Positions 1-64,000 of a stretch of 64,000 nt of DNA are shown here, in pieces. Numbering within the stretch: position 1 is the stretch's first letter; each line of letters begins with the position of its first letter. A program made the position numbers and the translations under genes. Below the pieces are notes generated by a model. The model did no database searches and was not told the DNA's origin. It saw nothing but the letters and a program-made list of their open reading frames with translations. Source of the stretch: Comamonas antarctica (lineage in GTDB: Bacteria > Pseudomonadota > Gammaproteobacteria > Burkholderiales > Burkholderiaceae_C); NCBI RefSeq assembly GCF_013363755.1, contig NZ_CP054840.1:634001-698000 (forward strand), in the 5' to 3' direction.

Positions 1-940
1 ACAGCCCGAACGAGGTGACCCACTGCGTCATGGCCTCGGCCACGCCGGTCAGGCCGATGGCCAGGTTCAGGATGAAGGCCGCGGTCATCACCAGCAGGAT
101 CATGCCGCTGGTGCGCGCGGTCTGGATGAAGCAGTTCTCCAGCAGGCGCCACGACAGCTTGCCGCTGCGCCAGGTGAAGAACAGCGCACACATCAGGCCC
201 AGCGCCGCCGACTCGGTGGTGGTCGCCACGCCCGAGTAGAGGCTGCCCATGACCACGAAGAACACCACGCCCGGCGCGATCAGGTCCTTGAGCAGGTGCA
301 GGCGCTGGCGCAGCGGCACCTTGTCCTCCGTGCGGTGGTTGCCGGTCAGCAGCGCGTGCGCGGCGATCCACAGCATGAAGATGCCGGTCAGCAGCAGGCC
401 GGGCAGCAGGCCGGCGATGAACAGCTGGCCGATCGAGGTATCGGTCAGCGAGCCGTAGACGATCATGTTCACCGAGGGAGGGATCAGGATGCCCAGCGTG
501 CCGCCGGCGGCGATCGAGCCCAGCGACATGCTCATCGGATAGCCGCGCTTGTACAGCGAGGGCAGGGCCACGGTGCCCACCGTCGCTGCGGTCGCCACCG
601 AGGAACCCGAGGTCGCGGCAAACAGCGCGCTGCAGCCGATGTTGGTGTGCAGCAGGCCGCCGGGCAGCCGGCCCAGCCAGGCGGCCAGCGCGCCGAACAT
701 CCGGTCGGCGATGCCCGAGCGCAGCAGCAGCTCGCCCATCAGCACGAACAGCGGAATCGAGGTCAGCAGGTTGTCGTTGTGCACGCCCCAGACCACGGGC
801 GCTATCGAGTTCATGAACGGCAGGCCATAGGCGGCGATGCCGCCGACGATGCCGACCACGGCCATCGACACCGCGATCGGCAGGCCGACCAGCATCATCG
901 CCAGCATGCCGGCGAAACCAAACAGGACGGCGGCAATCAT
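1..940 (-). CDS. dctM: TRAP transporter large permease DctM (partial, 3' end outside window)
   Basis: This is the large membrane subunit of a tripartite ATP-independent periplasmic (TRAP) transporter, which moves an organic acid or related solute using an ion gradient. The minus-strand reading frame is open from the ATG at 940 to the window edge, giving 313 codons of a family usually near 430. The N-terminus starts MIAAVLFGFAGMLAMMLVGL and continues with glycine-rich membrane helices and the segment NDNLLTSIPLFVLMGELLLR, which is typical of DctM. The start overlaps the stop of dctQ by four bases (ATGA), so translation is probably coupled. It lies downstream of dctQ and dctP, and the linked hydantoinase gene suggests a hydantoin- or pyrimidine-like substrate, which is inference. 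Confidence 0.93.
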   Translation of the reverse strand, partial: MIAAVLFGFAGMLAMMLVGLPIAVSMAVVGIVGGIAAYGLPFMNSIAPVVWGVHNDNLLTSIPLFVLMGELLLRSGIADRMFGALAAWLGRLPGGLLHTNIGCSALFAATSGSSVATAATVGTVALPSLYKRGYPMSMSLGSIAAGGTLGILIPPSVNMIVYGSLTDTSIGQLFIAGLLPGLLLTGIFMLWIAAHALLTGNHRTEDKVPLRQRLHLLKDLIAPGVVFFVVMGSLYSGVATTTESAALGLMCALFFTWRSGKLSWRLLENCFIQTARTSGMILLVMTAAFILNLAIGLTGVAEAMTQWVTSFGL

Positions 941-1617
941 GCGGAAACTCCTTTGGCGGACAGCGGTGTTGCGGAGGAGGCGGCGTCGGCCGTGGCGACG
1001 CCCGGCGTGGCGACGCCCGGCGTGACGACGCCCGGCGTGGCGACGCCCGGCCCTTCGCCGCTGCGGGCGCGCAGGTCCTCGAGTTCATCCTGCACCTCGT
1101 CCTGCGCGGAGCGCGGCGCGAGCATCGCGTCGATGCGCTGCCAGTCGCGGCGCCAGAGCCAGCGCAGCGCGTTCAGCGCCTGCCAGCTGGCCAGCACGGC
1201 AAAGATCGCCAGCGCCAGCAGCCACAGCGCCTGCGGATAGGCCAGCGGCGTGGCCCAGGGTGTCTGGGACACGCTCTGGTACTCGCGCGAGTCCTGCAGC
1301 GTGAAGCCGGCCAGCACCGCCAGCAGGACGGAAAAGCCCATCAGGCACACCGCCGAGATGCAGTTCAGTACCGATTGCACGCGCCTGGGAAACCGCACCA
1401 GCAGCACGTCCACGCGCACATGGCTGCGGCCGATCAGCGCCACGGTGAAAGCCAGCGTGGCGCCGATGGCCAGCGCATAGCCGCCGAGCTCGTCCGCGCC
1501 CTGCAGCGAGACGTTGAAAAGCTTGCGCAGCACGGTTTCGAGAGCCACCACCACGGAAAGTCCGAGGAAGATCAATCCGAAAATGATGCTCAGGCAGCGT
1601 TCCATGGTGATTTTCAT
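937..1617 (-). CDS. dctQ: TRAP transporter small permease DctQ with a repeat-bearing C-terminal tail
   Basis: This is the four-helix small membrane subunit of the TRAP transporter. Hydrophobic segments lie near residues 8-28, 44-64, 84-106 and 126-150, and the conserved pattern ETVLRKLFN...GADELGGYALA is present. DctQ proteins are usually about 160-180 residues; this one has 226. The extra part is a polar tail (about 162-226) holding four copies of a Pro-Gly-Val-Ala/Val-Thr unit at 190-210, encoded by a 15-bp tandem repeat. The upstream GAGGTC is the likely ribosome-binding site. The stop overlaps the dctM start by four bases. Confidence 0.92.
   Translation of the reverse strand: MKITMERCLSIIFGLIFLGLSVVVALETVLRKLFNVSLQGADELGGYALAIGATLAFTVALIGRSHVRVDVLLVRFPRRVQSVLNCISAVCLMGFSVLLAVLAGFTLQDSREYQSVSQTPWATPLAYPQALWLLALAIFAVLASWQALNALRWLWRRDWQRIDAMLAPRSAQDEVQDELEDLRARSGEGPGVATPGVVTPGVATPGVATADAASSATPLSAKGVSA
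991..1050. repeat. 15-bp coding tandem repeat, four copies
   Basis: Four head-to-tail copies of cgtggcgacgcccgg occupy 991-1005, 1006-1020, 1021-1035 and 1036-1050. Only the third differs, with a instead of g at 1025. The unit length is a multiple of three, so gain or loss of copies would keep the dctQ frame and change only the length of its C-terminal tail. Confidence 0.95.
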
Positions 1618-1644
1618 GGGGTGACCTCGATGGAAGGGATGATG

Positions 1645-1664
1645 GGGGCGGCCCGCGCCGCCCC
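1645..1664 (-). promoter_or_regulatory. Intercistronic hairpin between dctP and dctQ
   Basis: A perfect 8-bp stem (GGGGCGGC/GCCGCCCC) with a four-base loop lies between the dctP stop and the dctQ start. No T-run follows it. In binding-protein operons, hairpins in this position often protect the upstream mRNA or partly attenuate the downstream genes, which raises the ratio of receptor to permease. That role is inferred here. Confidence 0.5.
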
Positions 1665-1671
1665 GCAGGGT

Positions 1672-2727
1672 TTACTGGATGCCGAGCACCTTGCCGGCCG
1701 TGGCCTTCCAGTCGGCGGAGCAGCTCTTGTTCGCCTTGTCGCAGATCTCGGCCCAGGTCGGCACGGAGATGCGCGCGACGGCGTCGGTGAGGGTCTTCTT
1801 GTCGGCTTCCTTGAGCGGCGAATCGACCAGCTTGTAGGGCTTGTTCAGCTTGCACGACGGCTTGCCGGTGTTGCAGTCCATCGCGTCGATGGTCAGCTCC
1901 TGCGAGTAGGCCCAGATGTCATCCGTCAGCTTGGTGAACGCCGCCTGCAGCTTGGCCTGTTCCTCGGGCTTGAGCTTGTTCCAGGCCTTCATGCTGATGG
2001 CATAGGCATTGACCGCCATCTGCACGCCCAGGCCGTACTGGTGCGTGGTGACCTCGGGCCAGCCCGAGCTGTTGGCCGAGCTGGGGCCGGTGATGGCGCA
2101 ATCCACGACGCCCAGCGACAGCGACTGGTGCACTTCGGTGAAGGACAGCGGCACGGGCGTGGCGCCCACGCTTTCCATGAACTTCGAGAGGTTCTGGTCG
2201 TAGGTGCGCACCTTCAGGCCCTTGAGGTCGGCCAGCGAGGCCACGGGCTTCTTGCAGAACAGGATCTGCGGGCCGAAGGGCCAGGCGCCCAGCAGCTTCA
2301 CCTGGAACTGCTTTTGCAGGCGCGTGTCGAGCACGCCCTTGTAGGCGTCGTAGACCTTGCGCGCGGTGGCGTAGTCGGGCGCGGCGCCGACCAGGTCCAG
2401 GCCCAGCAGCGTGGGCTCGTCGCGCGAGTTCTGCGACACGCGCAGCGAGACGATGTCGAACAGGCCGGCCTTCATCACGCGCAGCTGTTCGGTGTCCTTG
2501 ATGCCGAGCTGGTCGACGGGCTTGTAGTCGGCCTGGATGTTGAGGCCGGTGCGCGCCGCGAAATCATCGAAGAAGGGCTTTTCCACGTTCTTCTGGACCA
2601 GGCCGGTGGCGGCCGGCTGGCCGATCACCTTGTAGGTCACGGGGGCCTGGGCGTGTGCGGAAGACCACAGGGCGCAGGCGGCGGAGACGGCGGCGACGGT
2701 GCGGCAAAGGCGTGAGGTGCGGTTCAT
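1672..2727 (-). CDS. dctP: TRAP transporter periplasmic solute-binding protein DctP
   Basis: This is the periplasmic receptor that captures the solute and delivers it to DctQM. The chosen ATG at 2727 gives 351 residues with a classical signal peptide (MNRTSRLCRT... to a cut after SSAHA, about residue 26) and has AGGA upstream. A start 13 codons earlier exists but would spoil the signal peptide. The body has the DctP pattern, including LADLKGLKVRTYDQNLSKFM and the region around FTEVHQSLSLGVVDCAITGP, where ligand-contact residues normally lie. It is the first transporter gene after the hydantoinase gene (46-bp gap), so transporter and enzyme probably share an mRNA. The ligand is not identifiable by reading. 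Confidence 0.93.
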   Translation of the reverse strand: MNRTSRLCRTVAAVSAACALWSSAHAQAPVTYKVIGQPAATGLVQKNVEKPFFDDFAARTGLNIQADYKPVDQLGIKDTEQLRVMKAGLFDIVSLRVSQNSRDEPTLLGLDLVGAAPDYATARKVYDAYKGVLDTRLQKQFQVKLLGAWPFGPQILFCKKPVASLADLKGLKVRTYDQNLSKFMESVGATPVPLSFTEVHQSLSLGVVDCAITGPSSANSSGWPEVTTHQYGLGVQMAVNAYAISMKAWNKLKPEEQAKLQAAFTKLTDDIWAYSQELTIDAMDCNTGKPSCKLNKPYKLVDSPLKEADKKTLTDAVARISVPTWAEICDKANKSCSADWKATAGKVLGIQ

Positions 2728-2773
2728 GGAAAGTCCTATCTGAGGGGCGAAGTGGAAGGTCGGCACAGGGGAA

Positions 2774-4195
2774 TCAGTGGGCGCGGCGCGCAGGGACCAG
2801 GGACGAGGGGCCGCATTCGAGCAACTGGCCGCGGCCGTGGCAAGGATGGAACTGGCCCTCCCACACCACCTGGCCGCGCGCCAGCGTGAGCGCGGGCCAG
2901 GCGCGCAGGGTGCGGCCCTCGTAGGGCGTGTAGTCGACGTTGTGGTGCAGGTCGGCGTTGCGCAGCACGCGCTCGCCCTCCTGCCAGATCACCAGGTCGG
3001 CATCGCAGCCGATGGCGATCGAGCCCTTGCGCGGGTGCAGGCCATAGGCCTTGGCCGGGTTGGTGGCGGTCAGTTCGACGAAGCGCTGCAGCGTGATGCG
3101 GCCGCCGAGCACGCCTTCCGAATACAGCAGCGGCAGGCGCGTCTCGATGCCGGGAATGCCGTTCGGGATGCGGTCGAACGACACCTCGCAGCCCTCGGGG
3201 CGCTTGCCCTGGCTGCCGTCCATGCGGAACGGCGCGTGGTCCGAGGAGAACACCGAGAACAGGCCTTCGGTGAGGCCGTTCCAGACCACCTGCTGGTTGG
3301 CGGCGTCGCGCGGCGGCGGGCTGCAGACGCAGCGCGCGCCGTGGTAGCTGTCGTCCAGGCCCAGGTCGTCGGCGGTGAGGAACAGGTATTGCGGGCAGGT
3401 CTCGGCAAAGACCTGCAGCCCCAGCGCCCGCGCCCAGCGGATCTGCTCCATGGCCTCGCGGCCGGACACATGCACGATCAGGATCGGTGTGTCGACCAGT
3501 TCCGCCAGCGCGATCGCGCGGTGCGTGGCCTCGCGCTCGACCAGCATCGGCCGGGACTGGGCATGGAAGCGCGGCGCGCTGCGGCCCGCGGCCAGCAGGC
3601 GCCGCGTGAGCCACTGGATGCAGTCGGCGTTCTCGGCGTGGATCATGGCCAGCGCGCCATGCGCCTTGGCCACCGACAGCACGTCGAGGATCTGCCCGTC
3701 GTCGAGCTTCATGTCGTCGTAGGTCATGTAGATCTTGAACGAGGTGAAGCCTTCGCGGATCAGCGCCGGCAGCTCCTGCTGCAGCACCGCGGGCGTGGGG
3801 TCGGTGACGATCAGATGGAAGGCGTAGTCGACATGCGCCTTGCCGGCCGCGCGCTCGCGGTACTGCTCGACCGCGGCGCGCAGCGAATGGCCGCGCTGCT
3901 GCGCCGCGAACGGGATCAGCGTGGTGGTGCCGCCGCAGGCGGCCGCGCGGCTGCCGGTGTCGAAGTCGTCCGCCATGCGCACCGGGCCGCTGGTGATCTC
4001 GTCCAGATGGCAGTGGGCGTCGACGCCGCCCGGGGTGACGACGCGGCCGGCCGCGTCGATGCTGCGCGCCGCGCCCCGCAGGCCCTGGCCCAGCTGCACG
4101 ATGCGGCCGTCCTGGATGCCGATGTCCGCGTCGAAGCAGTCGCTGGCGGTCGCGACGCGGGCATTGCGCACGATCAGGTCAAGCGGCGCGTTCAT
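2774..4195 (-). CDS. hydA: D-hydantoinase / dihydropyrimidinase
   Basis: This is a cyclic-amidohydrolase zinc enzyme that opens hydantoin or dihydropyrimidine rings to N-carbamoyl amino acids. The start at 4195 (MNAPLDLIVRNARV) gives 473 residues, the usual family length; longer upstream readings run through the promoter region. The full metal site is visible: H61 and H63 (DAHCHLDE), the carbamylated lysine K154 (TSFKIYMTYD), H186 (AMIHAEN), H242 (LIVHVSG) and D319 (FSSDHAPF). The gene is followed by dctPQM on the same strand and faces the racemase-superfamily/GntR operon. No N-carbamoylase gene is in the window, so the next step may be encoded to the left or elsewhere. Specificity for hydantoin versus dihydrouracil cannot be decided here. 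Confidence 0.93.
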   Translation of the reverse strand: MNAPLDLIVRNARVATASDCFDADIGIQDGRIVQLGQGLRGAARSIDAAGRVVTPGGVDAHCHLDEITSGPVRMADDFDTGSRAAACGGTTTLIPFAAQQRGHSLRAAVEQYRERAAGKAHVDYAFHLIVTDPTPAVLQQELPALIREGFTSFKIYMTYDDMKLDDGQILDVLSVAKAHGALAMIHAENADCIQWLTRRLLAAGRSAPRFHAQSRPMLVEREATHRAIALAELVDTPILIVHVSGREAMEQIRWARALGLQVFAETCPQYLFLTADDLGLDDSYHGARCVCSPPPRDAANQQVVWNGLTEGLFSVFSSDHAPFRMDGSQGKRPEGCEVSFDRIPNGIPGIETRLPLLYSEGVLGGRITLQRFVELTATNPAKAYGLHPRKGSIAIGCDADLVIWQEGERVLRNADLHHNVDYTPYEGRTLRAWPALTLARGQVVWEGQFHPCHGRGQLLECGPSSLVPARRAH

Positions 4196-4232
4196 GCGGC
4201 GCCCCTGCGTGGGCACGCATGCACCGAAAAAG

Positions 4233-4406
4233 TGTCGACACCGGTGTCGACGGAACATGTTGGTGCGAAAAAGGGCTTGAAGGTGCTCATGGTCACCGTT
4301 CAACGCAATTGCTGTGCCAGATCGCGCCGATGGCGTGGGTTTGGCACCAAACGTGCTTGCAGCAATGTCGACAATCCTGGTCGCCCAGGGCATTTTCTTG
4401 TCGACA
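4233..4406. promoter_or_regulatory. Cluster of TGTCGACA boxes, putative GntR-FCD operators in a divergent promoter
   Basis: The 230-bp gap between the hydantoinase start (4195) and the divergent gene at 4426 contains a perfect 18-bp palindrome (GTCGACACCGGTGTCGAC, 4234-4251). The 8-bp box TGTCGACA occurs at 4233-4240, 4366-4373 and 4399-4406, with a one-mismatch copy at 4245-4252. The box fits the general half-site layout of FadR-type GntR regulators, GTM-KAC flanked by T and A. A GntR-FCD regulator is encoded two genes away (5138-5866) and is the obvious candidate ligand. Confidence 0.6.
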
Positions 4407-4425
4407 TTTCCGAAAGCCACTACCG

Positions 4426-5151
4426 ATGCCAGAAAAATTCAAGCTGGGCGTGCTGACGCCATCGTCCAATACCGCGCTGGAGCCGCTGACGCATGCGATC
4501 GTCGCCGGCCTGCCCAATGTGTCGGTGCATTTCGCGCGCTTCAAGGTCACCGAGATTTCGCTGGGTGCTGCGTCATCGGGCCAGTTCGACGACAGCCATA
4601 TCCTTGCCGCGGCCGACCTGCTTGCGGACGCCAGGGTCGACGTGATCGGCTGGAGCGGCACCGCGGCTGGCTGGCTGGGCTTCGAGAAGGACGTCCTGCT
4701 GGCCGAGCGCATCGAGGCGCATACCGGCATTGCCGCGACCACGGCCATCCTGGCGCTCAACGAGCTGCTGGCGCTGCGCGGCGCCACGCGCCTGGGCATC
4801 GTGTCGCCCTACACCGCGGACGTGCAGCAGCGCATCGTCGGCAACTACCGCGCGGCGGGCATCGAAGTCGTGGCCGAGACGCACGAGGGCATCAGCGTCA
4901 ACCATGACTTCGCCGCGCTGGCGCCGCAGCTGCTGCAGCAGCGCATCGCGCAGGTCGCCGCCGCCGCGCCGCAGGCCATCGTGACCTACTGCACCAACCT
5001 GCGCGCGGCCCAGCTCGCGGCCGAGGTGGAGCAGCAGACCGGCATTCCACTGCTCGACACGGTCAGCACCACGGTGTGGGGCATGCTGCGCAAGATCGGC
5101 GTGCCGACGCAGCAGGTCAAGGGCTGGGGGCGGCTGTATGGCTGGGAGTAA
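4426..5151 (+). CDS. Maleate isomerase / arylmalonate decarboxylase family protein with a single cysteine
   Basis: This is a 241-residue member of the Asp/Glu-racemase superfamily, closest in layout to maleate cis-trans isomerase and arylmalonate decarboxylase. The start MPEKFKLGVLTPSSNTALEP carries the N-terminal signature, and the C-terminal half has VTYCTNLRAAQLA with C189. The family's first catalytic cysteine would fall near 78, where this protein reads GWSGTAAGW, so glycine takes its place; C189 is the only cysteine in the protein. That pattern is known from arylmalonate decarboxylase, which is cofactor-free and uses one cysteine. The start at 4426 was preferred because upstream codons run through the operator region. 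The stop overlaps the next gene by 14 bp. The substrate is not known; linkage points to hydantoin or pyrimidine breakdown products. Confidence 0.82.
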   Translation: MPEKFKLGVLTPSSNTALEPLTHAIVAGLPNVSVHFARFKVTEISLGAASSGQFDDSHILAAADLLADARVDVIGWSGTAAGWLGFEKDVLLAERIEAHTGIAATTAILALNELLALRGATRLGIVSPYTADVQQRIVGNYRAAGIEVVAETHEGISVNHDFAALAPQLLQQRIAQVAAAAPQAIVTYCTNLRAAQLAAEVEQQTGIPLLDTVSTTVWGMLRKIGVPTQQVKGWGRLYGWE

Positions 5152-5866
5152 ATCGGCCGCCCTGCGCGCGCCGCAGGCTGGCGATGGTGCCGCGCATACG
5201 TCCCGGCCCGGCGCCAGCGACATCCATGCGCGGCTGCAGAACGCCATCCTCGAGCACCGCCTGCTGCCCGGCACCAAACTCGGGGAGGACCGGCTCGCGG
5301 ACATCTTCGCCGTCAGCCGCGCGCGCATCCGCCAGGTGCTGACCCAGCTGGCGCATGCGCAGCTGGTGGAGATCGTGCCGCAGCGCGGCGCCTTCGTCGC
5401 CTGCCCCAGCCCCGAGCAGGCGCGCGATGTCTTCGAGGCGCGCCAGGTCGTGGAGCCGGCCGTCGTGCAGCGGCTGATCGCCACGCTGACGCCGGCCAAG
5501 CTGGCGCAGCTGCGCCGGCATGTGGCCGCCGAGACCGCGGCCCGGCTGGCCGGCGACCAGCGCGCCATCATCCGCCTGTCGGGAGAGTTCCATGTGCTGC
5601 TGGCCGAGCTCGCGGGCAACTCGGCGCTGGCACGCGCCATGCGCGACCTGTGCGCGGTGACCTGCCTGATCATTTCGCTGTACAACGCTCCCACCAGGCA
5701 CAGCTGCCGTTCCGACGAACATGCCGAACTGATTGATGCCATCGCGCAGCATGACGTGGCCAAGGCGCAGCAGCTGGTGCGCGAGCATCTGGCGCACATC
5801 GAGCAGAGCCTGGTGCTGTGGCCTGGCGAGGGCGGGGACGACCTCGAGAGCATTCTGCGGGAGTGA
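5138..5866 (+). CDS. GntR family transcriptional regulator, FCD (FadR) subfamily
   Basis: This 242-residue regulator has an N-terminal winged helix (about 25-92; LGEDRLADIFAVSRARIRQV is the helix-turn-helix) and a C-terminal all-helical FCD ligand domain. The FCD domain carries the metal-site histidines seen in GEFHVLLAEL, SDEHAELID and VREHLAHIEQ. Such proteins sense small carboxylates, often through a bound metal. The gene overlaps the preceding gene by 14 bp and ends 6 bp before the racemase-like gene, so all three form one operon. The TGTCGACA cluster at 4233-4406 probably holds its operators, which would make it control both the hydantoinase/TRAP operon and its own. Confidence 0.92.
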   Translation: MAGSKSAALRAPQAGDGAAHTSRPGASDIHARLQNAILEHRLLPGTKLGEDRLADIFAVSRARIRQVLTQLAHAQLVEIVPQRGAFVACPSPEQARDVFEARQVVEPAVVQRLIATLTPAKLAQLRRHVAAETAARLAGDQRAIIRLSGEFHVLLAELAGNSALARAMRDLCAVTCLIISLYNAPTRHSCRSDEHAELIDAIAQHDVAKAQQLVREHLAHIEQSLVLWPGEGGDDLESILRE

Positions 5867-5872
5867 CATGGC

Positions 5873-6565
5873 ATGCGCATCCTGCTGATCAATCCCAACC
5901 GCTCGGCGTGGGTCACCGAACGGCTGGCCGCGCCCGCCCGCGCGATGCTGCTGCCCGGCGAACGGCTGGACACGCTGACCTCGCAAGACGGCCCCGAAAT
6001 GGTGCGCACGCCCGAACAGGTCGGCGCCGCCGAAAGCGAGGTGCTGGCGCTGGCCGCGCGGCATGGCGGCGGCTATGACGCGCTGGTGCTGGGCATCTCG
6101 CTGGACTGCGGCCTTGACGCGGCACGGCGCCAGCGCGGCCCGCAGCCGGTGATCGGCATGACCGAGGCGGCCTGCCTGGCGGCCTGCACCGCCGGCGCGC
6201 GCTTTGGCCTGCTGACCGTGGGCCCGGCCATGGCGCCGCTGTATGCCGCGCATGTGCGCGCGCTGGGACTGGAGGCGCGCTGCGTCGGCGTCGAGGCGCC
6301 CGATGCGCCCGAGGCATTCGCGGCCGGAGCGCACAATGCCTTGCCCGCCTCCGCGGCCGCACTGTTGGCGCAGGGCGCACGCGCGCTGCGCGCGCGCGGC
6401 GCCGACAGCATCGTGCTGGCCGGAGCCGTGCTGTGCGGCTGCGGGCCGGCGCTGGCGCAGGCCTGCGGCATCCCGTGCTTCGAGGGCACGGCCTGTGCCA
6501 TCGGCCTGGCGCGCATGCATTGGCAGCACAGCGCCATGACCGCGGCTGCCGGGGCGTGCGGCTGA
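5873..6565 (+). CDS. Asp/Glu/hydantoin racemase family protein with shifted cysteines
   Basis: This 230-residue protein starts MRILLINPNRSAWVTERL, the normal opening of hydantoin racemases (HyuE), which interconvert D- and L-5-substituted hydantoins so that a stereoselective hydantoinase can use both. It has the conserved PVIGMTEAA motif and overall length. In well-known hydantoin racemases the two catalytic cysteines lie in ACFxDPGL and LGCAGM. Here the matching stretches read GISLDCGLDAAR (C79, displaced) and IVLAGAVLCGCG (C188, C190), so neither cysteine is in its usual column by my alignment from memory. It may belong to a different subfamily with another substrate. It is the last gene of the operon. 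Confidence 0.82.
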   Translation: MRILLINPNRSAWVTERLAAPARAMLLPGERLDTLTSQDGPEMVRTPEQVGAAESEVLALAARHGGGYDALVLGISLDCGLDAARRQRGPQPVIGMTEAACLAACTAGARFGLLTVGPAMAPLYAAHVRALGLEARCVGVEAPDAPEAFAAGAHNALPASAAALLAQGARALRARGADSIVLAGAVLCGCGPALAQACGIPCFEGTACAIGLARMHWQHSAMTAAAGACG

Positions 6566-6594
6566 ACCGTTGCAGAGCCCGGCGTCATGCCGCC

Positions 6595-7632
6595 TCAGGA
6601 GGCTGGGGGCGCTCCCAGGCTGGTGCTGGCCCGCGCGATGATCTCGAAGCCCACGTCCTGCGCGGCGGCCACGGCCGCGCCGCGCATGCGCGCCATCAAT
6701 GCCTCGGCGCCCAGGCGGCCGATCTGGGCGCCATCGACGCGCACCGTGGACAAGGGGGGAATGCAGTCGGCGGCCAGCGCCTGGTCGCCAAACCCCAGCA
6801 CGCCCAGCTGCTGCGGCACCTGCAGGCCCAGCGCGTGGGCATGCGCCAGCACGCCCTGGGCCAGCGCATCCGAGCTGCAGAACACGGCGTCGGCCTGCGG
6901 CGCTTCGGCGCGCAACGCATCCAGCACCTTGCGTCCGCGTCCCGCCTGCGGGCTTTGCTCGGAGAAGACGATCTGCGCCGGCTCGGGCGCATCCGCCTCG
7001 GCGGCAGCGCGCAGGAAACCCTGGGCGCGGCGCTGGGCCCGGCTGTCGTCCGAACGCACGATGGCGGGCCGGCGGTAGCCGCAGGCGCGCAGGTGGCGGA
7101 ACGCCGCCCGGCCCGCATCCTCCTGGCAAAAGCCGATGGCCACGTCGAGCGGGTGGGGCATGTAGTCCCACAGCTCCACCACCGGAATGTCGGCGTTGAG
7201 CAGCAGGCGCCGGGTGCGCGCCGTGTGTTCCGTTCCCGTGAGCACCACGCCGTCGGGGCGGCGGCTGAGCATGGCCGCCAGCCAGGTTTCCTCGTGCTCG
7301 ACTTCATAGCTGGAAATGCCCAGCGTGGTCTCGTAGCGCTGCGCCGCCAGCGTGGTGATCAGCGCGCTCAGCATGTCCGAGAACAGCGAATGGCCCACCG
7401 AGGGCACGATGGCCGCCACCAGGCGCGTCTGGCGCGAGGTGAGGCCGCCGGCCAGCGAGTTGGGCACATAGCCTGACTGCTCGACGGCCTGCACCACGCG
7501 CGCGCGCGTCGCCTCGGCCACGAGTTCCGGCCGGTGCAGCGCGCGCGACGCCGTGATCGGCGAGACCCCGGCCAGCCGGGCCAGATCCTTGAGGGTGGGG
7601 GCAGCGGAGCTGCGGGTGGAGCGGTTCGGCAT
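6595..7632 (-). CDS. LacI family transcriptional regulator
   Basis: This 345-residue repressor has a LacI helix-turn-helix at the N-terminus (TLKDLARLAGVSPITASRAL) and a periplasmic-binding-protein-like sugar domain behind it (VAAIVPSVGHSLFSDMLSAL, VDGAQIGRLGAEALMARM). The start at 7632 (MPNRSTRSSA) has AAGGAT at a good distance; the open frame continues upstream through the operators and was rejected. It is transcribed away from the Bug/aldolase/dehydratase operon, and three palindromes in the gap are likely operators. The inducer is expected to be a sugar acid or an intermediate of the pathway, which is inference from the target genes. Confidence 0.93.
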   Translation of the reverse strand: MPNRSTRSSAAPTLKDLARLAGVSPITASRALHRPELVAEATRARVVQAVEQSGYVPNSLAGGLTSRQTRLVAAIVPSVGHSLFSDMLSALITTLAAQRYETTLGISSYEVEHEETWLAAMLSRRPDGVVLTGTEHTARTRRLLLNADIPVVELWDYMPHPLDVAIGFCQEDAGRAAFRHLRACGYRRPAIVRSDDSRAQRRAQGFLRAAAEADAPEPAQIVFSEQSPQAGRGRKVLDALRAEAPQADAVFCSSDALAQGVLAHAHALGLQVPQQLGVLGFGDQALAADCIPPLSTVRVDGAQIGRLGAEALMARMRGAAVAAAQDVGFEIIARASTSLGAPPAS

Positions 7633-7664
7633 GGCGGATCCTTCGGTGCGTGCGTGTGCGACAC

Positions 7665-7774
7665 ATGATTGCGCTGTCATGATAGCCATGATTGCTGTCA
7701 TCGTCGCCAGACCGAACCTCCGTGTACGCCCGAATGGAAGTGTGGCTCGCGAACTGGAATGATTGCGCAATCAT
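7665..7774. promoter_or_regulatory. Three LacI-type operator-like palindromes
   Basis: A perfect 16-bp palindrome, ATGATTGCGCAATCAT, lies at 7759-7774, 20 bp before the Bug gene. A close copy, ATGATTGCGCTGTCAT, is at 7665-7680, and a shortened form, ATGATTGCTGTCAT, is at 7688-7701, near the regulator start at 7632. LacI-family operators are typically palindromes of this size centred on CG. Sites on both sides of the divergent promoters would allow autoregulation plus control of the catabolic operon, possibly with looping. Confidence 0.7.
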
Positions 7775-7793
7775 GCAAAGCAAGGAGACGTTC

Positions 7794-8780
7794 ATGCAAA
7801 AGTTCACGCCCGGCCGACGCGTTGTCCTGACAGTGGCGATCGCCGCCGCGCTCGCGCCGCTGGCGGCGGGCGCCCAGACGGCCTATCCCGCCAAGCCCAT
7901 CACGCTGGTCATTCCGTTTCCGCCCGGCGGCCAGACCGATGCCATCGGCCGGCTGGTGGGCGACCGCCTGTCGAAGCGCCTGGGCCAGCCGGTCGTCGTC
8001 GAGAACAAGCCCGGCGTCAACGGCTCGCTGGCATCGGATCTGGTGGCACGCGCCAAGCCCGACGGCTACACGCTGGTGATCGGCGGGCCGGGCACGCATG
8101 CCATCAACCAGTTGGTGAACTCCAATGTGCGCTACGACACGCGCAAGGACTTCACGCATATCGCCATGCTCACCCGCGGCCCGATGCTGCTGCTGGCCTC
8201 GCCCACGCTGAAGGCGAATTCGGTGGCCGAGGTGGTGGCGCTGTCCAAGGCCAAGCCCGATTCGCTGAACATGGCGCTGACAGGCATCGGTTCTTCCAGC
8301 CACATGACGACCGAATTGCTCAAGCAATCCGCGGGCGTGGGTTTCAACAACGTGCCCTACAAGGGCGACGTGCCGGCCATGACCGATGTGATCGGCGGCC
8401 AGGCCGACCTGCTGTTCGTGCCGGCGACGTCGGCCATTCCCTTCGTGCAGGGCGGCAAGCTGCGCGCGCTGGCGGTGACCGGCGACCGGCGCCTCGCGGC
8501 GCTGCCCGATGTGCCGACCATGCCCGAGGCCGGGCAGCCGCGCGTCATCAACTATTCGTGGACCAGTCTTGCCGGCCCGGCCGGCATGCCGCCCGACATC
8601 GTGAAGAAACTCAACGACGCCTGCCAGGCTATCCTGGCGGAACCCGATTTCGCCGCGCGCCTGGCCAGCATGAGCAACGAGGCCACGCCCGGCGTGCCTG
8701 AGCAGGCCATGGGCTTCATTTCCGCGGAAGTGGCGCGCTGGAGCAACGTGGTCAAGAAAGCCAACATCCAGGTCCAATGA
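7794..8780 (+). CDS. Bug-type (TctC) tripartite tricarboxylate transporter receptor
   Basis: This is a 328-residue periplasmic solute receptor of the Bug family, which is strongly expanded in Bordetella and Comamonadaceae. The signal peptide runs to about residue 28 (AAGAQ), followed by AYPAKPITLVIPFPPGGQTD, the hallmark first strand and ligand loop. The ATG at 7794 has AAGGAG nine bases upstream and is clearly the start. No TctA/TctB membrane genes are nearby, so the receptor either borrows a permease or acts as a sensor, as has been found for some Bug proteins. It overlaps the aldolase gene by four bases (ATGA) and heads the sugar-acid operon. Confidence 0.93.
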   Translation: MQKFTPGRRVVLTVAIAAALAPLAAGAQTAYPAKPITLVIPFPPGGQTDAIGRLVGDRLSKRLGQPVVVENKPGVNGSLASDLVARAKPDGYTLVIGGPGTHAINQLVNSNVRYDTRKDFTHIAMLTRGPMLLLASPTLKANSVAEVVALSKAKPDSLNMALTGIGSSSHMTTELLKQSAGVGFNNVPYKGDVPAMTDVIGGQADLLFVPATSAIPFVQGGKLRALAVTGDRRLAALPDVPTMPEAGQPRVINYSWTSLAGPAGMPPDIVKKLNDACQAILAEPDFAARLASMSNEATPGVPEQAMGFISAEVARWSNVVKKANIQVQ

Positions 8781-9604
8781 GCATGCTACCCACCAATCAT
8801 TTCAAGCGTGCGCTGCACGCCGGCCAGGCGCAGATCGGCCTCTGGTCCACCATTCCCTCGCCTTTCGTCTGCGAGATCATCGGCGGCGCAGGCTACGACT
8901 GGGTGCTGCTCGATACCGAGCACACCCCGACCGACGTGCCGCTGATGCTGAATCAGCTCCAGGCCGTGGCCGCGGCCCAGCCGGCGCCGGGTGCGCTGCC
9001 CACGCAGGCGGTGGTGCGCCCCGCCTGGAACGACCCGGTGCTCATCAAGCGCTATCTCGACATCGGTGCCCAGACGCTGCTGCTGCCCTTCGTGCAGAAC
9101 GCGCAGGAAGCCGAGGCCGCGGTGCGCGCCATCCGCTATGCGCCGGCCGGCATCCGCGGCATGGGCGGCTCGACGCGCGCCGCCAACTTCGGCCGCACCA
9201 CCGACTATGTGGCCCGCGCCGCCGAGGAACTGTGCCTGCTGGTGCAGGTGGAGACCGCCGAGGCGCTGGAGCAGATCGAGGCGATTGCGGCCGTTGACGG
9301 CATCGACGGCATCTTCATCGGCCCGGCCGACCTGTCGGCCAGCCTGGGCTATCCCGGCCAGGCGCGCCACCCCGCGGTGAACCGCGCCATCGATGACGCG
9401 ATCCGCCGCATCCGTGCCTGCGGCAAGGCGCCCGGCATCCTGATGGTGGACGAGCCCCGGGCCCGGGAATGCCTGGAACTGGGTGCGCAGTTCGTCGCCG
9501 TGGCGCTCGATACCGTGCTGCTGCGCGACGGCCTGGACGGCGCGGCCGCGCGCTTTCGCGGCCGGCCCGAAACCGGGAAGCCGGCATTTGCCGGCAGCTA
9601 CTGA
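8777..9604 (+). CDS. HpcH/HpaI family class II aldolase (2-keto-3-deoxy acid aldolase)
   Basis: This 275-residue metal-dependent aldolase splits 2-keto-3-deoxy (or 4-hydroxy-2-keto) acids into pyruvate and an aldehyde. Key residues of the HpaI fold are visible: H49 (LLDTEHTP), R81 (VVRPAWND), E159 (LVQVETAEA) and D185 (IGPADLSASLGYPG). The first two codons overlap the stop of the Bug gene. With the downstream IlvD-type dehydratase it makes a two-step non-phosphorylating route: sugar acid to 2-keto-3-deoxy acid to pyruvate plus glycolaldehyde, lactaldehyde or similar. The exact chain length of the substrate cannot be read from sequence. Confidence 0.92.
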   Translation: MSMLPTNHFKRALHAGQAQIGLWSTIPSPFVCEIIGGAGYDWVLLDTEHTPTDVPLMLNQLQAVAAAQPAPGALPTQAVVRPAWNDPVLIKRYLDIGAQTLLLPFVQNAQEAEAAVRAIRYAPAGIRGMGGSTRAANFGRTTDYVARAAEELCLLVQVETAEALEQIEAIAAVDGIDGIFIGPADLSASLGYPGQARHPAVNRAIDDAIRRIRACGKAPGILMVDEPRARECLELGAQFVAVALDTVLLRDGLDGAAARFRGRPETGKPAFAGSY

Positions 9605-9664
9605 GCGCGCAGTCCTTCCCATATCCAGGGGCCCTGGCAGGGCCGGGCCCGGAGAGAAACAAGC

Positions 9665-11392
9665 ATGCAAAGAACCTACGAGAGCCTGCGCAGCGCGCGC
9701 TGGTTTGCCCCCGACGACTTCCGCAGCTTCGGCCATCGCTCGCGCGTATTGCAGATGGGCTACGGCTATGAAGACTGGGTGGGCAAGCCCGTCATTGCCA
9801 TCGTCAACACCTGGAGCGATGCCAACCAGTGCCATGCGCACTTCAAGCAGCGCGTGGAGGACGTCAAGCGCGGCGTGCTGCAGGCCGGCGGGTTTCCGCT
9901 GGAACTGCCGGCCATCAGCCTGTCCGAAAGCATGGTCAAGCCCACGACCATGATGTACCGCAACTTCCTTGCCATGGAGACCGAGGAGCTGCTGCGCAGC
10001 CACCCCGTCGATGGCGCGGTGCTGATGGGCGGCTGCGACAAGACCACGCCCGGACTGACCATGGGCGCGCTATCCATGGGCCTGCCCTTCATCTACCTGC
10101 CCGCGGGCCCGATGCTGCGCGGCAACTGGCGCGGCAAGGTGCTGGGCTCGGGCTCCGATGCCTTCAAGTACTGGGACGAGCGCCGCGCGGGCCGCCTGTC
10201 CGACCAGGCCTGGCAGGAGATGGAATCCGGCATCGCGCGCAGCCACGGCACCTGCATGACCATGGGCACGGCCGCGACCATGATGGGCATTGCCGAAGCC
10301 GTGGGGCTCACGCTGCCGGGCGCGAGCAGCATCCCGGCCGCCGATGCCAACCATGTGCGCATGAGCGCCGAATGCGGTCGCCGCATCGTCGAGATGGTGT
10401 GGCAGGACCAGACGCCCGCGCGGCTGCTGACGCGCGCCAATTTCGAGAACGGCATCGCCTGCGCGATGGCCATGGGCTGCTCGACCAATGCCATCATCCA
10501 CCTGATTGCGATGTCGCGCCGCGCGGGCCACCCCGTGGGCCTGGAAGACTTCGACGCCATGAGCCGCACGGTGCCGGTGATTGCCAATATCCGGCCCAGC
10601 GGCAGCACCTATCTGATGGAGGACTTCTTCTATGCCGGCGGCCTGCGCGCGCTGCTCGAGCGCATCCGCCCGCACCTGAAGACCGAGGCGCTGACCGTGA
10701 ACGGCAAGACCCTGGGCGAGAACGTCGCGGGCAGCGAGGTGTTCCATGACGACGTGATCCGGCCGCTGGACAACCCGATCTACGCCGAGGGCGCGCTGGC
10801 CGTGCTCAAGGGCAACCTTGCGCCCGACGGCGTCATCATCAAGCCCAGCGCCTGCGCGCCGCACCTGCTGCGCCATACCGGGCGCGCGCTGGTGTTCGAC
10901 GACTATCCCAGCCTGAAGCAGGCCGTCGACGATCCCGATCTGGACGTGACCGGCGAGGACATCCTGGTGCTGCGCAACGCCGGCCCGCTGGGCGCGGGCA
11001 TGCCGGAATGGGGCATGCTGCCGATTCCCACCAAGCTGCTCAAGCAGGGCGTGAGCGACATGCTGCGGCTGTCGGACGCGCGCATGAGCGGCACCAGCTA
11101 CGGCGGCTGCCTGCTGCACTGCTCGCCCGAGGCCGCGGTCGGCGGGCCGCTGGCGCTGGTGCAGACCGGCGACCGCATCCGCGTCGATGTGCCCGCGCGC
11201 TCCATTCACCTGGAGATTTCCGATCAGGAGATGGCCGCGCGGCGCGCCGCCTGGACGCCCGCGCCGCCCCGCTACGAGCGCGGCTACGGCTGGATGTTCG
11301 GTCGCCACATCAAGCAAGCCAATGATGGCTGCGACTTCGACTTCCTTGAAACCACGTTCGGCAAACCCGTGCCCGAACCCGACATCTTCTGA
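9665..11392 (+). CDS. IlvD/Edd family sugar-acid dehydratase, L-arabinonate dehydratase-like
   Basis: This 575-residue protein belongs to the iron-sulfur dehydratases that convert aldonic acids to 2-keto-3-deoxy acids. Cysteines fitting a [2Fe-2S] site are C56 (NQCHAHF), C124 (MGGCDKTTPG) and C197 (HGTCMTMGTA). The length and C-terminal motifs (GAGMPEWGMLPIP, DARMSGTSYGG) match the arabinonate/altronate branch better than dihydroxyacid dehydratase IlvD. It sits 60 bp after the aldolase gene in the LacI-controlled operon. Product assignment to L-arabinonate is by family resemblance only; fuconate, galactonate or xylonate are open alternatives. Confidence 0.92.
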   Translation: MQRTYESLRSARWFAPDDFRSFGHRSRVLQMGYGYEDWVGKPVIAIVNTWSDANQCHAHFKQRVEDVKRGVLQAGGFPLELPAISLSESMVKPTTMMYRNFLAMETEELLRSHPVDGAVLMGGCDKTTPGLTMGALSMGLPFIYLPAGPMLRGNWRGKVLGSGSDAFKYWDERRAGRLSDQAWQEMESGIARSHGTCMTMGTAATMMGIAEAVGLTLPGASSIPAADANHVRMSAECGRRIVEMVWQDQTPARLLTRANFENGIACAMAMGCSTNAIIHLIAMSRRAGHPVGLEDFDAMSRTVPVIANIRPSGSTYLMEDFFYAGGLRALLERIRPHLKTEALTVNGKTLGENVAGSEVFHDDVIRPLDNPIYAEGALAVLKGNLAPDGVIIKPSACAPHLLRHTGRALVFDDYPSLKQAVDDPDLDVTGEDILVLRNAGPLGAGMPEWGMLPIPTKLLKQGVSDMLRLSDARMSGTSYGGCLLHCSPEAAVGGPLALVQTGDRIRVDVPARSIHLEISDQEMAARRAAWTPAPPRYERGYGWMFGRHIKQANDGCDFDFLETTFGKPVPEPDIF

Positions 11393-11406
11393 CCCGGAGC
11401 CACGAC

Positions 11407-12117
11407 ATGCACCCAGAAACCCGCGCCGCGCTGCAAAAGGTCAGCACCGCCACGCTCTGCACCGCGCTGTTCAAGCGCGGCCTGCGCAACCAGTTCATCC
11501 AGGACGTGCGCCCGCTCAACCCGGGCCTGCCCAACATGGTGGGTGAAGCGTTCACGCTGCGCTACATCCCGGCGCGCGAGGACCGCAACGGCATCGCGGT
11601 GTTCCAGGACCGCCAGCATCCGCAGCGCCAGGCGGTGGAGCAATGCCCGGCGGGCGCGGTGCTGGTGATCGACAGCCGCAAGGACGCGCGCGCCGCCTCG
11701 GCCGGCGGCATCCTGGTGGCGAGATTGATGCAGCGCGGCGCGGCCGGCGTGGTCACCGATGGCGGCTTGCGCGACAGCCCGGAGATCGCGCGCTACGCCA
11801 TGCCCGCCTACCACAGCCGCCCCAGCGCCCCGACCAATCTGACGCTGCACGAGGCCATCGAGATCAACGGCGCCATCGCCTGCGGCGACGTGGCCGTGTT
11901 TCCCGGCGATGTGGTCGTGGGCGATGGTGAAGGCGTGGTGGTGATTCCCTCCCATCTGGCCGACGAGGTGAGCGCCGAGGCCAGCGAGATGACGGTGTTC
12001 GAGGACTTCGTGCAGGAGCAGGTCATGGCGGGCCGCTCGATCCTGGGCCTTTATCCGCCTACCGATGAAGCCCGCCGCGACGACTTCGCCGCCTGGCGCA
12101 AGGCCCGGGGGCGCTGA
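11407..12117 (+). CDS. RraA-like protein (4-hydroxy-4-methyl-2-oxoglutarate aldolase family)
   Basis: This 236-residue protein has the RraA fold. The active-site loop of the aldolase members is present: GGILVARLMQRGAAGVVTDG followed by GLRDS, with the Gly-Arg-Asp pattern that binds pyruvate and metal. Members are either class II aldolases/oxaloacetate decarboxylases or inhibitors of RNase E. The gene closes the sugar-acid operon only 14 bp after the dehydratase, so a catabolic role is more likely here, for example a second aldol cleavage or decarboxylation. GGAG lies before the ATG. Confidence 0.88.
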   Translation: MHPETRAALQKVSTATLCTALFKRGLRNQFIQDVRPLNPGLPNMVGEAFTLRYIPAREDRNGIAVFQDRQHPQRQAVEQCPAGAVLVIDSRKDARAASAGGILVARLMQRGAAGVVTDGGLRDSPEIARYAMPAYHSRPSAPTNLTLHEAIEINGAIACGDVAVFPGDVVVGDGEGVVVIPSHLADEVSAEASEMTVFEDFVQEQVMAGRSILGLYPPTDEARRDDFAAWRKARGR

Positions 12118-12166
12118 GAGCGGCCGGCGGGCGGCACGCGGCCCGCCACGCCGCCGTGCCGCGCGA

Positions 12167-12730
12167 TCACTTGGGCAGCAGCACCTTGTCGATCACATGG
12201 ATCACGCCGTTGGACTGGTAGACATCGGCAATCGTCACCGTGGCCGTGCCGCCCATCTCATCGGTCAGCATGACCTTGCCGGCATTCGACTTCGCCACCA
12301 GCGTGCCGCCGCTGACGGTCTTGATGCTGGCCATGCCGTTGCCGTCCTTGATCATCTTGGCGATCGCCGCCGCATCCCACTTGCCGGCCACGACGTGGTA
12401 GGTCAGCACCTTGGTCAGCGCCGGCTTGCTCTCGGGCTTGAGCAGGGTGTCGACGGTGCCGGCGGGCAGCGCGGCAAAAGCCGCGTTGGTCGGTGCAAAC
12501 ACCGTGAACGGGCCCGGGCCCTTGAGCGTGTCGACCAGGCCGGCGGCCTTGACCGCGGCCACGAGGGTCGTGTGGTCCTTGGAGTTGACCGCGTTGTCGA
12601 TGATGTCCTTCGACGCCAGCATGGGCGCGCCGCCGACCATCACATCGGCCATGGCCGCCACGGAGGCGGCCGACATCACGACGGCCAGGCCGAACGAGGC
12701 GATCTTGCGGGTGGTTTGAATCGATGCCAT
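12167..12730 (-). CDS. Secreted fasciclin (FAS1) domain protein
   Basis: This 187-residue protein has a signal peptide (cut near AAMA, residue 28) and one FAS1 domain. The H1 motif is GPFTVFAPTNAAFAALPAGT, and the end motif is SNGVIHVIDKVLLP, preceded by LTYHVVAGK. FAS1 domains act in adhesion and cell-surface stability; bacterial single-domain forms are often controlled by SigK-type ECF sigma factors. AAGGAG precedes the ATG. Its promoter region holds an ECF-like motif shared with the divergent ferritin-like gene and with the ECF sigma gene at 40616. Confidence 0.93.
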   Translation of the reverse strand: MASIQTTRKIASFGLAVVMSAASVAAMADVMVGGAPMLASKDIIDNAVNSKDHTTLVAAVKAAGLVDTLKGPGPFTVFAPTNAAFAALPAGTVDTLLKPESKPALTKVLTYHVVAGKWDAAAIAKMIKDGNGMASIKTVSGGTLVAKSNAGKVMLTDEMGGTATVTIADVYQSNGVIHVIDKVLLPK

Positions 12731-12780
12731 GGAATGCTCCTTGAGTTGGGGGGATAGCCGAATCGGTTCAGCTGCTACGA

Positions 12781-12809
12781 ATACGCAAGAAGTGAGGGCA
12801 CTGGATTCA
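12781..12809 (-). promoter_or_regulatory. Putative ECF-sigma promoter of the fasciclin gene
   Basis: Read on the minus strand, TGAATCCA (12809-12802) is followed after 16 bp by CGTAT (12785-12781), about 50 bp upstream of the fasciclin start. The same two blocks with 15-16 bp spacing occur upstream of the ferritin-like gene (12887-12915) and the ECF sigma gene (40503-40530). Confidence 0.55.
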
Positions 12810-12886
12810 ACAATTTCGCGCCACGGCGTGGATTCGTTCAGAGCCAGGCAAAAGTGGTGATCTGGTTACAAATCCGACCAGAAACC

Positions 12887-12915
12887 TGCATCCAGCCTGC
12901 TGCGGCAGTGCGTAC
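12887..12915 (+). promoter_or_regulatory. Putative ECF-sigma promoter of the ferritin-like gene
   Basis: TGCATCCA (12887-12894), a 16-bp spacer and CGTAC (12911-12915) lie 112 bp before the start at 13027. The two halves match the element upstream of the divergent fasciclin gene and of the ECF sigma operon. Confidence 0.55.
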
Positions 12916-13026
12916 TTCCAGACAGCAGGGGATGGCTGCCTGCATCCCTTGCCACACCATGTGCTTTCCACCGAAGGCGCATCTCACCTGGGTACCCGCG
13001 CTTGGCGCGAATCGAGAGGAATCACC

Positions 13027-13998
13027 ATGTCCGACGAATCAGTGTTGATGGGTGTCTTGCAAAAACGTGCGCAGAAGCTCGAAGACCGGCGCCAGTTCTT
13101 CCGCAAAACCGGCGGGGTTGCCGTGGGGATGGCGGGCGGCGCGATATTGACCGCCTGCGGCGGCGGGGGCGGCGATGCGATTGCCCAGTCCTCGGGGCCG
13201 ACCGACGAGGAGATCCTGAACTTCGCGCTCAACCTGGAATATCTGGAGTCGCAGTTCTATCACTACGCGGTGTTCGGCACCGGCCTGCCGGCCAACCTGC
13301 AAGCCGGTGTGGGCCCGCAGGGGGCGGTGATCGGCGGGCGCGCCGTGGCCTTCCGCGATCCGGTGGTGGCGCAGTACGCCAAGGAGATCGCTCAGGACGA
13401 GATCGCGCATGTGGCCTTCCTGCGCCAGGCGCTGGGTGCCGCCGCCGTGGCGCAGCCGCAGATCGACATTGGCGGCACCGATCCCAACGGTGCGTTTTCA
13501 GTCGCGGCGCGCGCCGCGGGGCTGGTCGGCGCCGGCGTGGCCTTCGATCCCTATGCCAGCGACGAGAACTTCCTGCTGGGCGCGTTCATCTTCGAGGACG
13601 TGGGCGTGACGGCCTACAAGGGCGCGTCGCCGCTGATCACCAACAAGACCTATCTCGAAGCCGCGGCGGGCATCCTGGCGGCCGAGGCCTACCACGCCGG
13701 CCTGGTGCGCACCGTGCTGTACGCCAAGGGGCTGGCCACGCCGGCGCTGCGCGATGCCGCTGGTGCCATCTCCGACGCGCGCGACACGCTCGATGGCGCC
13801 AGCGATGTGGACCAGGGCATCACCGGCGACGCCACGACCTCGAACATCGTGCCGCTCGATGCCAACGGCATCGCCTACAGCCGCTCGCCTGGCGATGTGC
13901 TGAACATCGTCTACCTGAACAAGGAAGCGGCTTCGAAGGGCGGATTCTTCCCGGCCGGCGTCAATGGTTCGCTGGTGATGAGCAGCGCCTACGCCTGA
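13027..13998 (+). CDS. Ferritin-like domain protein, Tat-exported lipoprotein
   Basis: This 323-residue protein belongs to the ferritin-like (Ferritin_2, desiccation-related) group. The N-terminus combines a twin-arginine motif (RRQFFRK, about residue 20), a hydrophobic stretch and a lipobox ending in LTAC followed by a glycine run, so it is probably exported by Tat and lipid-anchored. The four-helix core begins at EEILNFALNLEYLESQFYHY and includes AQDEIAHVAFLRQ and AAEAYHAGLVRT, with Glu/His spacing typical of diiron or degenerate ferritin-like bundles. GAGAGGA lies before the ATG. Function in such proteins is poorly known; a stress role fits the ECF-like promoter shared with the fasciclin gene. 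Confidence 0.88.
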   Translation: MSDESVLMGVLQKRAQKLEDRRQFFRKTGGVAVGMAGGAILTACGGGGGDAIAQSSGPTDEEILNFALNLEYLESQFYHYAVFGTGLPANLQAGVGPQGAVIGGRAVAFRDPVVAQYAKEIAQDEIAHVAFLRQALGAAAVAQPQIDIGGTDPNGAFSVAARAAGLVGAGVAFDPYASDENFLLGAFIFEDVGVTAYKGASPLITNKTYLEAAAGILAAEAYHAGLVRTVLYAKGLATPALRDAAGAISDARDTLDGASDVDQGITGDATTSNIVPLDANGIAYSRSPGDVLNIVYLNKEAASKGGFFPAGVNGSLVMSSAYA

Positions 13999-14011
13999 CG
14001 GCGCTGCCGGT

Positions 14012-14033
14012 CCACCCGCTTGCGGGCGGGTGG
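14012..14033 (+). terminator. Hairpin after the ferritin-like gene
   Basis: An 8-bp perfect stem (CCACCCGC/GCGGGTGG) with a six-base loop begins 13 bp after the stop at 13998. There is no clear T-run, so it may be a weak or Rho-assisted terminator. Confidence 0.35.
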
Positions 14034-14078
14034 GCCGGCGCGCACAATGGTCCAGCGTTGGCAGACAAGGAGTTCGCC

Positions 14079-14225
14079 ATGGCTTTTTCTCTTCGCACCT
14101 CGGGGCACGGGCGCCGGCATCTGCGGCCGGCGACCATTGCGCGCCGCTGCATCGGCGGCCTGCTCATGCTGGCAGGCGCCTGCATCCTCAGCATGGACTT
14201 GAAGGCGCTGCTTTTCGGCGCGTGA
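14079..14225 (+). CDS. Small membrane protein, 48 residues, unknown function
   Basis: This short gene encodes a basic N-terminus (MAFSLRTSGHGRRHLRPA) and a single hydrophobic segment (about residues 24-39, CIGGLLMLAGACILS) ending in DLKALLFGA. A perfect AAGGAG lies five bases before the ATG, which is the main reason to call it. It is located between the ferritin-like gene and the convergent MFS gene, whose stop is 13 bp away. I recognise no family. It could be a small stress-related membrane peptide or a chance reading frame. Confidence 0.5.
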   Translation: MAFSLRTSGHGRRHLRPATIARRCIGGLLMLAGACILSMDLKALLFGA

Positions 14226-14238
14226 TCCGGGCGCGGCC

Positions 14239-15447
14239 TCAGCCGTTGCGCTTCTTGTCGGCGCAGGTCCAGGCAAAGATCACCAGGCCGCCCAGCGCCA
14301 GCAGCATGCCGACCCAGCCGGTGGATTCCCAGCCCAGGCCCAGCGAGATGGTGATGCCGCCCAGCCAGGCGCCGAGCGCATTGGCCAGGTTGAAGGCCGA
14401 GTGGTTGAGCGCGGCGGCCAGGGTCTGGGCCTCGCCCGCCACGTCCATCAGCCGGATCTGCAAGGCCGGGCCCAGCGCCACGGCGGTGCCCACCAGCAGC
14501 ACGTTGAACGCGCCCAGCCACAGGTGGTGGGCGGTGAAGCAAAACAGCAGCAGCACCGCGGCCGACCAGGTGAGCAGGCCGCCAATGGTGGGCATGAGGG
14601 CCTTGTCCGCGAGGCGCGAGCCGACCAGGTTGCCGGCCACCATGCCGACACCGAACAGCGCCAGCACCAGCGGCACGCCGTGCTCGGGCAGGCCGGCCAG
14701 GTTCATCAGCGTCGGCTTGACGTAGCTGAACACCGAGAACATGCCGCCAAAGCCGATCGCGGCAATGCCCAGCGTGAGCCAGACCTGCTTGCTGCGCAGC
14801 GCGCCCAGTTCGCGCCACGGGCTTGCGCCGGCGGGCGCGGGCAGCGCAGGAATCCAGCGCCAGACCAGGGCCACGGCAAGTACCGCGATGGCGCCGACCA
14901 GCGCAAACGCCGCGCGCCAGCCCAGCCACTGGCCCAGTCCGGCCGCGAGCGGTACCCCGACCAGGGTGGCCGTGGTCAACCCCAGCATCACATAGCCCAC
15001 GGCCTGTGCGCGCCGGCCCGGCGGCGCCAGGTGCGCGGCCACCAGCGCCGCGACGCCAAAGTAGGTGCCGTGCGGCAGGCCGCTGAGAAAGCGCATCAGC
15101 ACCATGGCCGCATAGCCGGGCGCGATGGCACTCGCGAAATTGCCGATGGCGTAAAGCAGCATCAGCGCCATCAGCAGCGCGCGGCGCTGCATGCGCGCGC
15201 CGAGCACGGCCAGCACCGGCGCGCCGATCACCACGCCCAGCGCATAGGAGCTGATCAGATGGCCGGCGTGCGGAATGGAAACGCCCAGGTCCCGGGCCGC
15301 ATCGGGCAGCAGGCCCATGATCACGAATTCGCCGGTGCCGATGCTGAAGCCGCCCACGCCCAGGGCCAGCAGGGCCTTGAGGAAGGAACGGTCGGAACTG
15401 CTGGCGGAGGCCGGATGGGATGGAGATGGTATGACGGGGTTGACCAT
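14239..15447 (-). CDS. MFS transporter, DHA1 (AraJ/YdhP-like) drug or sugar efflux permease
   Basis: This 402-residue, 12-helix permease has the major-facilitator pattern of the arabinose-efflux/drug:H+ antiporter-1 branch: GTGEFVIMGLLPDAARDLGV in helix 1, GARMQRRALLMALMLLYAIG for the helix 2-3 loop motif, and GLPHGTYFGVAALVAAHLAP. Such proteins export drugs or metabolites. It lies 179 bp downstream of the TetR gene on the same strand, so it is the likely target of that repressor. Confidence 0.9.
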   Translation of the reverse strand: MVNPVIPSPSHPASASSSDRSFLKALLALGVGGFSIGTGEFVIMGLLPDAARDLGVSIPHAGHLISSYALGVVIGAPVLAVLGARMQRRALLMALMLLYAIGNFASAIAPGYAAMVLMRFLSGLPHGTYFGVAALVAAHLAPPGRRAQAVGYVMLGLTTATLVGVPLAAGLGQWLGWRAAFALVGAIAVLAVALVWRWIPALPAPAGASPWRELGALRSKQVWLTLGIAAIGFGGMFSVFSYVKPTLMNLAGLPEHGVPLVLALFGVGMVAGNLVGSRLADKALMPTIGGLLTWSAAVLLLFCFTAHHLWLGAFNVLLVGTAVALGPALQIRLMDVAGEAQTLAAALNHSAFNLANALGAWLGGITISLGLGWESTGWVGMLLALGGLVIFAWTCADKKRNG

Positions 15448-15626
15448 GGGCGGGCGGGCAATGGGAACGCCACCGGCCCCAGGAGGCCGGCGACGGATGC
15501 GATGGAGAAATCAGGAAAAAGGCCGGGAGCGCGAAATGGCAAAACCTCGACCGCAGTTTACATTTTCCTAGGGTTTTCCCTGGCCATGGCTGCCAGCATC
15601 TGCATCGTCCCCAGGGGCAAATTCCT

Positions 15627-16223
15627 CTATCCCGCGGCCCGCGCGCCCGCAACCAGCTGTTCGCGCAGCGTGCGCAGGATTTCTTCCGACAGCGCGGGAT
15701 TGCCGGCCGCCGTGGCGCGCGCCAGCGCCAGCGCGCCGACCATGCTGCTCAGCAGGGCGATGGTCTGGGCGCGCTTTTGCGCGGGCCCGCCTTCGAGCAC
15801 GCGCATGAAGCGCTGGATGTTGCGCTCCACGCCCTGGGCAAAGACTTCGGACATTTCCGGGCCGGCGCGCGCCGCATCGGTGGCCAGCGCGGCGGCGGGG
15901 CAGCCTTCGCCAGGATGGTCGCGGTGGCTGGTGGACAGGTAGCTGTCGACCATGGCCTGGAGCTTTTCCATGGACGAAGCATGGGCGTCCTGCTCCAGGC
16001 CGTCGAGCGGCGTGATGGTCCATTCGAAAGCGCGCAGGCAGGCCTCGCGCGCCAGCGCATCCTTGGACTCGAAGTGGCGGTAGAGCCCGCCATGCGTGAG
16101 GCCGGCATCGCGCGTGATCTCCGCGACCCCGACGCCCTCCAGGCCTTTCTCGCGGTACAGCCGGGCCGCGGCATCGACAATGCCGGCGCGGTGTTCGGCG
16201 GCTTGGGCTTTGCTGACTTTCAT
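15627..16223 (-). CDS. TetR family transcriptional regulator
   Basis: This 198-residue repressor has an N-terminal helix-turn-helix (VGVAEITRDAGLTHGGLYRHF) and a C-terminal helical ligand domain with GEGCPAAALATDAARAGPE, a signature of the TetR_C (NemR/AcrR-like) group. It is followed by an MFS exporter gene and is divergent from a fabF-like gene. Two matching inverted repeats in the 101-bp divergent gap are the likely operators. Confidence 0.92.
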   Translation of the reverse strand: MKVSKAQAAEHRAGIVDAAARLYREKGLEGVGVAEITRDAGLTHGGLYRHFESKDALAREACLRAFEWTITPLDGLEQDAHASSMEKLQAMVDSYLSTSHRDHPGEGCPAAALATDAARAGPEMSEVFAQGVERNIQRFMRVLEGGPAQKRAQTIALLSSMVGALALARATAAGNPALSEEILRTLREQLVAGARAAG

Positions 16224-16229
16224 GGGTTA

Positions 16230-16274
16230 GATGATACCCATCATCAAAACTCAATTATGATGACGGCCATCATC
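16230..16274. promoter_or_regulatory. Two TetR-type operators, GATGAY-N4-ATCATC
   Basis: GATGATACCCATCATC (16230-16245) and GATGACGGCCATCATC (16259-16274) are 16-bp inverted repeats with four-base spacers. Their centres are 29 bp apart. They lie between the divergent TetR (start 16223) and fabF-like (start 16325) genes, so one repressor could cover both promoters. Confidence 0.7.
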
Positions 16275-16324
16275 AATAGAGCCGGGCCGGCATGCTGCAG
16301 CCCTGGCAAGCGAAAGGTGCGGTT

Positions 16325-17596
16325 ATGGGTCGACGTGTCGTGATCACCGGCTTGGGGCTGGTTTCTCCGCTGGGTTGCAACGTGGAACTGGCCTGGCAGC
16401 GGCTGCTGGCCGGGCAGTCGGGCGTGCGTCCTCTGGACCCCGAAGTCAGTGCCGGCACCGGCGCCTCCGTGGCGGGCCGCGTGCCTTCGCTGGAAGAAGA
16501 TCCGGAAGGCGGCTGGAGTCCCGAAGCCCTCATTCCCGCCAAGGAACTGCGCCGGCTGGACCGTTTTGGCGCCTTCGCGCTGGTTGCGGCCGATCAGGCG
16601 CTGGCGCATGCGCAATGGCGGCACGCCACGCCCGCGCAGAAGGAGCGCGCGGCGACCATCATCGGCTCCGGAGTGGGCGGCTTCGGCACCATTGTCGACG
16701 CGGTGCGCACCACCGATGGCAAGGGGCCGCAGCGCCTGTCGCCGTTCACGGTGCCGGCGTTTCTCGCCAACCTGGCCGCGGGCCAGGTGTCGATCCGCCA
16801 TCAATTGCAAGGCCCGATCGGCGCGCCGGTCACGGCCTGCGCCGCGAGCATCCAGGCGATCGGCGATGCGGCGCGGCTGATCCGCAACGACGAAGCCGAC
16901 ATGGCGCTGTGCGGCGGCAGCGAGGCCACCATCGACCGCGTGGCGCTGGGCAGCTTTGCGGCGGCCAAGGCGCTGTCGAATTCGGGCGCCGGCAACCCGG
17001 CCACGGCCTCGCGGCCGTTCGATGCGGCGCGCGATGGCTTCGTCATGGCCGAGGGCGCGGGCCTGCTGGTGCTCGAATCGCTGGAACATGCGCTGGCGCG
17101 CGGCGCCACGCCGCTGGCCGAAGTCGTGGGCTACGGCACCTCGGCCGATGCCTACCATGTGACGTCGGGTCCCGAAGACGGCTCGGGCGCGGCGCGCTCG
17201 ATGCGCATGGCGCTGCGCCAGGCGCAGCTGCAGCCGCAGGACATCCAGCATCTGAATGCCCACGCGACCTCGACCCCCGTGGGCGACCGCGGCGAGCTGG
17301 CCGCCATACGCCAGGTGTTCGGCACGGGCCAGGGTCCGTCGATCACCGCCACCAAATCCGCGCTGGGCCACATGCTGGGCGCGGCCGGCGGCGCGGCCGC
17401 GATCTTCACGGTGCTGGCGCTGCGTGACCAGACCGTGCCACCGGTGCTCAATCTCGAGCAGCCCGATGCGCTGGCCGAGGGCCTGGACCTGGTGCGCGGC
17501 GCGGCGCGCACGCAGGCCATCGAGCACGCCATGCTCAATGGCTTTGGCTTTGGCGGCGTCAATGCTTCGCTGATCCTGCGGCGCTTCGAGCCCTGA
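16325..17596 (+). CDS. Beta-ketoacyl-ACP synthase II (FabF-like), stand-alone
   Basis: This 423-residue condensing enzyme extends acyl chains by decarboxylative condensation with malonyl-ACP. The catalytic triad is visible: C172 (VTACAASIQAIG), H313 (HLNAHATSTPVGD) and H349 (SALGHMLGAAGG), with the conserved lysine K344. The start at 16325 (MGRRVVITGLGLVSPLG) is preferred over an upstream ATG at 16292 because it gives the usual N-terminus. No other fab or acyl-carrier genes are near, so this is a paralogue outside the main fatty-acid cluster. The shared operators suggest control by the TetR repressor. Confidence 0.93.
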   Translation: MGRRVVITGLGLVSPLGCNVELAWQRLLAGQSGVRPLDPEVSAGTGASVAGRVPSLEEDPEGGWSPEALIPAKELRRLDRFGAFALVAADQALAHAQWRHATPAQKERAATIIGSGVGGFGTIVDAVRTTDGKGPQRLSPFTVPAFLANLAAGQVSIRHQLQGPIGAPVTACAASIQAIGDAARLIRNDEADMALCGGSEATIDRVALGSFAAAKALSNSGAGNPATASRPFDAARDGFVMAEGAGLLVLESLEHALARGATPLAEVVGYGTSADAYHVTSGPEDGSGAARSMRMALRQAQLQPQDIQHLNAHATSTPVGDRGELAAIRQVFGTGQGPSITATKSALGHMLGAAGGAAAIFTVLALRDQTVPPVLNLEQPDALAEGLDLVRGAARTQAIEHAMLNGFGFGGVNASLILRRFEP

Positions 17597-17856
17597 CCGG
17601 GGCGTGCCGCGGGCGCTGTGCCCAGGCAAGCGCGGCCGCGGTGCAGAGCGTGGCGGGCGCCAGCAGTCCCAGCTAGGTGGCAAGCGCGGGCGCGAAGTCC
17701 ATGCGCGCCCGCCAGGCCCACAGTGCAAACGCCAGGCCCAGCGCCAGCGCGGACAGGTCGAAGCCGCCCATCACCCAGTCGCCGGCGCGCAGGGAATGCA
17801 CGAGGTGCCGGTCGGTGGTGATGGCATTGAGCAGCGGCAGGGCGCCCCGAGCCGGC
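17597..17856 (-). pseudogene. Remnant of a PepSY-type membrane protein gene (3' part, nonsense codon)
   Basis: The minus strand encodes GALPLLNAITTDRHLVHSLR, AGDWVMGGFDLSALALGLAF and then, after an in-frame TAG at 17675-17673, LGLLAPATLCTAAALAWA. The segments resemble the C-terminal membrane helices of PepSY-associated iron-uptake proteins. The TAG could come from a TGG tryptophan codon. The 5' part of the gene is missing: the diguanylate cyclase gene ends at 17857 just where the similarity begins. I read this as a decayed fragment; the family match is by eye. Confidence 0.5.
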
Positions 17857-18894
17857 TCAATCCACCGCGACAAAGCGGTTCTTGCCTGCCATCTTTGCCG
17901 CGTACAGCGCGCCGTCGGCGCGGTGCATCCAGCTGGCCGCAGCTTCGCCCAGGCGGCGCTCGGCCACGCCGATGCTCACGGACAGCGGCAGGCCATGCGT
18001 CTGGAGCGCATGCACGGCATCGACAATGGCCTGCGCCAGCAACTGCGCGCCGGCCAGGTCGGGCACGCTGGCCGCGACCGCAAACTCCTCGCCGCCCAGG
18101 CGTGCGATCGGGTGGCGCGGGCTGGTGGCGCGCAGGATCTTGCCGACTTCCACCAGCACCTGGTCGCCGGCCGCATGGCCCAGCCTGTCGTTGATCTGCT
18201 TGAAGTCGTCGATGTCTATCATCAGGAAGAAGCCGCGCCCGCCGGTGCCCTCGACTTCCTCCATGAAGGCCCGGCGGTTGGGCAGGCCGGTCAACGTATC
18301 CTGGTAGGCGAGCGCATGCAGCTGCTGCTGCAACTCGAACACCGTGCGCCGGATGTGGCGGTAGGCGCTGCAGACCGCGACCCCCGTGAGCAGCGCGCCG
18401 CCGACGGCCAGCAGCGTCAGCAGCGCGTCGAGCGGGCGCTCGAACTGCGGCTGGATGACATAGAAGTCGGTGGCCCAGATCAACGCGCCGGACAGCAGGT
18501 AGTGCAGCGGCCGGATATGGATGGCGGCGCTGGGCAGGCTCAGCATCAAGCCGATCGGCAGCAGCCAGTAATCGGGATGGCCGATGATCAGCGCCACCTG
18601 CGCCAGGCAGCCCGCGCTGATGGCCAGCACCGTGGTGGACAGGATGAACAGGGTGCCCACCGAGCGGACTTTGGTCGCGGCCCAGCAGCACAGGCCCGCC
18701 AGAATCACCCACAGATACAGCGCGCTGGGTACGTCATGGTGGATATCCACCAGCAACAGGATCACCAGGCACGCCAGCGTGGCAATCACCTTGCACAGGA
18801 TGGCCACCGGCCGCAGCTGGGAGAAGCTCTTTTGCTGAAACAAGTGCTCGCTGTTCTGCATCGCTGAAGAATCCGGAGTGGCGTCTCCATGCAT
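17857..18894 (-). CDS. Membrane-bound diguanylate cyclase (GGDEF)
   Basis: This protein makes cyclic di-GMP from two GTP. The N-terminal half holds about six hydrophobic helices, forming an unknown membrane sensor. A helical linker then leads to a GGDEF domain starting at LAYQDTLTGLPNRRAFMEEV. The active-site loop is RLGGEEFAVA, so the catalytic GG(D/E)EF is intact, and the metal aspartate region is FFLMIDIDDFKQINDRLGHA. No RxxD inhibitory site stands out five residues upstream of the loop. The start is uncertain: ATG at 18894 (345 residues) or ATG at 18861 (334 residues); neither has a strong ribosome site. Confidence 0.9.
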   Translation of the reverse strand: MHGDATPDSSAMQNSEHLFQQKSFSQLRPVAILCKVIATLACLVILLLVDIHHDVPSALYLWVILAGLCCWAATKVRSVGTLFILSTTVLAISAGCLAQVALIIGHPDYWLLPIGLMLSLPSAAIHIRPLHYLLSGALIWATDFYVIQPQFERPLDALLTLLAVGGALLTGVAVCSAYRHIRRTVFELQQQLHALAYQDTLTGLPNRRAFMEEVEGTGGRGFFLMIDIDDFKQINDRLGHAAGDQVLVEVGKILRATSPRHPIARLGGEEFAVAASVPDLAGAQLLAQAIVDAVHALQTHGLPLSVSIGVAERRLGEAAASWMHRADGALYAAKMAGKNRFVAVD

Positions 18895-18940
18895 TATCCA
18901 GCGGGATGGCGCTGGAAAGGCTGCCGTCACGATGTCGGAC

Positions 18941-18995
18941 GGGGCGCCCGGCGAGGGGCGCCCGGCGAGGGGCACCCGGCTAGGGGCGCCCGGCT
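18941..18995. repeat. 14-bp tandem repeat, about four copies
   Basis: The unit ggggcgcccggcga is repeated at 18941-18954 and 18955-18968, then as ggggcacccggcta at 18969-18982, and ends with a partial copy at 18983-18995. It fills the gap between the PepSY gene stop (18995-18997) and the diguanylate cyclase start. Each unit is itself partly palindromic (GGGCGCCC), so the array could form hairpins in RNA. Confidence 0.9.
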
Positions 18996-20452
18996 CAGGC
19001 CGGCTGCACGCGCCGCGCGAAGGCCAGCCAGTCGAGCAGCGCCATCACCAGCATCGAGGCGCCAACCAGCGGGAAGAGTGCACCGCCCACCAGCAGCAGC
19101 GCCAGCACTCCCGCCTGCAGCTTGCGGTTCGCCGGCTGCGGCGGCACGCCCAGGCGGCCCGCGGGGCGGCGCTTCCACCACATCACGGCGGCGCTGGCGC
19201 ACAGCAGCACGATGCCCAGGCAGGTCACGACCAGCAGTGCCTGGTTGAACACGCCCCATTCCATGCCCAGGTGCACATTGATGCCCCACTCCAGCGCCCG
19301 GCCCATGGGCCCGTAGTCGGCATAGGACATGTCCAGCAGCGGCTTGCCGCTGTATTGGTCCAGATGCACCACGCGCTGGCGCGACAGGTCGCCCGGATAG
19401 ACCGAGCCCGAATACACGCCCTGCGCCCCGCGCGGCATCTGCACCGCATAGCCGGGCGCGAGGCCCAGGCGGTCGAAGGCGGCCACGGCCTGGTCGAGGC
19501 TCAGGGCCGAGGGCGGCGCGGGCATCTGCGGCGCTGCATGGCCCGCATGCGCCATGTGCCCTTCGTGGCCGTCATGGCCGGAATGGCCGTCGTGGTCTTC
19601 ATGGCCTTCATGTTCCTCATGTCCTGATTCCGGCAGCCGCGCCTGCTGCAGCGACCACGCCGGCGTTTCGCCATCGGCCAGCTTCATGTCGGACATTGGC
19701 ACCTGCACGCGCACGCCGGCCGGATAGCCGTAGTTGTGGCCGTTGGCCCACTGGTTGATCTGGTTGCCCCACAGGACCGACCAGGGCATGCCGGTGATGG
19801 ACAGGAACAGCAGCATGCCGCCCACGCCCAGGCCCGTGACCGCATGCAGGTCGCGCCAGAACAGGCGCTTGGCGGGCGTGCCGCGCACGCTCACCACGCC
19901 GCCGGAGCGCCCGCGCGGCCACCACAGGTAGATGCCGGTCAGCACCAGCAGGATGGCCCAGCCGGCCGCGATCTCGATCGCGCCGCGCGCCACGGGGCCG
20001 AAGTACTTGAGGCTGTGCAGCTTGCGAATGGTCCAGGCCACGCTGCCGCCGTCGGGCAGCGTGCCCAGCACCTGCGCGCGGTAGGGGTCGACGAACACCG
20101 CGAGCCGTTCGCCGGCCGTGGTGGCCACGAGCGCCTCGGCGCTGCGCGTGGCGCTGGCCGGCGGCGTGTACTTGACCAATGTGCCCGGGTGCGCGGCGAG
20201 CGCCGCCGCCGCGAGTTCGGTGGGCGCGCGGGCCGGCGTTGCGGCCTGGGCCACGGTCAGCAGCCGCTGGTGGAAGAAGCCGTCGATCTGGTTCTTGAAC
20301 ACATAGAGGCCGCCGGTGACGGCCAGCCAGATCAGGAACGGCAGCACCAGCAGCCCGGCATAGAAATGCCAGCGCCAGACCGCGCGGTAGAGGTCGGGGG
20401 AGCGACGTTCGCGTTCGGCGCGCAGGCCGTTGTGCGTGAGAGAGGTCGTCAT
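18995..20452 (-). CDS. PepSY-associated membrane protein with a histidine-rich loop
   Basis: This 485-residue inner-membrane protein has the PepSY-TM layout: a first helix (WRWHFYAGLLVLPFLIWLAV), PepSY domains in the periplasm, middle helices around GAIEIAAGWAILLVLTGIYL and LFWRDLHAVTGLGVGGMLLF, and C-terminal helices. Such proteins often accompany TonB receptors and act in ferric-siderophore reduction or metal handling. A notable insert near residues 276-305 has ten histidines in 28 residues with repeats like GHEGHEDHDGH, a probable metal-binding loop. The start at 20452 (MTTSLTHNGL) is preferred, with AGGA upstream. It lies next to a DUF2946 gene and a divergent TonB receptor. Confidence 0.9.
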   Translation of the reverse strand: MTTSLTHNGLRAERERRSPDLYRAVWRWHFYAGLLVLPFLIWLAVTGGLYVFKNQIDGFFHQRLLTVAQAATPARAPTELAAAALAAHPGTLVKYTPPASATRSAEALVATTAGERLAVFVDPYRAQVLGTLPDGGSVAWTIRKLHSLKYFGPVARGAIEIAAGWAILLVLTGIYLWWPRGRSGGVVSVRGTPAKRLFWRDLHAVTGLGVGGMLLFLSITGMPWSVLWGNQINQWANGHNYGYPAGVRVQVPMSDMKLADGETPAWSLQQARLPESGHEEHEGHEDHDGHSGHDGHEGHMAHAGHAAPQMPAPPSALSLDQAVAAFDRLGLAPGYAVQMPRGAQGVYSGSVYPGDLSRQRVVHLDQYSGKPLLDMSYADYGPMGRALEWGINVHLGMEWGVFNQALLVVTCLGIVLLCASAAVMWWKRRPAGRLGVPPQPANRKLQAGVLALLLVGGALFPLVGASMLVMALLDWLAFARRVQPA

Positions 20453-20605
20453 GGAAATCCTGGGTTCGCGCGCGCCGCAGACAGGAAGGCACGCGCTGCT
20501 ATGCAACAGCCTGCGCCCGGCGCGCGGCGCGGTCGGCCGGGCGCAAAGGGCGCAATGCGGACCGCGGCGCGCAGAGCTTGCGGCCAGGCGGCAGATGGAA
20601 GCAGT

Positions 20606-20950
20606 TCAGGCCAGTGCGGGCGGCCCGCGCGGTGGAAAGCGCGCGCCGCTGCGCGCCGCCACCTGCGCCGTGTGCCGCGGTGCCGGCGCGGGCGCCAGCG
20701 GCTGCGTGGCGGCTCGCGCCATCTGCGGCGGCGGTGCCGGCAGCGAGGCCGCAAGGCACAGCGCGCAATCGAGCGTGTGCTGGGCGGCGTCATGGTCCAC
20801 GGCCACCAGCGTCATCGCGCCGTCGCCGTGGCAGACCATCTCCATGCGCTGCGGATGCATCAGCGGCGATGCGCCGGCGACTCCCAGCACCAGCAGATAG
20901 CACGCCAGGACGAGGCGCAGCAGGGCTGAGGAGGGCGGCGGGGAATGCAT
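20606..20950 (-). CDS. DUF2946-like small membrane protein
   Basis: This 114-residue protein has an N-terminal hydrophobic segment (LLRLVLACYLLVLGVAGA) and the short signature HTLDCALCLAASLPAP with a CxxC pair, as in DUF2946 proteins found beside TonB receptors and PepSY or copper genes. The C-terminus is rich in Pro and Ala. The function is not established; the cysteines and histidines suggest metal binding. The start at 20950 avoids an extended upstream frame. It precedes the PepSY gene on the same strand. Confidence 0.7.
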   Translation of the reverse strand: MHSPPPSSALLRLVLACYLLVLGVAGASPLMHPQRMEMVCHGDGAMTLVAVDHDAAQHTLDCALCLAASLPAPPPQMARAATQPLAPAPAPRHTAQVAARSGARFPPRGPPALA

Positions 20951-21077
20951 GCCGGGATTATCCCCAGTTCCGCCGAGCGACGTCGGCGGCTGCCGCATAG
21001 GGCGGGCGCACCCGGGGCCTTGCGGGCGCAGTGTGAAATGGATGGCTATTGATCTTCATAAATGATAGATTTGAACT

Positions 21078-23210
21078 ATGAAATCATGGTGTCCATTTCT
21101 ATCGCCTTGCGGTGTGCTCTCGACCATTTCCGCGCTGTTGGCGCTGGGCGGTTTCCCCCCTATGGGCTGGGCGCAGACGCGCCCGCCACTCCCCACCGTC
21201 GAAATCCATTCTTCGGGCGAGGGCCGGCTGGAGCGCACGCTGGCCACCGGCAGCCGCCTGGACCTGAGCGTGCGCGACACGCCGGCCAGCGCCGAAGTGC
21301 TCACGCGCGCGCAATTGCAGGCACGCGGCGAGCGCCAGCTGCTCGACGCCGTCACGCGTGCCGCCGGCATGACCGCCCTGGGCCACACCGGCAACAGCGC
21401 GAGCCTGTCGGCGCGCGGCTTCACCCATACCAGCGCGGTGATGCGGCTGTATGACGGCACGCGCCAGTATGGCGGCGTGGGCCTGAGCTTTCCCTTCGAT
21501 ACCTGGGCCATCGAGCGCATCGAGGTGCTGCGCGGGCCGGCCTCGGTGGTGCATGGCGATGGCGCAATTGGCGGTGTCGTCAACATCATCCCCAGGAAAC
21601 CCACGCGCGGGCCGGTGCGCAACGAGGTCCAGGCTACGGCCGGCAGCGCAAACCAGCGCGCATTCGCACTGGGCAGCGGCGGCGCCATCGACGGCCAATG
21701 GTCCTACCGGCTCGATCTGAGTGGCGAGCAGGGCCGGGGCTGGGTGGAGCGTGGCGATTTCCGCAGCCGCATGGCGAGCGCGGCGCTGCGCTGGGATGCC
21801 AGCGCCGATCTGCAACTGCAGCTGGCGCATGCCCAGGGCCGGCAGGCGCCGGCGCGCTATTTCGGCGTGCCCTTGATCGACGGGGTGCAGGATCCGGCGC
21901 TGCGCCGGCGCAATTACAACGTGGAAGACAGCGATATCCGCTTGCGCGACCGCTGGACCGAGCTGGGCGCGCAATGGGCCTTGAATGAGCATGTCATCGT
22001 GCGCAGCAAGCTGTACCACATCGCCAGCGACCGGCACTGGCGCAATGCCGAGACCTATGCCTTCAACACCGCCACGCGCCTGATCGAACGGCCGGAGAAC
22101 ACCGAGATCGGCCATGCGCAGACGCAGACCGGCAATACCACCGATGTGAGTATCCGCAGCGTGCTGTTCGGGCAGGACAACCAGCTGTCGCTGGGGTTCG
22201 ACATCAACCGGGCGTCGTTCCTGCACCGCCACGACGCTTACACCGGCAGCGCCGCCCCGGTGGACCCCTTCCACCCGCAGCCAGGCCACTACTTCAGCGC
22301 CGGGCCCTACCTGCCGCGCGCGCGCAACCGGGCGCAGCAGTACGCGCTGTTTGCCGAGGACCGGCTGGCGCTCTCGGACCGCTGGTCGCTGGTGGCGGGC
22401 GCGCGCTTCGACCATGCGCGGCTGTCGCGCGAGGACCTCGCGGCCGGAACCGATGCGTTCGAGCGCCGCTATGCGCACGTCGGCTGGCGGCTGGGCAGCG
22501 TCTACCAACTGCGGCCCGCGCTGTCGCTCTATGCGCAGGTAGCGCGCGCGGCGGACCCGGTCAGCGGCCTGCTGATGCTGTCGGCGGCGAACGCGCGGTT
22601 TGATGTCTCCCGCGGCCGGCAGTTCGAGGTCGGTCTCAAGCAGACTTTCTGGCAGGGCTGCGGCGACTGGACCCTGGCCGCCTATGCAATCACCAAGGAC
22701 AACTTGGTGACGCGCGATGCCAGCAACCCGGCCCGGCGCCTGCAGGTCGGCAGGCGCTCGTCACGCGGCATGGAAAGCACGCTGTCGCTGCAGGCCACGC
22801 AGGCGCTGCAGATCGAGGCCAATCTCGCGCTGCTGCGCGCGCGCTATGGCGATTTCAGCGAGGCCATGGGCAACGGTGTGGTTTCGCGCAATGGCATGGT
22901 GCCCACCGATGTGCCCGAGCGGGTCGCGAATCTCTGGGCCCACTGGAAGTTGCAGCCCGGCTGGGTGCTGTCGGGCGGACTGCGCCATGTCGGCAAGCGC
23001 TATGCCAACCACGCCAACACGCTCGTGCTGCCGGCCTACACCACCGCGGATCTGGCGCTGCAATGGCAGGCCACCGCGTGCACCACGCTGGCGCTGCGCG
23101 GGTTCAATGTGTTCGACAAGGCGTTTTTCTCCACGGCTTACTACACCACCACCCAGTGGTTCGCGGGCACGGGGCGGCGCACCGAATTGACGCTGAATCA
23201 CCGCTTCTGA
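21078..23210 (+). CDS. TonB-dependent outer-membrane receptor
   Basis: This 710-residue outer-membrane receptor takes up a metal chelate or other large solute using TonB energy. A signal peptide ends near GWAQ (residue 33). The plug domain includes RLDLSVRDTPASAEVLTR, TAIERIEVLRGPASVVHGDG-type sequence and GGVVNIIPRKPT; the beta-barrel ends in the C-terminal phenylalanine (TELTLNHRF). There is no N-terminal STN signalling domain. It is divergent from the DUF2946 and PepSY genes, which suggests an iron- or copper-related cluster. I see only a poor match to a Fur box upstream. Confidence 0.93.
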   Translation: MKSWCPFLSPCGVLSTISALLALGGFPPMGWAQTRPPLPTVEIHSSGEGRLERTLATGSRLDLSVRDTPASAEVLTRAQLQARGERQLLDAVTRAAGMTALGHTGNSASLSARGFTHTSAVMRLYDGTRQYGGVGLSFPFDTWAIERIEVLRGPASVVHGDGAIGGVVNIIPRKPTRGPVRNEVQATAGSANQRAFALGSGGAIDGQWSYRLDLSGEQGRGWVERGDFRSRMASAALRWDASADLQLQLAHAQGRQAPARYFGVPLIDGVQDPALRRRNYNVEDSDIRLRDRWTELGAQWALNEHVIVRSKLYHIASDRHWRNAETYAFNTATRLIERPENTEIGHAQTQTGNTTDVSIRSVLFGQDNQLSLGFDINRASFLHRHDAYTGSAAPVDPFHPQPGHYFSAGPYLPRARNRAQQYALFAEDRLALSDRWSLVAGARFDHARLSREDLAAGTDAFERRYAHVGWRLGSVYQLRPALSLYAQVARAADPVSGLLMLSAANARFDVSRGRQFEVGLKQTFWQGCGDWTLAAYAITKDNLVTRDASNPARRLQVGRRSSRGMESTLSLQATQALQIEANLALLRARYGDFSEAMGNGVVSRNGMVPTDVPERVANLWAHWKLQPGWVLSGGLRHVGKRYANHANTLVLPAYTTADLALQWQATACTTLALRGFNVFDKAFFSTAYYTTTQWFAGTGRRTELTLNHRF

Positions 23211-23334
23211 TGCCAACGGTGTCCATGTAGGCGCAGGACTTGCCCATGTTGAGGTCTGGACCGACCCTGCGCTGCTGGGGGCTGGCGTCAAATGATTCCT
23301 ATCCCGCAACCCGATGCCGTAGGCACGGCAGATG

Positions 23335-23450
23335 GCCCTCGTTCGTGGTGAGCCTGCCTCACCGGCCGCGTCGAACCATGAAGGGCCAGTCCTGGAGAAC
23401 CGGACCGTGATCCTTCGACGCGGCCGGCGAGGCAAGCTCAGCACGAGCGG
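23335..23450. repeat. Pair of inverted REP-like elements
   Basis: One copy runs from about 23335 to 23387 and contains GTGAGCCTGCCTCACCGGCC-GCGTCGAA. The second, in reverse orientation, runs from about 23406 to 23450. The reverse complement of the second nearly matches the first (TGAGC-TGCCTC-CCGGCCGCGTCGAA). A relative with the core TGAGCTTGTCGAAGGA is at 30020-30052. These resemble dispersed palindromic repeats common in Comamonadaceae genomes. The rest of the gap 23211-23509 shows nothing else I can support. Confidence 0.7.
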
Positions 23451-23509
23451 ATTCTCATCGGCGCATCGGCAGAGCGGGCAGTTTCAACCATTGAAAAGGA
23501 ATACGCACC

Positions 23510-23968
23510 ATGGACAACAAGCAAGTCATCGACACCCTCAACGACCTGATTGAAAACTGCAAGGACGGCGAATTCGGCTTCAATGCCAGCGCCGAACATG
23601 CGCGCACCGACAGCCTGAAGCAGACCTTCCTGGCACGCTCGCAGGACTGCCGCAAGGCCGCCGAGGAACTGCGCGGCCTGGTCGGCCAGTTGGGCGGCAA
23701 GAGCGCGGCCGATGGCGGCACGATTGCAGGTGCCGCGCACCGCGGCTGGGTCGCGGTCAAGGGCACGCTGGCGGGTTACAGCGACCTGAACATGCTCGAG
23801 GAAGCCGAGCGCGGCGAGGACAAGGCGCTCGAGCGCTACCGCGACGCGCTGAAGGAAGATCTGCCGGCCGACGTGCGCGTCGTGGTGCAGCGCCAGTACG
23901 AAGGCGCCAAGCGCAACCACGACGAGATCCGCACGCTGCGCAACGCAGCTCGCGCGCACGACGCGTAA
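23510..23968 (+). CDS. PA2169 family four-helix-bundle protein (DUF2383)
   Basis: This 152-residue protein starts MDNKQVIDTLNDLIENCKDG, the standard opening of the PA2169/DUF2383 family, and has the four long helices with GFNASAEHARTDSLKQTF and ERGEDKALERYRDAL. Family members have a ferritin-like bundle and are linked to stress conditions; the biochemical role is unknown. AAGGA precedes the ATG. It is convergent with a hypothetical gene that looks stress-related as well. Confidence 0.9.
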   Translation: MDNKQVIDTLNDLIENCKDGEFGFNASAEHARTDSLKQTFLARSQDCRKAAEELRGLVGQLGGKSAADGGTIAGAAHRGWVAVKGTLAGYSDLNMLEEAERGEDKALERYRDALKEDLPADVRVVVQRQYEGAKRNHDEIRTLRNAARAHDA

Positions 23969-23975
23969 GAACACG

Positions 23976-23993
23976 AGGCCGCGCAAGCGGCCT
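23976..23993. terminator. Hairpin between convergent genes
   Basis: A perfect 7-bp stem (AGGCCGC/GCGGCCT) closed by the tetraloop GCAA lies between the stops at 23968 and 24000. The T-run is short on both strands. It probably serves both genes. Confidence 0.5.
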
Positions 23994-23999
23994 TGGAGT

Positions 24000-24518
24000 T
24001 CAACGCTTCAGGTCGCGGTCAGATGATTCAGCCGGGCGCATATGCGCCCGTTCCTTTTCCTGGCCCGACGGCGTCTGCGGATCGAGCCCGCTGTCCGGCG
24101 ATTCCTTCACCTGCGGCATGTCGGCCGAGCGCGTGATCATCTCCTCGATGATGAACCGGCCGTAGAGCTGGGCGCGTTCCGCGCCTTCGGCATGCAGGGC
24201 GTCGGCGGCGCGGCGTGCGCGGTCGTCATCGTCCTCGCGCAGCACCAGCCAGTGAAAGCCGCGTTCGGCCAGTTCGCGGTAGGCCTTGACCAGGTTCAGT
24301 TCCTGCCCCACACCGGCCAGCGGACTGGCGCGCGCAATGTCGGCATCGCACTGCGCCACCATCTGCTCGGGGGTGTAGCGGTGGATGTCGGCACGCTCGT
24401 AGCCGAGCGCCGTCAGTGCCTCGTTGCCCTTGGCGGCGCTGGCCTCATCGGGGAATGAAACCACCATATGCCCGACGGGCTTGAATACGCCATAGGCGCG
24501 GTGATCGGAGGGATCCAT
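24000..24518 (-). CDS. Hypothetical cytoplasmic protein
   Basis: This 172-residue protein has no signal peptide or membrane segment. It opens with MDPSDHRAYGVFKPVGHMVV and has an alpha/beta-looking first half (VVSFPDEASAAKGNEALTAL, GFHWLVLREDDDDRARRAAD) that resembles the general-stress-protein 17M type of fold, followed by a polar, probably disordered tail rich in Glu, Ser and Pro. AGGAG precedes the ATG. I do not recognise a characterised family. It is convergent with the PA2169 gene. Confidence 0.75.
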   Translation of the reverse strand: MDPSDHRAYGVFKPVGHMVVSFPDEASAAKGNEALTALGYERADIHRYTPEQMVAQCDADIARASPLAGVGQELNLVKAYRELAERGFHWLVLREDDDDRARRAADALHAEGAERAQLYGRFIIEEMITRSADMPQVKESPDSGLDPQTPSGQEKERAHMRPAESSDRDLKR

Positions 24519-24640
24519 TGCGTAGCTCCTCTGGTTGGTGAAGACGATAAGACCGTGCCGGCCGGGGATGCCTTGAGCCTAGCGCGGGCGCGCGCAAAGC
24601 GCCATAGGACGCAAAGCCATTCAGCGCAGCAGCGATGCCG

Positions 24641-25681
24641 TCATGCGGCCGCCAGCGCCGGCGCGGCCTTGCGGCGCACCACAGGCTTGCAGGTGTCTAG
24701 CAACTGCAGCAGCGCGCATTCGGTGGCGCTGAGCCCCACCTTCTTGCGCGTGGCGCGCGAGCCGCTTTCGGCCTCGCGGGCGCAATAGCTCAGCACTTCG
24801 GGGTGGATGTAGAACTTGCGGCACACCGCGCTGGTATTGCCCAGGCGCTGCGCGACCTGCTTGACGATGTCCGCAATCGCCGGCTCGCCCAGGCGCCCGG
24901 CCTCGGCATTGGCCGCGCGCGCCTGCAGCGCGAGTTCCATGGCGCAGACGCTCGCATGCCAGGTGCGGAAATCCTTGGCGGTGAAATCCTCGCCGGCCAG
25001 CGAGCGCAGGTAGTCGTTCACATGGTCCGAGCGCAGATGCTGCAACTCGTCCTGTTCGCCGAGGAACTGGAACAGCCGCTGGCCCGGCAGTTCCTGGCAG
25101 CGCTGCACGATGCGCGCCACGCGCCGGTCCGCCACCGCCACCTGCTGCATGACGCCGCTCTTGCCCTTGAAATGCAGCGTGAGCTGGGTGGCGCTGGCCT
25201 TGGCGTGGCGGTTCTTCAGCGTGGTCAGGCCGTAGGAGCCGTTCTGCTGCGAGTACTCGTCGTTGCCGATGCGCATGCCGGTGCGGTCGAGCAGCCGCAC
25301 CACTGCCGCCGCCACCAGCTCCAGCCCGGGCCGGCGCTGCGCGAGATCGCGCTCCACCGCGCGGCGGATCGCCGGCAGGCGCCGGCCGAACTCCAGCATG
25401 CGCTCGAACTTGGCCTGCTTCTGCTGCTCCTGCCACAGCGCGTGGTAGCGGTACTGCTTGCGCCCGCGCGCGTCGCGGCCCGTGGCCTGCAGATGGCCCA
25501 GCGGATCGGGGCAGATCCAGACATCGGTATAGGCCGGCGGAATCGCCAGCTTGCGGATGCGTGCCAGCTGCTCCGGGTCGCGGATGCTGCTGCCGTCTTG
25601 CGCGACATAGGAAAAGCCCTTGCCGCGGCGCATGCGGCGCCAGCCTTCGGTCTGCTCGTCGACATAGATCAGCTTGGCCAT
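24641..25681 (-). CDS. DNA topoisomerase IB
   Basis: This 346-residue bacterial type IB topoisomerase relaxes supercoils by cutting one strand and forming a 3'-phosphotyrosine. Candidate catalytic residues are R136 (RTGMRIGN), K156 in TTLKNRHAK, R239 and H242 (TAKDFRTWHASV), and the nucleophile Y291 (CRKFYIHPEVL). The N-terminal domain opens MAKLIYVDEQTEGWRRMRRG. Length is normal for the family. The gene is alone on its strand; the 100 bp to the amidase gene show nothing notable. Confidence 0.94.
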   Translation of the reverse strand: MAKLIYVDEQTEGWRRMRRGKGFSYVAQDGSSIRDPEQLARIRKLAIPPAYTDVWICPDPLGHLQATGRDARGRKQYRYHALWQEQQKQAKFERMLEFGRRLPAIRRAVERDLAQRRPGLELVAAAVVRLLDRTGMRIGNDEYSQQNGSYGLTTLKNRHAKASATQLTLHFKGKSGVMQQVAVADRRVARIVQRCQELPGQRLFQFLGEQDELQHLRSDHVNDYLRSLAGEDFTAKDFRTWHASVCAMELALQARAANAEAGRLGEPAIADIVKQVAQRLGNTSAVCRKFYIHPEVLSYCAREAESGSRATRKKVGLSATECALLQLLDTCKPVVRRKAAPALAAA

Positions 25682-25781
25682 CGTGCACGCGCCCTTGTTC
25701 GAATGTGGTTCGAGGACGATCTTGCGCAGCTTCGGGCCGCGGCGCCGTCAGCCGATGCCGCATTACAAAGAGGGCGCGGGC

Positions 25782-27122
25782 TCAGCCTTGCAGCGGCGGC
25801 TGCTGCCGGTGGAAGTCCGTGTCCTGCTGGAAGGCCACGCCGGCGCGCAGCAGCAGCGGCTCGTTCCACCATGCGGCTTCGAGTTGCAGGCCGATGGGCA
25901 GGCCTTCGGGCGTGAAACCGCAGGGCACCGACAGCCCGGGCAGCGAGGCCAGGGCGCCGGCGTAGGTGTTGCGCGTGACGGCCTTGGTGGCTTCCAGCAG
26001 GTTGGCGCCGTCCTCGATCAGCGGTGCAGCCAGCGGCGAGGTCGGCGACAGCAGCAGGTCGACCTGCGCGAACACGCCGCGCATGCCCAGCCGCAACTGG
26101 TTGCGAAAGGCCATGGCCTCGGCATACTGGATGCCGGTGACTTCGAAGCCGTGGCGCATGCGCTCCACCACCGAGGCGGTGATGGTCCCGGGCTGGTTCT
26201 TCAGCCGGTCGTGGAACACATGGCAGACATCGGAGAAAACCGCGCGCGACATGTGCATGTGCGCATGCTCGGCGCCGGGCACGTCGACATCCACCAGCTT
26301 CGCGCCCGCGCGCTCCAGGCGCCGCGCCGCCGCCATCACCGCCTCCGCCACCGCCGGCTCCAGCGACTCGAAGTAGTGGTTGCGGGGAAGGCCGATGGTC
26401 AGTCCGGCAACGCCGTCGCCCAGCGTGGGCAGGAAGTTCGCCAGCCGCGCATCGACCGAAGTCGCATCCTTGGCATCGAAGCCCGCCAGCACCGCGAACA
26501 GCCGCGCCACGTCGCGCACGTCGCGGGCCAGCGGGCCCACGGTGTCGTTGTGCTCGCTTACCGGCAGCACGCCGCGGATGGGAATGCGCCCATGCGTAGG
26601 CCGCAGGCCCGAGACGCCGTTGAAGCAGGCCGGCAGGCGCACGGAGCCGCCGGTGTCGGTACCTAGCGAGCCGGTGCACATGTTGGCGGCCACGCTCACC
26701 GCCGAGCCGCCGCTCGAGCCGCCGGGAATGCGCTGCTCGTTCCACGGGTTGCGGCACTGGCCGCCTACGGCGCTGAACGAGCGCGAGCCGAACGCGAGTT
26801 CGGCCATGTTGGCCGAACCGACGACCACCGCGCCGGCTTGGCGCAGGCGCTCGACCACGGGTGCATCGGCCGCGGGGATGTTGTCGGCGAGGAACGCTGC
26901 GCCGGCCGAGGTGCGCTGGCCGGCCACGTCGATGTTGGCCTTGACGGACACCGTCATGCCATGCAGCAGCCCCAGGCTCGCGCCGCGCGCGGCCGCGGCA
27001 TCGGCCGCATGCGCGGCTGCGAGCGCCTGGTCGTCGTAGATATCGATCAGCGCGCGCAGCCGCGGGTTGTGTTCATGCGCCGCCGCAAGGCAGGCTTCGG
27101 TATGTTCAACGCAGGAAGTCAT
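25782..27122 (-). CDS. Amidase-signature family amidase (second copy)
   Basis: This 446-residue hydrolase cleaves amide bonds with a Ser-cisSer-Lys triad: K61 (VSVKANIDVA), S136 (IPGGSSGGSAV) and nucleophile S160 (LGTDTGGSVRLP). The start at 27122 (MTSCVEHTEA) overlaps the MFS stop by four bases (ATGA); the frame stays open upstream only because it shadows the MFS gene. It is clearly related to the amidase at 28609-29970. It is the last gene of an amidase-MFS-amidase operon. The substrate is unknown; GatA is unlikely because no gatB or gatC is near. Confidence 0.93.
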   Translation of the reverse strand: MTSCVEHTEACLAAAHEHNPRLRALIDIYDDQALAAAHAADAAAARGASLGLLHGMTVSVKANIDVAGQRTSAGAAFLADNIPAADAPVVERLRQAGAVVVGSANMAELAFGSRSFSAVGGQCRNPWNEQRIPGGSSGGSAVSVAANMCTGSLGTDTGGSVRLPACFNGVSGLRPTHGRIPIRGVLPVSEHNDTVGPLARDVRDVARLFAVLAGFDAKDATSVDARLANFLPTLGDGVAGLTIGLPRNHYFESLEPAVAEAVMAAARRLERAGAKLVDVDVPGAEHAHMHMSRAVFSDVCHVFHDRLKNQPGTITASVVERMRHGFEVTGIQYAEAMAFRNQLRLGMRGVFAQVDLLLSPTSPLAAPLIEDGANLLEATKAVTRNTYAGALASLPGLSVPCGFTPEGLPIGLQLEAAWWNEPLLLRAGVAFQQDTDFHRQQPPLQG

Positions 27123-28612
27123 GGAGCAAGGTCCTTTCGATGGGAACGGGGATCGGGGAAGGGGCGGGGGGCCTGGAGCAATTGGCGCGCGCGCAGCGAC
27201 AGGCCCACGCCCAGCAGGCTGCAGGCGGCCAGCACCGCGAGCGCAGTGCGGCAGCCGCCGACGAAGGCGGCGATATCGGCCGGACTGGAGCCCGACAGCT
27301 GGCCCGCATAGGCGGCGCGCTGCGCGGCCGGCGACAGCGGCGCAAAGGCAATGCTCAGCGCCAGCGCGGTGCCGACCACCAGGCCGGTGTTCTGCATGGT
27401 CGAGCGGATCGCATTCGCGATGCCGCGGCGCTGGGGCGCGACGCTGACCATGATGGCGCTGTTGTTCGAGGTCAGGAACAGGCCCGTGCCCAGGCCGATC
27501 AGCGACAGCCCGCAGGCCAGTTCCAGTCCAGAGATGCCGGGCCGCAGCAGGCTGGCCAGCAGCACCAGGCCGGCGCTGGTCAGCACCATGCCGGCCGTGG
27601 GCAGCGTGAGCGTGGCATAGCGCCCTATGAAGCGGCCCGACAGCGCCGAGGCCAGCATCATGCCGACCGGCACCGGCGCCACGCTGAGGCCGGCGGCAAA
27701 CGCATCCGCGCCCTGCACGGCCTGCACGAAAAACGCCATCAGAAGCACGCTGGCGGTCTGTGCCATGCACAACAGGAACACGCTGGCGTACGAGGTCGCG
27801 CGCTCGCGGTCGGCAAACAGCCGCAGGTCGACCAGGGGATGGCGGCGCACCGTCTGCGACCACACGAAGCCCAGCAGGCCCAGCCCGCAGGCCGCGCTGC
27901 CGGCCAGCACCTGCGCGCTGCCCCAACCCTTGGGTCCGCCCATCGACAATGCATAGACCAGACCGCCCAGGCCCAGCATCGACAGCAGCGCGCCGAGCAG
28001 ATCGAAGGATTCGGGACTGGGGTGCACCACGTCCCGCAGCGTACGGTGGGCCCAGAGCACGGCAATGATGCCCAGCGGCAGATTCAGCAGGAAGATGCTG
28101 CGCCAGCCCAGCGTCGCCACCACCATGCCGCCGACGATGGGCCCCAGGCTTTGCGCCGCCGACGACAGCGTGGAGTTGAAGCCCAGCCCCAGGCCCAGCA
28201 GCCGCGGCGGAAACGCATCGGTGACCAGCGCCGTGGTGTTGGCGATCACCGCCGCCGCGCCCACTGCCTGCAGGCAGCGGAACAGCAGCATGGCGGGCGT
28301 GCTGGCAGCCAGGCCACAGCCCACGCTGGCCAGGGTCAGCACCACCAGCCCGGCCAGGTACAGCCGGCGCCGGCCAAACAGATCGGCGAGCCGGCCGAAC
28401 ACCAGGATCAGCACCGTGAGCACCAGCATGTACGACAGCAGGATCCAGCTCGCGGCCTCGGGGCCCGCGCCCAGGTCGTGGGCCAGCAGCGGCAGCGCCA
28501 CGTGCAGCGTGCTGGCGTTGATGAAGCACAGGCCCACGCCCAGCGCGGTGACCGACAGCACGCGCCAGCCGTGGCGCGCCTGCGCGGCATCGCTGGCAAC
28601 GTCATGGCTCAT
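27119..28612 (-). CDS. MFS transporter, DHA2 (14-helix) family
   Basis: This 497-residue permease starts MSHDVASDAAQARHGWRVLS and shows the DHA2 (EmrB/QacA) pattern: HVALPLLAHDLGAGPEAASW in helix 1, GRLADLFGRRRLYLAGLVVL for loop 2-3, and LLFRCLQAVGAAAVIANTTA. Members usually export drugs or metabolites by proton antiport. Both ends overlap its amidase neighbours by four bases, so the three proteins are probably made in a fixed ratio. The context suggests it moves the amide substrate or the product acid. Confidence 0.92.
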   Translation of the reverse strand: MSHDVASDAAQARHGWRVLSVTALGVGLCFINASTLHVALPLLAHDLGAGPEAASWILLSYMLVLTVLILVFGRLADLFGRRRLYLAGLVVLTLASVGCGLAASTPAMLLFRCLQAVGAAAVIANTTALVTDAFPPRLLGLGLGFNSTLSSAAQSLGPIVGGMVVATLGWRSIFLLNLPLGIIAVLWAHRTLRDVVHPSPESFDLLGALLSMLGLGGLVYALSMGGPKGWGSAQVLAGSAACGLGLLGFVWSQTVRRHPLVDLRLFADRERATSYASVFLLCMAQTASVLLMAFFVQAVQGADAFAAGLSVAPVPVGMMLASALSGRFIGRYATLTLPTAGMVLTSAGLVLLASLLRPGISGLELACGLSLIGLGTGLFLTSNNSAIMVSVAPQRRGIANAIRSTMQNTGLVVGTALALSIAFAPLSPAAQRAAYAGQLSGSSPADIAAFVGGCRTALAVLAACSLLGVGLSLRARQLLQAPRPFPDPRSHRKDLAP

Positions 28613-29970
28613 GGGCGAGCGGCGCGCTGAAGGGCCTCGGCCACCATCGGCGCCACGGCCAGATGGTGCGCAGTCCCGCCCTGGTAGTGCGCGCCCAGCG
28701 CCAGCACCAGCGCCTCCTGCCACCAGGGCGCGATCAGCTGGATGCCCGCGGGCAGGCCGTTGGCGGCCAGGCCGCAGGGCACGGACAGCGCAGGCGTGCC
28801 GGCCAGCGACCAGGCATAGGTGAAGCGCGAGATGCCGCGCGTGGTCTCGATCATGCGTGCGGTGTCGGCGCACAGCGGCGCGGTGACCGGGCAGCTGGGT
28901 GTGAGAATCACATCGACCTTGTCGAAGGTGTCGCGCAGCGTCACCAGCCAGCGCTCCTTGAAGCGCATCGCGTCGGCGTACTCGCGGCTGCTGAGCACGC
29001 GGCCCTGGGTCAGGCGTTCGAGCACATCGGGGCCGAAAGTGCCGGGCGCATCGCTCAGGCGCTGCGCATGCACGGCCGCGGCGTCGGATTGCACCATGGG
29101 CATCAGGTGCGATTGCGCCAGCTCGGCACCGGGCAACTCGATGGGCACGATCTGCACGCCCAGGCCGCGCAGGTCGTCGAGCGCGGCGCGCACCAGGCGT
29201 TCGACTTCGGGGTCGAGATTGCCCAGCGCCCAGGCCTCGGGCACGCCCACGCGCAGGCCTTCGACGCCTTGCGCGTAGCGCTGGGCCCAACTGGTCACGG
29301 GCTGGTCGACGCTGCAGTCGTCGCCGCGGTCCGGGCCGGAAATGACTTCATGCACGCGCGCTACGTCGGCCACGCTGCGCGCCAGCGGGCCGATGGTGTC
29401 GTAGGCCGCGCTGACCGGAAAGCAGCCGCTGTTGGGCACGCGGCCATGCGTGGGGCGCAGCCCGGCCACGCCATTGAGCGCGGCGGGGATGCGGATCGAG
29501 CCGCCGGTGTCGGTGCCCAGCGAGGCATCGCACAGGTGCGCCGCCACCGACGAGCCCGAGCCGCCGCTCGATCCGCCCGGAATCGCATCGGCATTCCACG
29601 GGTTGCGCCCCAGGCCATGGTGCGGGTTCTGCGTGGTGCCGCCAAACGCGAACTCATGCAGGTTGGCCTTGCCGATGATCACCGCGCCGGCCCTGCGCAG
29701 GCGCTGCACCACGGGCGCATCGCTGGTGGGCACATGGTCGCGGAAGAACGCCGAGCCCATGGTCGTGCTCAGGCCCGCGGTGTCGATGTTGTCCTTGATG
29801 CTCACGGTCATGCCGGCCAGCGGCAGCGTGGCGCCCGCGGCCTGGCGCTGTTCGATGGCGCGCGCTTGGGCAAGCGCCTGCGGGTTGGTGGAAATCATGG
29901 CCTTGAGCGCGGGGTTCAGGGCCTCGGTCAGCGCCAGCTGCTGTGCGGTGTGTTCGACGATAGTGGTCAT
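28609..29970 (-). CDS. Amidase-signature family amidase (first copy)
   Basis: This 453-residue amidase has the full Ser-cisSer-Lys set: K59 (VSIKDNIDTA), S134 (IPGGSSGGSGS) and nucleophile S158 (LGTDTGGSIRIP). It heads the amidase-MFS-amidase operon, and its stop overlaps the MFS start by four bases. The middle region and C-terminus differ from the second amidase, so the two probably have different or complementary substrates. The neighbouring peptide-type ABC importer (30134-35974) suggests that imported amides or peptide-like compounds are hydrolysed here. Confidence 0.93.
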   Translation of the reverse strand: MTTIVEHTAQQLALTEALNPALKAMISTNPQALAQARAIEQRQAAGATLPLAGMTVSIKDNIDTAGLSTTMGSAFFRDHVPTSDAPVVQRLRRAGAVIIGKANLHEFAFGGTTQNPHHGLGRNPWNADAIPGGSSGGSGSSVAAHLCDASLGTDTGGSIRIPAALNGVAGLRPTHGRVPNSGCFPVSAAYDTIGPLARSVADVARVHEVISGPDRGDDCSVDQPVTSWAQRYAQGVEGLRVGVPEAWALGNLDPEVERLVRAALDDLRGLGVQIVPIELPGAELAQSHLMPMVQSDAAAVHAQRLSDAPGTFGPDVLERLTQGRVLSSREYADAMRFKERWLVTLRDTFDKVDVILTPSCPVTAPLCADTARMIETTRGISRFTYAWSLAGTPALSVPCGLAANGLPAGIQLIAPWWQEALVLALGAHYQGGTAHHLAVAPMVAEALQRAARP

Positions 29971-30000
29971 GGTGCGGTCAGAGAAGTGGGTTAAGGCCTC

Positions 30001-30070
30001 TGCCAGTCAGCATCCGCTACCGTTCGTCCTGAGCTTGTCGAAGGATGAACGGCAATGGCTGACCGGCACG
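30001..30070. repeat. REP-like palindromic element
   Basis: The core CCGTTCGTCCTGAGCTTGTC-GAAGGATGAACGG (30020-30052) is an inverted repeat. It is framed by a second one: TGCCAGTCAGC on the left (about 30001-30011) against GCTGACCGGCA on the right (about 30058-30068), one mismatch. The core resembles the repeat pair at 23335-23450 and dispersed elements common in Comamonadaceae. Confidence 0.75.
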
Positions 30071-30133
30071 GGCGTGTCCGTCCCCGGCGCCCGCGAAGGC
30101 GCCAAGGACAGTTGCAACGAAAGGGCGGGCGGC

Positions 30134-31759
30134 TCAGCCGATGCTGATCGGCGTCAGGTCCTGGAACCACGACTGCGCCTGGACGAAGCCCTTGACCTTG
30201 GGGCTGATGGCGCGCGGGTTCAGGTCATGCGCGGCAAACAGGAACAGCGCGCGGTCGACGACCTGGGCGTGCACCTGGGCCATCAGCGCGTCTTGTTTGG
30301 CGGTATTGGTTTCCTGCTGGATCTGCAGGAACACCTTGTCGAGTTCAGGGTCGCTGAAGCGGCTCCAGTTGACGCCGGCCGGCGCGGCCATATTGGTCTG
30401 CAGGATGCGCGCGAAGGCGCGGAACGGGTCGAACGGCCCCTGCGAGATGTTCAGCGCCATGCAGCCGCGCGCCACCTGCGCGCCCGCGCCGGCCTTCCAG
30501 ACCTCGATCAGCGCCTGCCACTCGAACACCTCGAACTGCACCTCGATGCCGACTTCGCGCAGGCTCTGCTGGATGAACTCGTTCATCGGCAGCGGCTGCA
30601 TCTGGCCCGAGCCGCTGTTGGAGATCGCGACCTTGGTGCGCAGCGGCTTTTGCGGGCTGTAGCCGGCCTCGGCCAGCAGCTTGCGCGCGGCGTCGGGGTC
30701 GTGCGTCAGCTTGAACTGCGGCTTGCCATGCCAGGGGTGGCCGGCGGGAATCAGGCCCTGGCCTTCGATCATCAGCCCGCCCAGCAGCGACTTCATGGCG
30801 GTGCGGTCGATGGCGAGATTCGCGGCCTTGCGCACGCGGATGTCGAGCCAGGGCGAGCCCGGAATCTGCGCCAGCTGCCAAGTCCAGTTGTGCGGGTAGA
30901 TATTGGTGACGATCTTGAAGCCCGCGCTGCGCAGCGAGGCCACGGCATCGGGCGCGGGTGCCTCGATGAAGTCGACCTGGCCCGAGCGCAAGGCGGCGAC
31001 GCGCGCGTTGGCGTCGGGGATCGGCAGCAGGATCAGCTTGGCGGCCTTGGGAATGCGTTCCGCGCTCCAGTATTTGTCGTTGCGCACCAGCACCGCGCGC
31101 TCGCGCTGGTTGTAGCTTTCCATCTTCCACGGGCCGGTGCCCACGGCCTTGCCAGCATAGGCATTCCAGTCCTTGCCCGCGGCTTCCCACGCGCCCTTGT
31201 GGACTATGCCCAGCCAGGTCAGCGCATAGGGCAGGGTGCCGTCGATGGTCGCGGTCTCGACCCAGAACTGGTGCTTGCCGTCGCTGCCCCAGGCCACCAC
31301 GCCCGGGATCTGCGGCAGCGCCTGGCCATAGGCGCGCAGGTCGAACCAGGGCGCGTCGCGCTTGAAGGCGCGGTCGAAGCTGAACACGATGTCGTCGGCC
31401 ACGAGCTCATGGCCGTCGTGGAAGCGCACGCCTTCGCGCAGCGTGAAGTTCCAGCGTTTGGGCCGCGTGGCATCGGGCTTCCAGGCCGTGGCCAGGCAGG
31501 GCGTGAGTTGCGCGGGCTTGTCGCTGCGCGACAGGTCCCAGGCCACGAGCTGGTCATAGAGCGTGATGTTCATGAAGCGCGCGCCTTCGCCGCCCTGGTC
31601 GGGCACGCCGTTGGCGCTGGGCACGGCGCCCACGGTCATGCCCACGCGCAGCACGCCCGAGGCGGTCTGGGCCTGCGCGACCTGCAGGCCAAGGAAGGCA
31701 GGCGCGAGTGAGGCGGCACCGGCAAGAAGCATTTCACGGCGTTGGATCTGAAGGGACAT
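30134..31759 (-). CDS. ABC transporter substrate-binding protein, peptide/nickel family (SBP_bac_5)
   Basis: This 541-residue periplasmic receptor has the family-5 binding-protein pattern: LYDQLVAWDLS, PKRWNFTLREGVRFHDGHEL and DIVFSFDRAF. The N-terminus MSLQIQRREMLLAGAASLAP has a twin-arginine-like pair before the hydrophobic core, ending at VAQAQ, so export by Sec or Tat is possible. The start at 31759 avoids an upstream frame that crosses the divergent promoter. It is transcribed away from the genes for its ATPases and permeases (32065-35974), which is a common arrangement. The ligand may be a peptide, glutathione-like compound or amide. Confidence 0.93.
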   Translation of the reverse strand: MSLQIQRREMLLAGAASLAPAFLGLQVAQAQTASGVLRVGMTVGAVPSANGVPDQGGEGARFMNITLYDQLVAWDLSRSDKPAQLTPCLATAWKPDATRPKRWNFTLREGVRFHDGHELVADDIVFSFDRAFKRDAPWFDLRAYGQALPQIPGVVAWGSDGKHQFWVETATIDGTLPYALTWLGIVHKGAWEAAGKDWNAYAGKAVGTGPWKMESYNQRERAVLVRNDKYWSAERIPKAAKLILLPIPDANARVAALRSGQVDFIEAPAPDAVASLRSAGFKIVTNIYPHNWTWQLAQIPGSPWLDIRVRKAANLAIDRTAMKSLLGGLMIEGQGLIPAGHPWHGKPQFKLTHDPDAARKLLAEAGYSPQKPLRTKVAISNSGSGQMQPLPMNEFIQQSLREVGIEVQFEVFEWQALIEVWKAGAGAQVARGCMALNISQGPFDPFRAFARILQTNMAAPAGVNWSRFSDPELDKVFLQIQQETNTAKQDALMAQVHAQVVDRALFLFAAHDLNPRAISPKVKGFVQAQSWFQDLTPISIG

Positions 31760-32064
31760 GGAGCGGGTCTTTCCTGGCGGACGTTGGAGGGATGGATAAA
31801 GATGTCCATGCAACTTCCGGGCCACCTTTACCTGTCTCTCGCAAAGCTGTCTGGACAAATATGGCCATGCATTGCTGCAGTGCACGCAAGGCGCTGGAGG
31901 CACCAGTTGTGTGCGGTTTGTCCTGTTTTTGAACGTGCAGCAGTTTGTCCGGCATGGATCAATGGCTATAACTAGTACGTACAACATTTTGCGAAAGCTG
32001 GCCCGCCAATTGCTTAGGTCTACGGACATGAGTTCTTTCGTCCCCCTCTACCGGAGCACCGCGC
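31760..32064. promoter_or_regulatory. Divergent promoter region of the ABC importer, with a GTACGTAC palindrome
   Basis: This 305-bp gap has no gene I can support; open frames in it lack ribosome sites. It is less GC-rich than its surroundings from 31840 to 32000. The palindrome GTACGTAC at 31975-31982 lies next to ATAACTA and could be an operator for the GntR-UTRA regulator encoded at 36007, since that subgroup binds GT-rich palindromes. TGTCTGGACA near 31849-31858 is a second short inverted repeat. Confidence 0.35.
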
Positions 32065-33117
32065 ATGCCTGATTCCACCCCGCGTTCACTGGAGCGCATG
32101 CCCGACGTCGGAGGCCCGGCCCAGCCGCTGCTGACCGTGCGCAACATGAGCAAGCATTTCCCGCTGAAAAAGGATCTGCTGGGCCGCCAGACCGGCTACG
32201 TGCGCGCCGTCGATTCGCTGAGCTTCGAGCTGCGCAAGGGCGAGACGCTGGGCATCGTCGGCGAGTCGGGCTGCGGCAAGTCCACGACCTCGCGGCTGAT
32301 CATGGCGCTGATGGAGCCCACGGCCGGCGAGATCATCTTCGACGGTCTCACGGTGGGTTCGGTGGCGCTGCCGCTCAAGGACTTCCGGCGCCAGGTGCAG
32401 ATCGTGTTCCAGGACAGCTTTGCCTCGCTGAACCCGCGCCTGACCATCGAGGACTCGATTGCCTTCGCGCCCCAGGTGCACGGCCTGCGCCGGCGCGAGT
32501 CGCTGGAGCGCGCGCACGAGATGCTGCATGCGGTGGGCCTGAACCCGCTGCAGTTCGGCAAGCGCTTTGCGCACCAGCTCTCGGGCGGCCAGCGCCAGCG
32601 CGTGAACATTGCGCGCGCGCTGGCGCTGCAGCCGCGGCTGGTGATCCTGGACGAACCGGTGTCGGCGCTCGACAAGTCGGTCGAGGCCCAGGTGCTGAAC
32701 CTGCTGATGGATCTGAAGGAGAAGTTCGGCCTGACCTATCTGTTCATCAGCCATGACCTCAACGTCGTGCAGTACGTGTCGGACCGCGTGCTGGTGATGT
32801 ACCTGGGCCGGCTGGCCGAGATCGGCGATGTCGACTCGATCTACGCCAGCCCCATCCACCCCTACACCACGGCGCTGCTGGCCAGCCGGCCCTCGCATGA
32901 CCCGGACCGTTCGCGCACCCATGCGCCGCTGGTCGGCGATCCGCCCAATCCCATCAATCCCCCGTCGGGCTGCGGCTTCCGCACGCGCTGCCCCTATGCC
33001 GAGGCGCTGTGCGCCGAGGCCCCGCCGCCGCTGTCGCAGCGCCATGCCAACCACGCCGCCGCCTGCCTCAAGGCGCTGGCCGGCAGCGGCCACAGCCTGG
33101 CGCCCGCCGCGGCCTGA
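32065..33117 (+). CDS. ABC transporter ATPase, DppF/OppF type
   Basis: This 350-residue ATPase powers the peptide-type importer. It has Walker A (GESGCGKST), the signature [15 protein letters not shown], Walker B ([12 protein letters not shown]) and the H-loop ([12 protein letters not shown]), plus the C-terminal oligopeptide/dipeptide transporter extension with [14 protein letters not shown] sequence and cysteines ([15 protein letters not shown]) that may hold an iron-sulfur cluster, as in Opp/Dpp ATPases. It is first in a five-gene operon: ATPase, ATPase, permease, permease, regulator. Confidence 0.93.
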
Positions 33118-33130
33118 AAGGAGAACCGCC

Positions 33131-34108
33131 ATGAAAGAACCCCTGGTCCATGTACGCGACCTGAATGTGCGCTTCGTGTCGCGCGATGCCACGGTGCACG
33201 CCGTCAACGGCATCGGCTTCGACCTGGCCGCGCGCGAAACCCTCTGCATTCTGGGCGAGTCGGGCTCGGGCAAATCCGTGACGCTGCGCGCGCTGATGCG
33301 CCTCAACCCCGGCTCCCGCACCCAGGTGCAGGGCACGGTGAAAGTCGCGGGCCACGACATCGTCGCCGCCAGCGAGCGCGAGATGAGCGCGCTGCGCGGC
33401 GGCACGGTGTCGATGATCTTCCAGGAGCCGATGACGGCGCTCGATCCCGTGTTCACCATCGGCACGCAGATCGCCGAGACCGTGCGCCGGCATGAGGGCC
33501 TCGATGCCGTGGCCGCGCGCAAGCGCGCGCTGGAGCTGCTGGAGCTGGTGCAGATTCCTTCGGCCGCGCGCCGCCTCGATGCCTATCCGCACGAGCTGTC
33601 GGGCGGCCTGCGCCAGCGCGCGATGATTGCCATCGCGCTGTCGTGCCGCCCGAAGCTGCTGCTCGCCGACGAGCCGACGACGGCGCTCGATGCCACGGTG
33701 CAGATCCAGGTGCTGCTGCTGCTCAAGGAACTGCAGCGCGAACTGGGCATGGGCATGGTCTTCGTGACCCACGACCTGGGCGTGGCCTGCGAGGTCGCCA
33801 ACCGCATTGCGGTGATGTATGCGGGCCGCTTCATCGAGGAGGGCACGACCGGCGAGATCATGCGCTCGGCCCGCCATCCCTATACCCAGGGCCTGCTGGG
33901 CGCCACGGTGCATGCCGGCATGCGCGGCCAGCGCCTCACCACCATTCCCGGCAGCCCGCCGAATCTCGAACGCCTGCCCCAGGGCTGCGCGTTCGCGCCG
34001 CGCTGCAGCTACACGCGCAGCGAATGCACGGCCGCCGTGCCGGCGCTGCACTCCCTCGACGCCGGGCGCAGCGCGCGCTGCATACGCGCCCAGCCCCTCG
34101 CCGCGTGA
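33131..34108 (+). CDS. ABC transporter ATPase, DppD/OppD type
   Basis: This 325-residue second ATPase pairs with the OppF-type subunit. Motifs: Walker A (GESGSGKSV), signature (LSGGLRQRAMIAIAL), Walker B (LLLADEPTTALD), H-loop (FVTHDLGVACEV), and a cysteine-bearing C-terminus (GCAFAPRCSYTRSEC). The ATG at 33131 has GGAG six bases upstream and lies 13 bp after the preceding gene; the open frame further upstream is a shadow of that gene. Confidence 0.93.
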   Translation: MKEPLVHVRDLNVRFVSRDATVHAVNGIGFDLAARETLCILGESGSGKSVTLRALMRLNPGSRTQVQGTVKVAGHDIVAASEREMSALRGGTVSMIFQEPMTALDPVFTIGTQIAETVRRHEGLDAVAARKRALELLELVQIPSAARRLDAYPHELSGGLRQRAMIAIALSCRPKLLLADEPTTALDATVQIQVLLLLKELQRELGMGMVFVTHDLGVACEVANRIAVMYAGRFIEEGTTGEIMRSARHPYTQGLLGATVHAGMRGQRLTTIPGSPPNLERLPQGCAFAPRCSYTRSECTAAVPALHSLDAGRSARCIRAQPLAA

Positions 34109-34130
34109 GCCACGTACAAGGAATCCCACC

Positions 34131-35084
34131 ATGCTTTTCTACATCCTGCGGCGCGTGCTCTATGCGCTGCCCATCGCGCTGGCCGTGAGCCTGATCTGCT
34201 TCCTGCTGGTGCATATCGCGCCCGGCGATCCGGTGAACGCCATCGTCTCGCCCGACGCGCCGGCCGAAGTCGTGGCCCAGGTGCGCGCCGAGTACGGGCT
34301 CGACAAGCCGCTGCCCGCGCAGTTCTTCCTCTGGCTGGGCCGGGTGCTGCAGGGCGACCTTGGCACCTCGCTGTCCTCGGGCCGGCCCGTGGTCGCCGAG
34401 CTGGCGGTGGCGGTGAAGAACACGCTGATGCTGTCGCTGGTCGCGGCGCTGATCGGCTTTGCCGCCGGCACGCTGCTGGGCATCGTGGCCGCCATCCGCC
34501 GCGGCCGCTGGCCCGACAAGATCGCCTCGGCGCTGGCCGCGGGCGGCGTGTCGCTGCCGCATTACTGGCTGGGAATGGTGCTGGTGGTGATCTTCAGCGT
34601 CACGCTGAACTGGCTGCCGGCGCTTGGCGCTGGCGCGGGCGGCTCCGAAGCCTGGGTGTGGGACTGGGAGCATGTGCAGTTCCTGGTGCTGCCGGCCATC
34701 ACGCTGAGCGTGATTCCCATGGGCATCGTCACGCGCACCGTGCGCGGCGTGGTCATCGAGATCCTGAACCAGGACTTCACCACCACGCTGCATGGCAAGG
34801 GCCTGCAGCCGCTGCGCATCGCGCTGCATGTGCTGAAGAACGCCGCGCCCGCGGTGCTGGCGGTGATGGGCCTGCAGCTGGGCTATCTGATGGGCGGCTC
34901 CATCCTGGTGGAAACGGTGTTCTCCTGGCCCGGCACGGGGCAACTGCTCAACGGCGCCATCTTCCAGCGCGACATCCCGGTGCTGCAGGGCACGATCCTG
35001 GTGCTGGCGCTGATTTTCGTGTTGCTCAACCTCACGGTGGACCTGCTGCAGACCACCCTCGACCCAAGGATCAAGCGCTCATGA
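34131..35084 (+). CDS. ABC transporter permease, DppB/OppB type
   Basis: This 317-residue permease opens MLFYILRRVLYALPIALAVS, has the typical large periplasmic loop after helix 1 (PGDPVNAIVSPDAP..., YGLDKPLPAQF), six helices, and the EAA-like coupling loop at LHGKGLQPLRIALHVLKNAA. The ATG at 34131 is preceded by AAGGAA. The stop overlaps the next permease start by four bases (ATGA). Confidence 0.93.
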   Translation: MLFYILRRVLYALPIALAVSLICFLLVHIAPGDPVNAIVSPDAPAEVVAQVRAEYGLDKPLPAQFFLWLGRVLQGDLGTSLSSGRPVVAELAVAVKNTLMLSLVAALIGFAAGTLLGIVAAIRRGRWPDKIASALAAGGVSLPHYWLGMVLVVIFSVTLNWLPALGAGAGGSEAWVWDWEHVQFLVLPAITLSVIPMGIVTRTVRGVVIEILNQDFTTTLHGKGLQPLRIALHVLKNAAPAVLAVMGLQLGYLMGGSILVETVFSWPGTGQLLNGAIFQRDIPVLQGTILVLALIFVLLNLTVDLLQTTLDPRIKRS

Positions 35085-35974
35085 CTTCCATCACTTCCCA
35101 CACGCTGCCTCCGGCAGCACTCCCCGCCGAACGCAGCGACAGCTACTGGCAGGGCGTGGCGCGGCGCGTTGGGCGCGATCCAGTGACGCTGGTCTGCGCC
35201 GCCATCCTGCTGCTGATGCTGCTGGCGATACTCGCCGCGCCCTGGCTCGCGCCGTACGACCCGCTGCAGGGCAGCCTGCTGCGGCGCCTGCAACCCATAG
35301 GCAGCCCGGGTCACCTGCTGGGCACCGACGAGCTGGGCCGCGACATGCTCAGCCGCCTGCTCTACGGCGGCCGGCTGTCGTGGTTCCTGGGCATCGTGCC
35401 GGTGCTGATCGCGGTGGTAATAGGCGCCGCGCTGGGCATCCTGGCCGGCTATGCGGGCGGCAGCACCAACATGCTGATCATGCGCACCACCGACGTGTTC
35501 TATGCGTTCCCCTCGGTGCTTCTGGCCGTGGCCATCAGCGGCGCACTGGGCCCGGGCATCACCAACGCCATGCTGTCGCTGAGCCTGGTGTTCATCCCGC
35601 AGGTGATACGCATTGCCGAGAGCACCACGACTTCGGTGCGCAACCTCGACTACATCGAGTCGGCGCGTGCCAGCGGCGCCTCGGTGCTGACCATCGTGCG
35701 CGTGCACCTGCTGCCCAACGTGCTGGGCCCGATCTTCGTCTACTCGACCAGCCTGATCAGCGTGGCCATGATCCTGGCCTCGGGCCTGTCCTTCCTCGGA
35801 CTGGGCACGCGCCCGCCCGATGCCGAATGGGGCCTGATGCTCAACACCCTGCGCACGGCTATCTACAATCAGCCGCTGCTCACCATGCTGCCGGGCATCT
35901 GCATCTTCGTCACCAGCGCGTGCTTCAATATGCTCAGCGACGGTTTGCGGTCTGCCATGGATGTAAAAAATTGA
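35081..35974 (+). CDS. ABC transporter permease, DppC/OppC type
   Basis: This 297-residue permease has the OppC layout: a cytoplasmic N-terminus, a first helix (LVCAAILLLMLLAILAAPWL), the family signature HLLGTDELGRDMLSRLLYGG, and the EAA loop at ESARASGASVLTIVRVHLLP. It couples with the OppB-type subunit to form the membrane channel. It is the last transport gene before the regulator, 32 bp downstream. Confidence 0.93.
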   Translation: MTSITSHTLPPAALPAERSDSYWQGVARRVGRDPVTLVCAAILLLMLLAILAAPWLAPYDPLQGSLLRRLQPIGSPGHLLGTDELGRDMLSRLLYGGRLSWFLGIVPVLIAVVIGAALGILAGYAGGSTNMLIMRTTDVFYAFPSVLLAVAISGALGPGITNAMLSLSLVFIPQVIRIAESTTTSVRNLDYIESARASGASVLTIVRVHLLPNVLGPIFVYSTSLISVAMILASGLSFLGLGTRPPDAEWGLMLNTLRTAIYNQPLLTMLPGICIFVTSACFNMLSDGLRSAMDVKN

Positions 35975-36006
35975 GTGCCGTTTGTTGACGTAGCCAGGAG
36001 TTTCGA

Positions 36007-36783
36007 TTGAAGGAGACCGCCCCATCTGCCGCCACGCCGGCCAAGACCGGCAGCGCCAAGGAGCCGCTGTACCGCCAGGTGGTCGCGGCGCTGCGCAGCG
36101 AGATCCTGCAGGGCCTGCACCCCGTCGGCCAGAACCTGCCCACCGAGGGCGAACTGGCCGAGCGCTTCCAGCTGAGCCGCCACACCATCCGTGAGGCGCT
36201 GCGCGAGCTGCGCCTCAACGGCGTGGTGGCCTCGCGCCGCGGCTCGGGTACGGTGGTGCTGAGCTCGACCACCGCGCAGTCGTATCTGCACGAAACCGGC
36301 TCGCTCGACGACCTGCTGCAGTACGCCGCCAGCCGGCTCGAGATCCGGCACACCAGGATTGCCGATGTCGCCGCGGCGCTCGTGCCCTGCCTCAACGGCG
36401 CCAGCCCGGCCCAGTGGCTGCGCCTCGAAGGCGTGCGCTTCGAGGAAGGCAATGCCCAGCCGTTCTGCTGGACCCAGGTCTATCTGCACCCCGACCACGC
36501 CGGCGTCGCGCGCCTGATTGGCAAGCGCAGCACGCCGGTCTACGAACTCATCGAGGAAACCTACGGCGTGCGCATCGGCGAAGCCGAGCAGACCATCCGC
36601 ATGTGCGAAGCCACCGACGAGGTGGCGGCGCTACTGGGCCTGGCGAAAAAGGCCACCGTGGTCGAGCTGCTGCGCGTCTATCGCCTGACCGACGGCAAGG
36701 TCGTCGAGATTTCGCGCAATCTCTATGCATCGACGCATTTCAGCCTGACATTCAAGCTGCGGCGCGCGGAAGTGGGGCGTTAG
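36007..36783 (+). CDS. GntR family transcriptional regulator, HutC/UTRA subfamily
   Basis: This 258-residue regulator starts with TTG at 36007; AGGAG lies seven bases upstream and no ATG fits. The winged helix is at about 13-80 (PTEGELAERFQLSRHTIREA), followed by a UTRA ligand domain (RLEGVRFEEGNAQPFCWTQV, TVVELLRVYRLTDGKVVEIS). UTRA proteins sense small metabolites such as amino-acid or sugar derivatives. Its place at the end of the ABC operon suggests feedback control of the transporter, with the divergent region 31760-32064 as a possible target. Confidence 0.92.
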   Translation: MKETAPSAATPAKTGSAKEPLYRQVVAALRSEILQGLHPVGQNLPTEGELAERFQLSRHTIREALRELRLNGVVASRRGSGTVVLSSTTAQSYLHETGSLDDLLQYAASRLEIRHTRIADVAAALVPCLNGASPAQWLRLEGVRFEEGNAQPFCWTQVYLHPDHAGVARLIGKRSTPVYELIEETYGVRIGEAEQTIRMCEATDEVAALLGLAKKATVVELLRVYRLTDGKVVEISRNLYASTHFSLTFKLRRAEVGR

Positions 36784-36795
36784 CAGGCCGTGGCC

Positions 36796-37713
36796 CTATG
36801 ACGGCGCCACACCCTGCTGCGTGAACAACTCGCCGATGAACTCCCGCAGCCACACCTTGGCCGGCTCCTGCGCAAAGCGCCGGCTCCAGTGCAGCGAGAC
36901 CGCGAAGCGGTGGCCGGGCAGGTCGGCATCCAGCAGGGCGTAGCCGCCGCGGCGCACGAAGCCGCAGGCGATCTCGTGGGGCATGACCACGGCCAGGTCG
37001 GTTTCGCTGACGATGGCCGGCACGGCAAGGAAGTGGGCTGCGGAAAGCCGGATGCGGTCGGTGAGTTCGAGCACCTGCAGGATGCGCAGGGTTTCGGAAT
37101 GCGAGCGCACGGCCACGAACTCCAGTTGGCGCAATGCGTCGACGCCCAGGCGCCGGCCCTTGGTAGCGGCGAGCAGCGGGTGGGCGCTGCGCAGCAGCAC
37201 GCAGTAGTGGTCGTGCAGCAGCACGCGGCGCTCGGTGCTCAGCACGCCCGGTAGAAAGCCGATGGCCGCGTCCAGCGTGCCGCGGTCGAGTGTCTCGGCA
37301 ATCTCCTCGACGGGCAGCGGCAGCGTCTCGATGCGGATGCCGGGCGCGCGCGCGCGCAGCGCCGCCATCAGCGCCGGCAGGAAGCGCGCCTCGCCGATAT
37401 CGCTCAGGTGGATGCGAAAGCGCTGCTGCGCGGCCTGCGGATCGAAGTCGCGCGCCTCGCCCAGGCCGACCTCGAGCGCGGCCAGCGCCGCGCGCACCAC
37501 GCGCGCCAGGCGCTCGGCGCGCGGCGTGGGGCGCACGCCGCCATGCACGCGCTCGAACAGCGCATTGCCCAGCAGCAGGCGCAGCCGCGTCACGGCCTGG
37601 CTCGCGGCGGGCTGCGACAGGCCCAGTTCCTCGGCCGCGCGGCTCACGCTGCGATGGCGGTAGACGGCGTCGAACACGCGCAGTAGGTTCAGATCGAGCT
37701 GGTTCATATCCAT
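36796..37713 (-). CDS. LysR family transcriptional regulator
   Basis: This 305-residue regulator has the LysR helix-turn-helix at the N-terminus (HRSVSRAAEELGLSQPAASQ) and a two-lobed co-inducer domain. MDMNQLDLNLLRVFDAVYRH places it in the NodD/PcpR-like subgroup that starts with 'LDLNLL'. It is divergent from the benzoylformate-decarboxylase-like gene with an 83-bp gap, so it most likely activates that gene in the presence of an aromatic or keto-acid inducer. The true start may be two codons downstream, at 37707. Confidence 0.92.
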   Translation of the reverse strand: MDMNQLDLNLLRVFDAVYRHRSVSRAAEELGLSQPAASQAVTRLRLLLGNALFERVHGGVRPTPRAERLARVVRAALAALEVGLGEARDFDPQAAQQRFRIHLSDIGEARFLPALMAALRARAPGIRIETLPLPVEEIAETLDRGTLDAAIGFLPGVLSTERRVLLHDHYCVLLRSAHPLLAATKGRRLGVDALRQLEFVAVRSHSETLRILQVLELTDRIRLSAAHFLAVPAIVSETDLAVVMPHEIACGFVRRGGYALLDADLPGHRFAVSLHWSRRFAQEPAKVWLREFIGELFTQQGVAPS

Positions 37714-37796
37714 CGGATGAATATCTCTTAGATGGTTTATTCAATTGCTGGAAATTATCACCGCGGGCACGATGCGCTGTACGCCAAGGAAATCCA

Positions 37797-39404
37797 ATGC
37801 AAGAGACACACCCCCAGAACTCCGCCCCCTTTACCGTGCGCCATGCCGTGATCGACCTGCTGCGCCAGCTGGGCATGACGCAGATCTTCGGCAACCCGGG
37901 CTCGACCGAGCTGCCGCTGTTTCGCGACTATCCCGAGGACTTCTCCTATGTGCTGGGCCTGCAGGAGGCGGTGGTCGTGGGCATGGCCGACGGCTATGCC
38001 CAGGCCACGCGCCGCGCGAGCTTCGTGAACCTGCACTCGGCCGCAGGCGTGGGCCATGCGATGGCCAACATCTTCACGGCGTTCAAGAACCGCACGCCGA
38101 TGGTGATCACCGCGGGCCAGCAGGCGCGCTCCATCCTGCAGTTCGATCCGTTCCTGCATTCGAACCAAGCCGCCGAGCTGCCCAAGCCCTATGTCAAGTG
38201 GAGCTGCGAGCCGGCGCGCGCCGAGGACGTGCCGCAGGCGCTGGCGCGCGCCTACTACATCGCCATGCAGGAGCCGCGCGGCCCGGTGCTGGTGTCGATT
38301 CCCGCCGACGACTGGGACCACCTGGCCGAACCCATCCAGGTGCGCGAAGTCGGTTTTGAAAGCCGGCCCGATCCGCGCGTGCTGGCGCTGATCGGCGCGG
38401 CGCTCGACGGCGCGCGCACGCCGGCGCTGGTCGTGGGCGCGGCCGTGGACCGCGGCGCGGCCTGGGACGCGGTGGTGGCGCTGGCCGAGCGCCACCAGGC
38501 GCGCGTGTTCGTGGCGCCGATGTCGGGGCGTTGCAGCTTTCCCGAGAACCATCCGCTGTTTGCAGGCTTCCTGCCCGCGATGCGCGAACGCATCGTGCAG
38601 CTGCTGGGCGGACATGACGTGGTGCTGGCCGTGGGCGCCGCCACCTTCACCTACCACGTCGAAGGCCAGGGCCCGCACATTCCCGAAGGCAGCGCGCTGT
38701 ACCAGCTGATCGAGGACCCGGCGATTGCCGCCTGGTCGCCCGTGGGCACGGCCGCCATCGGCAATATCCGCCTGGGCGTGCAGGAGCTGCTGGCGCGGCC
38801 CGCGCCGGCCGCGCGCGCCGAACCCGCGCGCCGCGCGCAGCCGCCGCGCGCGCAGCCGCCCGAAGCCGGCCAGCGCATGTCGGTGGCCTGGGCCATGCAG
38901 ACGCTGGCTGAGGTGCGCGACCCGCGCAGCATCATCGTCGAGGAGGCGCCCAGCTCGCGCTCCACCATCCAGGCCTACCTGCCGATCTTCCATTCGGCCA
39001 CCTTCTACACCATGTGCAGCGGCGGCCTCGGCCACAGCATGCCTGCGGCCGTGGGCGTGGCGCTGGCCGAACCCGCGAAGAAAGTCATTGCCGTGATCGG
39101 CGACGGCTCGAGCATGTATGCCATCCAGGCGCTGTGGAGCGCGGCCCAACTGCGGCTGCCGATCACCTTCGTGATCCTGAAGAACCGGCGCTATGCGGCG
39201 CTGCAGGAGTTCGCCAAGGTGTTTGGCTACCGCGACGGCGAGAAGGTCGAGGGCACGGAGCTGCCCGACATCGATTTCGTCGGCTTGGCCAAGGCCCAGG
39301 GCTGCGACGGCGTGCATGTCGAGGATGCGCTGCAGCTGCGCGCCGTGCTCGAATCGGCCATTGCCGCGCCACGGCCGATACTCGTCGAAGTCGAGGTCGC
39401 CTGA
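37797..39404 (+). CDS. mdlC: Thiamine-diphosphate enzyme, benzoylformate decarboxylase-like
   Basis: This 535-residue ThDP enzyme most resembles benzoylformate decarboxylase, which converts phenylglyoxylate to benzaldehyde and CO2. Residues matching the known active site are S36 (FGNPGSTELP), E57 (LGLQEAVVVGMADGYA), H80 (FVNLHSAAGVGHAM) and H287 (ATFTYHVEG). The ThDP/Mg motif starts at GDG 435-437 and reaches N463; the usual NNGTYGAL reads KNRRYAAL here, a small departure next to the metal site. A Pro/Ala/Arg-rich linker (about 334-357) separates the middle and C-terminal domains. The ATG at 37797 has AAGGA upstream. A Bug receptor follows and a LysR gene is divergent. The gene symbol is by resemblance. 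Confidence 0.85.
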   Translation: MQETHPQNSAPFTVRHAVIDLLRQLGMTQIFGNPGSTELPLFRDYPEDFSYVLGLQEAVVVGMADGYAQATRRASFVNLHSAAGVGHAMANIFTAFKNRTPMVITAGQQARSILQFDPFLHSNQAAELPKPYVKWSCEPARAEDVPQALARAYYIAMQEPRGPVLVSIPADDWDHLAEPIQVREVGFESRPDPRVLALIGAALDGARTPALVVGAAVDRGAAWDAVVALAERHQARVFVAPMSGRCSFPENHPLFAGFLPAMRERIVQLLGGHDVVLAVGAATFTYHVEGQGPHIPEGSALYQLIEDPAIAAWSPVGTAAIGNIRLGVQELLARPAPAARAEPARRAQPPRAQPPEAGQRMSVAWAMQTLAEVRDPRSIIVEEAPSSRSTIQAYLPIFHSATFYTMCSGGLGHSMPAAVGVALAEPAKKVIAVIGDGSSMYAIQALWSAAQLRLPITFVILKNRRYAALQEFAKVFGYRDGEKVEGTELPDIDFVGLAKAQGCDGVHVEDALQLRAVLESAIAAPRPILVEVEVA

Positions 39405-39454
39405 GCGCTGAACGCGCGCGCACCACAAGAAATATCTACAAGGAGACAAACACC

Positions 39455-40444
39455 ATGACAACCCATTCCCACGCCGCGCGCCGCCAGGGCCTGAAGGCTT
39501 TCTCGGCGCTGGCCCTGGCCGCGCTGGCGCTGCCCGCGCTGGCGCAGAACTGGCCCGAGAAGCCGGTGCGCCTGGTCGTGAACTTCGCGCCCGGCGGCGC
39601 CGCCGACGTGCTGGCGCGCGCGATCCAGCCGCAGCTGGCCAAGACCCTGGGCCAGCCGGTGATCATCGAGAACAAGCCCGGCGCGGGCGGCAACATCGGC
39701 ATCGCCGAAACCGTGCGCGCGGCCAAGGATGGCTACACGCTGCTGCTGAGCTCGGGCGGCGCGATCACCATCAATCCGATGATCTACGAAAAGCTCAGCT
39801 TCGACCCGGGGCGCGATCTCACGCCGGTCGCGGCCGTGGCGCGCGTGCATGTCTACCTCGAGACGCACCCGGATGTGCCGGCGAAGAACGTGGCGGAGTT
39901 CATCCAGTACCTCAAGGCCAATCCCGGCAAGGTCAGCTATGGCTCGCCGGGGCAGGGCAGCTCGCCGCACCTGGCCGGCGAGATGTTCAAGCGCATGGCC
40001 AAGGTCGATGCGGTGCATGCGCCCTACCGCGGCGCCGCGCCCGCGCTCAACGACGTGGTCAGCGGGCAACTGCAGTACTGGTTCGACCCGGGTCCGGGCC
40101 TCAAGCATGTGGAAGCCGGCAAGCTGCGCCTGCTGGCCGTGGGCAGCGCCGAGCGCTCGCCGCAGTATCCCAACGTGCCGACGCTGGCCGAGAGCGGCCT
40201 GCCGGGTTTCGATGCCGACACGCTGTTCGGCCTCTACGCGCCCACGGGCGTGCCCGACGTGGTGGTGAACAAGGTGCGCGAGGGCGTGGCCAAGGCCCTG
40301 GAGCAGAAGAACGTGCGCGACATCGTCGCCGGCCTGGGCGCGACGCCGGCAGTGATGACGCGCAAGCAGTTCATCGACCACCATGCGGTCGAGGCGCAGC
40401 GGTTTGGCGAGCTGGTGAAGAGCATTGGGCTCAAGGCGGATTGA
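39455..40444 (+). CDS. Bug-type (TctC) tripartite tricarboxylate transporter receptor
   Basis: This 329-residue periplasmic receptor has a signal peptide ending at LALPALAQ (about residue 31) and then NWPEKPVRLVVNFAPGGAAD, the Bug family ligand loop. AAGGAG precedes the ATG. It lies 50 bp after the ThDP enzyme gene and is probably co-transcribed. As with the first Bug gene, no membrane subunits are nearby. An aromatic keto acid or similar carboxylate is a reasonable guess for the ligand. Confidence 0.93.
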   Translation: MTTHSHAARRQGLKAFSALALAALALPALAQNWPEKPVRLVVNFAPGGAADVLARAIQPQLAKTLGQPVIIENKPGAGGNIGIAETVRAAKDGYTLLLSSGGAITINPMIYEKLSFDPGRDLTPVAAVARVHVYLETHPDVPAKNVAEFIQYLKANPGKVSYGSPGQGSSPHLAGEMFKRMAKVDAVHAPYRGAAPALNDVVSGQLQYWFDPGPGLKHVEAGKLRLLAVGSAERSPQYPNVPTLAESGLPGFDADTLFGLYAPTGVPDVVVNKVREGVAKALEQKNVRDIVAGLGATPAVMTRKQFIDHHAVEAQRFGELVKSIGLKAD

Positions 40445-40502
40445 GCGCGCTCGCGCAAAAGCATCGCTGCGCGACCGCAATCGTGCTCTCTGTCATCGAG
40501 GC

Positions 40503-40530
40503 TGCATCCAATTGCCTCCTGCCTGCGTAT
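40503..40530 (+). promoter_or_regulatory. Putative autoregulated ECF-sigma promoter
   Basis: TGCATCCA (40503-40510), a 15-bp spacer and CGTAT (40526-40530) lie about 85 bp upstream of the ECF sigma start. The same blocks stand upstream of the fasciclin and ferritin-like genes at 12.8-12.9 kb. ECF operons are usually transcribed by their own sigma factor. Confidence 0.6.
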
Positions 40531-40615
40531 AGCAAGGTATGCAAGCCCCGATCAAGCGGGTTTGCATCGAACCAACAGCGTCTGCGCAAGCGGGCGTTTT
40601 ACGCACAATGGCAGC

Positions 40616-41191
40616 ATGAGCGCCAATACACCGGACAGCGAGTTGATGGACCTTCTTGACCGCATTGCCGTGCACGAGGAGGCTGCGCTGAAGCAGCTTT
40701 ACGAGCACACCTCAGCCCGCCTTTACGGGCTGGCGCTGCGCATTCTCGGCAACAAGGAATGGGCCGAGGACGTGCTGCAGGACAGCTTCATCGGCGTGTG
40801 GCGCAATGCCGGCAGCTACCGCGCCTCGCTGAGTCCGCCCATGGCCTGGCTGGGCATGGTCGTGCGCGGCCGGGCGCTGGACTTCCTGCGCCGGCGCCGC
40901 GCCGAGCGCATGCATCTGAGCGTGACCCTGGAAGATGCCGAGGCTGCGCTGCCGGCCGACGACGCGCTCGGGCCGATGCAGCTGGCGCAGGCCAGCGAGC
41001 AGGCGCTGGTGCTGCACCAGTGCCTGCAGCGGCTCGAGCAGCCCCAGCGCGAGGTCGTGAGCCTGGCCTATCTGCGCGACCTGAGCCACAGCGAGCTGGC
41101 CAGCCAGCTCAAGCTGCCGCTGGGCACCGTCAAGTCGTGGATGCGCCGCAGCCTCGAACAACTGCGCAAATGCCTGGCGAGGCACGTCTGA
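40616..41191 (+). CDS. ECF RNA polymerase sigma factor (SigK/RpoE-like)
   Basis: This 191-residue sigma factor has region 2 (LYGLALRILGNKEWAEDVLQ, DSFIGVWRNAGSYRA, with PMAWLGMVVRGRALDFLRRR) and region 4 (LSHSELASQLKLPLGTVKSW). It lies 15 bp before a RskA-type anti-sigma gene, the standard pairing. The chosen ATG at 40616 (MSANTPDSEL) is one option; the next, at 40646, would shorten it by ten residues. Its predicted targets are its own operon and the fasciclin/ferritin-like pair, based on a shared promoter motif. Confidence 0.93.
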   Translation: MSANTPDSELMDLLDRIAVHEEAALKQLYEHTSARLYGLALRILGNKEWAEDVLQDSFIGVWRNAGSYRASLSPPMAWLGMVVRGRALDFLRRRRAERMHLSVTLEDAEAALPADDALGPMQLAQASEQALVLHQCLQRLEQPQREVVSLAYLRDLSHSELASQLKLPLGTVKSWMRRSLEQLRKCLARHV

Positions 41192-41206
41192 GCGGGAGCC
41201 ATCACC

Positions 41207-42022
41207 ATGAATCTGATCCAGAACCCCGAACTCCTCGACCGCCTGTCGGCCTGCTACGCCCTGGGCACGCTGCGTGGCGGCGCGCGCCGGCGCTTCGAAC
41301 AACTCGCGCGCGAACACGCGCAGGTGCGTGCCACCGCCTTGCTGTGGCAGGGCCGCTGGAGCGCGCTGTCCGAAGTGCAGGCGCCGGTGCAGCCCGATGC
41401 CGCCGTGTGGATTCGCATCGACAACCTGCTGCAGGCCGAGAAGGCGCGCGCCGACAAGTCGCCGCACCGGCGCAGCCAGCCGCCCGCGCGCACGCTTGCC
41501 TGGTGGCGCAACGCGGCCTGGGGCGGCGCATTTGCGACCGTGGCCGCAGTCACGGTGGGCCTGTGGGCGCACCAGGACCTGCGCCAGTCGAGCCAGCAGC
41601 AGCTGGCGCAGCTGCAGGGCCAGGTGCAGACGTCGCAGGTGGCTTTGCAGAACGCGCAGGCCGCCTTGCAGGCCGCGCCGCAGATCCAGTACGTGGCCGT
41701 GCTGGCCGACGGCAAGCAGGATCCGTCGATGCTGGTGACCTTCGATGCGCGCCAGAACCGGCTGGTGCTGCAGCGCGTCGGCGGCTTCCGCGAGGGCGAG
41801 AACCAATCGCTGCAGCTTTGGGCGCTGCCGCCCCAGGGCGCGCCGCGTTCGCTGGGCGTGCTGGGCGAAGGCCGGCTGGAGCAGATCCCGACCCAGGAAG
41901 CCCAGGTGCAGGCCGTGCCCGCGCTGGCCATCAGCCTCGAGCCCAAGGGCGGCGTGCCCAGCGAGACCGGGCCGACCGGACCGGTGCTGTTCACCGGGGC
42001 GCTGATCCGCAAGGATGTGTAG
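41207..42022 (+). CDS. RskA-type membrane anti-sigma factor
   Basis: This 271-residue protein holds the sigma factor inactive at the inner membrane. The cytoplasmic N-terminus (LLDRLSACYALGTLRGGARR, with LWQGRWSALSE) is the sigma-binding part, a single helix follows (WWRNAAWGGAFATVAAVTVG, about 99-118), then a Gln/Ala-rich coiled segment and the periplasmic RskA domain (PSMLVTFDARQNRLVLQRVG, GLWALPP-like SLQLWALPPQGAPRSLGVLG). No zinc-binding HxxxCxxC motif is present, so release is more likely by proteolysis than by redox. Confidence 0.92.
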   Translation: MNLIQNPELLDRLSACYALGTLRGGARRRFEQLAREHAQVRATALLWQGRWSALSEVQAPVQPDAAVWIRIDNLLQAEKARADKSPHRRSQPPARTLAWWRNAAWGGAFATVAAVTVGLWAHQDLRQSSQQQLAQLQGQVQTSQVALQNAQAALQAAPQIQYVAVLADGKQDPSMLVTFDARQNRLVLQRVGGFREGENQSLQLWALPPQGAPRSLGVLGEGRLEQIPTQEAQVQAVPALAISLEPKGGVPSETGPTGPVLFTGALIRKDV

Positions 42023-42073
42023 TCGTCCACGTCGATCTGGGGCGGTCTTCAGTTCACAACGCTCAAACTGGTA

Positions 42074-42176
42074 TGGTCCAGCAGGGGGGCAGCGAGGAAG
42101 GGCCGCCCCGCACCGAGGCTGCCGTCCCCCTCCACCGAAGGTTGAGAGGGGGAAGCGGCGCAGCCGCTCAGGGGGT
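42074..42176. repeat. Comamonadaceae-type intergenic repeat with two hairpins
   Basis: Between the convergent stops at 42022 and 42186 is a G/C-tract element. CCCCCTC (42126-42132) pairs with GAGGGGG (42146-42152), and AGCGGC (42154-42159) pairs with GCCGCT (42163-42168). Elements with the same GGGGG-AAGCGGCGCAGCCGCTCAGGGGG flavour are spread through many Comamonadaceae genomes. Here it may also end transcription from both sides. Confidence 0.65.
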
Positions 42177-42185
42177 GCTTCCTAT

Positions 42186-42704
42186 TTAAGTCGGCCAGAC
42201 CCACATGATGGCGCTGGTCATGACCAGGTAACGCAGGAACTTGCCGATCGCCATATAGAACAGGCAGGGCCAGAACGGCAGGCGCAGCCAGCCCGCGACC
42301 GCGCACAGCGGGTCGCCGACCAGCGGCAACCAGCTCAGCAGGCAGGCCTTGGCGCCGAAGCGGCGCAGCCAGATGCGCGCCTTGCGCTCATGGCGCGAGG
42401 GCTGGCGCGGCTCCTTGCGCGGCGCCGCGCCTTCGACGAGACGGGCTTGCCTGGCCTTCTCCCAGGCCTTGTGCGCGCCCAGGCCCATCCACCAGCTGAT
42501 CGCGCCGCCCAGGGTATTGCCCGCGGTCGCCACGAAGATCGCCTGCCAGAACAGCTCGGGATTGAGGTGCAGCAGGCCGGCCACGGCGGGTTCGGAGCCC
42601 AGCGGCAGCAGCGTCGCCGAGATCAGGGCGACCAGGAATACCGTGCTCAGCCCGAATTGGGGCAGGGACAGATACTCCAGCAGCTGATGCAACCATATTT
42701 CCAT
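42186..42704 (-). CDS. YqaA family (DedA-like) membrane protein
   Basis: This 172-residue inner-membrane protein starts MEIWLHQLLEYLSLPQFGLS and has the YqaA pattern: ISATLLPLGSEPAVAGLLHL, ATAGNTLGGAISWWMGLGAH, and FGAKACLLSWLPLVGDPLCA, with about four helices. YqaA proteins belong to the SNARE-associated/DedA group, which is tied to phospholipid flipping and envelope homeostasis. The longer upstream frame lacks a sensible start. Confidence 0.9.
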   Translation of the reverse strand: MEIWLHQLLEYLSLPQFGLSTVFLVALISATLLPLGSEPAVAGLLHLNPELFWQAIFVATAGNTLGGAISWWMGLGAHKAWEKARQARLVEGAAPRKEPRQPSRHERKARIWLRRFGAKACLLSWLPLVGDPLCAVAGWLRLPFWPCLFYMAIGKFLRYLVMTSAIMWVWPT

Positions 42705-42818
42705 TTGAGCGCAAGTGTAGGGTGGGACCGCCGGTGCAAATGTAGGCCTGCACTGGCTTGTCTTTGCGTGGTCCAAGGTTAAGGTAACAACTGGATAAAT
42801 AAAAAGAGGTGCCGCGCC

Positions 42819-43409
42819 ATGCCGCAAATGCAGACCACGGGTAGGGGATGGATACACAGCTGCCTGAGCCTGCTGGCGCTGGGCATGGCCAGTTGCGCGG
42901 TGGTGCCGCCGCCGGGAGAGGCCGGCCAGGGCGTGGCCGGCGAGATCGCCTCAGTGGCGTCGCCGGGCGGCGATATCGCGCAGGTGCTGTCGCTGCCCGA
43001 ATGCCGCAGCCTGGCGGGCCAGCGCGCACGCCTGCAGAAGGTGCATGCGGATCTGGCGCGCGAAGGCATGGCGCTGCGCGTGCTGGGCTGCCCCGAACTG
43101 CCGGTGGCGGGCAAGCCAGGCACGGGCAAGCCGGTGCTGGCGCTGGCCGTGGTGGTGGTCGATGGCGAACGCGCTGCGGACAGCGTGCGCGGGCCGCTGG
43201 CCGATGGCGAACTGCTCGACATGGGCAGTGCCGCCCCCGCGGCCGGCGCCGCCGGCATGCAGCGCGTGGGCACCGCCAGCCTGGCCCAGCCGCCCGACGA
43301 TGCGCTGTCGCCCGATGTGCTGTTCAACCGCGAATGGCTGCGCAAGCGCCTGGCCGGACAGGGCCTGCGTCCGGTGGGCAACACCTGGTGGGCATTCGCG
43401 CCGCGCTGA
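42819..43409 (+). CDS. Hypothetical lipoprotein
   Basis: This 196-residue protein has a lipoprotein signal with lipobox GMASC (cysteine about residue 26). After a Pro/Gly-rich stretch it has QVLSLPECRSLAGQRARLQK and an OmpA-neighbour-like region, ending DVLFNREWLRKRLAGQGLRP and NTWWAFAPR. I do not recognise a family. It lies just upstream of dusB but separated by 125 bp with its own promoter-like sequences. Envelope location is well supported by the lipobox. Confidence 0.75.
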   Translation: MPQMQTTGRGWIHSCLSLLALGMASCAVVPPPGEAGQGVAGEIASVASPGGDIAQVLSLPECRSLAGQRARLQKVHADLAREGMALRVLGCPELPVAGKPGTGKPVLALAVVVVDGERAADSVRGPLADGELLDMGSAAPAAGAAGMQRVGTASLAQPPDDALSPDVLFNREWLRKRLAGQGLRPVGNTWWAFAPR

Positions 43410-43467
43410 ACGGCCGCGGCGCAAGAGGTAGTTGAGGCGGCGCTGGTGGCATTAGCGCCGGTTTCTT

Positions 43468-43494
43468 TCTGCTGAAAAATTAAGCAGATACAAT
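43468..43494 (+). promoter_or_regulatory. Probable promoter region of dusB-fis
   Basis: TACAAT at 43489-43494 is a good -10 box 41 bp before the dusB start; a recognisable -35 box is lacking. An inverted repeat TCTGCT/AGCAGA (43468-43473 and 43483-43488) surrounds an A/T-rich core just upstream. In other bacteria, the dusB-fis promoter is growth-rate controlled and autoregulated by Fis. Confidence 0.35.
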
Positions 43495-43534
43495 CCTGCC
43501 TCTTTTTCCCTCCTTTCCCTTCCCGAATCCTTCA

Positions 43535-44596
43535 ATGGCTGCGCTGCGCATTGGTCACATTCCGCTGGAGAACCGCCTGTTCGTCGCCCCGATGGCCGGG
43601 GTGACCGACCGGCCGTTCCGCCAGCTGTGCAAGGCGCTGGGCGCAGGCTATGCGGTCAGCGAGATGGTCACCTCGCGCAAGGACCTGTGGAACAGCCTCA
43701 AGACCTCGCGCCGCGCCAACCATGAAGGCGAGCCCGGGCCGATCGCGGTGCAGATCGCGGGCACCGATGCCGAGATGATGGCCGATGCCGCGCGCTACAA
43801 CGTCGAGCGCGGCGCACAGATCATCGACATCAACATGGGCTGCCCGGCCAAGAAGGTCTGCAACAAGTGGGCCGGCTCGGCGCTGATGCAAAACGAGAAG
43901 CTGGCCGTCGAGATTGCCGAAGCCGTGGTTGAGGCCTGCGCCCCGGCCAATGTGCCGGTGACGCTCAAGATGCGCACCGGCTGGAGCGACGACCACAAGA
44001 ACGCCGAGGTGCTGGCGCGCGCGTTCGAGGGCGTGGGCATCCAGATGCTCACCGTGCACGGGCGCACGCGCGAGCAGGGCTACAAGGGCTTTGCCGAGTA
44101 CGACACGATTGCCGCGGTCAAGGCCGCGGTGCGCGTGCCGGTGGTCGCCAACGGCGACATCACCTCGCCCGAGAAGGCGCGCGACGTGCTGGCCTATACC
44201 GGCGCGGACGCCATCATGGTCGGCCGCGCGGCCCAGGGCCGGCCCTGGATCTTCCGCGAGATCGGCCATTTCCTGGCCACGGGCGAGCACATGGCGCCGC
44301 CGCTGGTGGCCGAGCTGCGCCGCCTGCTGCTCGACCATCTGCAAGACCACTACCGCCTCTACGGCGAAGGCACGGGCGTGCGCAGCGCGCGCAAGCACAT
44401 TGCCTGGTACCTGCGCAGCCTGCCCGGCGGGGAGACCTTGCGCCAACACATCAACACCATCGAGGACTGCGGCCAGCAATGGCAGGCCGTGGCCGACTAC
44501 CTGGAGCAGCTGGCCACGCAGATGGACCGGCTGCCGGTGGCGGCCGCAGCCAGCGACGCCCAGCCTCTTGAAGAATCCGCAGGACACACTGCATGA
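43535..44596 (+). CDS. dusB: tRNA-dihydrouridine synthase B
   Basis: This 353-residue flavoenzyme reduces specific uridines in tRNA D-loops using FMN and NADPH. Signatures: NRLFVAPMAGVTDRPFRQLC near the start, the catalytic cysteine region NMGCPAKKVCNKWAG, the FMN/phosphate-binding VVANGDITSPEKARDVL and GADAIMVGRAAQGRPWIF. A short Ala-rich tail precedes the stop. It overlaps fis by four bases, the classic dusB-fis operon of beta- and gammaproteobacteria. Confidence 0.96.
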   Translation: MAALRIGHIPLENRLFVAPMAGVTDRPFRQLCKALGAGYAVSEMVTSRKDLWNSLKTSRRANHEGEPGPIAVQIAGTDAEMMADAARYNVERGAQIIDINMGCPAKKVCNKWAGSALMQNEKLAVEIAEAVVEACAPANVPVTLKMRTGWSDDHKNAEVLARAFEGVGIQMLTVHGRTREQGYKGFAEYDTIAAVKAAVRVPVVANGDITSPEKARDVLAYTGADAIMVGRAAQGRPWIFREIGHFLATGEHMAPPLVAELRRLLLDHLQDHYRLYGEGTGVRSARKHIAWYLRSLPGGETLRQHINTIEDCGQQWQAVADYLEQLATQMDRLPVAAAASDAQPLEESAGHTA

Positions 44597-44826
44597 GCAA
44601 CCAGAACATCGAACAAACCGTGCGCGACAGCCTCGAGAGCTATTTCCGCGACCTGGATGGCGAAGCGCCGAACGGCATGTATGACATGCTGCTGCGCGTC
44701 GTCGAGAAGCCGCTGCTGGAAGTGGTCATGAGCCAGGCCGACCACAACCAGTCGCGCGCCGCCGAATGGCTCGGCCTGAACCGCAACACGCTGCGCAAGA
44801 AGCTGGTCGAGCACCAGCTGCTCTGA
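44593..44826 (+). CDS. fis: DNA-binding protein Fis
   Basis: This 77-residue nucleoid protein is shorter than the 98-residue enterobacterial form, as is usual in betaproteobacteria. The C-terminal helix-turn-helix is QSRAAEWLGLNRNTLRKKL. Fis bends DNA and tunes growth-phase-dependent transcription and recombination. The ATGA overlap with dusB makes coupling likely. Confidence 0.95.
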   Translation: MSNQNIEQTVRDSLESYFRDLDGEAPNGMYDMLLRVVEKPLLEVVMSQADHNQSRAAEWLGLNRNTLRKKLVEHQLL

Positions 44827-44876
44827 GCCGCCGGCCGCACGCCGCCACCCCTTTTTCCTTTTGAAGAGCTCCCACC

Positions 44877-46469
44877 ATGTCCCTCACCGCACTTCTTTCC
44901 GTCTCCGACAAGACCGGCATCGTTGAATTCGCCCAGGCCTTGCACGCGATGGGCATTCGCCTGCTCTCGACCGGCGGCACCGCCAAGCTGCTCGCCGACA
45001 AGGGCCTGCCCGTCACCGAAGTGGCCGAAGTGACCCAGTTCCCCGAAATGCTCGACGGCCGCGTCAAGACGCTGCACCCCAAGGTGCATGGCGGCCTGCT
45101 GGCGCGCCGCGAGCTGCCGGCCCACATGGCCGCGCTCAAGGAACACGGCATCGACACCATCGACCTGCTGGTCGTGAACCTCTATCCGTTCGAGGCCACC
45201 GTCGCCAAGCCCGGCTGCACGCTGGCCGACGCGATCGAGAACATCGACATCGGCGGCCCGGCCATGGTGCGCTCGGCGGCCAAGAACTGGGCCGATGTCG
45301 GCGTGCTCACCGATGCCTCGCAATACCCGGCCGTGCTGGCCGAACTGCAAGCCGGGGGCAAGCTGTCGCACAAGCTGCGCTTCGAGCTGTCCGTGGCGGC
45401 TTTCAACCGCATCGCGCAATACGACGGCGCGATCAGCGACTACCTGTCGAGCGTGAACTTCGAGCAGGAGAAGCTGTCGGAAGAATACGTGCCCACGCGC
45501 GCCACCTTCCCCGGCCAGGCCAACAGCCAGTTCATCAAGGTGCAGGACCTGCGCTATGGTGAGAACAGCCACCAGCAGGCCGCCTGGTACCGCGACCTGG
45601 CACCCGCCGCGGGTTCGCTGGCCACCGGCGTGCAGCTGCAGGGCAAGGAATTGTCGTACAACAACATCGCCGATGCCGACGCCGCCTGGGAATGCGTCAA
45701 GAGCTTCGAGGCGCCGGCCTGCGTGATCGTCAAGCACGCCAACCCTTGCGGCGTGGCCGTGGCCGGCAACGCGCATGACGCGTATGCCAAGGCCTTCCAG
45801 ACCGACCCCACCAGCGCCTTCGGCGGCATCATTGCCTTCAACCGCACCGTCGACCTGGCCGCGGCCCAGGCCGTCGCCAAGCAGTTCACCGAAGTGCTGA
45901 TGGCGCCTGACTTCACGCCCGAGGCGCTCGAAGTGTTCAAGTCCAAGGCCAATGTGCGCCTGATGAAGATCGCGCTGCCGGCCGACTACAACCAGGTGCG
46001 CAACGCCATCGAGACCAAGCGCGTGGGCTCGGGCATGCTGCTGCAGACCGCCGACAACCATGAACTGCAACTCGCCGACCTGAAGGTCGTGACCATCATG
46101 CAGCCGACCCAGGAAGAACTGCAGGATCTGCTGTTTGCCTGGAAGGTCGCCAAGTACGTCAAGAGCAATGCCATCGTGTTCTGCAAGGGCGGCATGACCA
46201 TGGGCGTGGGCGCGGGCCAGATGAGCCGCCTCGATTCGGCGCGCATTGCCTCGATCAAGGCCGAAGCCGCGAAGCTGTCGCTGCAGAACACGGTCGTGGC
46301 CAGCGATGCGTTCTTCCCGTTCCGCGACGGCCTCGACGTGGTGGTGGATGCGGGCGCGACCTGCGTGGCCCAGCCCGGCGGCTCGATGCGCGACCAGGAA
46401 GTCATCGACGCCGCCAACGAGCGCGGCGTGGCCATGGTCTTCACCGGCGTGCGCCACTTCCGCCACTGA
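44877..46469 (+). CDS. purH: Bifunctional AICAR formyltransferase / IMP cyclohydrolase
   Basis: This 530-residue enzyme catalyses the last two steps of de novo purine synthesis. The N-terminal MGS-like cyclohydrolase domain begins [20 protein letters not shown] and includes [15 protein letters not shown]; the C-terminal transformylase domain contains the catalytic Lys-His of [11 protein letters not shown] and ends with [20 protein letters not shown]. Length is standard. Its place 50 bp after fis is common in Burkholderiales. Confidence 0.96.
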
Positions 46470-46478
46470 TCCGGCGCG

Positions 46479-46910
46479 ATGGTGCAGCCGCTTGCCCCTG
46501 CCTCCAGGCGCTGGCGCCTGGTGGCGCTGGGCGTGGCCGCTGCCATGGTGCCGGCCTTGTTTGCGTGGCTGGCGTGGCAAAGCATCAACAGCCGCAAGCC
46601 GCCGCCGCCGGCCGCGCCGGTGGCTGGCGCCGCGCTGCCGTCGGCCAGCGAAGGCTGGGCGCTGGTGCAGAGCCAGTATTGCCTGCGCTGCCACGGCATG
46701 GAGCAGACCCATGTCGGTCCGGGCTTTGCGCAGATTGCCCAGCGCTACCGCCATGACGCCGGCGCGCCCGCGCAACTGGCCGAGCGCATCCAGCACGGCA
46801 GCGCCGGCCGCTGGGGCCGCAAGCTGATGCCGCGCCAGCCGGGCATCTCTGCCGAACAGGCAAAGGCGCTTGCTGTCTGGATACTGGCCCAGCCGGACCC
46901 TGCGCCATAG
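46479..46910 (+). CDS. Membrane-anchored class I c-type cytochrome
   Basis: This 143-residue protein has an N-terminal signal anchor (about 13-31) and one haem c site: CLRCH at about residue 66, followed by an axial-methionine candidate in [10 protein letters not shown]. Spacing and size fit a cytochrome c551/552-like electron carrier facing the periplasm. The redox partner is unknown. It starts 9 bp after purH. Confidence 0.85.
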
Positions 46911-47089
46911 CAGTGCGTGCCATCGTGCAACGCGATGGCGCTACTATCCGAATCCGCGGGCGGTTGCAAACCCCGCGCAGAAAACCAACGCTTTTTTCGG
47001 AAATGACGCATTTCTCCTGTGTGGGAATGTGCGAGTCACTATGCTTGCGCATTTTTCACGGCGCCGGCCGGCACCGGCAAAGGACGCGC

Positions 47090-48580
47090 ATGCAGTGGCT
47101 CAGAATCAAATCCCTGGAACAGGCCGTGGCCGATTCCGACGAACCCGGGCGCCAGCTCAAGCGCAGCCTGGGCGTCTTTGACCTGATGATCCTGGGCGTC
47201 GCGGTGGCCGTCGGCGCCGGCATCTTCTCGGTCGGCGCACGCGCCGCGGGCAGCTTTGCCGGCCCGGCGGTGATCTTCTCCTTCGTGCTGGCGGCCATGA
47301 CCTGCGCGCTGGCCATGATGTGCTACGCCGAGTTCGCATCGAGCATCCCGGTCACGGGCAGCGCCTACACCTATACCTATCTGACCATGGGCGAGGGCCT
47401 GGCCTGGATCATCGGCTGGAACCTGCTACTGGAGATGGTCGCCGCCGCGGCCGTCGTCGCCAAGTACTGGGGCATCTACCTGAGCACGGTGTTCAGCCTG
47501 GGCGGCTGGCATGTGCCGAGCACGGTCTACCTCGGCTCCGTCGCGATGGATTGGGGCCCGCTGTTGATCGTGAGCGTGTTCACCGCGCTGCTGATTGCCG
47601 GCACCCAGGTCTCGGCCCGGGTCAACAGCGTGTTCACGCTGATCAAGGTGGCGATCACGCTGTTCGTGATTGCCGTCGGCTTCAGCTATATGGACACCGC
47701 GAACTTCTCGCCCTTCGTGCCGCCGTCCCAGCCGCCGCTGGCGGGCCCGGGCGGCGTGGGCGCCGGTGCCTGGACACAGCCGCTGCTGTCATGGCTCACG
47801 GGCGCCGTGCCGAGCCAATACGGCTGGACCGGCGTGATCTCGGGCGCGGCGCTGGTGTTCTTTGCATTCATCGGCTTCGATGTCGTCGCCACTTCGGCCG
47901 AGGAAGTGCGCGACCCGCAGCGCAACCTGCCGCGCGGCATCTTCGGCGGCCTGGCGCTGGTCACGCTGCTGTACATCCTGGTGACGCTGGCGTTGACGGG
48001 CATGGTGCCCTATACCGAACTCGCCAAGGCCGAGCACCCGTCGCTGTCCACGGCCTTCCAGCTGGTCGGCGCCGACTGGGCCGCGCAGGTGATTGCCGTG
48101 GGCGTGCTGGCCGGGCTGACCACGGTGGTCATGGTGCTGCTGATGGGCACCTCGCGCGTGCTGCTGGCGCTGTGCCGCGACGGCCTGCTGCCGCGCGCCT
48201 GGGGCACGACCTCGGCCAAACGCAAGACGCCGGTGCGGCTGCAACTGATGTGCGGCGTGGTCGTGGCCTTCCTGGCCGGCTTCACGAATGTGGGCCTGCT
48301 GGAGGAAATGATCAACATCGGCACGCTGTCGGCCTTCGTGATGGTGAGCCTGGCCGTGCCGCTGCTGCGCCGCAAGCGTCCCGACCTGGCGCAGGCCCAC
48401 AGCTACCGCGTGCCGCTGGTGCCGGTGCTGCCCTGGCTGTCGGCGGCGCTGTGCTTCTACCTGATGCTCAACCTGACGACGCTCACCTGGGTGCGCTTCG
48501 CCGTCTGGCTGGTGCTGGGCGTGGCGGTGTATTTCGCCTATGGCGCGCGCCACTCGCGCCTGGCGCCCAACCGCGCCTAG
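47090..48580 (+). CDS. APC family amino-acid permease, cationic amino-acid transporter type
   Basis: This 496-residue permease has about 12-14 helices and the APC signature near the start: KRSLGVFDLMILGVAVAVGAGIFSVGARAAG-like sequence and CYAEFASSIPVTGSAYTYTY. It resembles the YfnA/YhdG cationic amino-acid transporter group. The start at 47090 (MQWLRIKSLEQAV) is preferred; the frame upstream is not protein-like. Its TAG stop (48578-48580) overlaps the stop of the convergent TonB receptor gene within one CTAG. Confidence 0.92.
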   Translation: MQWLRIKSLEQAVADSDEPGRQLKRSLGVFDLMILGVAVAVGAGIFSVGARAAGSFAGPAVIFSFVLAAMTCALAMMCYAEFASSIPVTGSAYTYTYLTMGEGLAWIIGWNLLLEMVAAAAVVAKYWGIYLSTVFSLGGWHVPSTVYLGSVAMDWGPLLIVSVFTALLIAGTQVSARVNSVFTLIKVAITLFVIAVGFSYMDTANFSPFVPPSQPPLAGPGGVGAGAWTQPLLSWLTGAVPSQYGWTGVISGAALVFFAFIGFDVVATSAEEVRDPQRNLPRGIFGGLALVTLLYILVTLALTGMVPYTELAKAEHPSLSTAFQLVGADWAAQVIAVGVLAGLTTVVMVLLMGTSRVLLALCRDGLLPRAWGTTSAKRKTPVRLQLMCGVVVAFLAGFTNVGLLEEMINIGTLSAFVMVSLAVPLLRRKRPDLAQAHSYRVPLVPVLPWLSAALCFYLMLNLTTLTWVRFAVWLVLGVAVYFAYGARHSRLAPNRA

Positions 48581-51057
48581 AACTGGCCGCGCAGGGTCAG
48601 CACCGCATTGCGCGGCGCGCCGTAGTAGTTGCTGCCCGAGGCATAGCCCAGGGTCTGGTAGTAGACCTTGTCGAACACGTTGTTGACGTTGAGCGTGACC
48701 GTCCAGCGCGGGTCGATGCGGTACTGCAGCATCAGGTTCCAGACCGAATAGCCGCCCTGCGTGAAGTCATAGTCGCGGATCGGCGTCCAGTTGGGGCCGT
48801 ACAGCGTGTCGGCCTTGTATTGGCTGCTCTGGACATGGGCGCTGCCGCCCACGCGCCACTGCGACAGCTCGCCCGGCAGCGTGTAGGCCGTCGACAGCTT
48901 GAGCAGATGGCGGGGCGTGATGCTGCTGTAGGCGGTGTCGGTGCTTTCGTCCCTGGTGCTGGCATAGGTGTAGCCCGCGCTCACCTGCCAGCCCGGCTGC
49001 ACTTCACCGCCCAGCTCCACGTCGAAGCCGCGGCTCGTGACCTTGCCCTGCGGCAGGTAGCAGCAGTTGCCCGACCATTCCTCGTAGTTCGACGGGTAGC
49101 GCGTGTCGAGCACGGCGGTGCCGGTGCGCTCGACATTGAACACGCTGAAGGTGGCGTTCAGGCGGCCGTCGGCGAGCTCGCCCTTGACGCCGGCTTCATA
49201 GCTCTTGCCCTTGATCGGGGCCAGCGAGTTGCCCGGCGGCGGGCCGGCCTTCGACAAGGCCTGGGGCTGGAGGATCGATGCATAGCTCACATAGGCCGAC
49301 CATTGGCCGTCGAGGTCGTAGATCACGCCGCCATAGGGCGTGGCCTTGGCGGGCTCGGTGAAGCGGCTGCCCGAGGCCAGGCTCCAGCTGCCGTCCGCGC
49401 CCAGGCTCTCATACACCTGGTTGAACTTGTATTTCGCATAGCGCGCGCCGAGGATCACGTGCAGGCGGTCGGTCGGGTGCAGGCGCAGCAGGCCGTAGCC
49501 GCCGCGCTGCTCCTGGCCCCAGGGGTTGTAGCGGCGCGAGACCGCGCCGGCCGGCGTCGGGTTCCACGCACCTGGATGGAACACGTCGATGGCGTCGGTG
49601 TATGCGGGCGAACTGGAGTAGCCGACGTTCCAGAAGCTGTCCACCTTCTGCTGGTCCACGCCCAGCAGGAATTCATGCTGGCGGCCGGCGAGCGAGAACG
49701 TGCCGGACAGGTTGGCGTCGATCACGGTCTGCTGGTTCTCGTACAGGTAGTGGCCGCCGCCGTTCCAGGTCGAGCCTGCGCCGGTCGCGCGGTTCACCGC
49801 GCCGTAGCCGAAGGCCGTGCTGCCGTCATAGTCGGCGGTGGCGCGCGTGGCGTTGAGCTTGAATTTCCAGCGGTTGGCAAAGCGGTGTTCGAACCCGGCA
49901 AAGACCTCGCTGACCTTTTGCTCGCTGGTGGCCCAGGGCTGGGTCAGCGCGGTGCTGCGCGGCAAGCCGATATCGCTGCCATCGTCATAGCGCGGCACGT
50001 CGCCGCCGCCCACGCCCTTGAGTTTCGTATTGGCACGCGTCAGGCCGGCGGTGAGCAGCGTATCGGGTGAGAGGTCGGCCTCGATCACGCCATAGATCTG
50101 CGGCGAACGCGCGTGCTTGATGTCCACATACGAACCCGAATCCTGGTACGACAGCACGGCGCGGCCGCGCACGCGCCCGTCCAGCGCCAGCGGGCCCGTG
50201 GCGTCCACCATGGTGCGGTAGTCGTCCCAGCTGCCCACGGATTGCTGCACGATGAAGCGCGGCTCGGCCAGCGGCTTCTTGCGCACGACGTTGATGATGC
50301 CGCCCGGGTCGCCCACGCCGCCGAGCAGGCCGGACGCGCCGCGCATCACTTCCACGCGGTCGTAGAACGCCATGTTCTGGTTCACGCCGTAGGTGTAGCT
50401 GGCGATGTTGAGCGGCGCGCCGCCATCGATCTGCATGCTGTCGATCTGGAAGCCGCGCGCGTAATAGTAGTTGGAGTCGAAGTTGGGCTGGGAGCGCGTG
50501 ATGCCGGGCGTGGCCGCGAGCGCGTCGCGGATGTCGAGCATCTGGCGGTCTTCGATCTGGCGGCGCGTGATCACCGACACCGACTGCGGAATCTCGCGGA
50601 AGGACTGGTCGGTCTTCGACGCGATGCTGGTCACGCGGCTGGTGTACGAGTCCGTGCCTTCGGTCGTGCCATCGGCGGCGCGGCGCGCCGCGACGCGCAC
50701 TTCGGCCAGCGATGCCGTGGGGCCGGCGCGCTCGATCACCAGCGTCGAGCCATCGATGCGCGCGGCCAGGCCGCTTCCGGCCAGCAGGCGCTCGGCCGCC
50801 GCGGCGGGCGCCAGCGTGCCGCGCACCGCGGGCGCCGTGCGGCCCTGCAGCAGCGCGGGCGCGGCCAGCATCTGCATGCCCGCCTGGCGTGCCAGATCGG
50901 ACAGCGCCGCGTCCAGCGGCTGGGCCGCGATATCGAAGGAACGCGCGGCGGTGGCGGCCGCGGGCGCGGCAGGCTGGGCCCAGGCTGCGGGCGCGGCCAG
51001 CGCCAGAATGGCCGCGGCAATCAGGTGGCGGCGGGGATGGAAGGAACGCAATGGCAT
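48577..51057 (-). CDS. TonB-dependent siderophore receptor with N-terminal STN signalling domain
   Basis: This 826-residue receptor has a signal peptide (to about AWAQ, residue 28), an STN domain (FDIAAQPLDAALSDLARQAG..., about 39-110), a plug domain (TDQSFREIPQSVSVITRRQI, VEVMRGASGLLGGVGDPGGI) and a 22-strand barrel ending in phenylalanine (LTLRGQF). It is of the FpvA/FhuE-like ferric-siderophore type. The STN domain talks to a FecR-like periplasmic domain, here provided by the fused regulator encoded 105 bp upstream (51163-52434). Ferric-siderophore binding would trigger release of the sigma part and raise expression of this gene. Confidence 0.94.
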   Translation of the reverse strand: MPLRSFHPRRHLIAAAILALAAPAAWAQPAAPAAATAARSFDIAAQPLDAALSDLARQAGMQMLAAPALLQGRTAPAVRGTLAPAAAAERLLAGSGLAARIDGSTLVIERAGPTASLAEVRVAARRAADGTTEGTDSYTSRVTSIASKTDQSFREIPQSVSVITRRQIEDRQMLDIRDALAATPGITRSQPNFDSNYYYARGFQIDSMQIDGGAPLNIASYTYGVNQNMAFYDRVEVMRGASGLLGGVGDPGGIINVVRKKPLAEPRFIVQQSVGSWDDYRTMVDATGPLALDGRVRGRAVLSYQDSGSYVDIKHARSPQIYGVIEADLSPDTLLTAGLTRANTKLKGVGGGDVPRYDDGSDIGLPRSTALTQPWATSEQKVSEVFAGFEHRFANRWKFKLNATRATADYDGSTAFGYGAVNRATGAGSTWNGGGHYLYENQQTVIDANLSGTFSLAGRQHEFLLGVDQQKVDSFWNVGYSSSPAYTDAIDVFHPGAWNPTPAGAVSRRYNPWGQEQRGGYGLLRLHPTDRLHVILGARYAKYKFNQVYESLGADGSWSLASGSRFTEPAKATPYGGVIYDLDGQWSAYVSYASILQPQALSKAGPPPGNSLAPIKGKSYEAGVKGELADGRLNATFSVFNVERTGTAVLDTRYPSNYEEWSGNCCYLPQGKVTSRGFDVELGGEVQPGWQVSAGYTYASTRDESTDTAYSSITPRHLLKLSTAYTLPGELSQWRVGGSAHVQSSQYKADTLYGPNWTPIRDYDFTQGGYSVWNLMLQYRIDPRWTVTLNVNNVFDKVYYQTLGYASGSNYYGAPRNAVLTLRGQF

Positions 51058-51128
51058 GTGAAGAAACCCTGGTGATGAAGCGACGGGCCACGCATTGGCG
51101 TGGCTTCCAGGGTTGAAACGAACGGGCG

Positions 51129-51141
51129 CGCGAGTTCCCTC
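51129..51141 (-). promoter_or_regulatory. Possible sigma-IutY-like promoter element before the receptor gene
   Basis: On the minus strand, GGGAACT lies about 75-80 bp before the receptor start at 51057 and is followed by a C/G-rich spacer and CGTTTC. GGAA-type -35 boxes are usual for iron-starvation ECF factors. The spacing is short and the match is weak, so this is only a pointer. Confidence 0.25.
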
Positions 51142-51162
51142 ACGCTTTTTGCGAAAGCTGGG

Positions 51163-52434
51163 CTAGCGGCGTGAAATCAGCAGCCGCCGTTCGGCGCCAG
51201 GCCCGTCATCGCGCACCGTCACCGGCAGGCTCGAGGGCAGCAGGCGCAGCCAGGTGCCGGCTTCGGCAATGCGCACGCGGCCGAACACCGGGAGATCCGC
51301 GGCATCGGGCGCGACGCGCAGCGCCACCGGGCTGTAGCGCGCCAGCCGCTGCACGGCCTCGGACAGCGGCACATCGCGAAAGTCCAGCCAGCCCTTGCGC
51401 CAGGGCCCCACCTCGCCCCGGGCCGGTGCGCGCTCCACGCCGGCATCCGGCGACCAGCGCAGCGCATCGCCCGCATGCAGGTCGTGCCGTGCGGCGCCCG
51501 GTGCCTGCACCTGCACATGGCCCTCCTCGACAGCCACGCGCAGCGCGCCGTCATCGTCCACGGCCACCTCGAAGCGCGTGCCGACCACGGTGACGCGCGC
51601 GCCCCGTGCCTCGACGACAAACGGCCGTGCGGCATCGGAGGCAACGCTGAAGAAGGCCGTGCCGGCCAGCAAGGACACCTCGCGGCGGCCCGCGTAATAG
51701 CGCAGCTCGGCGCGGCCCAGCGCATCGAGCGCGATGCGGCTGCCGTCGGGCAGATCGTGCTCCAGCTGCTGGCCGCGCCGCGTGGCCAACGCCAATTGCC
51801 AGCCGGGCACCCACTGGCGCCAGGCCTGCCAGGCGGCGCTGCCCGCCATGCCCATGCCCGCCAGCCCCAGCAGCGTCGACAGCGTGCGCCGGCGGCCGCG
51901 CCGCGGCGCCGCGCTCTCGCCGCGCCAGCGCAGCAGCGCGGCTTCCACGGCATCCAGCGCGCGCATCACTTCGCGCTCGATCGTCTTGACCGACACGCCA
52001 TGCTCCCGCGCCAGCTGCGCATGCGCCATGCCCTCGAGCCGGTCGGCAAGGAAGATGGCGCGGCAGCGCGCGGGCAGGGCGGCCAGCGCCGCGTCGACGG
52101 CGGCCAGCGCCTCGCGGTGCAGGTGGCGCTCGGCCACATCGCGTACCGAGGCCGCCGACGGCAGATCGATATCGCCGCTGGCATCGAAACGCTCGGCGGT
52201 GCGGCCTGCGCGGCGCAGATGGTCGATGGCAATGTGGTCGGCCACGGTGTAGAGGTAGGCGCGCGACGCCGCCTGGCTCTCTTCGCGGGGCCGCGCTTCG
52301 CGCTCGGCCAGCCGCAGCCAGGTGTCGTGCACCAGGTCCTGCGCCGTCTGCCGGTTGCCGGTGCGCCGGGCGACAAACCCGATCAGCGCCGAGTAGCTGT
52401 TGCTGAACACATCGGGATACAGGGAATGGGACAT
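51163..52434 (-). CDS. Fused ECF sigma / FecR-type anti-sigma regulator (IutY-like)
   Basis: One uninterrupted 423-residue protein joins two normally separate cell-surface-signalling proteins. Residues 1-170 are a FecI-type sigma: region 2 is SALIGFVARRTGNRQTAQDL with VHDTWLRLAER and RAYLYTVADHIAIDHLRR, and region 4 is LPARCRAIFLADRLEGMAHA with EHGVSVKTIEREVMRALDAV. A basic stretch (RRGRRR) and one membrane helix (about 184-203) follow, then a periplasmic FecR domain (LATRRGQQLEHDLPDGSRIA, RGARVTVVGTRFEVAV) and a C-terminal STN-binding-like region (WLDFRDVPLSEAVQRLARYS). The usual cytoplasmic FecR anti-sigma domain (about 80 residues) has no room. The known parallel is Pseudomonas putida IutY, which is cleaved by Prc and RseP to free the sigma part. 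No strong ribosome site is seen before 52434. Confidence 0.9.
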   Translation of the reverse strand: MSHSLYPDVFSNSYSALIGFVARRTGNRQTAQDLVHDTWLRLAEREARPREESQAASRAYLYTVADHIAIDHLRRAGRTAERFDASGDIDLPSAASVRDVAERHLHREALAAVDAALAALPARCRAIFLADRLEGMAHAQLAREHGVSVKTIEREVMRALDAVEAALLRWRGESAAPRRGRRRTLSTLLGLAGMGMAGSAAWQAWRQWVPGWQLALATRRGQQLEHDLPDGSRIALDALGRAELRYYAGRREVSLLAGTAFFSVASDAARPFVVEARGARVTVVGTRFEVAVDDDGALRVAVEEGHVQVQAPGAARHDLHAGDALRWSPDAGVERAPARGEVGPWRKGWLDFRDVPLSEAVQRLARYSPVALRVAPDAADLPVFGRVRIAEAGTWLRLLPSSLPVTVRDDGPGAERRLLISRR

Positions 52435-52493
52435 GGCGTTCAGCGGAAAAGGTGGACCCGGCGATGGAGAGGTGGCGGCGAATCGCTATTTTA

Positions 52494-52512
52494 AGGAATG
52501 CTTCTCATTACG
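52494..52512 (-). promoter_or_regulatory. Fur-box-like site before the fused sigma/anti-sigma gene
   Basis: On the minus strand the 19-mer CGTAATGAGAAGCATTCCT matches the Fur consensus GATAATGATAATCATTATC at 12 of 19 positions, with the central AATGAnAAnCATT well kept. It is 60 bp upstream of the regulator start, as expected for an iron-repressed sigma gene. Confidence 0.5.
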
Positions 52513-52560
52513 ACAAAAGTGCGGGATTTGTCGGGCGGCGGATGCTTGAAATCTCGTCGT

Positions 52561-52602
52561 TAAATAGTGGGAACCTATTTATCAATAATGATACATAGTA
52601 TT
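52561..52602. promoter_or_regulatory. Inverted repeat and second Fur-box-like site in the divergent gap
   Basis: TAAATAG (52561-52567) and CTATTTA (52575-52581) form a 7-bp inverted repeat. Directly after it, AATAATGATACATAGTATT (52584-52602) matches the Fur consensus at 13 of 19 positions. The region is strikingly A/T-rich for this genome. It lies between the fused regulator and the glycine-zipper gene and could serve either. Confidence 0.4.
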
Positions 52603-52719
52603 TGCCTATCTTGCGCCCTTGGCGCATAGACGTGGCTCACGCCGTTTGCAATACGCGGCGGGCAGTGTGTGCCGGCAACGCATGCAAGCGATGGAACAAC
52701 CGAAGACTGGAATGGAATC

Positions 52720-53256
52720 ATGACTGCAAACGCTCCTCAATGTCATCCCGCGCACTTCCATGAAAAAGAGATGCCCCATCACGTCAAGAGCCAGGGGTCC
52801 CCAGGGCAGGAGGCAAGCCGTTGTGCGACGGGCAATGCCGTGCACAAAGACGCGGCGGTCAGCACGCTCCCTCATATTGGCAATGTCGTATTCAGCGGTT
52901 TTGCGGGCGCGGTCGCCGGGGCGACCCAAGGTAGTGGATATGGCGCGGCCGGCGGTGCAATTGTCGGGGGAATGACGTACTTCCTGTCGTACAAGCATAT
53001 AGCTCAGATTGTGCACGGCGCAGGATACTCAGCTCTTATTGGCACAGGTGTCATGGCATACGTACAAGATCCTGTGCTCGACCCGCTGTTTCCCGTCATG
53101 GTGAAGACAGGTTCGTGCGTGGGCTTCTTCCTGGGTTCCGTGGTGGGCGCAGCGCGCGGGCTGTGGAATGCGCCTTACGAGGAGATCTTCGATACCTCGG
53201 TCCACGACAAGGCCGGACTGGTCGGCGTGTGCGGCGCTGGCGAGTCCGGCTATTGA
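52720..53256 (+). CDS. Hypothetical glycine-zipper membrane protein
   Basis: This 178-residue protein starts MTANAPQCHPAHFHEKEMPH, a His-rich polar N-terminus, then has a hydrophobic glycine-zipper stretch (GNVVFSGFAGAVAGATQGSG, GAAGGAIVGGMTYFLSYK) and two more hydrophobic segments (GYSALIGTGVMAYVQD, GSCVGFFLGSVVGAARGLWN). It has no signal peptide. I recognise no family. GC content is visibly lower than in neighbouring genes, which may mean a recent arrival. The ribosome site is weak (GGA). A strong hairpin follows the stop. Confidence 0.6.
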   Translation: MTANAPQCHPAHFHEKEMPHHVKSQGSPGQEASRCATGNAVHKDAAVSTLPHIGNVVFSGFAGAVAGATQGSGYGAAGGAIVGGMTYFLSYKHIAQIVHGAGYSALIGTGVMAYVQDPVLDPLFPVMVKTGSCVGFFLGSVVGAARGLWNAPYEEIFDTSVHDKAGLVGVCGAGESGY

Positions 53257-53257
53257 A

Positions 53258-53288
53258 AAGCCCTGCAAGCCAGGGGCTTGCAGGGCTT
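53258..53288 (-). terminator. Intrinsic terminator of hemL (bidirectional hairpin)
   Basis: AAGCCCTGCAAGCC pairs perfectly with GGCTTGCAGGGCTT: a 14-bp stem with a three-base loop. On the minus strand it is followed by TTTTC, so it is a good intrinsic terminator for hemL; for the plus-strand hypothetical gene it starts one base after the stop. Confidence 0.85.
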
Positions 53289-53313
53289 CGAGGGGCCGGT
53301 CCGGTGAGCGACC

Positions 53314-54618
53314 TTACAAGGTCTTGAACACCGCGCGCGCGGCCTCGATGGTCTGGTCGATGTCGGCGTCGGTATGCGCCGCACTGACAAAGCCGGCCTC
53401 GTACAGCGCGGGCGCGAAGTAGTGGCCGCGCTCGAGCATGCCGTGGTAGAACTTGTTGAAGCGCTGGCCGTCGGTGCGCATCACCTCGGCATAGGTGGTG
53501 GGCAGTTCGGGCAGGAAGAAGAAGCCGAACAGCCCGCCTTCGTAATCGGTGCTGAAGGGCAGGCCGGCTTCGTGCGCGGCTTGCGCCAGGCCCGCCATCA
53601 GGCGGCCGGTCTGGCGGCCCAGCTTGTCATGGAAGCCGGGCTGGCTGATGAGCTCCAGTGTCTTCAGGCCGCAGGCCGTGGCGATGGGATTGCCCGACAG
53701 CGTGCCGGCCTGGTAGACCGGGCCCAGCGGCGAGAGCTTTTCCATGATCTCGCGGCGCGCGCCGAACGCGGCCATCGGCATGCCGCCGCCGATCACCTTG
53801 CCCAGCACCGTGATGTCGGGCGCGAAACCGGGGATCTGCTTCGCGTACACGCTTTGCGCACAGCCCAGCGCGACGCGAAAGCCGGTCATGACCTCGTCGT
53901 AGACCAGCAGCGCGCCATGCTGCGAGCACAGCTCACGGATGCGGCGCGTGAACTCTGCGCTGGCGCGCACGAAGTTCATGTTGCCGGCAATCGGCTCGAT
54001 CATCACGCAGGCCAGCTGCTCGCCGTAGAGCTGGAAGGCTTCTTCGAGCTGGGCGATGTCGTTGTACTCGAGCACCAGGGTGTCTTGCACGGCTTCGAGC
54101 GTGACGCCCGCGCTGGTGGCATTGCCGAAGGTGGCCAGGCCCGAGCCGGCCTTGACCAGCAGCGCGTCGGAGTGGCCGTGGTAGCAGCCGTTGAACTTGA
54201 TGATCTTCTTGCGGCCGGTGAAGCCGCGCGCCAGGCGGATGGCGCTCATCGTGGCCTCGGTGCCGGAGCTGACCAGGCGCACCATTTCCATCGACGGCAG
54301 CAGTGCGATCAGCTTCTCGGCCAGCGTGACCTCGCGCTCGGTCGGCGCGCCGAAGCTGAAGCCGTCGAGCGCGGCCTGCTGCACCGCGGCCAGCACTTCG
54401 GGATGGCCGTGGCCCAGGATCATCGGGCCCCAGGAGCCGATGTAGTCGGTGAACTGCTGCGCGTTGGCATCCCAGAAATACGCGCCCTGGGCGCGCTGCA
54501 CGAAGCGCGGCGTGCCGCCGACGGCGTTGAAGGCGCGCACGGGGGAATTCACGCCGCCGGGGATCACGGCCTTGGCGCGTTCGAACAAGGGAAGATTCAG
54601 GTCAGTGTTTGGTGTCAT
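53314..54618 (-). CDS. hemL: Glutamate-1-semialdehyde 2,1-aminomutase
   Basis: This 434-residue PLP enzyme makes 5-aminolevulinate from glutamate-1-semialdehyde in the C5 haem pathway. It shows [20 protein letters not shown] at the start, the [16 protein letters not shown] cofactor loop, [16 protein letters not shown], and the PLP lysine in [16 protein letters not shown]. Length is normal. Its start overlaps the 3' end of thiD by 17 bp, so the two are probably one operon, as in many betaproteobacteria. Confidence 0.96.
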
Positions 54619-55585
54619 GGGGAGGCATCACAAAGCCCTCGAGGGGCATTGGTTCATTGATCGAGCGGCCGGAGGGGGCGGCGGGCGCGGGCGCGGCGGC
54701 GCCGTCAGCGGCCTCGGCATCGAGTTCATCGTCTTCGGGCTGGGCCCAGAACATGCGGTCCGGCAGGAAATGGCCCATGCCGGGGCGAAAGCCGTTGTCC
54801 AGGCTGTGGTCGAGGTATTCGAGCGATTCCTGCGTCGCGCTGATCAGGTCGTTGCCGCTGGCCACCAGCGCCGTGAGCGCCGACGACAGGGTGTCGCCGG
54901 CGCCGATGAACGAACCGTCGAACATCTCGAAGCGGTGGCTGGCCAGCACCGCGTGATGGGTCGACAACACGTTGTCGAGAAACTGGTCGGGCAGCGGAAT
55001 GCCGGTCACGAGCACATAGGGCACGCCGACTTCCTCGGCGGCGATGGCCAGGTCGCGCGCGCTGGGGCTGCGGCTGGCGTCCCAGTCGGGCAGCAGCCAA
55101 CGCCACAGCGTGCTGTGGTTTCCGACCAACACGGAAGTCTGCGGCAGCACCAGTTCGCGGAACGCATCGAGGTACTGGTCGAGCTTGTCGTCGCTCCACC
55201 ACGACAGCTCGGGCATGTAGCTGATGATGGGCAGCTCGGGGTAGTCGGAGGAGATCTCGGCGATGACCGCGAGGTTCTCGGGGCTGCCCGCGAAGCCGAC
55301 CTTGATCGCGCGTACGGGAAAGTCCTGGAGCACCGCGCGGGCCTGCTCGTCGATGCAGTCGTCGGCAAAGCTGTGGTGCTCGAAAATGCGCGAGGTGTCG
55401 CGCACATAGGTGCCCGTGACGACGCCCAGCGGGTGGCCGCCGACCGAGGCAATGGTGGTGATGTCGGCGGTGAGGCCCCCCGCGCCGCTGGGGTCGTTGG
55501 CGTTGAAGATCAGCACGCACACCGGCTGCGCGACCTCGAGGTCTTCGGTTTCCGGCTCGGAAGTGGGGGTGGGAGTGGTTGCCAT
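54602..55585 (-). CDS. thiD: Hydroxymethylpyrimidine/phosphomethylpyrimidine kinase
   Basis: This 327-residue kinase of thiamine synthesis phosphorylates HMP and HMP-P. Ribokinase-fold motifs: [30 protein letters not shown], and the ATP/anion-hole motif [15 protein letters not shown]. About 20 extra residues at the N-terminus and an acidic, Pro/Ala-rich C-terminal tail (about 275-327) make it longer than the usual 260-290. The tail overlaps hemL. It is divergent from the rubredoxin gene. Confidence 0.92.
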
Positions 55586-55679
55586 GATGGGCCTTAGTTT
55601 GCCCCTGCGCCAATGCCTGGATGTGTCAGGGTGATGACTCGATACAATCGTTGCATTCTATGTGAAGGCCCTTTAAGCT

Positions 55680-55853
55680 GTGACGAACCCTAAGACTTGG
55701 ATGTGTTTGATCTGCGGCTGGCTTTACCACGAGGAGCTGGGCTGTCCGGAGCATGGCATTCCCGCGCAGACGCGCTGGGAAGACGTACCGATGAACTGGA
55801 CCTGTCCAGAATGCGCCGCCCGCAAGGAAGACTTCGAGATGGTTGAAATTTGA
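55680..55853 (+). CDS. rubA: Rubredoxin
   Basis: This 57-residue protein starts with GTG and reads MTNPKTWMCLICGWLYHEEL, then GIPAQTRWEDVPMNWTCPEC and a short acidic end. The two CxxC pairs (CLIC and CPEC) bind one iron. Rubredoxins carry single electrons, for example to oxygenases or reductases. AAGG lies upstream of the GTG. It is located directly before the pil-chp cluster, an arrangement frequent in Burkholderiales. The symbol is generic. Confidence 0.92.
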   Translation: MTNPKTWMCLICGWLYHEELGCPEHGIPAQTRWEDVPMNWTCPECAARKEDFEMVEI

Positions 55854-55898
55854 GCACAGGATGCACCTGTGCCATGGTCGGACCGGGAGGATTCTCAA

Positions 55899-56300
55899 GT
55901 GACAACAACAGCGGACGCACCCATCAAGGTGCTGGTGGTGGACGACAGCAACACCATCCGGCGCAGTGCCGAAATCTTCCTGCGCCAGGGCGGCTATGAA
56001 GTGCTTCTGGCCGACGACGGCTATGACGCGCTGGCCAAGGTCAACGACCACCAGCCGCAGCTGATCTTCTGCGACATCCTGATGCCCCGGCTCGATGGCT
56101 ACCAGACCTGCGCCATCATCAAGCGCAATGCGCGCTACTCCGACACCCCGGTGGTCATGCTCTCGTCCAAGGACGGGGTCTTCGACAAGGCCCGGGGCCG
56201 CATGGTCGGCTGCCAGGAGTATCTGACCAAACCGTTTACCAAAGACCAGTTGCTGCAGGCCGTGCGGCAGTTCGGCAAGATTTCCGAAGGAGCGATGTGA
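55899..56300 (+). CDS. pilG: Twitching-motility response regulator PilG
   Basis: This 133-residue single-domain receiver starts with GTG at 55899, eight bases after GGAGG. The acidic pocket D15/D16, phospho-acceptor D59 (LIFCDILMPRLDGY) and K111 (YLTKPFTK) are intact. In the Pil-Chp system PilG takes phosphate from ChpA and promotes pilus extension and cAMP signalling. It ends one base into the pilH start. Confidence 0.92.
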   Translation: MTTTADAPIKVLVVDDSNTIRRSAEIFLRQGGYEVLLADDGYDALAKVNDHQPQLIFCDILMPRLDGYQTCAIIKRNARYSDTPVVMLSSKDGVFDKARGRMVGCQEYLTKPFTKDQLLQAVRQFGKISEGAM

Positions 56301-56665
56301 TGGCTGTGCAGAAGGTGCTGGTGGTGGACGACTCCAAGACCGAACTGATGTTCCTGACCGACCTGCTGCAGAAGAAGGGCCTGCAGGTGCGCTGCGCCGA
56401 AAACGGCGAGCAGGCCCTGCGCAGCCTGGCCGAGGAAAAGCCCGACCTGATCCTGATGGACGTGGTCATGCCCGGCCAGAACGGCTTCCAGCTCACGCGC
56501 GCCATCACGCGCGATCCGCAGTACGCCGATGTGCCGATCATCATGTGCACCAGCAAGAGCCAGGAGACCGACCGCGTCTGGGGCCTGCGCCAGGGCGCGC
56601 GCGCCTACATCACCAAACCCGTGGATCCGGCGGAGCTGCAGGCCAAGATCGACGCGCTCGGCTGA
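56300..56665 (+). CDS. pilH: Twitching-motility response regulator PilH
   Basis: This 121-residue single-domain receiver has the aspartate pocket (VLVVDDSKTE), phospho-acceptor D54 (LILMDVVMPGQNGF) and the lysine in YITKPVDPAE. PilH is thought to drain phosphate from ChpA and favour retraction. The ATG overlaps the pilG stop (TGATG). The response regulator pair is the usual head of pil-chp clusters. Confidence 0.92.
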   Translation: MAVQKVLVVDDSKTELMFLTDLLQKKGLQVRCAENGEQALRSLAEEKPDLILMDVVMPGQNGFQLTRAITRDPQYADVPIIMCTSKSQETDRVWGLRQGARAYITKPVDPAELQAKIDALG

Positions 56666-56678
56666 GCAGCACCCGGCG

Positions 56679-57206
56679 ATGGCAAACCGTGAAGCCCTGA
56701 GGCAATTGCATGCGCGGCTGGCCGCGCGTCTGCAGCAAGCACGCAGCGAAGGCGTGGCCAGCGCGCGCTGGCTGGCCGTCGAGGCCGGCGGCCGCCGCTA
56801 CCTGATGCCGCTGGCACATGCGGGCGAGATCTTTCCCTGGTCGGGCGTGCTGCGCGTGCCCTATACCCGGCCCTGGCTGCTGGGCGTGGCCAACCTGCGC
56901 GGCACACTGGCCGCGGTGGTCGATTTCCCCGGCCTGCTCGGGCAGGACGTGGCGCGCACCGAGATGTCGCTGGCCGATGCCAGCCTGCTGGCGTTCAATC
57001 CCGCGCTCGAGGTGCATGCGGCGCTGCTCGTCGACCGCTTGCTGGGGCTGCGCGGCGCGCAGGATTTCACCGGCATGCAGGATGCAGCCGCCGACGCGCC
57101 CGCCTACCTGGGCGCGACCTATGTCGATGAAGCCGGCGACGACTGGCGCGAAATCGACCTGCGCCATCTCGCGCAAGACCCTGGATTCCTCCATATCCGT
57201 GCCTGA
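56679..57206 (+). CDS. pilI: CheW-like adaptor PilI
   Basis: This 175-residue protein has a CheW domain (WLAVEAGGRRYLMPLAHAGE, with VPYTRPWLLGVANLRGTLAA and VVDFPGLLG). It links the receptor PilJ to the kinase ChpA. The start at 56679 (MANREALRQL) is 13 bp after pilH; the longer frame upstream shadows pilH. Confidence 0.92.
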   Translation: MANREALRQLHARLAARLQQARSEGVASARWLAVEAGGRRYLMPLAHAGEIFPWSGVLRVPYTRPWLLGVANLRGTLAAVVDFPGLLGQDVARTEMSLADASLLAFNPALEVHAALLVDRLLGLRGAQDFTGMQDAAADAPAYLGATYVDEAGDDWREIDLRHLAQDPGFLHIRA

Positions 57207-57229
57207 GTTTTCTCCTGTGAGGCTGCGTC

Positions 57230-59449
57230 ATGTCTTTTGCCCAGAAATTTGGAACCCTGTTTGCGCGCCGTTCGGAAGGCCGGGGCGCCGCACAGGACGA
57301 GCTGCCTGACAGCGCCGCGCCGTCGAGCCTCTATGGCGACAACAGCCTGGCCGCCGCGGCCGGCGAGCCGCCGCGCGATGCGGACCGGGTGGCGCTGCCG
57401 CTGCTGGGCAGCGCCAACGCGGCGCAGCAGCAGCGCCGCCTGCTGATCCTGCTGGCTCTGGGCGTGGTGCTGCTGGCGCTGATGGCCGGCTGGCTGCTGC
57501 AGCAGTCGGAGCGCTCGGCCCAGCAGCTGGCCGCCAACGGCCAGGCGCTGATGCAGTCGCAGCGGCTGGCGAAGTCGGCGTCGCAGGCCATGACCGGCAA
57601 CGGCCCGGCCTTTGACGGCGTGCAGGAAAGCGCGGGCGTGCTGGCGCGCAGCGTGCGCGCGCTGGCTGGCGGCGATGCCGGCCTGGGCGTGCAGCCGCTG
57701 GGCGGCGAGTACGCACCGGCGCTGGCGGAGATCACGCCGCTGATGGAACGCGCCGAGAGCGGTGCGCAGAAGGTGCTGGCGCAGCGCCAGGTGCTGACGC
57801 AGGTCGGCGACGCGCTGCGCGCGGTCAACCGCCAGTCGTCCGAGCTGCTCGAAGTGGCCGAGACCGTGGCCTCGCTCAAGCTGCAGCAGGGCGCCTCGCC
57901 GGCCGAGATTTCCGCGGCCGGCCAGCTGGTGATGCTGACCCAGCGCATCGGCAAGTCGGCCAATGAATTCCAGACCGCCGAAGGCGTGAGCCCCGAAGCC
58001 GTGTTCCTGCTCGGCAAGGACCTGAACTCGTTCAAGGAAATCACCGAAAGCCTGCTCAACGGCAACGCCGAACTGCGCCTGCCCGCGACGCGCGATGCGC
58101 AGACGCGCGAGCAGCTGCAGGCCTTGATTGCGCTGTATGAGCAGACGCGCACCGGCGCCAGCGCCATCCTGGGCAACCTGCAGGGCCTGGTGGCCGCGCG
58201 CGAGGGCCAGACCACGATCAACAACGACAGCGAAGCGCTGCGCCGCGCGCTCGAGGGACTGCAGACCCAGCTGCGCGAGACGGCCGGGCTCGGCGCGGGC
58301 CAGTTTGCGCTGCTGGCGCTGCTGGGCCTGTTCGTGCTGCTGTGCGGCGTGGGCATCTCGCGCGTGCAGCTGGCCGACAGCCGCAACCGCCAGGGCGCGG
58401 CCGAGCTGCAGCAGCGCGATGCGCGCCGCCAGGAGCATGAGGCGCGGCGCGTCAACGACGCCAACCAGGCCGCCATCTTGCGGCTGATGAACGAGTTGCA
58501 GTCGGTGGCCGAGGGCGACCTGACGCAGGAGGCCACGGTGACCGAGGACATCACCGGCGCGATTGCCGACTCGGTCAACTACACCGTCGAGGAATTGCGT
58601 GTGCTGGTGGGCAGCGTGCAGAACACCGCGACGCGCGTGGCGCAGACCACGGCCCAGGTCGACAGCAAGTCCACCGAGCTGCTCGCGGCCTCGACCGAAC
58701 AGCTGCGCGAGATCCGCGAGACCGGCCGCTCGGTGCTCGACATGGCCACCCGCATCAACGAGGTCTCGGCCCAGGCGCAGGAATCGGCGGCGGTGGCGCG
58801 CCAGTCGCTGCAAGCCGCCGACCAGGGGCTCAAGGCGGTGCAGAACACCATTGGCGGCATGAACTCGATCCGCGACCAGATCCAGGACACCTCCAAGCGC
58901 ATCAAGCGCCTGGGCGAGTCCTCGCAGGAGATCGGCGAAATCACCGAACTGATTTCCGACATCACCGAGCAGACCAACGTGCTGGCGCTGAACGCCGCCA
59001 TCCAGGCGGCCTCGGCCGGCGAGGCGGGCCGCGGCTTCTCGGTCGTGGCGGAAGAAGTGCAGCGCCTCGCCGAGCGCTCGGCCGATGCGACGCGGCAGAT
59101 CTCGGTGCTGGTGAAGGCCATCCAGACCGACACCCAGGATGCGGTCGCGGCCATGGAGCGCTCGACCCAGGGCGTGGTGCAGGGCGCGCAGCTGTCCGAT
59201 ACCGCGGGCACCGCGCTCAGCGAGATCGACAGCGTGTCGCGCCGGCTCGCCGAGCTGATCGAGCAGATCTCGCAATCCACCTCGCGCGAGGCCGACCTGG
59301 CCAACGGCGTGGCCGACAATATCCAGCACATCTTCGTGGTGACCGAGCAGACCGGCGAAGGCACGCGCAGCACGGCGCAGCAGGTGCGCGAGCTGTCGCA
59401 CATGGCCGAGGAGCTGCGCCAGTCGGTGGCCCGCTTCAAGATCGCCTGA
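57230..59449 (+). CDS. pilJ: Methyl-accepting chemotaxis-like receptor PilJ
   Basis: This 739-residue receptor has two membrane helices (about 71-90 and 360-380) around a periplasmic part with two PilJ-type four-helix modules ([28 protein letters not shown]). A HAMP-like linker and the signalling domain follow; the hairpin tip is [20 protein letters not shown] (about 578-597). PilJ senses surface contact or pilin and controls ChpA. A 60-residue N-terminal cytoplasmic extension is longer than in the Pseudomonas protein. Confidence 0.93.
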
Positions 59450-59497
59450 GGCGTTTTCCCTTTCCCATGCCGGCGCCAGACTGCCGGGGAGTTCCGC

Positions 59498-62400
59498 ATG
59501 TCTTCCACTGATGTCTTCCTTCCCCCTGATGCGGCACCGGTTGCCGGTGCGCTGCCGGGCGAGCAGGACCTGGGGCCGCTGGCATGGGTCATCGACGAAC
59601 TGCGCAGGTCGCTCGAGGGCGCGGCCCGGACGCTGGGGCGCTTCGCGCGCGAGCCGGGCGTCGAGCCCGGAGCCCAGCCGGCGCTCGATACGCTGGCCCT
59701 GCAGCAGGCGCTGCACCAGGCCGGCGGCGCGCTCGAGATGGTGGAGATGCGCGCGCCCGCGCTGCTGGTGCAGGCGCTCGAAGCCGCGCTGCTGCGGCTG
59801 GCGCAGGAGCCGGGGCGCTGCACGCCCGAAGCCGCCGCGGCGCTGGAAAACGCCTGCTTCGCGCTGCTGGAATACCTCGAGACGGTGCTGGCCGGCAGGA
59901 ACGTGCCGGCCGTGGCGCTGTTTCCGCAATACCGCGCCGTGCAGGCGCTGGCGGGCAACGACAAGGTGCATCCGGGCGACCTGTGGCCCGCCGAGCGGCG
60001 CCTGCACGAGCCGGCACTGGACGAGCTCGGCCCGGTGCTGGCCTATGGCCCGCAGACGCGCGCGCTGCTCGATGCGGGCGTGCTGGCGCTGGTCAAGAGC
60101 GGCGATGCCGCGGGCGCGGCCCAGCTGCGCGGCGCCTGCCTGGGGCTGGCCGCGGCGCAGCAAGCATCGGGCGCGCGCAGCTTCTGGAAGATCGCGGCGG
60201 GGTTCTTCGACGGCCTGGCGCACGGGCTGGTCAAGCCCGATGTCTACGCCAAGCGCGCGGGCTCGCGCGTGCTGCTGCAGTACGCGGCCATGGCCAAGGG
60301 CGATGATCGACTGCCCGACCGGCTGACCCAGGACCTGCTGTTTTTCTGCGCGCAGGCAGCCATGCCGCGGGACGACACCGGGGAGGCGCCCGCCCGGGCG
60401 CCGGTGCTGCACGCGGTGCGCACGGCATTCGGCCTTGAGCGCCATATGCCCGTCGATTACGACAAGCCGCGCTTTGGCCGTTTCGATCCCGCGCTGCTGG
60501 CGCAGGCGCGCAAGCGCGTGGCCGGGGCGGCCGAATGCTGGTCGGCGCTGGCGGGTGGCGACCGCAGCAAGATCAAGCCCGTGGTGGAGCAGTTCGGCCA
60601 GGTCTGCGATTCGCTCAACCGGCTCTATCCCGACAGCACCGCGCTGGCGCGCGCGCTGCAGCGCGTGATGGAAACGCTGGCGCGCAGCGGCGAGCCGCCG
60701 GCGCCGGCGCCGGCGCTGGCGCTCGAGGTCGCCACGGCCGTGCTCTATCTGCAGGCCGCCCTGGCCGCGCCGGAGCTGGCCGAAGAGTCGATGGGCGCGC
60801 ATGCGGGCCGGCTCGCGCAGCGCCTCGACGAGGTGCGCCAGGGCCAGGAATCCCAGCCGCTCGAGGCGTGGATGGAGGACCTGTACCGGCGCGTCAGCGA
60901 CCACCAGACCATGGGCAGCGTGGTGGGCGAACTGCGCGCGACGCTGGCCGAAACCGAGCACCTGCTCGACCAGTTCTTCCGCGCGCCCGATGACGCGGGC
61001 GTGCTGGCCCATGTGGCGGGCCACATGGCGCAGATGCGCGGCGTGCTGTCGTTGCTGGGCCTGGACCAGGCCTGCCTGGCGGTGGTGCGCATGCGCGAGA
61101 CCGTCGAGCAGCTGATGCGGGGCGAGATTGCGGCCGACCAGCAGCCCCAGGTCTTTGCACGCGTCGGCAGCAACCTCGGCGCGCTGGGGTTCCTGATCGA
61201 CATGCTCAGCTACCAGCGCCATCTCGCGCGCACGCTGTTCGTCTACGACGAGACGCTGGGCGAGCTGCGCATCATCATGGGCCGCGAGCGCGCGCGCGCC
61301 GGCGATGCGCCCGCGCAGCGCGCGCAGCATGTCGAGGCGCGCGCTGCCCAGCCGCAGCCCGAGCCAGCCCCCGCGCCGCCCGTCTCTGACATCCCTTCCG
61401 AGCCGCCAGCCACGTTGGCCGCGGCCGTGCCCTTGAGCCTGCTGCCCGAAGATTCCGACGAAGAACTGCGCGCCATCTTTCTCGACGAGGCGCGCGAAGT
61501 CGTGGCCCAGGGCCTCGAAGCGCTCGAGACGCTGGCCCTCGATGCGGGCCAGTGGAGTGCCCAGACGAGCCTGCGCCGGGCGTTCCATACGCTCAAGGGC
61601 AGCGCGCGCATGGTCGGGCTCGATGAATTCGGCGAGGCCGGCTGGGCCATGGAGCAGTTGCTCAATGCCTGGCTGGCCGAGCAAAAGCCCATGCCGGCCG
61701 ATTGGCAGGCGCTGGCGCGCGAGGCCCTGCAGGCGTTTGCGGCCTGGACCCAGGCCATTGCCGACGGCCAGGATGAAGCCTGGTCGGCCACGCCGTTCCG
61801 GGCTGCCGCCGATGCGCTGCGCCTCGAGGGCCGGCGCGCCGAGGTCGCGCTGCGGCCGTCGCTGCGCCGCCGCCCCGACGAGGTGGCCGCACCGGCACAG
61901 GACAGCATCGCCCCGCCCGAACTGCCCGGCATTGCCGAGGAAATCGATTTTGCGGCGTTTGCCTCGGCGCTCGATGCCAGCGAGCAGTTGCCGCAAGACG
62001 CGCCGGTGGCCGAACCCCTGCTGGCGCAGGATGAAGCGCACGACACGCCCGAATGGGAAGACACGCACATCGATCAAGAGGTGCCGCAGGGCTTCGCCCC
62101 ATGGGATCGCGCGCCTGAGGAAGCGGTTGCCGAAGCCGCGCCGCCGGCCGAAGCAGCCAATGAACCGGAACCCGAGCCCGAGCCCGTCGACGACAACCTC
62201 AAGCTGATCGACGGCCTGCGCATTCATCTGCCGCTGTACAACGTCTATCTCAACGAAGCCGATGAATGGTCGCGCTGCCTCGATGTGTGCCTGCAGGAAT
62301 GGGCGCTCGAGCCGCACCGGCCCCAGCCCGAGGAGGCCGTGGGCTGGGCGCATTCGCTGGCCGGCAGTTCGGCCACGGTGGGCTTCAAGGACTTGTCGCG

Positions 62401-64000
62401 GCTCGCGCGCACGCTAGAGCATGCGCTGATGCATGTGCGTGCGCAGGGCGCGGGCGAAGTGCAGCAGCTGGCGACGTTCCAGGCCGCGGCCAACGAGATC
62501 CGCCGCCTGCTGCACCAGTTTGCCGCGGGCTTTCTCAAGGCGCCGCAGCCGTCCGTGGAGGCGGCGTTGCAGCAGGTGCTGGCGTCCGAGATCCACAGTG
62601 CGCCGGGCGCAGGCCCCGGGCCGCTCGATGCCGAGGATGCGCTCTGGGCGCAGGAAATCCGCGCCGACGCGGCGGCGGCCCAGCAGGCCGCGGACGCGGC
62701 CGCGCAGCAGCAGCGCTTCGACGCGGCCATGGCCGCCGCGGTCGGCACCGACAGCGATATCGATGACGATATCGAGGTGCTCGATGCGCTGGACCCCGAC
62801 CTGTTCCCGATTTTCGAGGAAGAGGCCGCCGAGCTGCTGCCGCAGCTGGGCACGGCGCTGCGCGACTGGGCCGCGCACCCGCAGCGGCTGGAAGCGCGCA
62901 ACGCCAGCCTGCGCACGCTGCACACCTTGAAGGGCAGCGCGCGCCTGGCCGGCGCGATGCGCCTGGGCGATATCAGCCACCGGCTGGAGTCGGCCATCGA
63001 GCAGATCGATGCGCAGGCCGCACAGGCCGCGCAGATCGAGCCGCTGCTGGGCAGTTTCGACACGCTGCATGCGCATTTCGCGGCGCTGCGCCTGCTCGCG
63101 GAGAACGCAGCGGCCGCGCCAGCGGCCGAAGCCGCCGCGCCGCAGCCGGCCGCGGAGGCGGCGCCACCCGAGGTGGCACCGGCCGCCATTCGGGACGGCC
63201 TGCGCGCGCCGACCTTCACGCCCATCGCGCCGCTGGCCAGCGCGCGCTCCGCATCGCAGCAGTCGGTGCGCGTGCGCGGCCAGCTGCTCGACCGTCTGAT
63301 CAACCAGTCCGGCGAAGTGCTGATCGCGCGCTCGCGCATCGACGCGCGGCTGGTGCAGGCCCGCAGTTCGCTGCAGGACCTCAACGGCAACCTCGAACGC
63401 CTGCGCCAGCAGCTGCGCGACATCGAGGTGCAAGCCGAGACGCAGATGCAGTCGCGCCTGGCGCTGTCCAAGGACTCGGCCGCGGGCTTCGATCCGCTGG
63501 AGTTCGACCGCTTCACGCGCGTGCAGGAGCTCACGCGCATGATGGCCGAGTCGGTCAACGACGTAGCCACGGTGCAGCGCAACCTGCAGCGCGATCTGGC
63601 CGCGGCCGAGGACGATCTCGTGGCCCAGGGGCGCCAGGCGCGCGACCTGCAGCGCGACCTGCTGCGCACGCGCATGGTGGAGTTCGATGCGATCTCCGAG
63701 CGCCTTTACGCCGTGGTGCGCCAGACCTCCAAGGAAATGGGCAAGCAGGTGCGGCTGAACATTGCCGGCGGCACGATTGAAATGGACCGCGGCGTGCTCG
63801 ACCGCATGGTGCCGGCCTTCGAGCACCTGCTGCGCAACTGCGTGGCCCATGGCATTGAAAGCCCGGCGCAGCGCGAGGCGCAGGGCAAGCCCGCCACCGG
63901 CACCATTGGCATCACGCTGCAGCACGAAGGCAACGATGTGCGCGTGCGCGTCGAGGACGACGGCGCGGGGCTGGATCTCAAGCGCATCCATGCCGTGGCA
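59498..64000 (+). CDS. chpA: Hybrid chemotaxis histidine kinase ChpA/PilL (partial, 3' end outside window)
   Basis: This CheA-like kinase is open for 1501 codons to the window edge. It has several histidine phosphotransfer (Hpt) domains: HTLKGSARMVG with H697, HSLAGSSATVG with H952 and HTLKGSARLAG with H1142, plus a degenerate one near HVAGHMAQMRGVLSLLG. The dimerisation/kinase part follows (SVRVRGQLLDRLINQSGEVL), with the N-box FEHLLRNCVAHGIESP and the ATP-lid start VEDDGAGLDLKRI at the end. CheW and receiver domains are expected beyond 64000. GGGGAG precedes the ATG. It completes the pilG-H-I-J-chpA operon for twitching motility and surface sensing. Confidence 0.94.
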   Translation, partial: MSSTDVFLPPDAAPVAGALPGEQDLGPLAWVIDELRRSLEGAARTLGRFAREPGVEPGAQPALDTLALQQALHQAGGALEMVEMRAPALLVQALEAALLRLAQEPGRCTPEAAAALENACFALLEYLETVLAGRNVPAVALFPQYRAVQALAGNDKVHPGDLWPAERRLHEPALDELGPVLAYGPQTRALLDAGVLALVKSGDAAGAAQLRGACLGLAAAQQASGARSFWKIAAGFFDGLAHGLVKPDVYAKRAGSRVLLQYAAMAKGDDRLPDRLTQDLLFFCAQAAMPRDDTGEAPARAPVLHAVRTAFGLERHMPVDYDKPRFGRFDPALLAQARKRVAGAAECWSALAGGDRSKIKPVVEQFGQVCDSLNRLYPDSTALARALQRVMETLARSGEPPAPAPALALEVATAVLYLQAALAAPELAEESMGAHAGRLAQRLDEVRQGQESQPLEAWMEDLYRRVSDHQTMGSVVGELRATLAETEHLLDQFFRAPDDAGVLAHVAGHMAQMRGVLSLLGLDQACLAVVRMRETVEQLMRGEIAADQQPQVFARVGSNLGALGFLIDMLSYQRHLARTLFVYDETLGELRIIMGRERARAGDAPAQRAQHVEARAAQPQPEPAPAPPVSDIPSEPPATLAAAVPLSLLPEDSDEELRAIFLDEAREVVAQGLEALETLALDAGQWSAQTSLRRAFHTLKGSARMVGLDEFGEAGWAMEQLLNAWLAEQKPMPADWQALAREALQAFAAWTQAIADGQDEAWSATPFRAAADALRLEGRRAEVALRPSLRRRPDEVAAPAQDSIAPPELPGIAEEIDFAAFASALDASEQLPQDAPVAEPLLAQDEAHDTPEWEDTHIDQEVPQGFAPWDRAPEEAVAEAAPPAEAANEPEPEPEPVDDNLKLIDGLRIHLPLYNVYLNEADEWSRCLDVCLQEWALEPHRPQPEEAVGWAHSLAGSSATVGFKDLSRLARTLEHALMHVRAQGAGEVQQLATFQAAANEIRRLLHQFAAGFLKAPQPSVEAALQQVLASEIHSAPGAGPGPLDAEDALWAQEIRADAAAAQQAADAAAQQQRFDAAMAAAVGTDSDIDDDIEVLDALDPDLFPIFEEEAAELLPQLGTALRDWAAHPQRLEARNASLRTLHTLKGSARLAGAMRLGDISHRLESAIEQIDAQAAQAAQIEPLLGSFDTLHAHFAALRLLAENAAAAPAAEAAAPQPAAEAAPPEVAPAAIRDGLRAPTFTPIAPLASARSASQQSVRVRGQLLDRLINQSGEVLIARSRIDARLVQARSSLQDLNGNLERLRQQLRDIEVQAETQMQSRLALSKDSAAGFDPLEFDRFTRVQELTRMMAESVNDVATVQRNLQRDLAAAEDDLVAQGRQARDLQRDLLRTRMVEFDAISERLYAVVRQTSKEMGKQVRLNIAGGTIEMDRGVLDRMVPAFEHLLRNCVAHGIESPAQREAQGKPATGTIGITLQHEGNDVRVRVEDDGAGLDLKRIHAVA

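Follow-up and report, generated by a model that had tools for sequence, protein, structure and literature searches.

Does a gene that joins an ECF sigma factor to a FecR-like regulator encode a working signalling protein, and what would hold its sigma part in check? The question arises from the 64,000-nucleotide window of Comamonas antarctica analysed here (contig NZ_CP054840.1, positions 634,001 to 698,000). The classical cell-surface signalling systems FecI/FecR, PupI/PupR and FoxI/FoxR share with this locus a FecR domain, an STN-like end and an STN receptor, but there the sigma factor is a protein apart from the regulator, and the latter carries a cytoplasmic anti-sigma domain (residues 1-82 of PupR, as given in passages of PMC7186176), which the window protein lacks. 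We propose that the window protein is probably a single-chain regulator of the type of IutY from P. putida, serving a siderophore receptor in cell-surface signalling.

The earlier note on this DNA had described a frame at 51163-52434 and left its strand unstated; the frame is intact over 423 codons from an ATG start, and it lies on the minus strand, the plus-strand reading of the interval meeting an early stop (Table 1). Its view that the sigma and FecR parts form a single polypeptide agrees with our analysis, in which one open frame carries Sigma70_r2, Sigma70_r4_2 and FecR by Pfam. The cytoplasmic anti-sigma domain is indeed absent, as that note had also stated: no Pfam match to DUF4880 is listed for the 423-residue protein up to E 1, and the gap between the sigma part and the membrane helix is short. 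The NCBIfam FecR model scores 112 bits against a cut-off of 385, and its alignment, to residues 179-408, begins at model position 73, so that the first 72 model positions are without counterpart in the fused protein. Pfam FecR_C gives no match in this protein. ESAAPRRGRRRT directly precedes the helix, which starts near residue 185. From W170-R-G172 to the helix there are 12 residues, of which only five are arginine; the "13 basic residues" described earlier were thus right as to shortness and overstated as to charge. A single-sequence structure model of the protein (mean pLDDT 49.8) was too poor to use. Adjoining the fused gene at 52669-53256 is a divergent frame of 195 codons with glycine-rich hydrophobic stretches.

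Table 1. Features of the fused gene, its receptor neighbour and the putative control sites, in window coordinates.
Feature	Position	Strand	Basis
Fused ECF sigma / FecR-like gene, 423 aa	51163..52434	-	Open frame and Pfam domains
Sigma region 2, residues 14-79	52198..52395	-	Pfam PF04542 Sigma70_r2, E 9.5e-12
Sigma region 4, residues 111-161	51952..52104	-	Pfam PF08281 Sigma70_r4_2, E 3.1e-12
Arg-rich linker, residues 173-184, with twin arginine R181-R182	51883..51918	-	R181/R182 unchanged across all 58 aligned fused proteins
Membrane helix, about residues 185-205	51820..51882	-	Hydropathy peak starting at residue 185
FecR periplasmic domain, residues 216-308, with invariant G285-T286	51511..51789	-	Pfam PF04773, E 1.3e-18; invariance
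Receptor-facing STN-like end, about residues 345-423	51166..51402	-	Family profile aligned to PupR chain 6ovk_R
TonB-dependent siderophore receptor, 826 aa	48577..51057	-	Pfam and NCBIfam (TIGR01783 above cut-off)
STN signalling domain of the receptor, residues 63-110	50728..50871	-	Pfam PF07660, E 7.7e-7
Promoter-like motif ahead of the receptor gene, candidate target of the fused sigma part	51117..51141	-	Related motif in 36/59 loci; a single strict-form site genome-wide
Fur-box-like site ahead of the fused gene	52497..52509	-	2 mismatches to a 13-base Fur consensus

The source genome (5.03 Mb, 3 contigs) supplies its own control. It has ten FecR matches, and the window gene is the only fused one; each of the other nine has a separate adjacent ECF sigma frame. 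Pfam finds DUF4880 in eight of these nine unfused FecR proteins, above its cut-off in seven; the ninth (L036) has about 100 residues ahead of its FecR domain, without a DUF4880 match.

That the design might be wider than one example had been suggested before, and it is: in an even sample of the GTDB family, matches at E <= 1e-60 were found in 28 of 399 genomes and 18 of 141 genera, and reading the loci gave at least one frame with both parts in each of the 28 genomes. A search of 61 genomes closer to the window (its own, 36 of the same genus and 24 others of the order) gave, among the matches listed, stop-free matches over both parts in 16 of the 37 genus members and in none of the 24 others. 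Three genomes (G007, G018 and G020) have three copies each. Among the matches listed for samples outside the GTDB family, no stop-free full-length match was seen in 369 genomes of the class (E <= 1e-40), 280 of the order (E <= 1e-50), 249 of the phylum (E <= 1e-40) or 248 of a Pseudomonadaceae-like family reached through G616 (E <= 1e-35). The class, order and phylum samples include some members of the GTDB family itself, and in the wider samples the best four to seven candidates per genome were scored (at most the best seven in the Pseudomonadaceae-like family), so that distant fusions such as IutY can be missed. At least five full-length matches in the Pseudomonadaceae-like family have one internal stop, and the four inspected are two-gene pairs. 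Two such pairs, at L138:1495-2877 and L139:1489-2847, keep the sigma and FecR parts in frame with each other, separated by a single stop, and have only about 60 residues ahead of the helix; they are possibly a stage towards fusion. The scan of named genomes returned one locus, an unfused Bacteroidetes pair (L031). Plasmid records with a match numbered 1257, and the best 60 of these held one single-piece fusion, from Diaphorobacter sp. HDW4B (Comamonadaceae), the only named fused relative found. It is annotated merely as "sigma-70 family RNA polymerase sigma factor" (WP_240933398.1), and annotation thereby conceals at least one named fused example.

Across the family the architecture is uniform. 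Both parts lie on one frame in 60 of the 61 loci read, and the alignment comprises 58 intact fused proteins (the window protein and 57 relatives), the frameshifted L052 and L116 having been left out. All 58 match Pfam regions 2 and 4 and FecR, and none matches DUF4880 (E <= 0.01). The distance from the end of the sigma part to the helix has a median of 18 residues in fused proteins (n=55, range 9 to 41, plus one value of 124 from a mis-called helix), against a median of 103 codons in unfused pairs (n=72, 47 to 181); no value was obtained for 5 of 60 fused and 8 of 80 unfused regions. The alignment has 22 invariant columns, which include the twin arginine and G285-T286. Positions 220-427 of the 433-position family profile match the PupR periplasmic domain (6OVK; E 1.6e-28), and the receptor-facing STN-like end therefore seems to be kept, despite Pfam FecR_C matching just one of the 58 proteins. 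Three fused genes (L128:5701-7257, L129:5575-7152 and L130:5943-7547) have a long Ala/Pro/Asp-rich insertion within the FecR domain. At three other loci, all from draft assemblies (L052:6678-7991, L116:5403-6779 and L135:5335-6804), the fused gene runs over two frames with the break inside the sigma part; these are pseudogenes or assembly errors. At L053, L054, L055, L057, L059, L098, L100, L127, L131, L132 and L134 the fused gene adjoins an ordinary sigma/FecR pair, and in these clusters there is a TonB receptor with each, placing two signalling systems side by side.

The fused proteins do not appear to share one ancestor. Two trees, one built on the FecR part (129 rows, 55 fused) and the other on the sigma part (119 rows, 50 fused), both with near-copies removed, agree with each other. 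The main fused clade has support of 95.9 and 98.3, respectively. A second fused lineage, the pair G398 and G338, is placed among unfused pairs, and one of its proteins is 53% identical to a two-gene pair on a Diaphorobacter plasmid. A third, one copy in G375, groups with the unfused L019 and with L033 of the C. antarctica genome. A fourth change of label on each tree, at L135, is counted separately because that copy is broken by a frameshift. A single origin of all fusions is rejected by AU tests (p-AU 0.00032 for the FecR part and 0.000017 for the sigma part), on trees that were quick and had some long branches flagged, the third lineage being one draft genome. Five unfused relatives of the second and third lineages (L017, L018, L023, L134 and L019) all match DUF4880 at E <= 0.001, the match of L017 falling under the Pfam cut-off; the anti-sigma domain was therefore probably lost with each fusion. 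On balance we favour the view that sigma-FecR fusion is recurrent, having occurred at least three times independently in this one family besides IutY, each time with the anti-sigma domain gone and the receptor-facing part kept.

The neighbouring receptor had been noted to contain an STN domain, which Pfam supports in the window and, mapped across the loci, in 58 of 59 receptors; Plug is found in all 59 (E <= 0.01, counted in the N-terminal 430 residues or the piece at hand, with the start shifted in 11 that have long overlapping frames). At 59 of 60 loci a TonB receptor gene begins on the same strand no more than 2.5 kb downstream of the fused gene. At the remaining locus (L126:5170-6678), there is no recognisable TonB receptor within the 12 kb examined. 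The best NCBIfam models for the window receptor are FauA (475 bits, cut-off 900) and FhuE (398 bits, cut-off 666), both below cut-off.

A Fur-like site, scored with at most three mismatches to a 13-base Fur consensus, is present in the 200 bases before the fused gene at 39 of 58 loci, where single-base shuffles would give 0.64 (L052 and L116 excluded). Such upstream sites are missing at 19 of the 58 loci, and no Fur-like site occurs inside the 58 fused genes. The window site is the only match with at most two mismatches in the window, where 7 of 100 shuffles of the window also produced one. Between the fused gene and the receptor gene lies a promoter-like motif of the form (C/G)AGG(A/G)(A/T)(A/T/G), 11-14 bases, (A/C/T)CGT. 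Among the 30 spacers of 40-300 bases, 20 contain it (mean of the shuffles 0.15, highest 3), a comparison flattered by the motif having been read off the same spacers and counted over related loci that are not independent. Around the fused stop it is found at 16 of the 29 other loci, the shuffles having been run for the 30-spacer set only. As controls, one of 60 upstream regions and none of 60 gene interiors carry it. Its strict form has a single site genome-wide, at 51117-51141, and the reversed control gives 0. The motif is missing at 23 of 59 loci, including those of the second lineage (L124 and L125) and the third (L127). The window motif is likely to be the target of the fused sigma factor.

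The precedent for such a protein is IutY (PP2192), already named in the earlier note and, in passages of PMC5411451, of the same plan. IutY, which serves aerobactin through its receptor IutA, has an N-terminal ECF sigma factor, one helix and a FecR-like part in one chain beside a cell-surface signalling receptor; we compare it through its published description. Its sigma4 region ends at residue 164 and a truncation at residue 168 lacks the helix (passages of PMC9249621 and PMC5411451), which leaves no anti-sigma domain between them. It differs in length (374 residues against 423) and in that its receptor takes aerobactin, the window receptor being nearest to FauA- and FhuE-type models. The excerpted text of PMC5411451 reports that Prc trims the periplasmic part of IutY and RseP then frees the sigma part, that the truncation at residue 168 is active without signal, and that longer truncations keeping the helix need RseP. 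Overproduced receptor signalling domain blocks proteolysis of both IutY and FoxR; in the case of Fox, this domain also shields the anti-sigma factor ahead of the signal, according to passages of PMC11637429.

Homologues of RseP, Prc and TatC are encoded in the C. antarctica genome. To the architecture, the missing anti-sigma domain, the gene order, the conserved sites and these protease and Tat genes, all observed here, we add protection, proteolysis, release and promoter use by analogy with the IutY and FoxR work. Under low iron, Fur repression of the fused gene would be lifted. The protein would cross the inner membrane once, its own helix holding the ECF sigma part at the cytoplasmic face, with the FecR/STN-like part in the periplasm, probably exported via the twin-arginine signal. 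As long as ligand is absent, the STN domain of the receptor would bind and protect the periplasmic part; once ferri-siderophore is bound, Prc would trim that part and RseP would cut the helix. The sigma part, released with a short stub, would then transcribe the receptor gene from the 51117-51141 motif. Tethering would itself be the inhibition, and an anti-sigma domain would not be needed. Passages of PMC5411451 add that tethered IutY truncations were undetected in the absence of RseP; instability rather than tethering could therefore explain their inactivity, and even the IutY data are no clean proof that tethering by itself inhibits.

Two further features of the periplasmic part can be set beside published proteins. 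IutY is made constitutive by changes at D210, R231, A240, F251, V253 and W301 (in passages of PMC5411451), and residues of the same type stand in the window protein at D230, R251, A260, F272, V274 and W345, putative counterparts placed by published position and spacing rather than by alignment, with the spacing matching up to A260, one residue off at F272 and an insertion before W345. Within the fused family two of the six are invariant and four nearly so. The invariant G285-T286 resembles the Gly-Thr self-cleavage bond of FoxR (Gly191-Thr192) and FecR (Gly181-Thr182) described in passages of PMC9249621, residues that in FoxR are termed non-conserved in a passage of PMC7186176.

Tethering is one of several ways to read the locus. 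The fusion could stem from an error of sequencing or assembly, or be a single chance event with no function, and 3 of the 61 loci read (L052, L116 and L135) are indeed split by frameshifts. An error hiding a stop or frameshift is already refuted by the 58 intact frames; their identical domain content (58 of 58) and the receptor kept at 59 of 60 loci make the broader version hardly credible too. The window gene can also be set against a relative of equal length, L042, which is 79% identical: differences at the three codon positions number 23/10/52 in the sigma part, 26/23/72 in the FecR part and 7/6/8 in the linker and helix, the last without a third-position excess. Alternatively, the sigma part may work while still tethered, or be controlled in trans by another of the genome's FecR proteins. 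Nine other FecR genes are there to do so, but all nine have their own adjacent ECF sigma gene, and membrane-bound IutY truncations need RseP (a passage of PMC5411451); we regard this reading as very improbable.

It is less far-fetched, and still unlikely in our judgement, that a contact in cis silences the sigma part, the Arg-rich linker or another part of the chain masking regions 2 and 4, with proteolysis relieving that contact rather than a mere tether. R181-R182 is invariant in the 58 fused proteins and the linker is rich in arginine, and the earlier note had proposed its RRGRRR as a possible mask. That proposal fares poorly: within the 15 residues before the helix or the first four of the helix itself, an RR pair is found in 57 of 58 fused proteins and, equally placed, in 65 of 78 unfused FecR proteins (from 60 and 80 distinct regions, two of each dropped for want of a clear helix), and mean Lys+Arg near the helix is 4.91 in fused and 4.35 in unfused proteins. 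Moreover, residues 1-168 of IutY are active (a passage of PMC5411451). The pair resembles an internal Tat signal such as that reported for E. coli FecR (Passmore 2020, cited in a passage of PMC11533796 and in the reference list of PMC10924467), which may be a simpler account of it than sigma masking. Tethering is our preferred reading.

Other one-chain designs exist. ECF48, ECF52, ECF53 and ECF36 also join a sigma factor to a membrane-bound regulatory part, but these groups are actinobacterial, with zinc-finger-type anti-sigma parts in ECF48, ECF52 and ECF53 and N-terminal helices with DUF2275 in ECF36, not FecR beside TonB receptors (passages of PMC8999054). Passages of the same paper place IutY in ECF243, with an asterisk for "only certain members of the group", and give it as the only experimentally characterised case; papers from 2017 to 2022 term it unique in the passages available (PMC5411451, PMC7593790, PMC9249621). 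We found no FecR fusion besides IutY described in the open-licence literature, a scope outside which the NAR 2021 ECF classification falls. We found no published account of the breadth of the family, of its repeated origin or of the candidate promoter.

In summary, the fused family, with its varied receptors and candidate promoter, provides natural single-gene systems where proteolysis is the only way for the sigma factor to get free. Such fusions separate two roles that FecR proteins usually combine, sigma binding and signal relay, and make inhibition by tethering alone testable. If our reading is correct, the anti-sigma domain would be dispensable in cell-surface signalling, tethering alone could silence an ECF sigma factor, and the version in C. 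antarctica would be a minimal circuit with a single target promoter.
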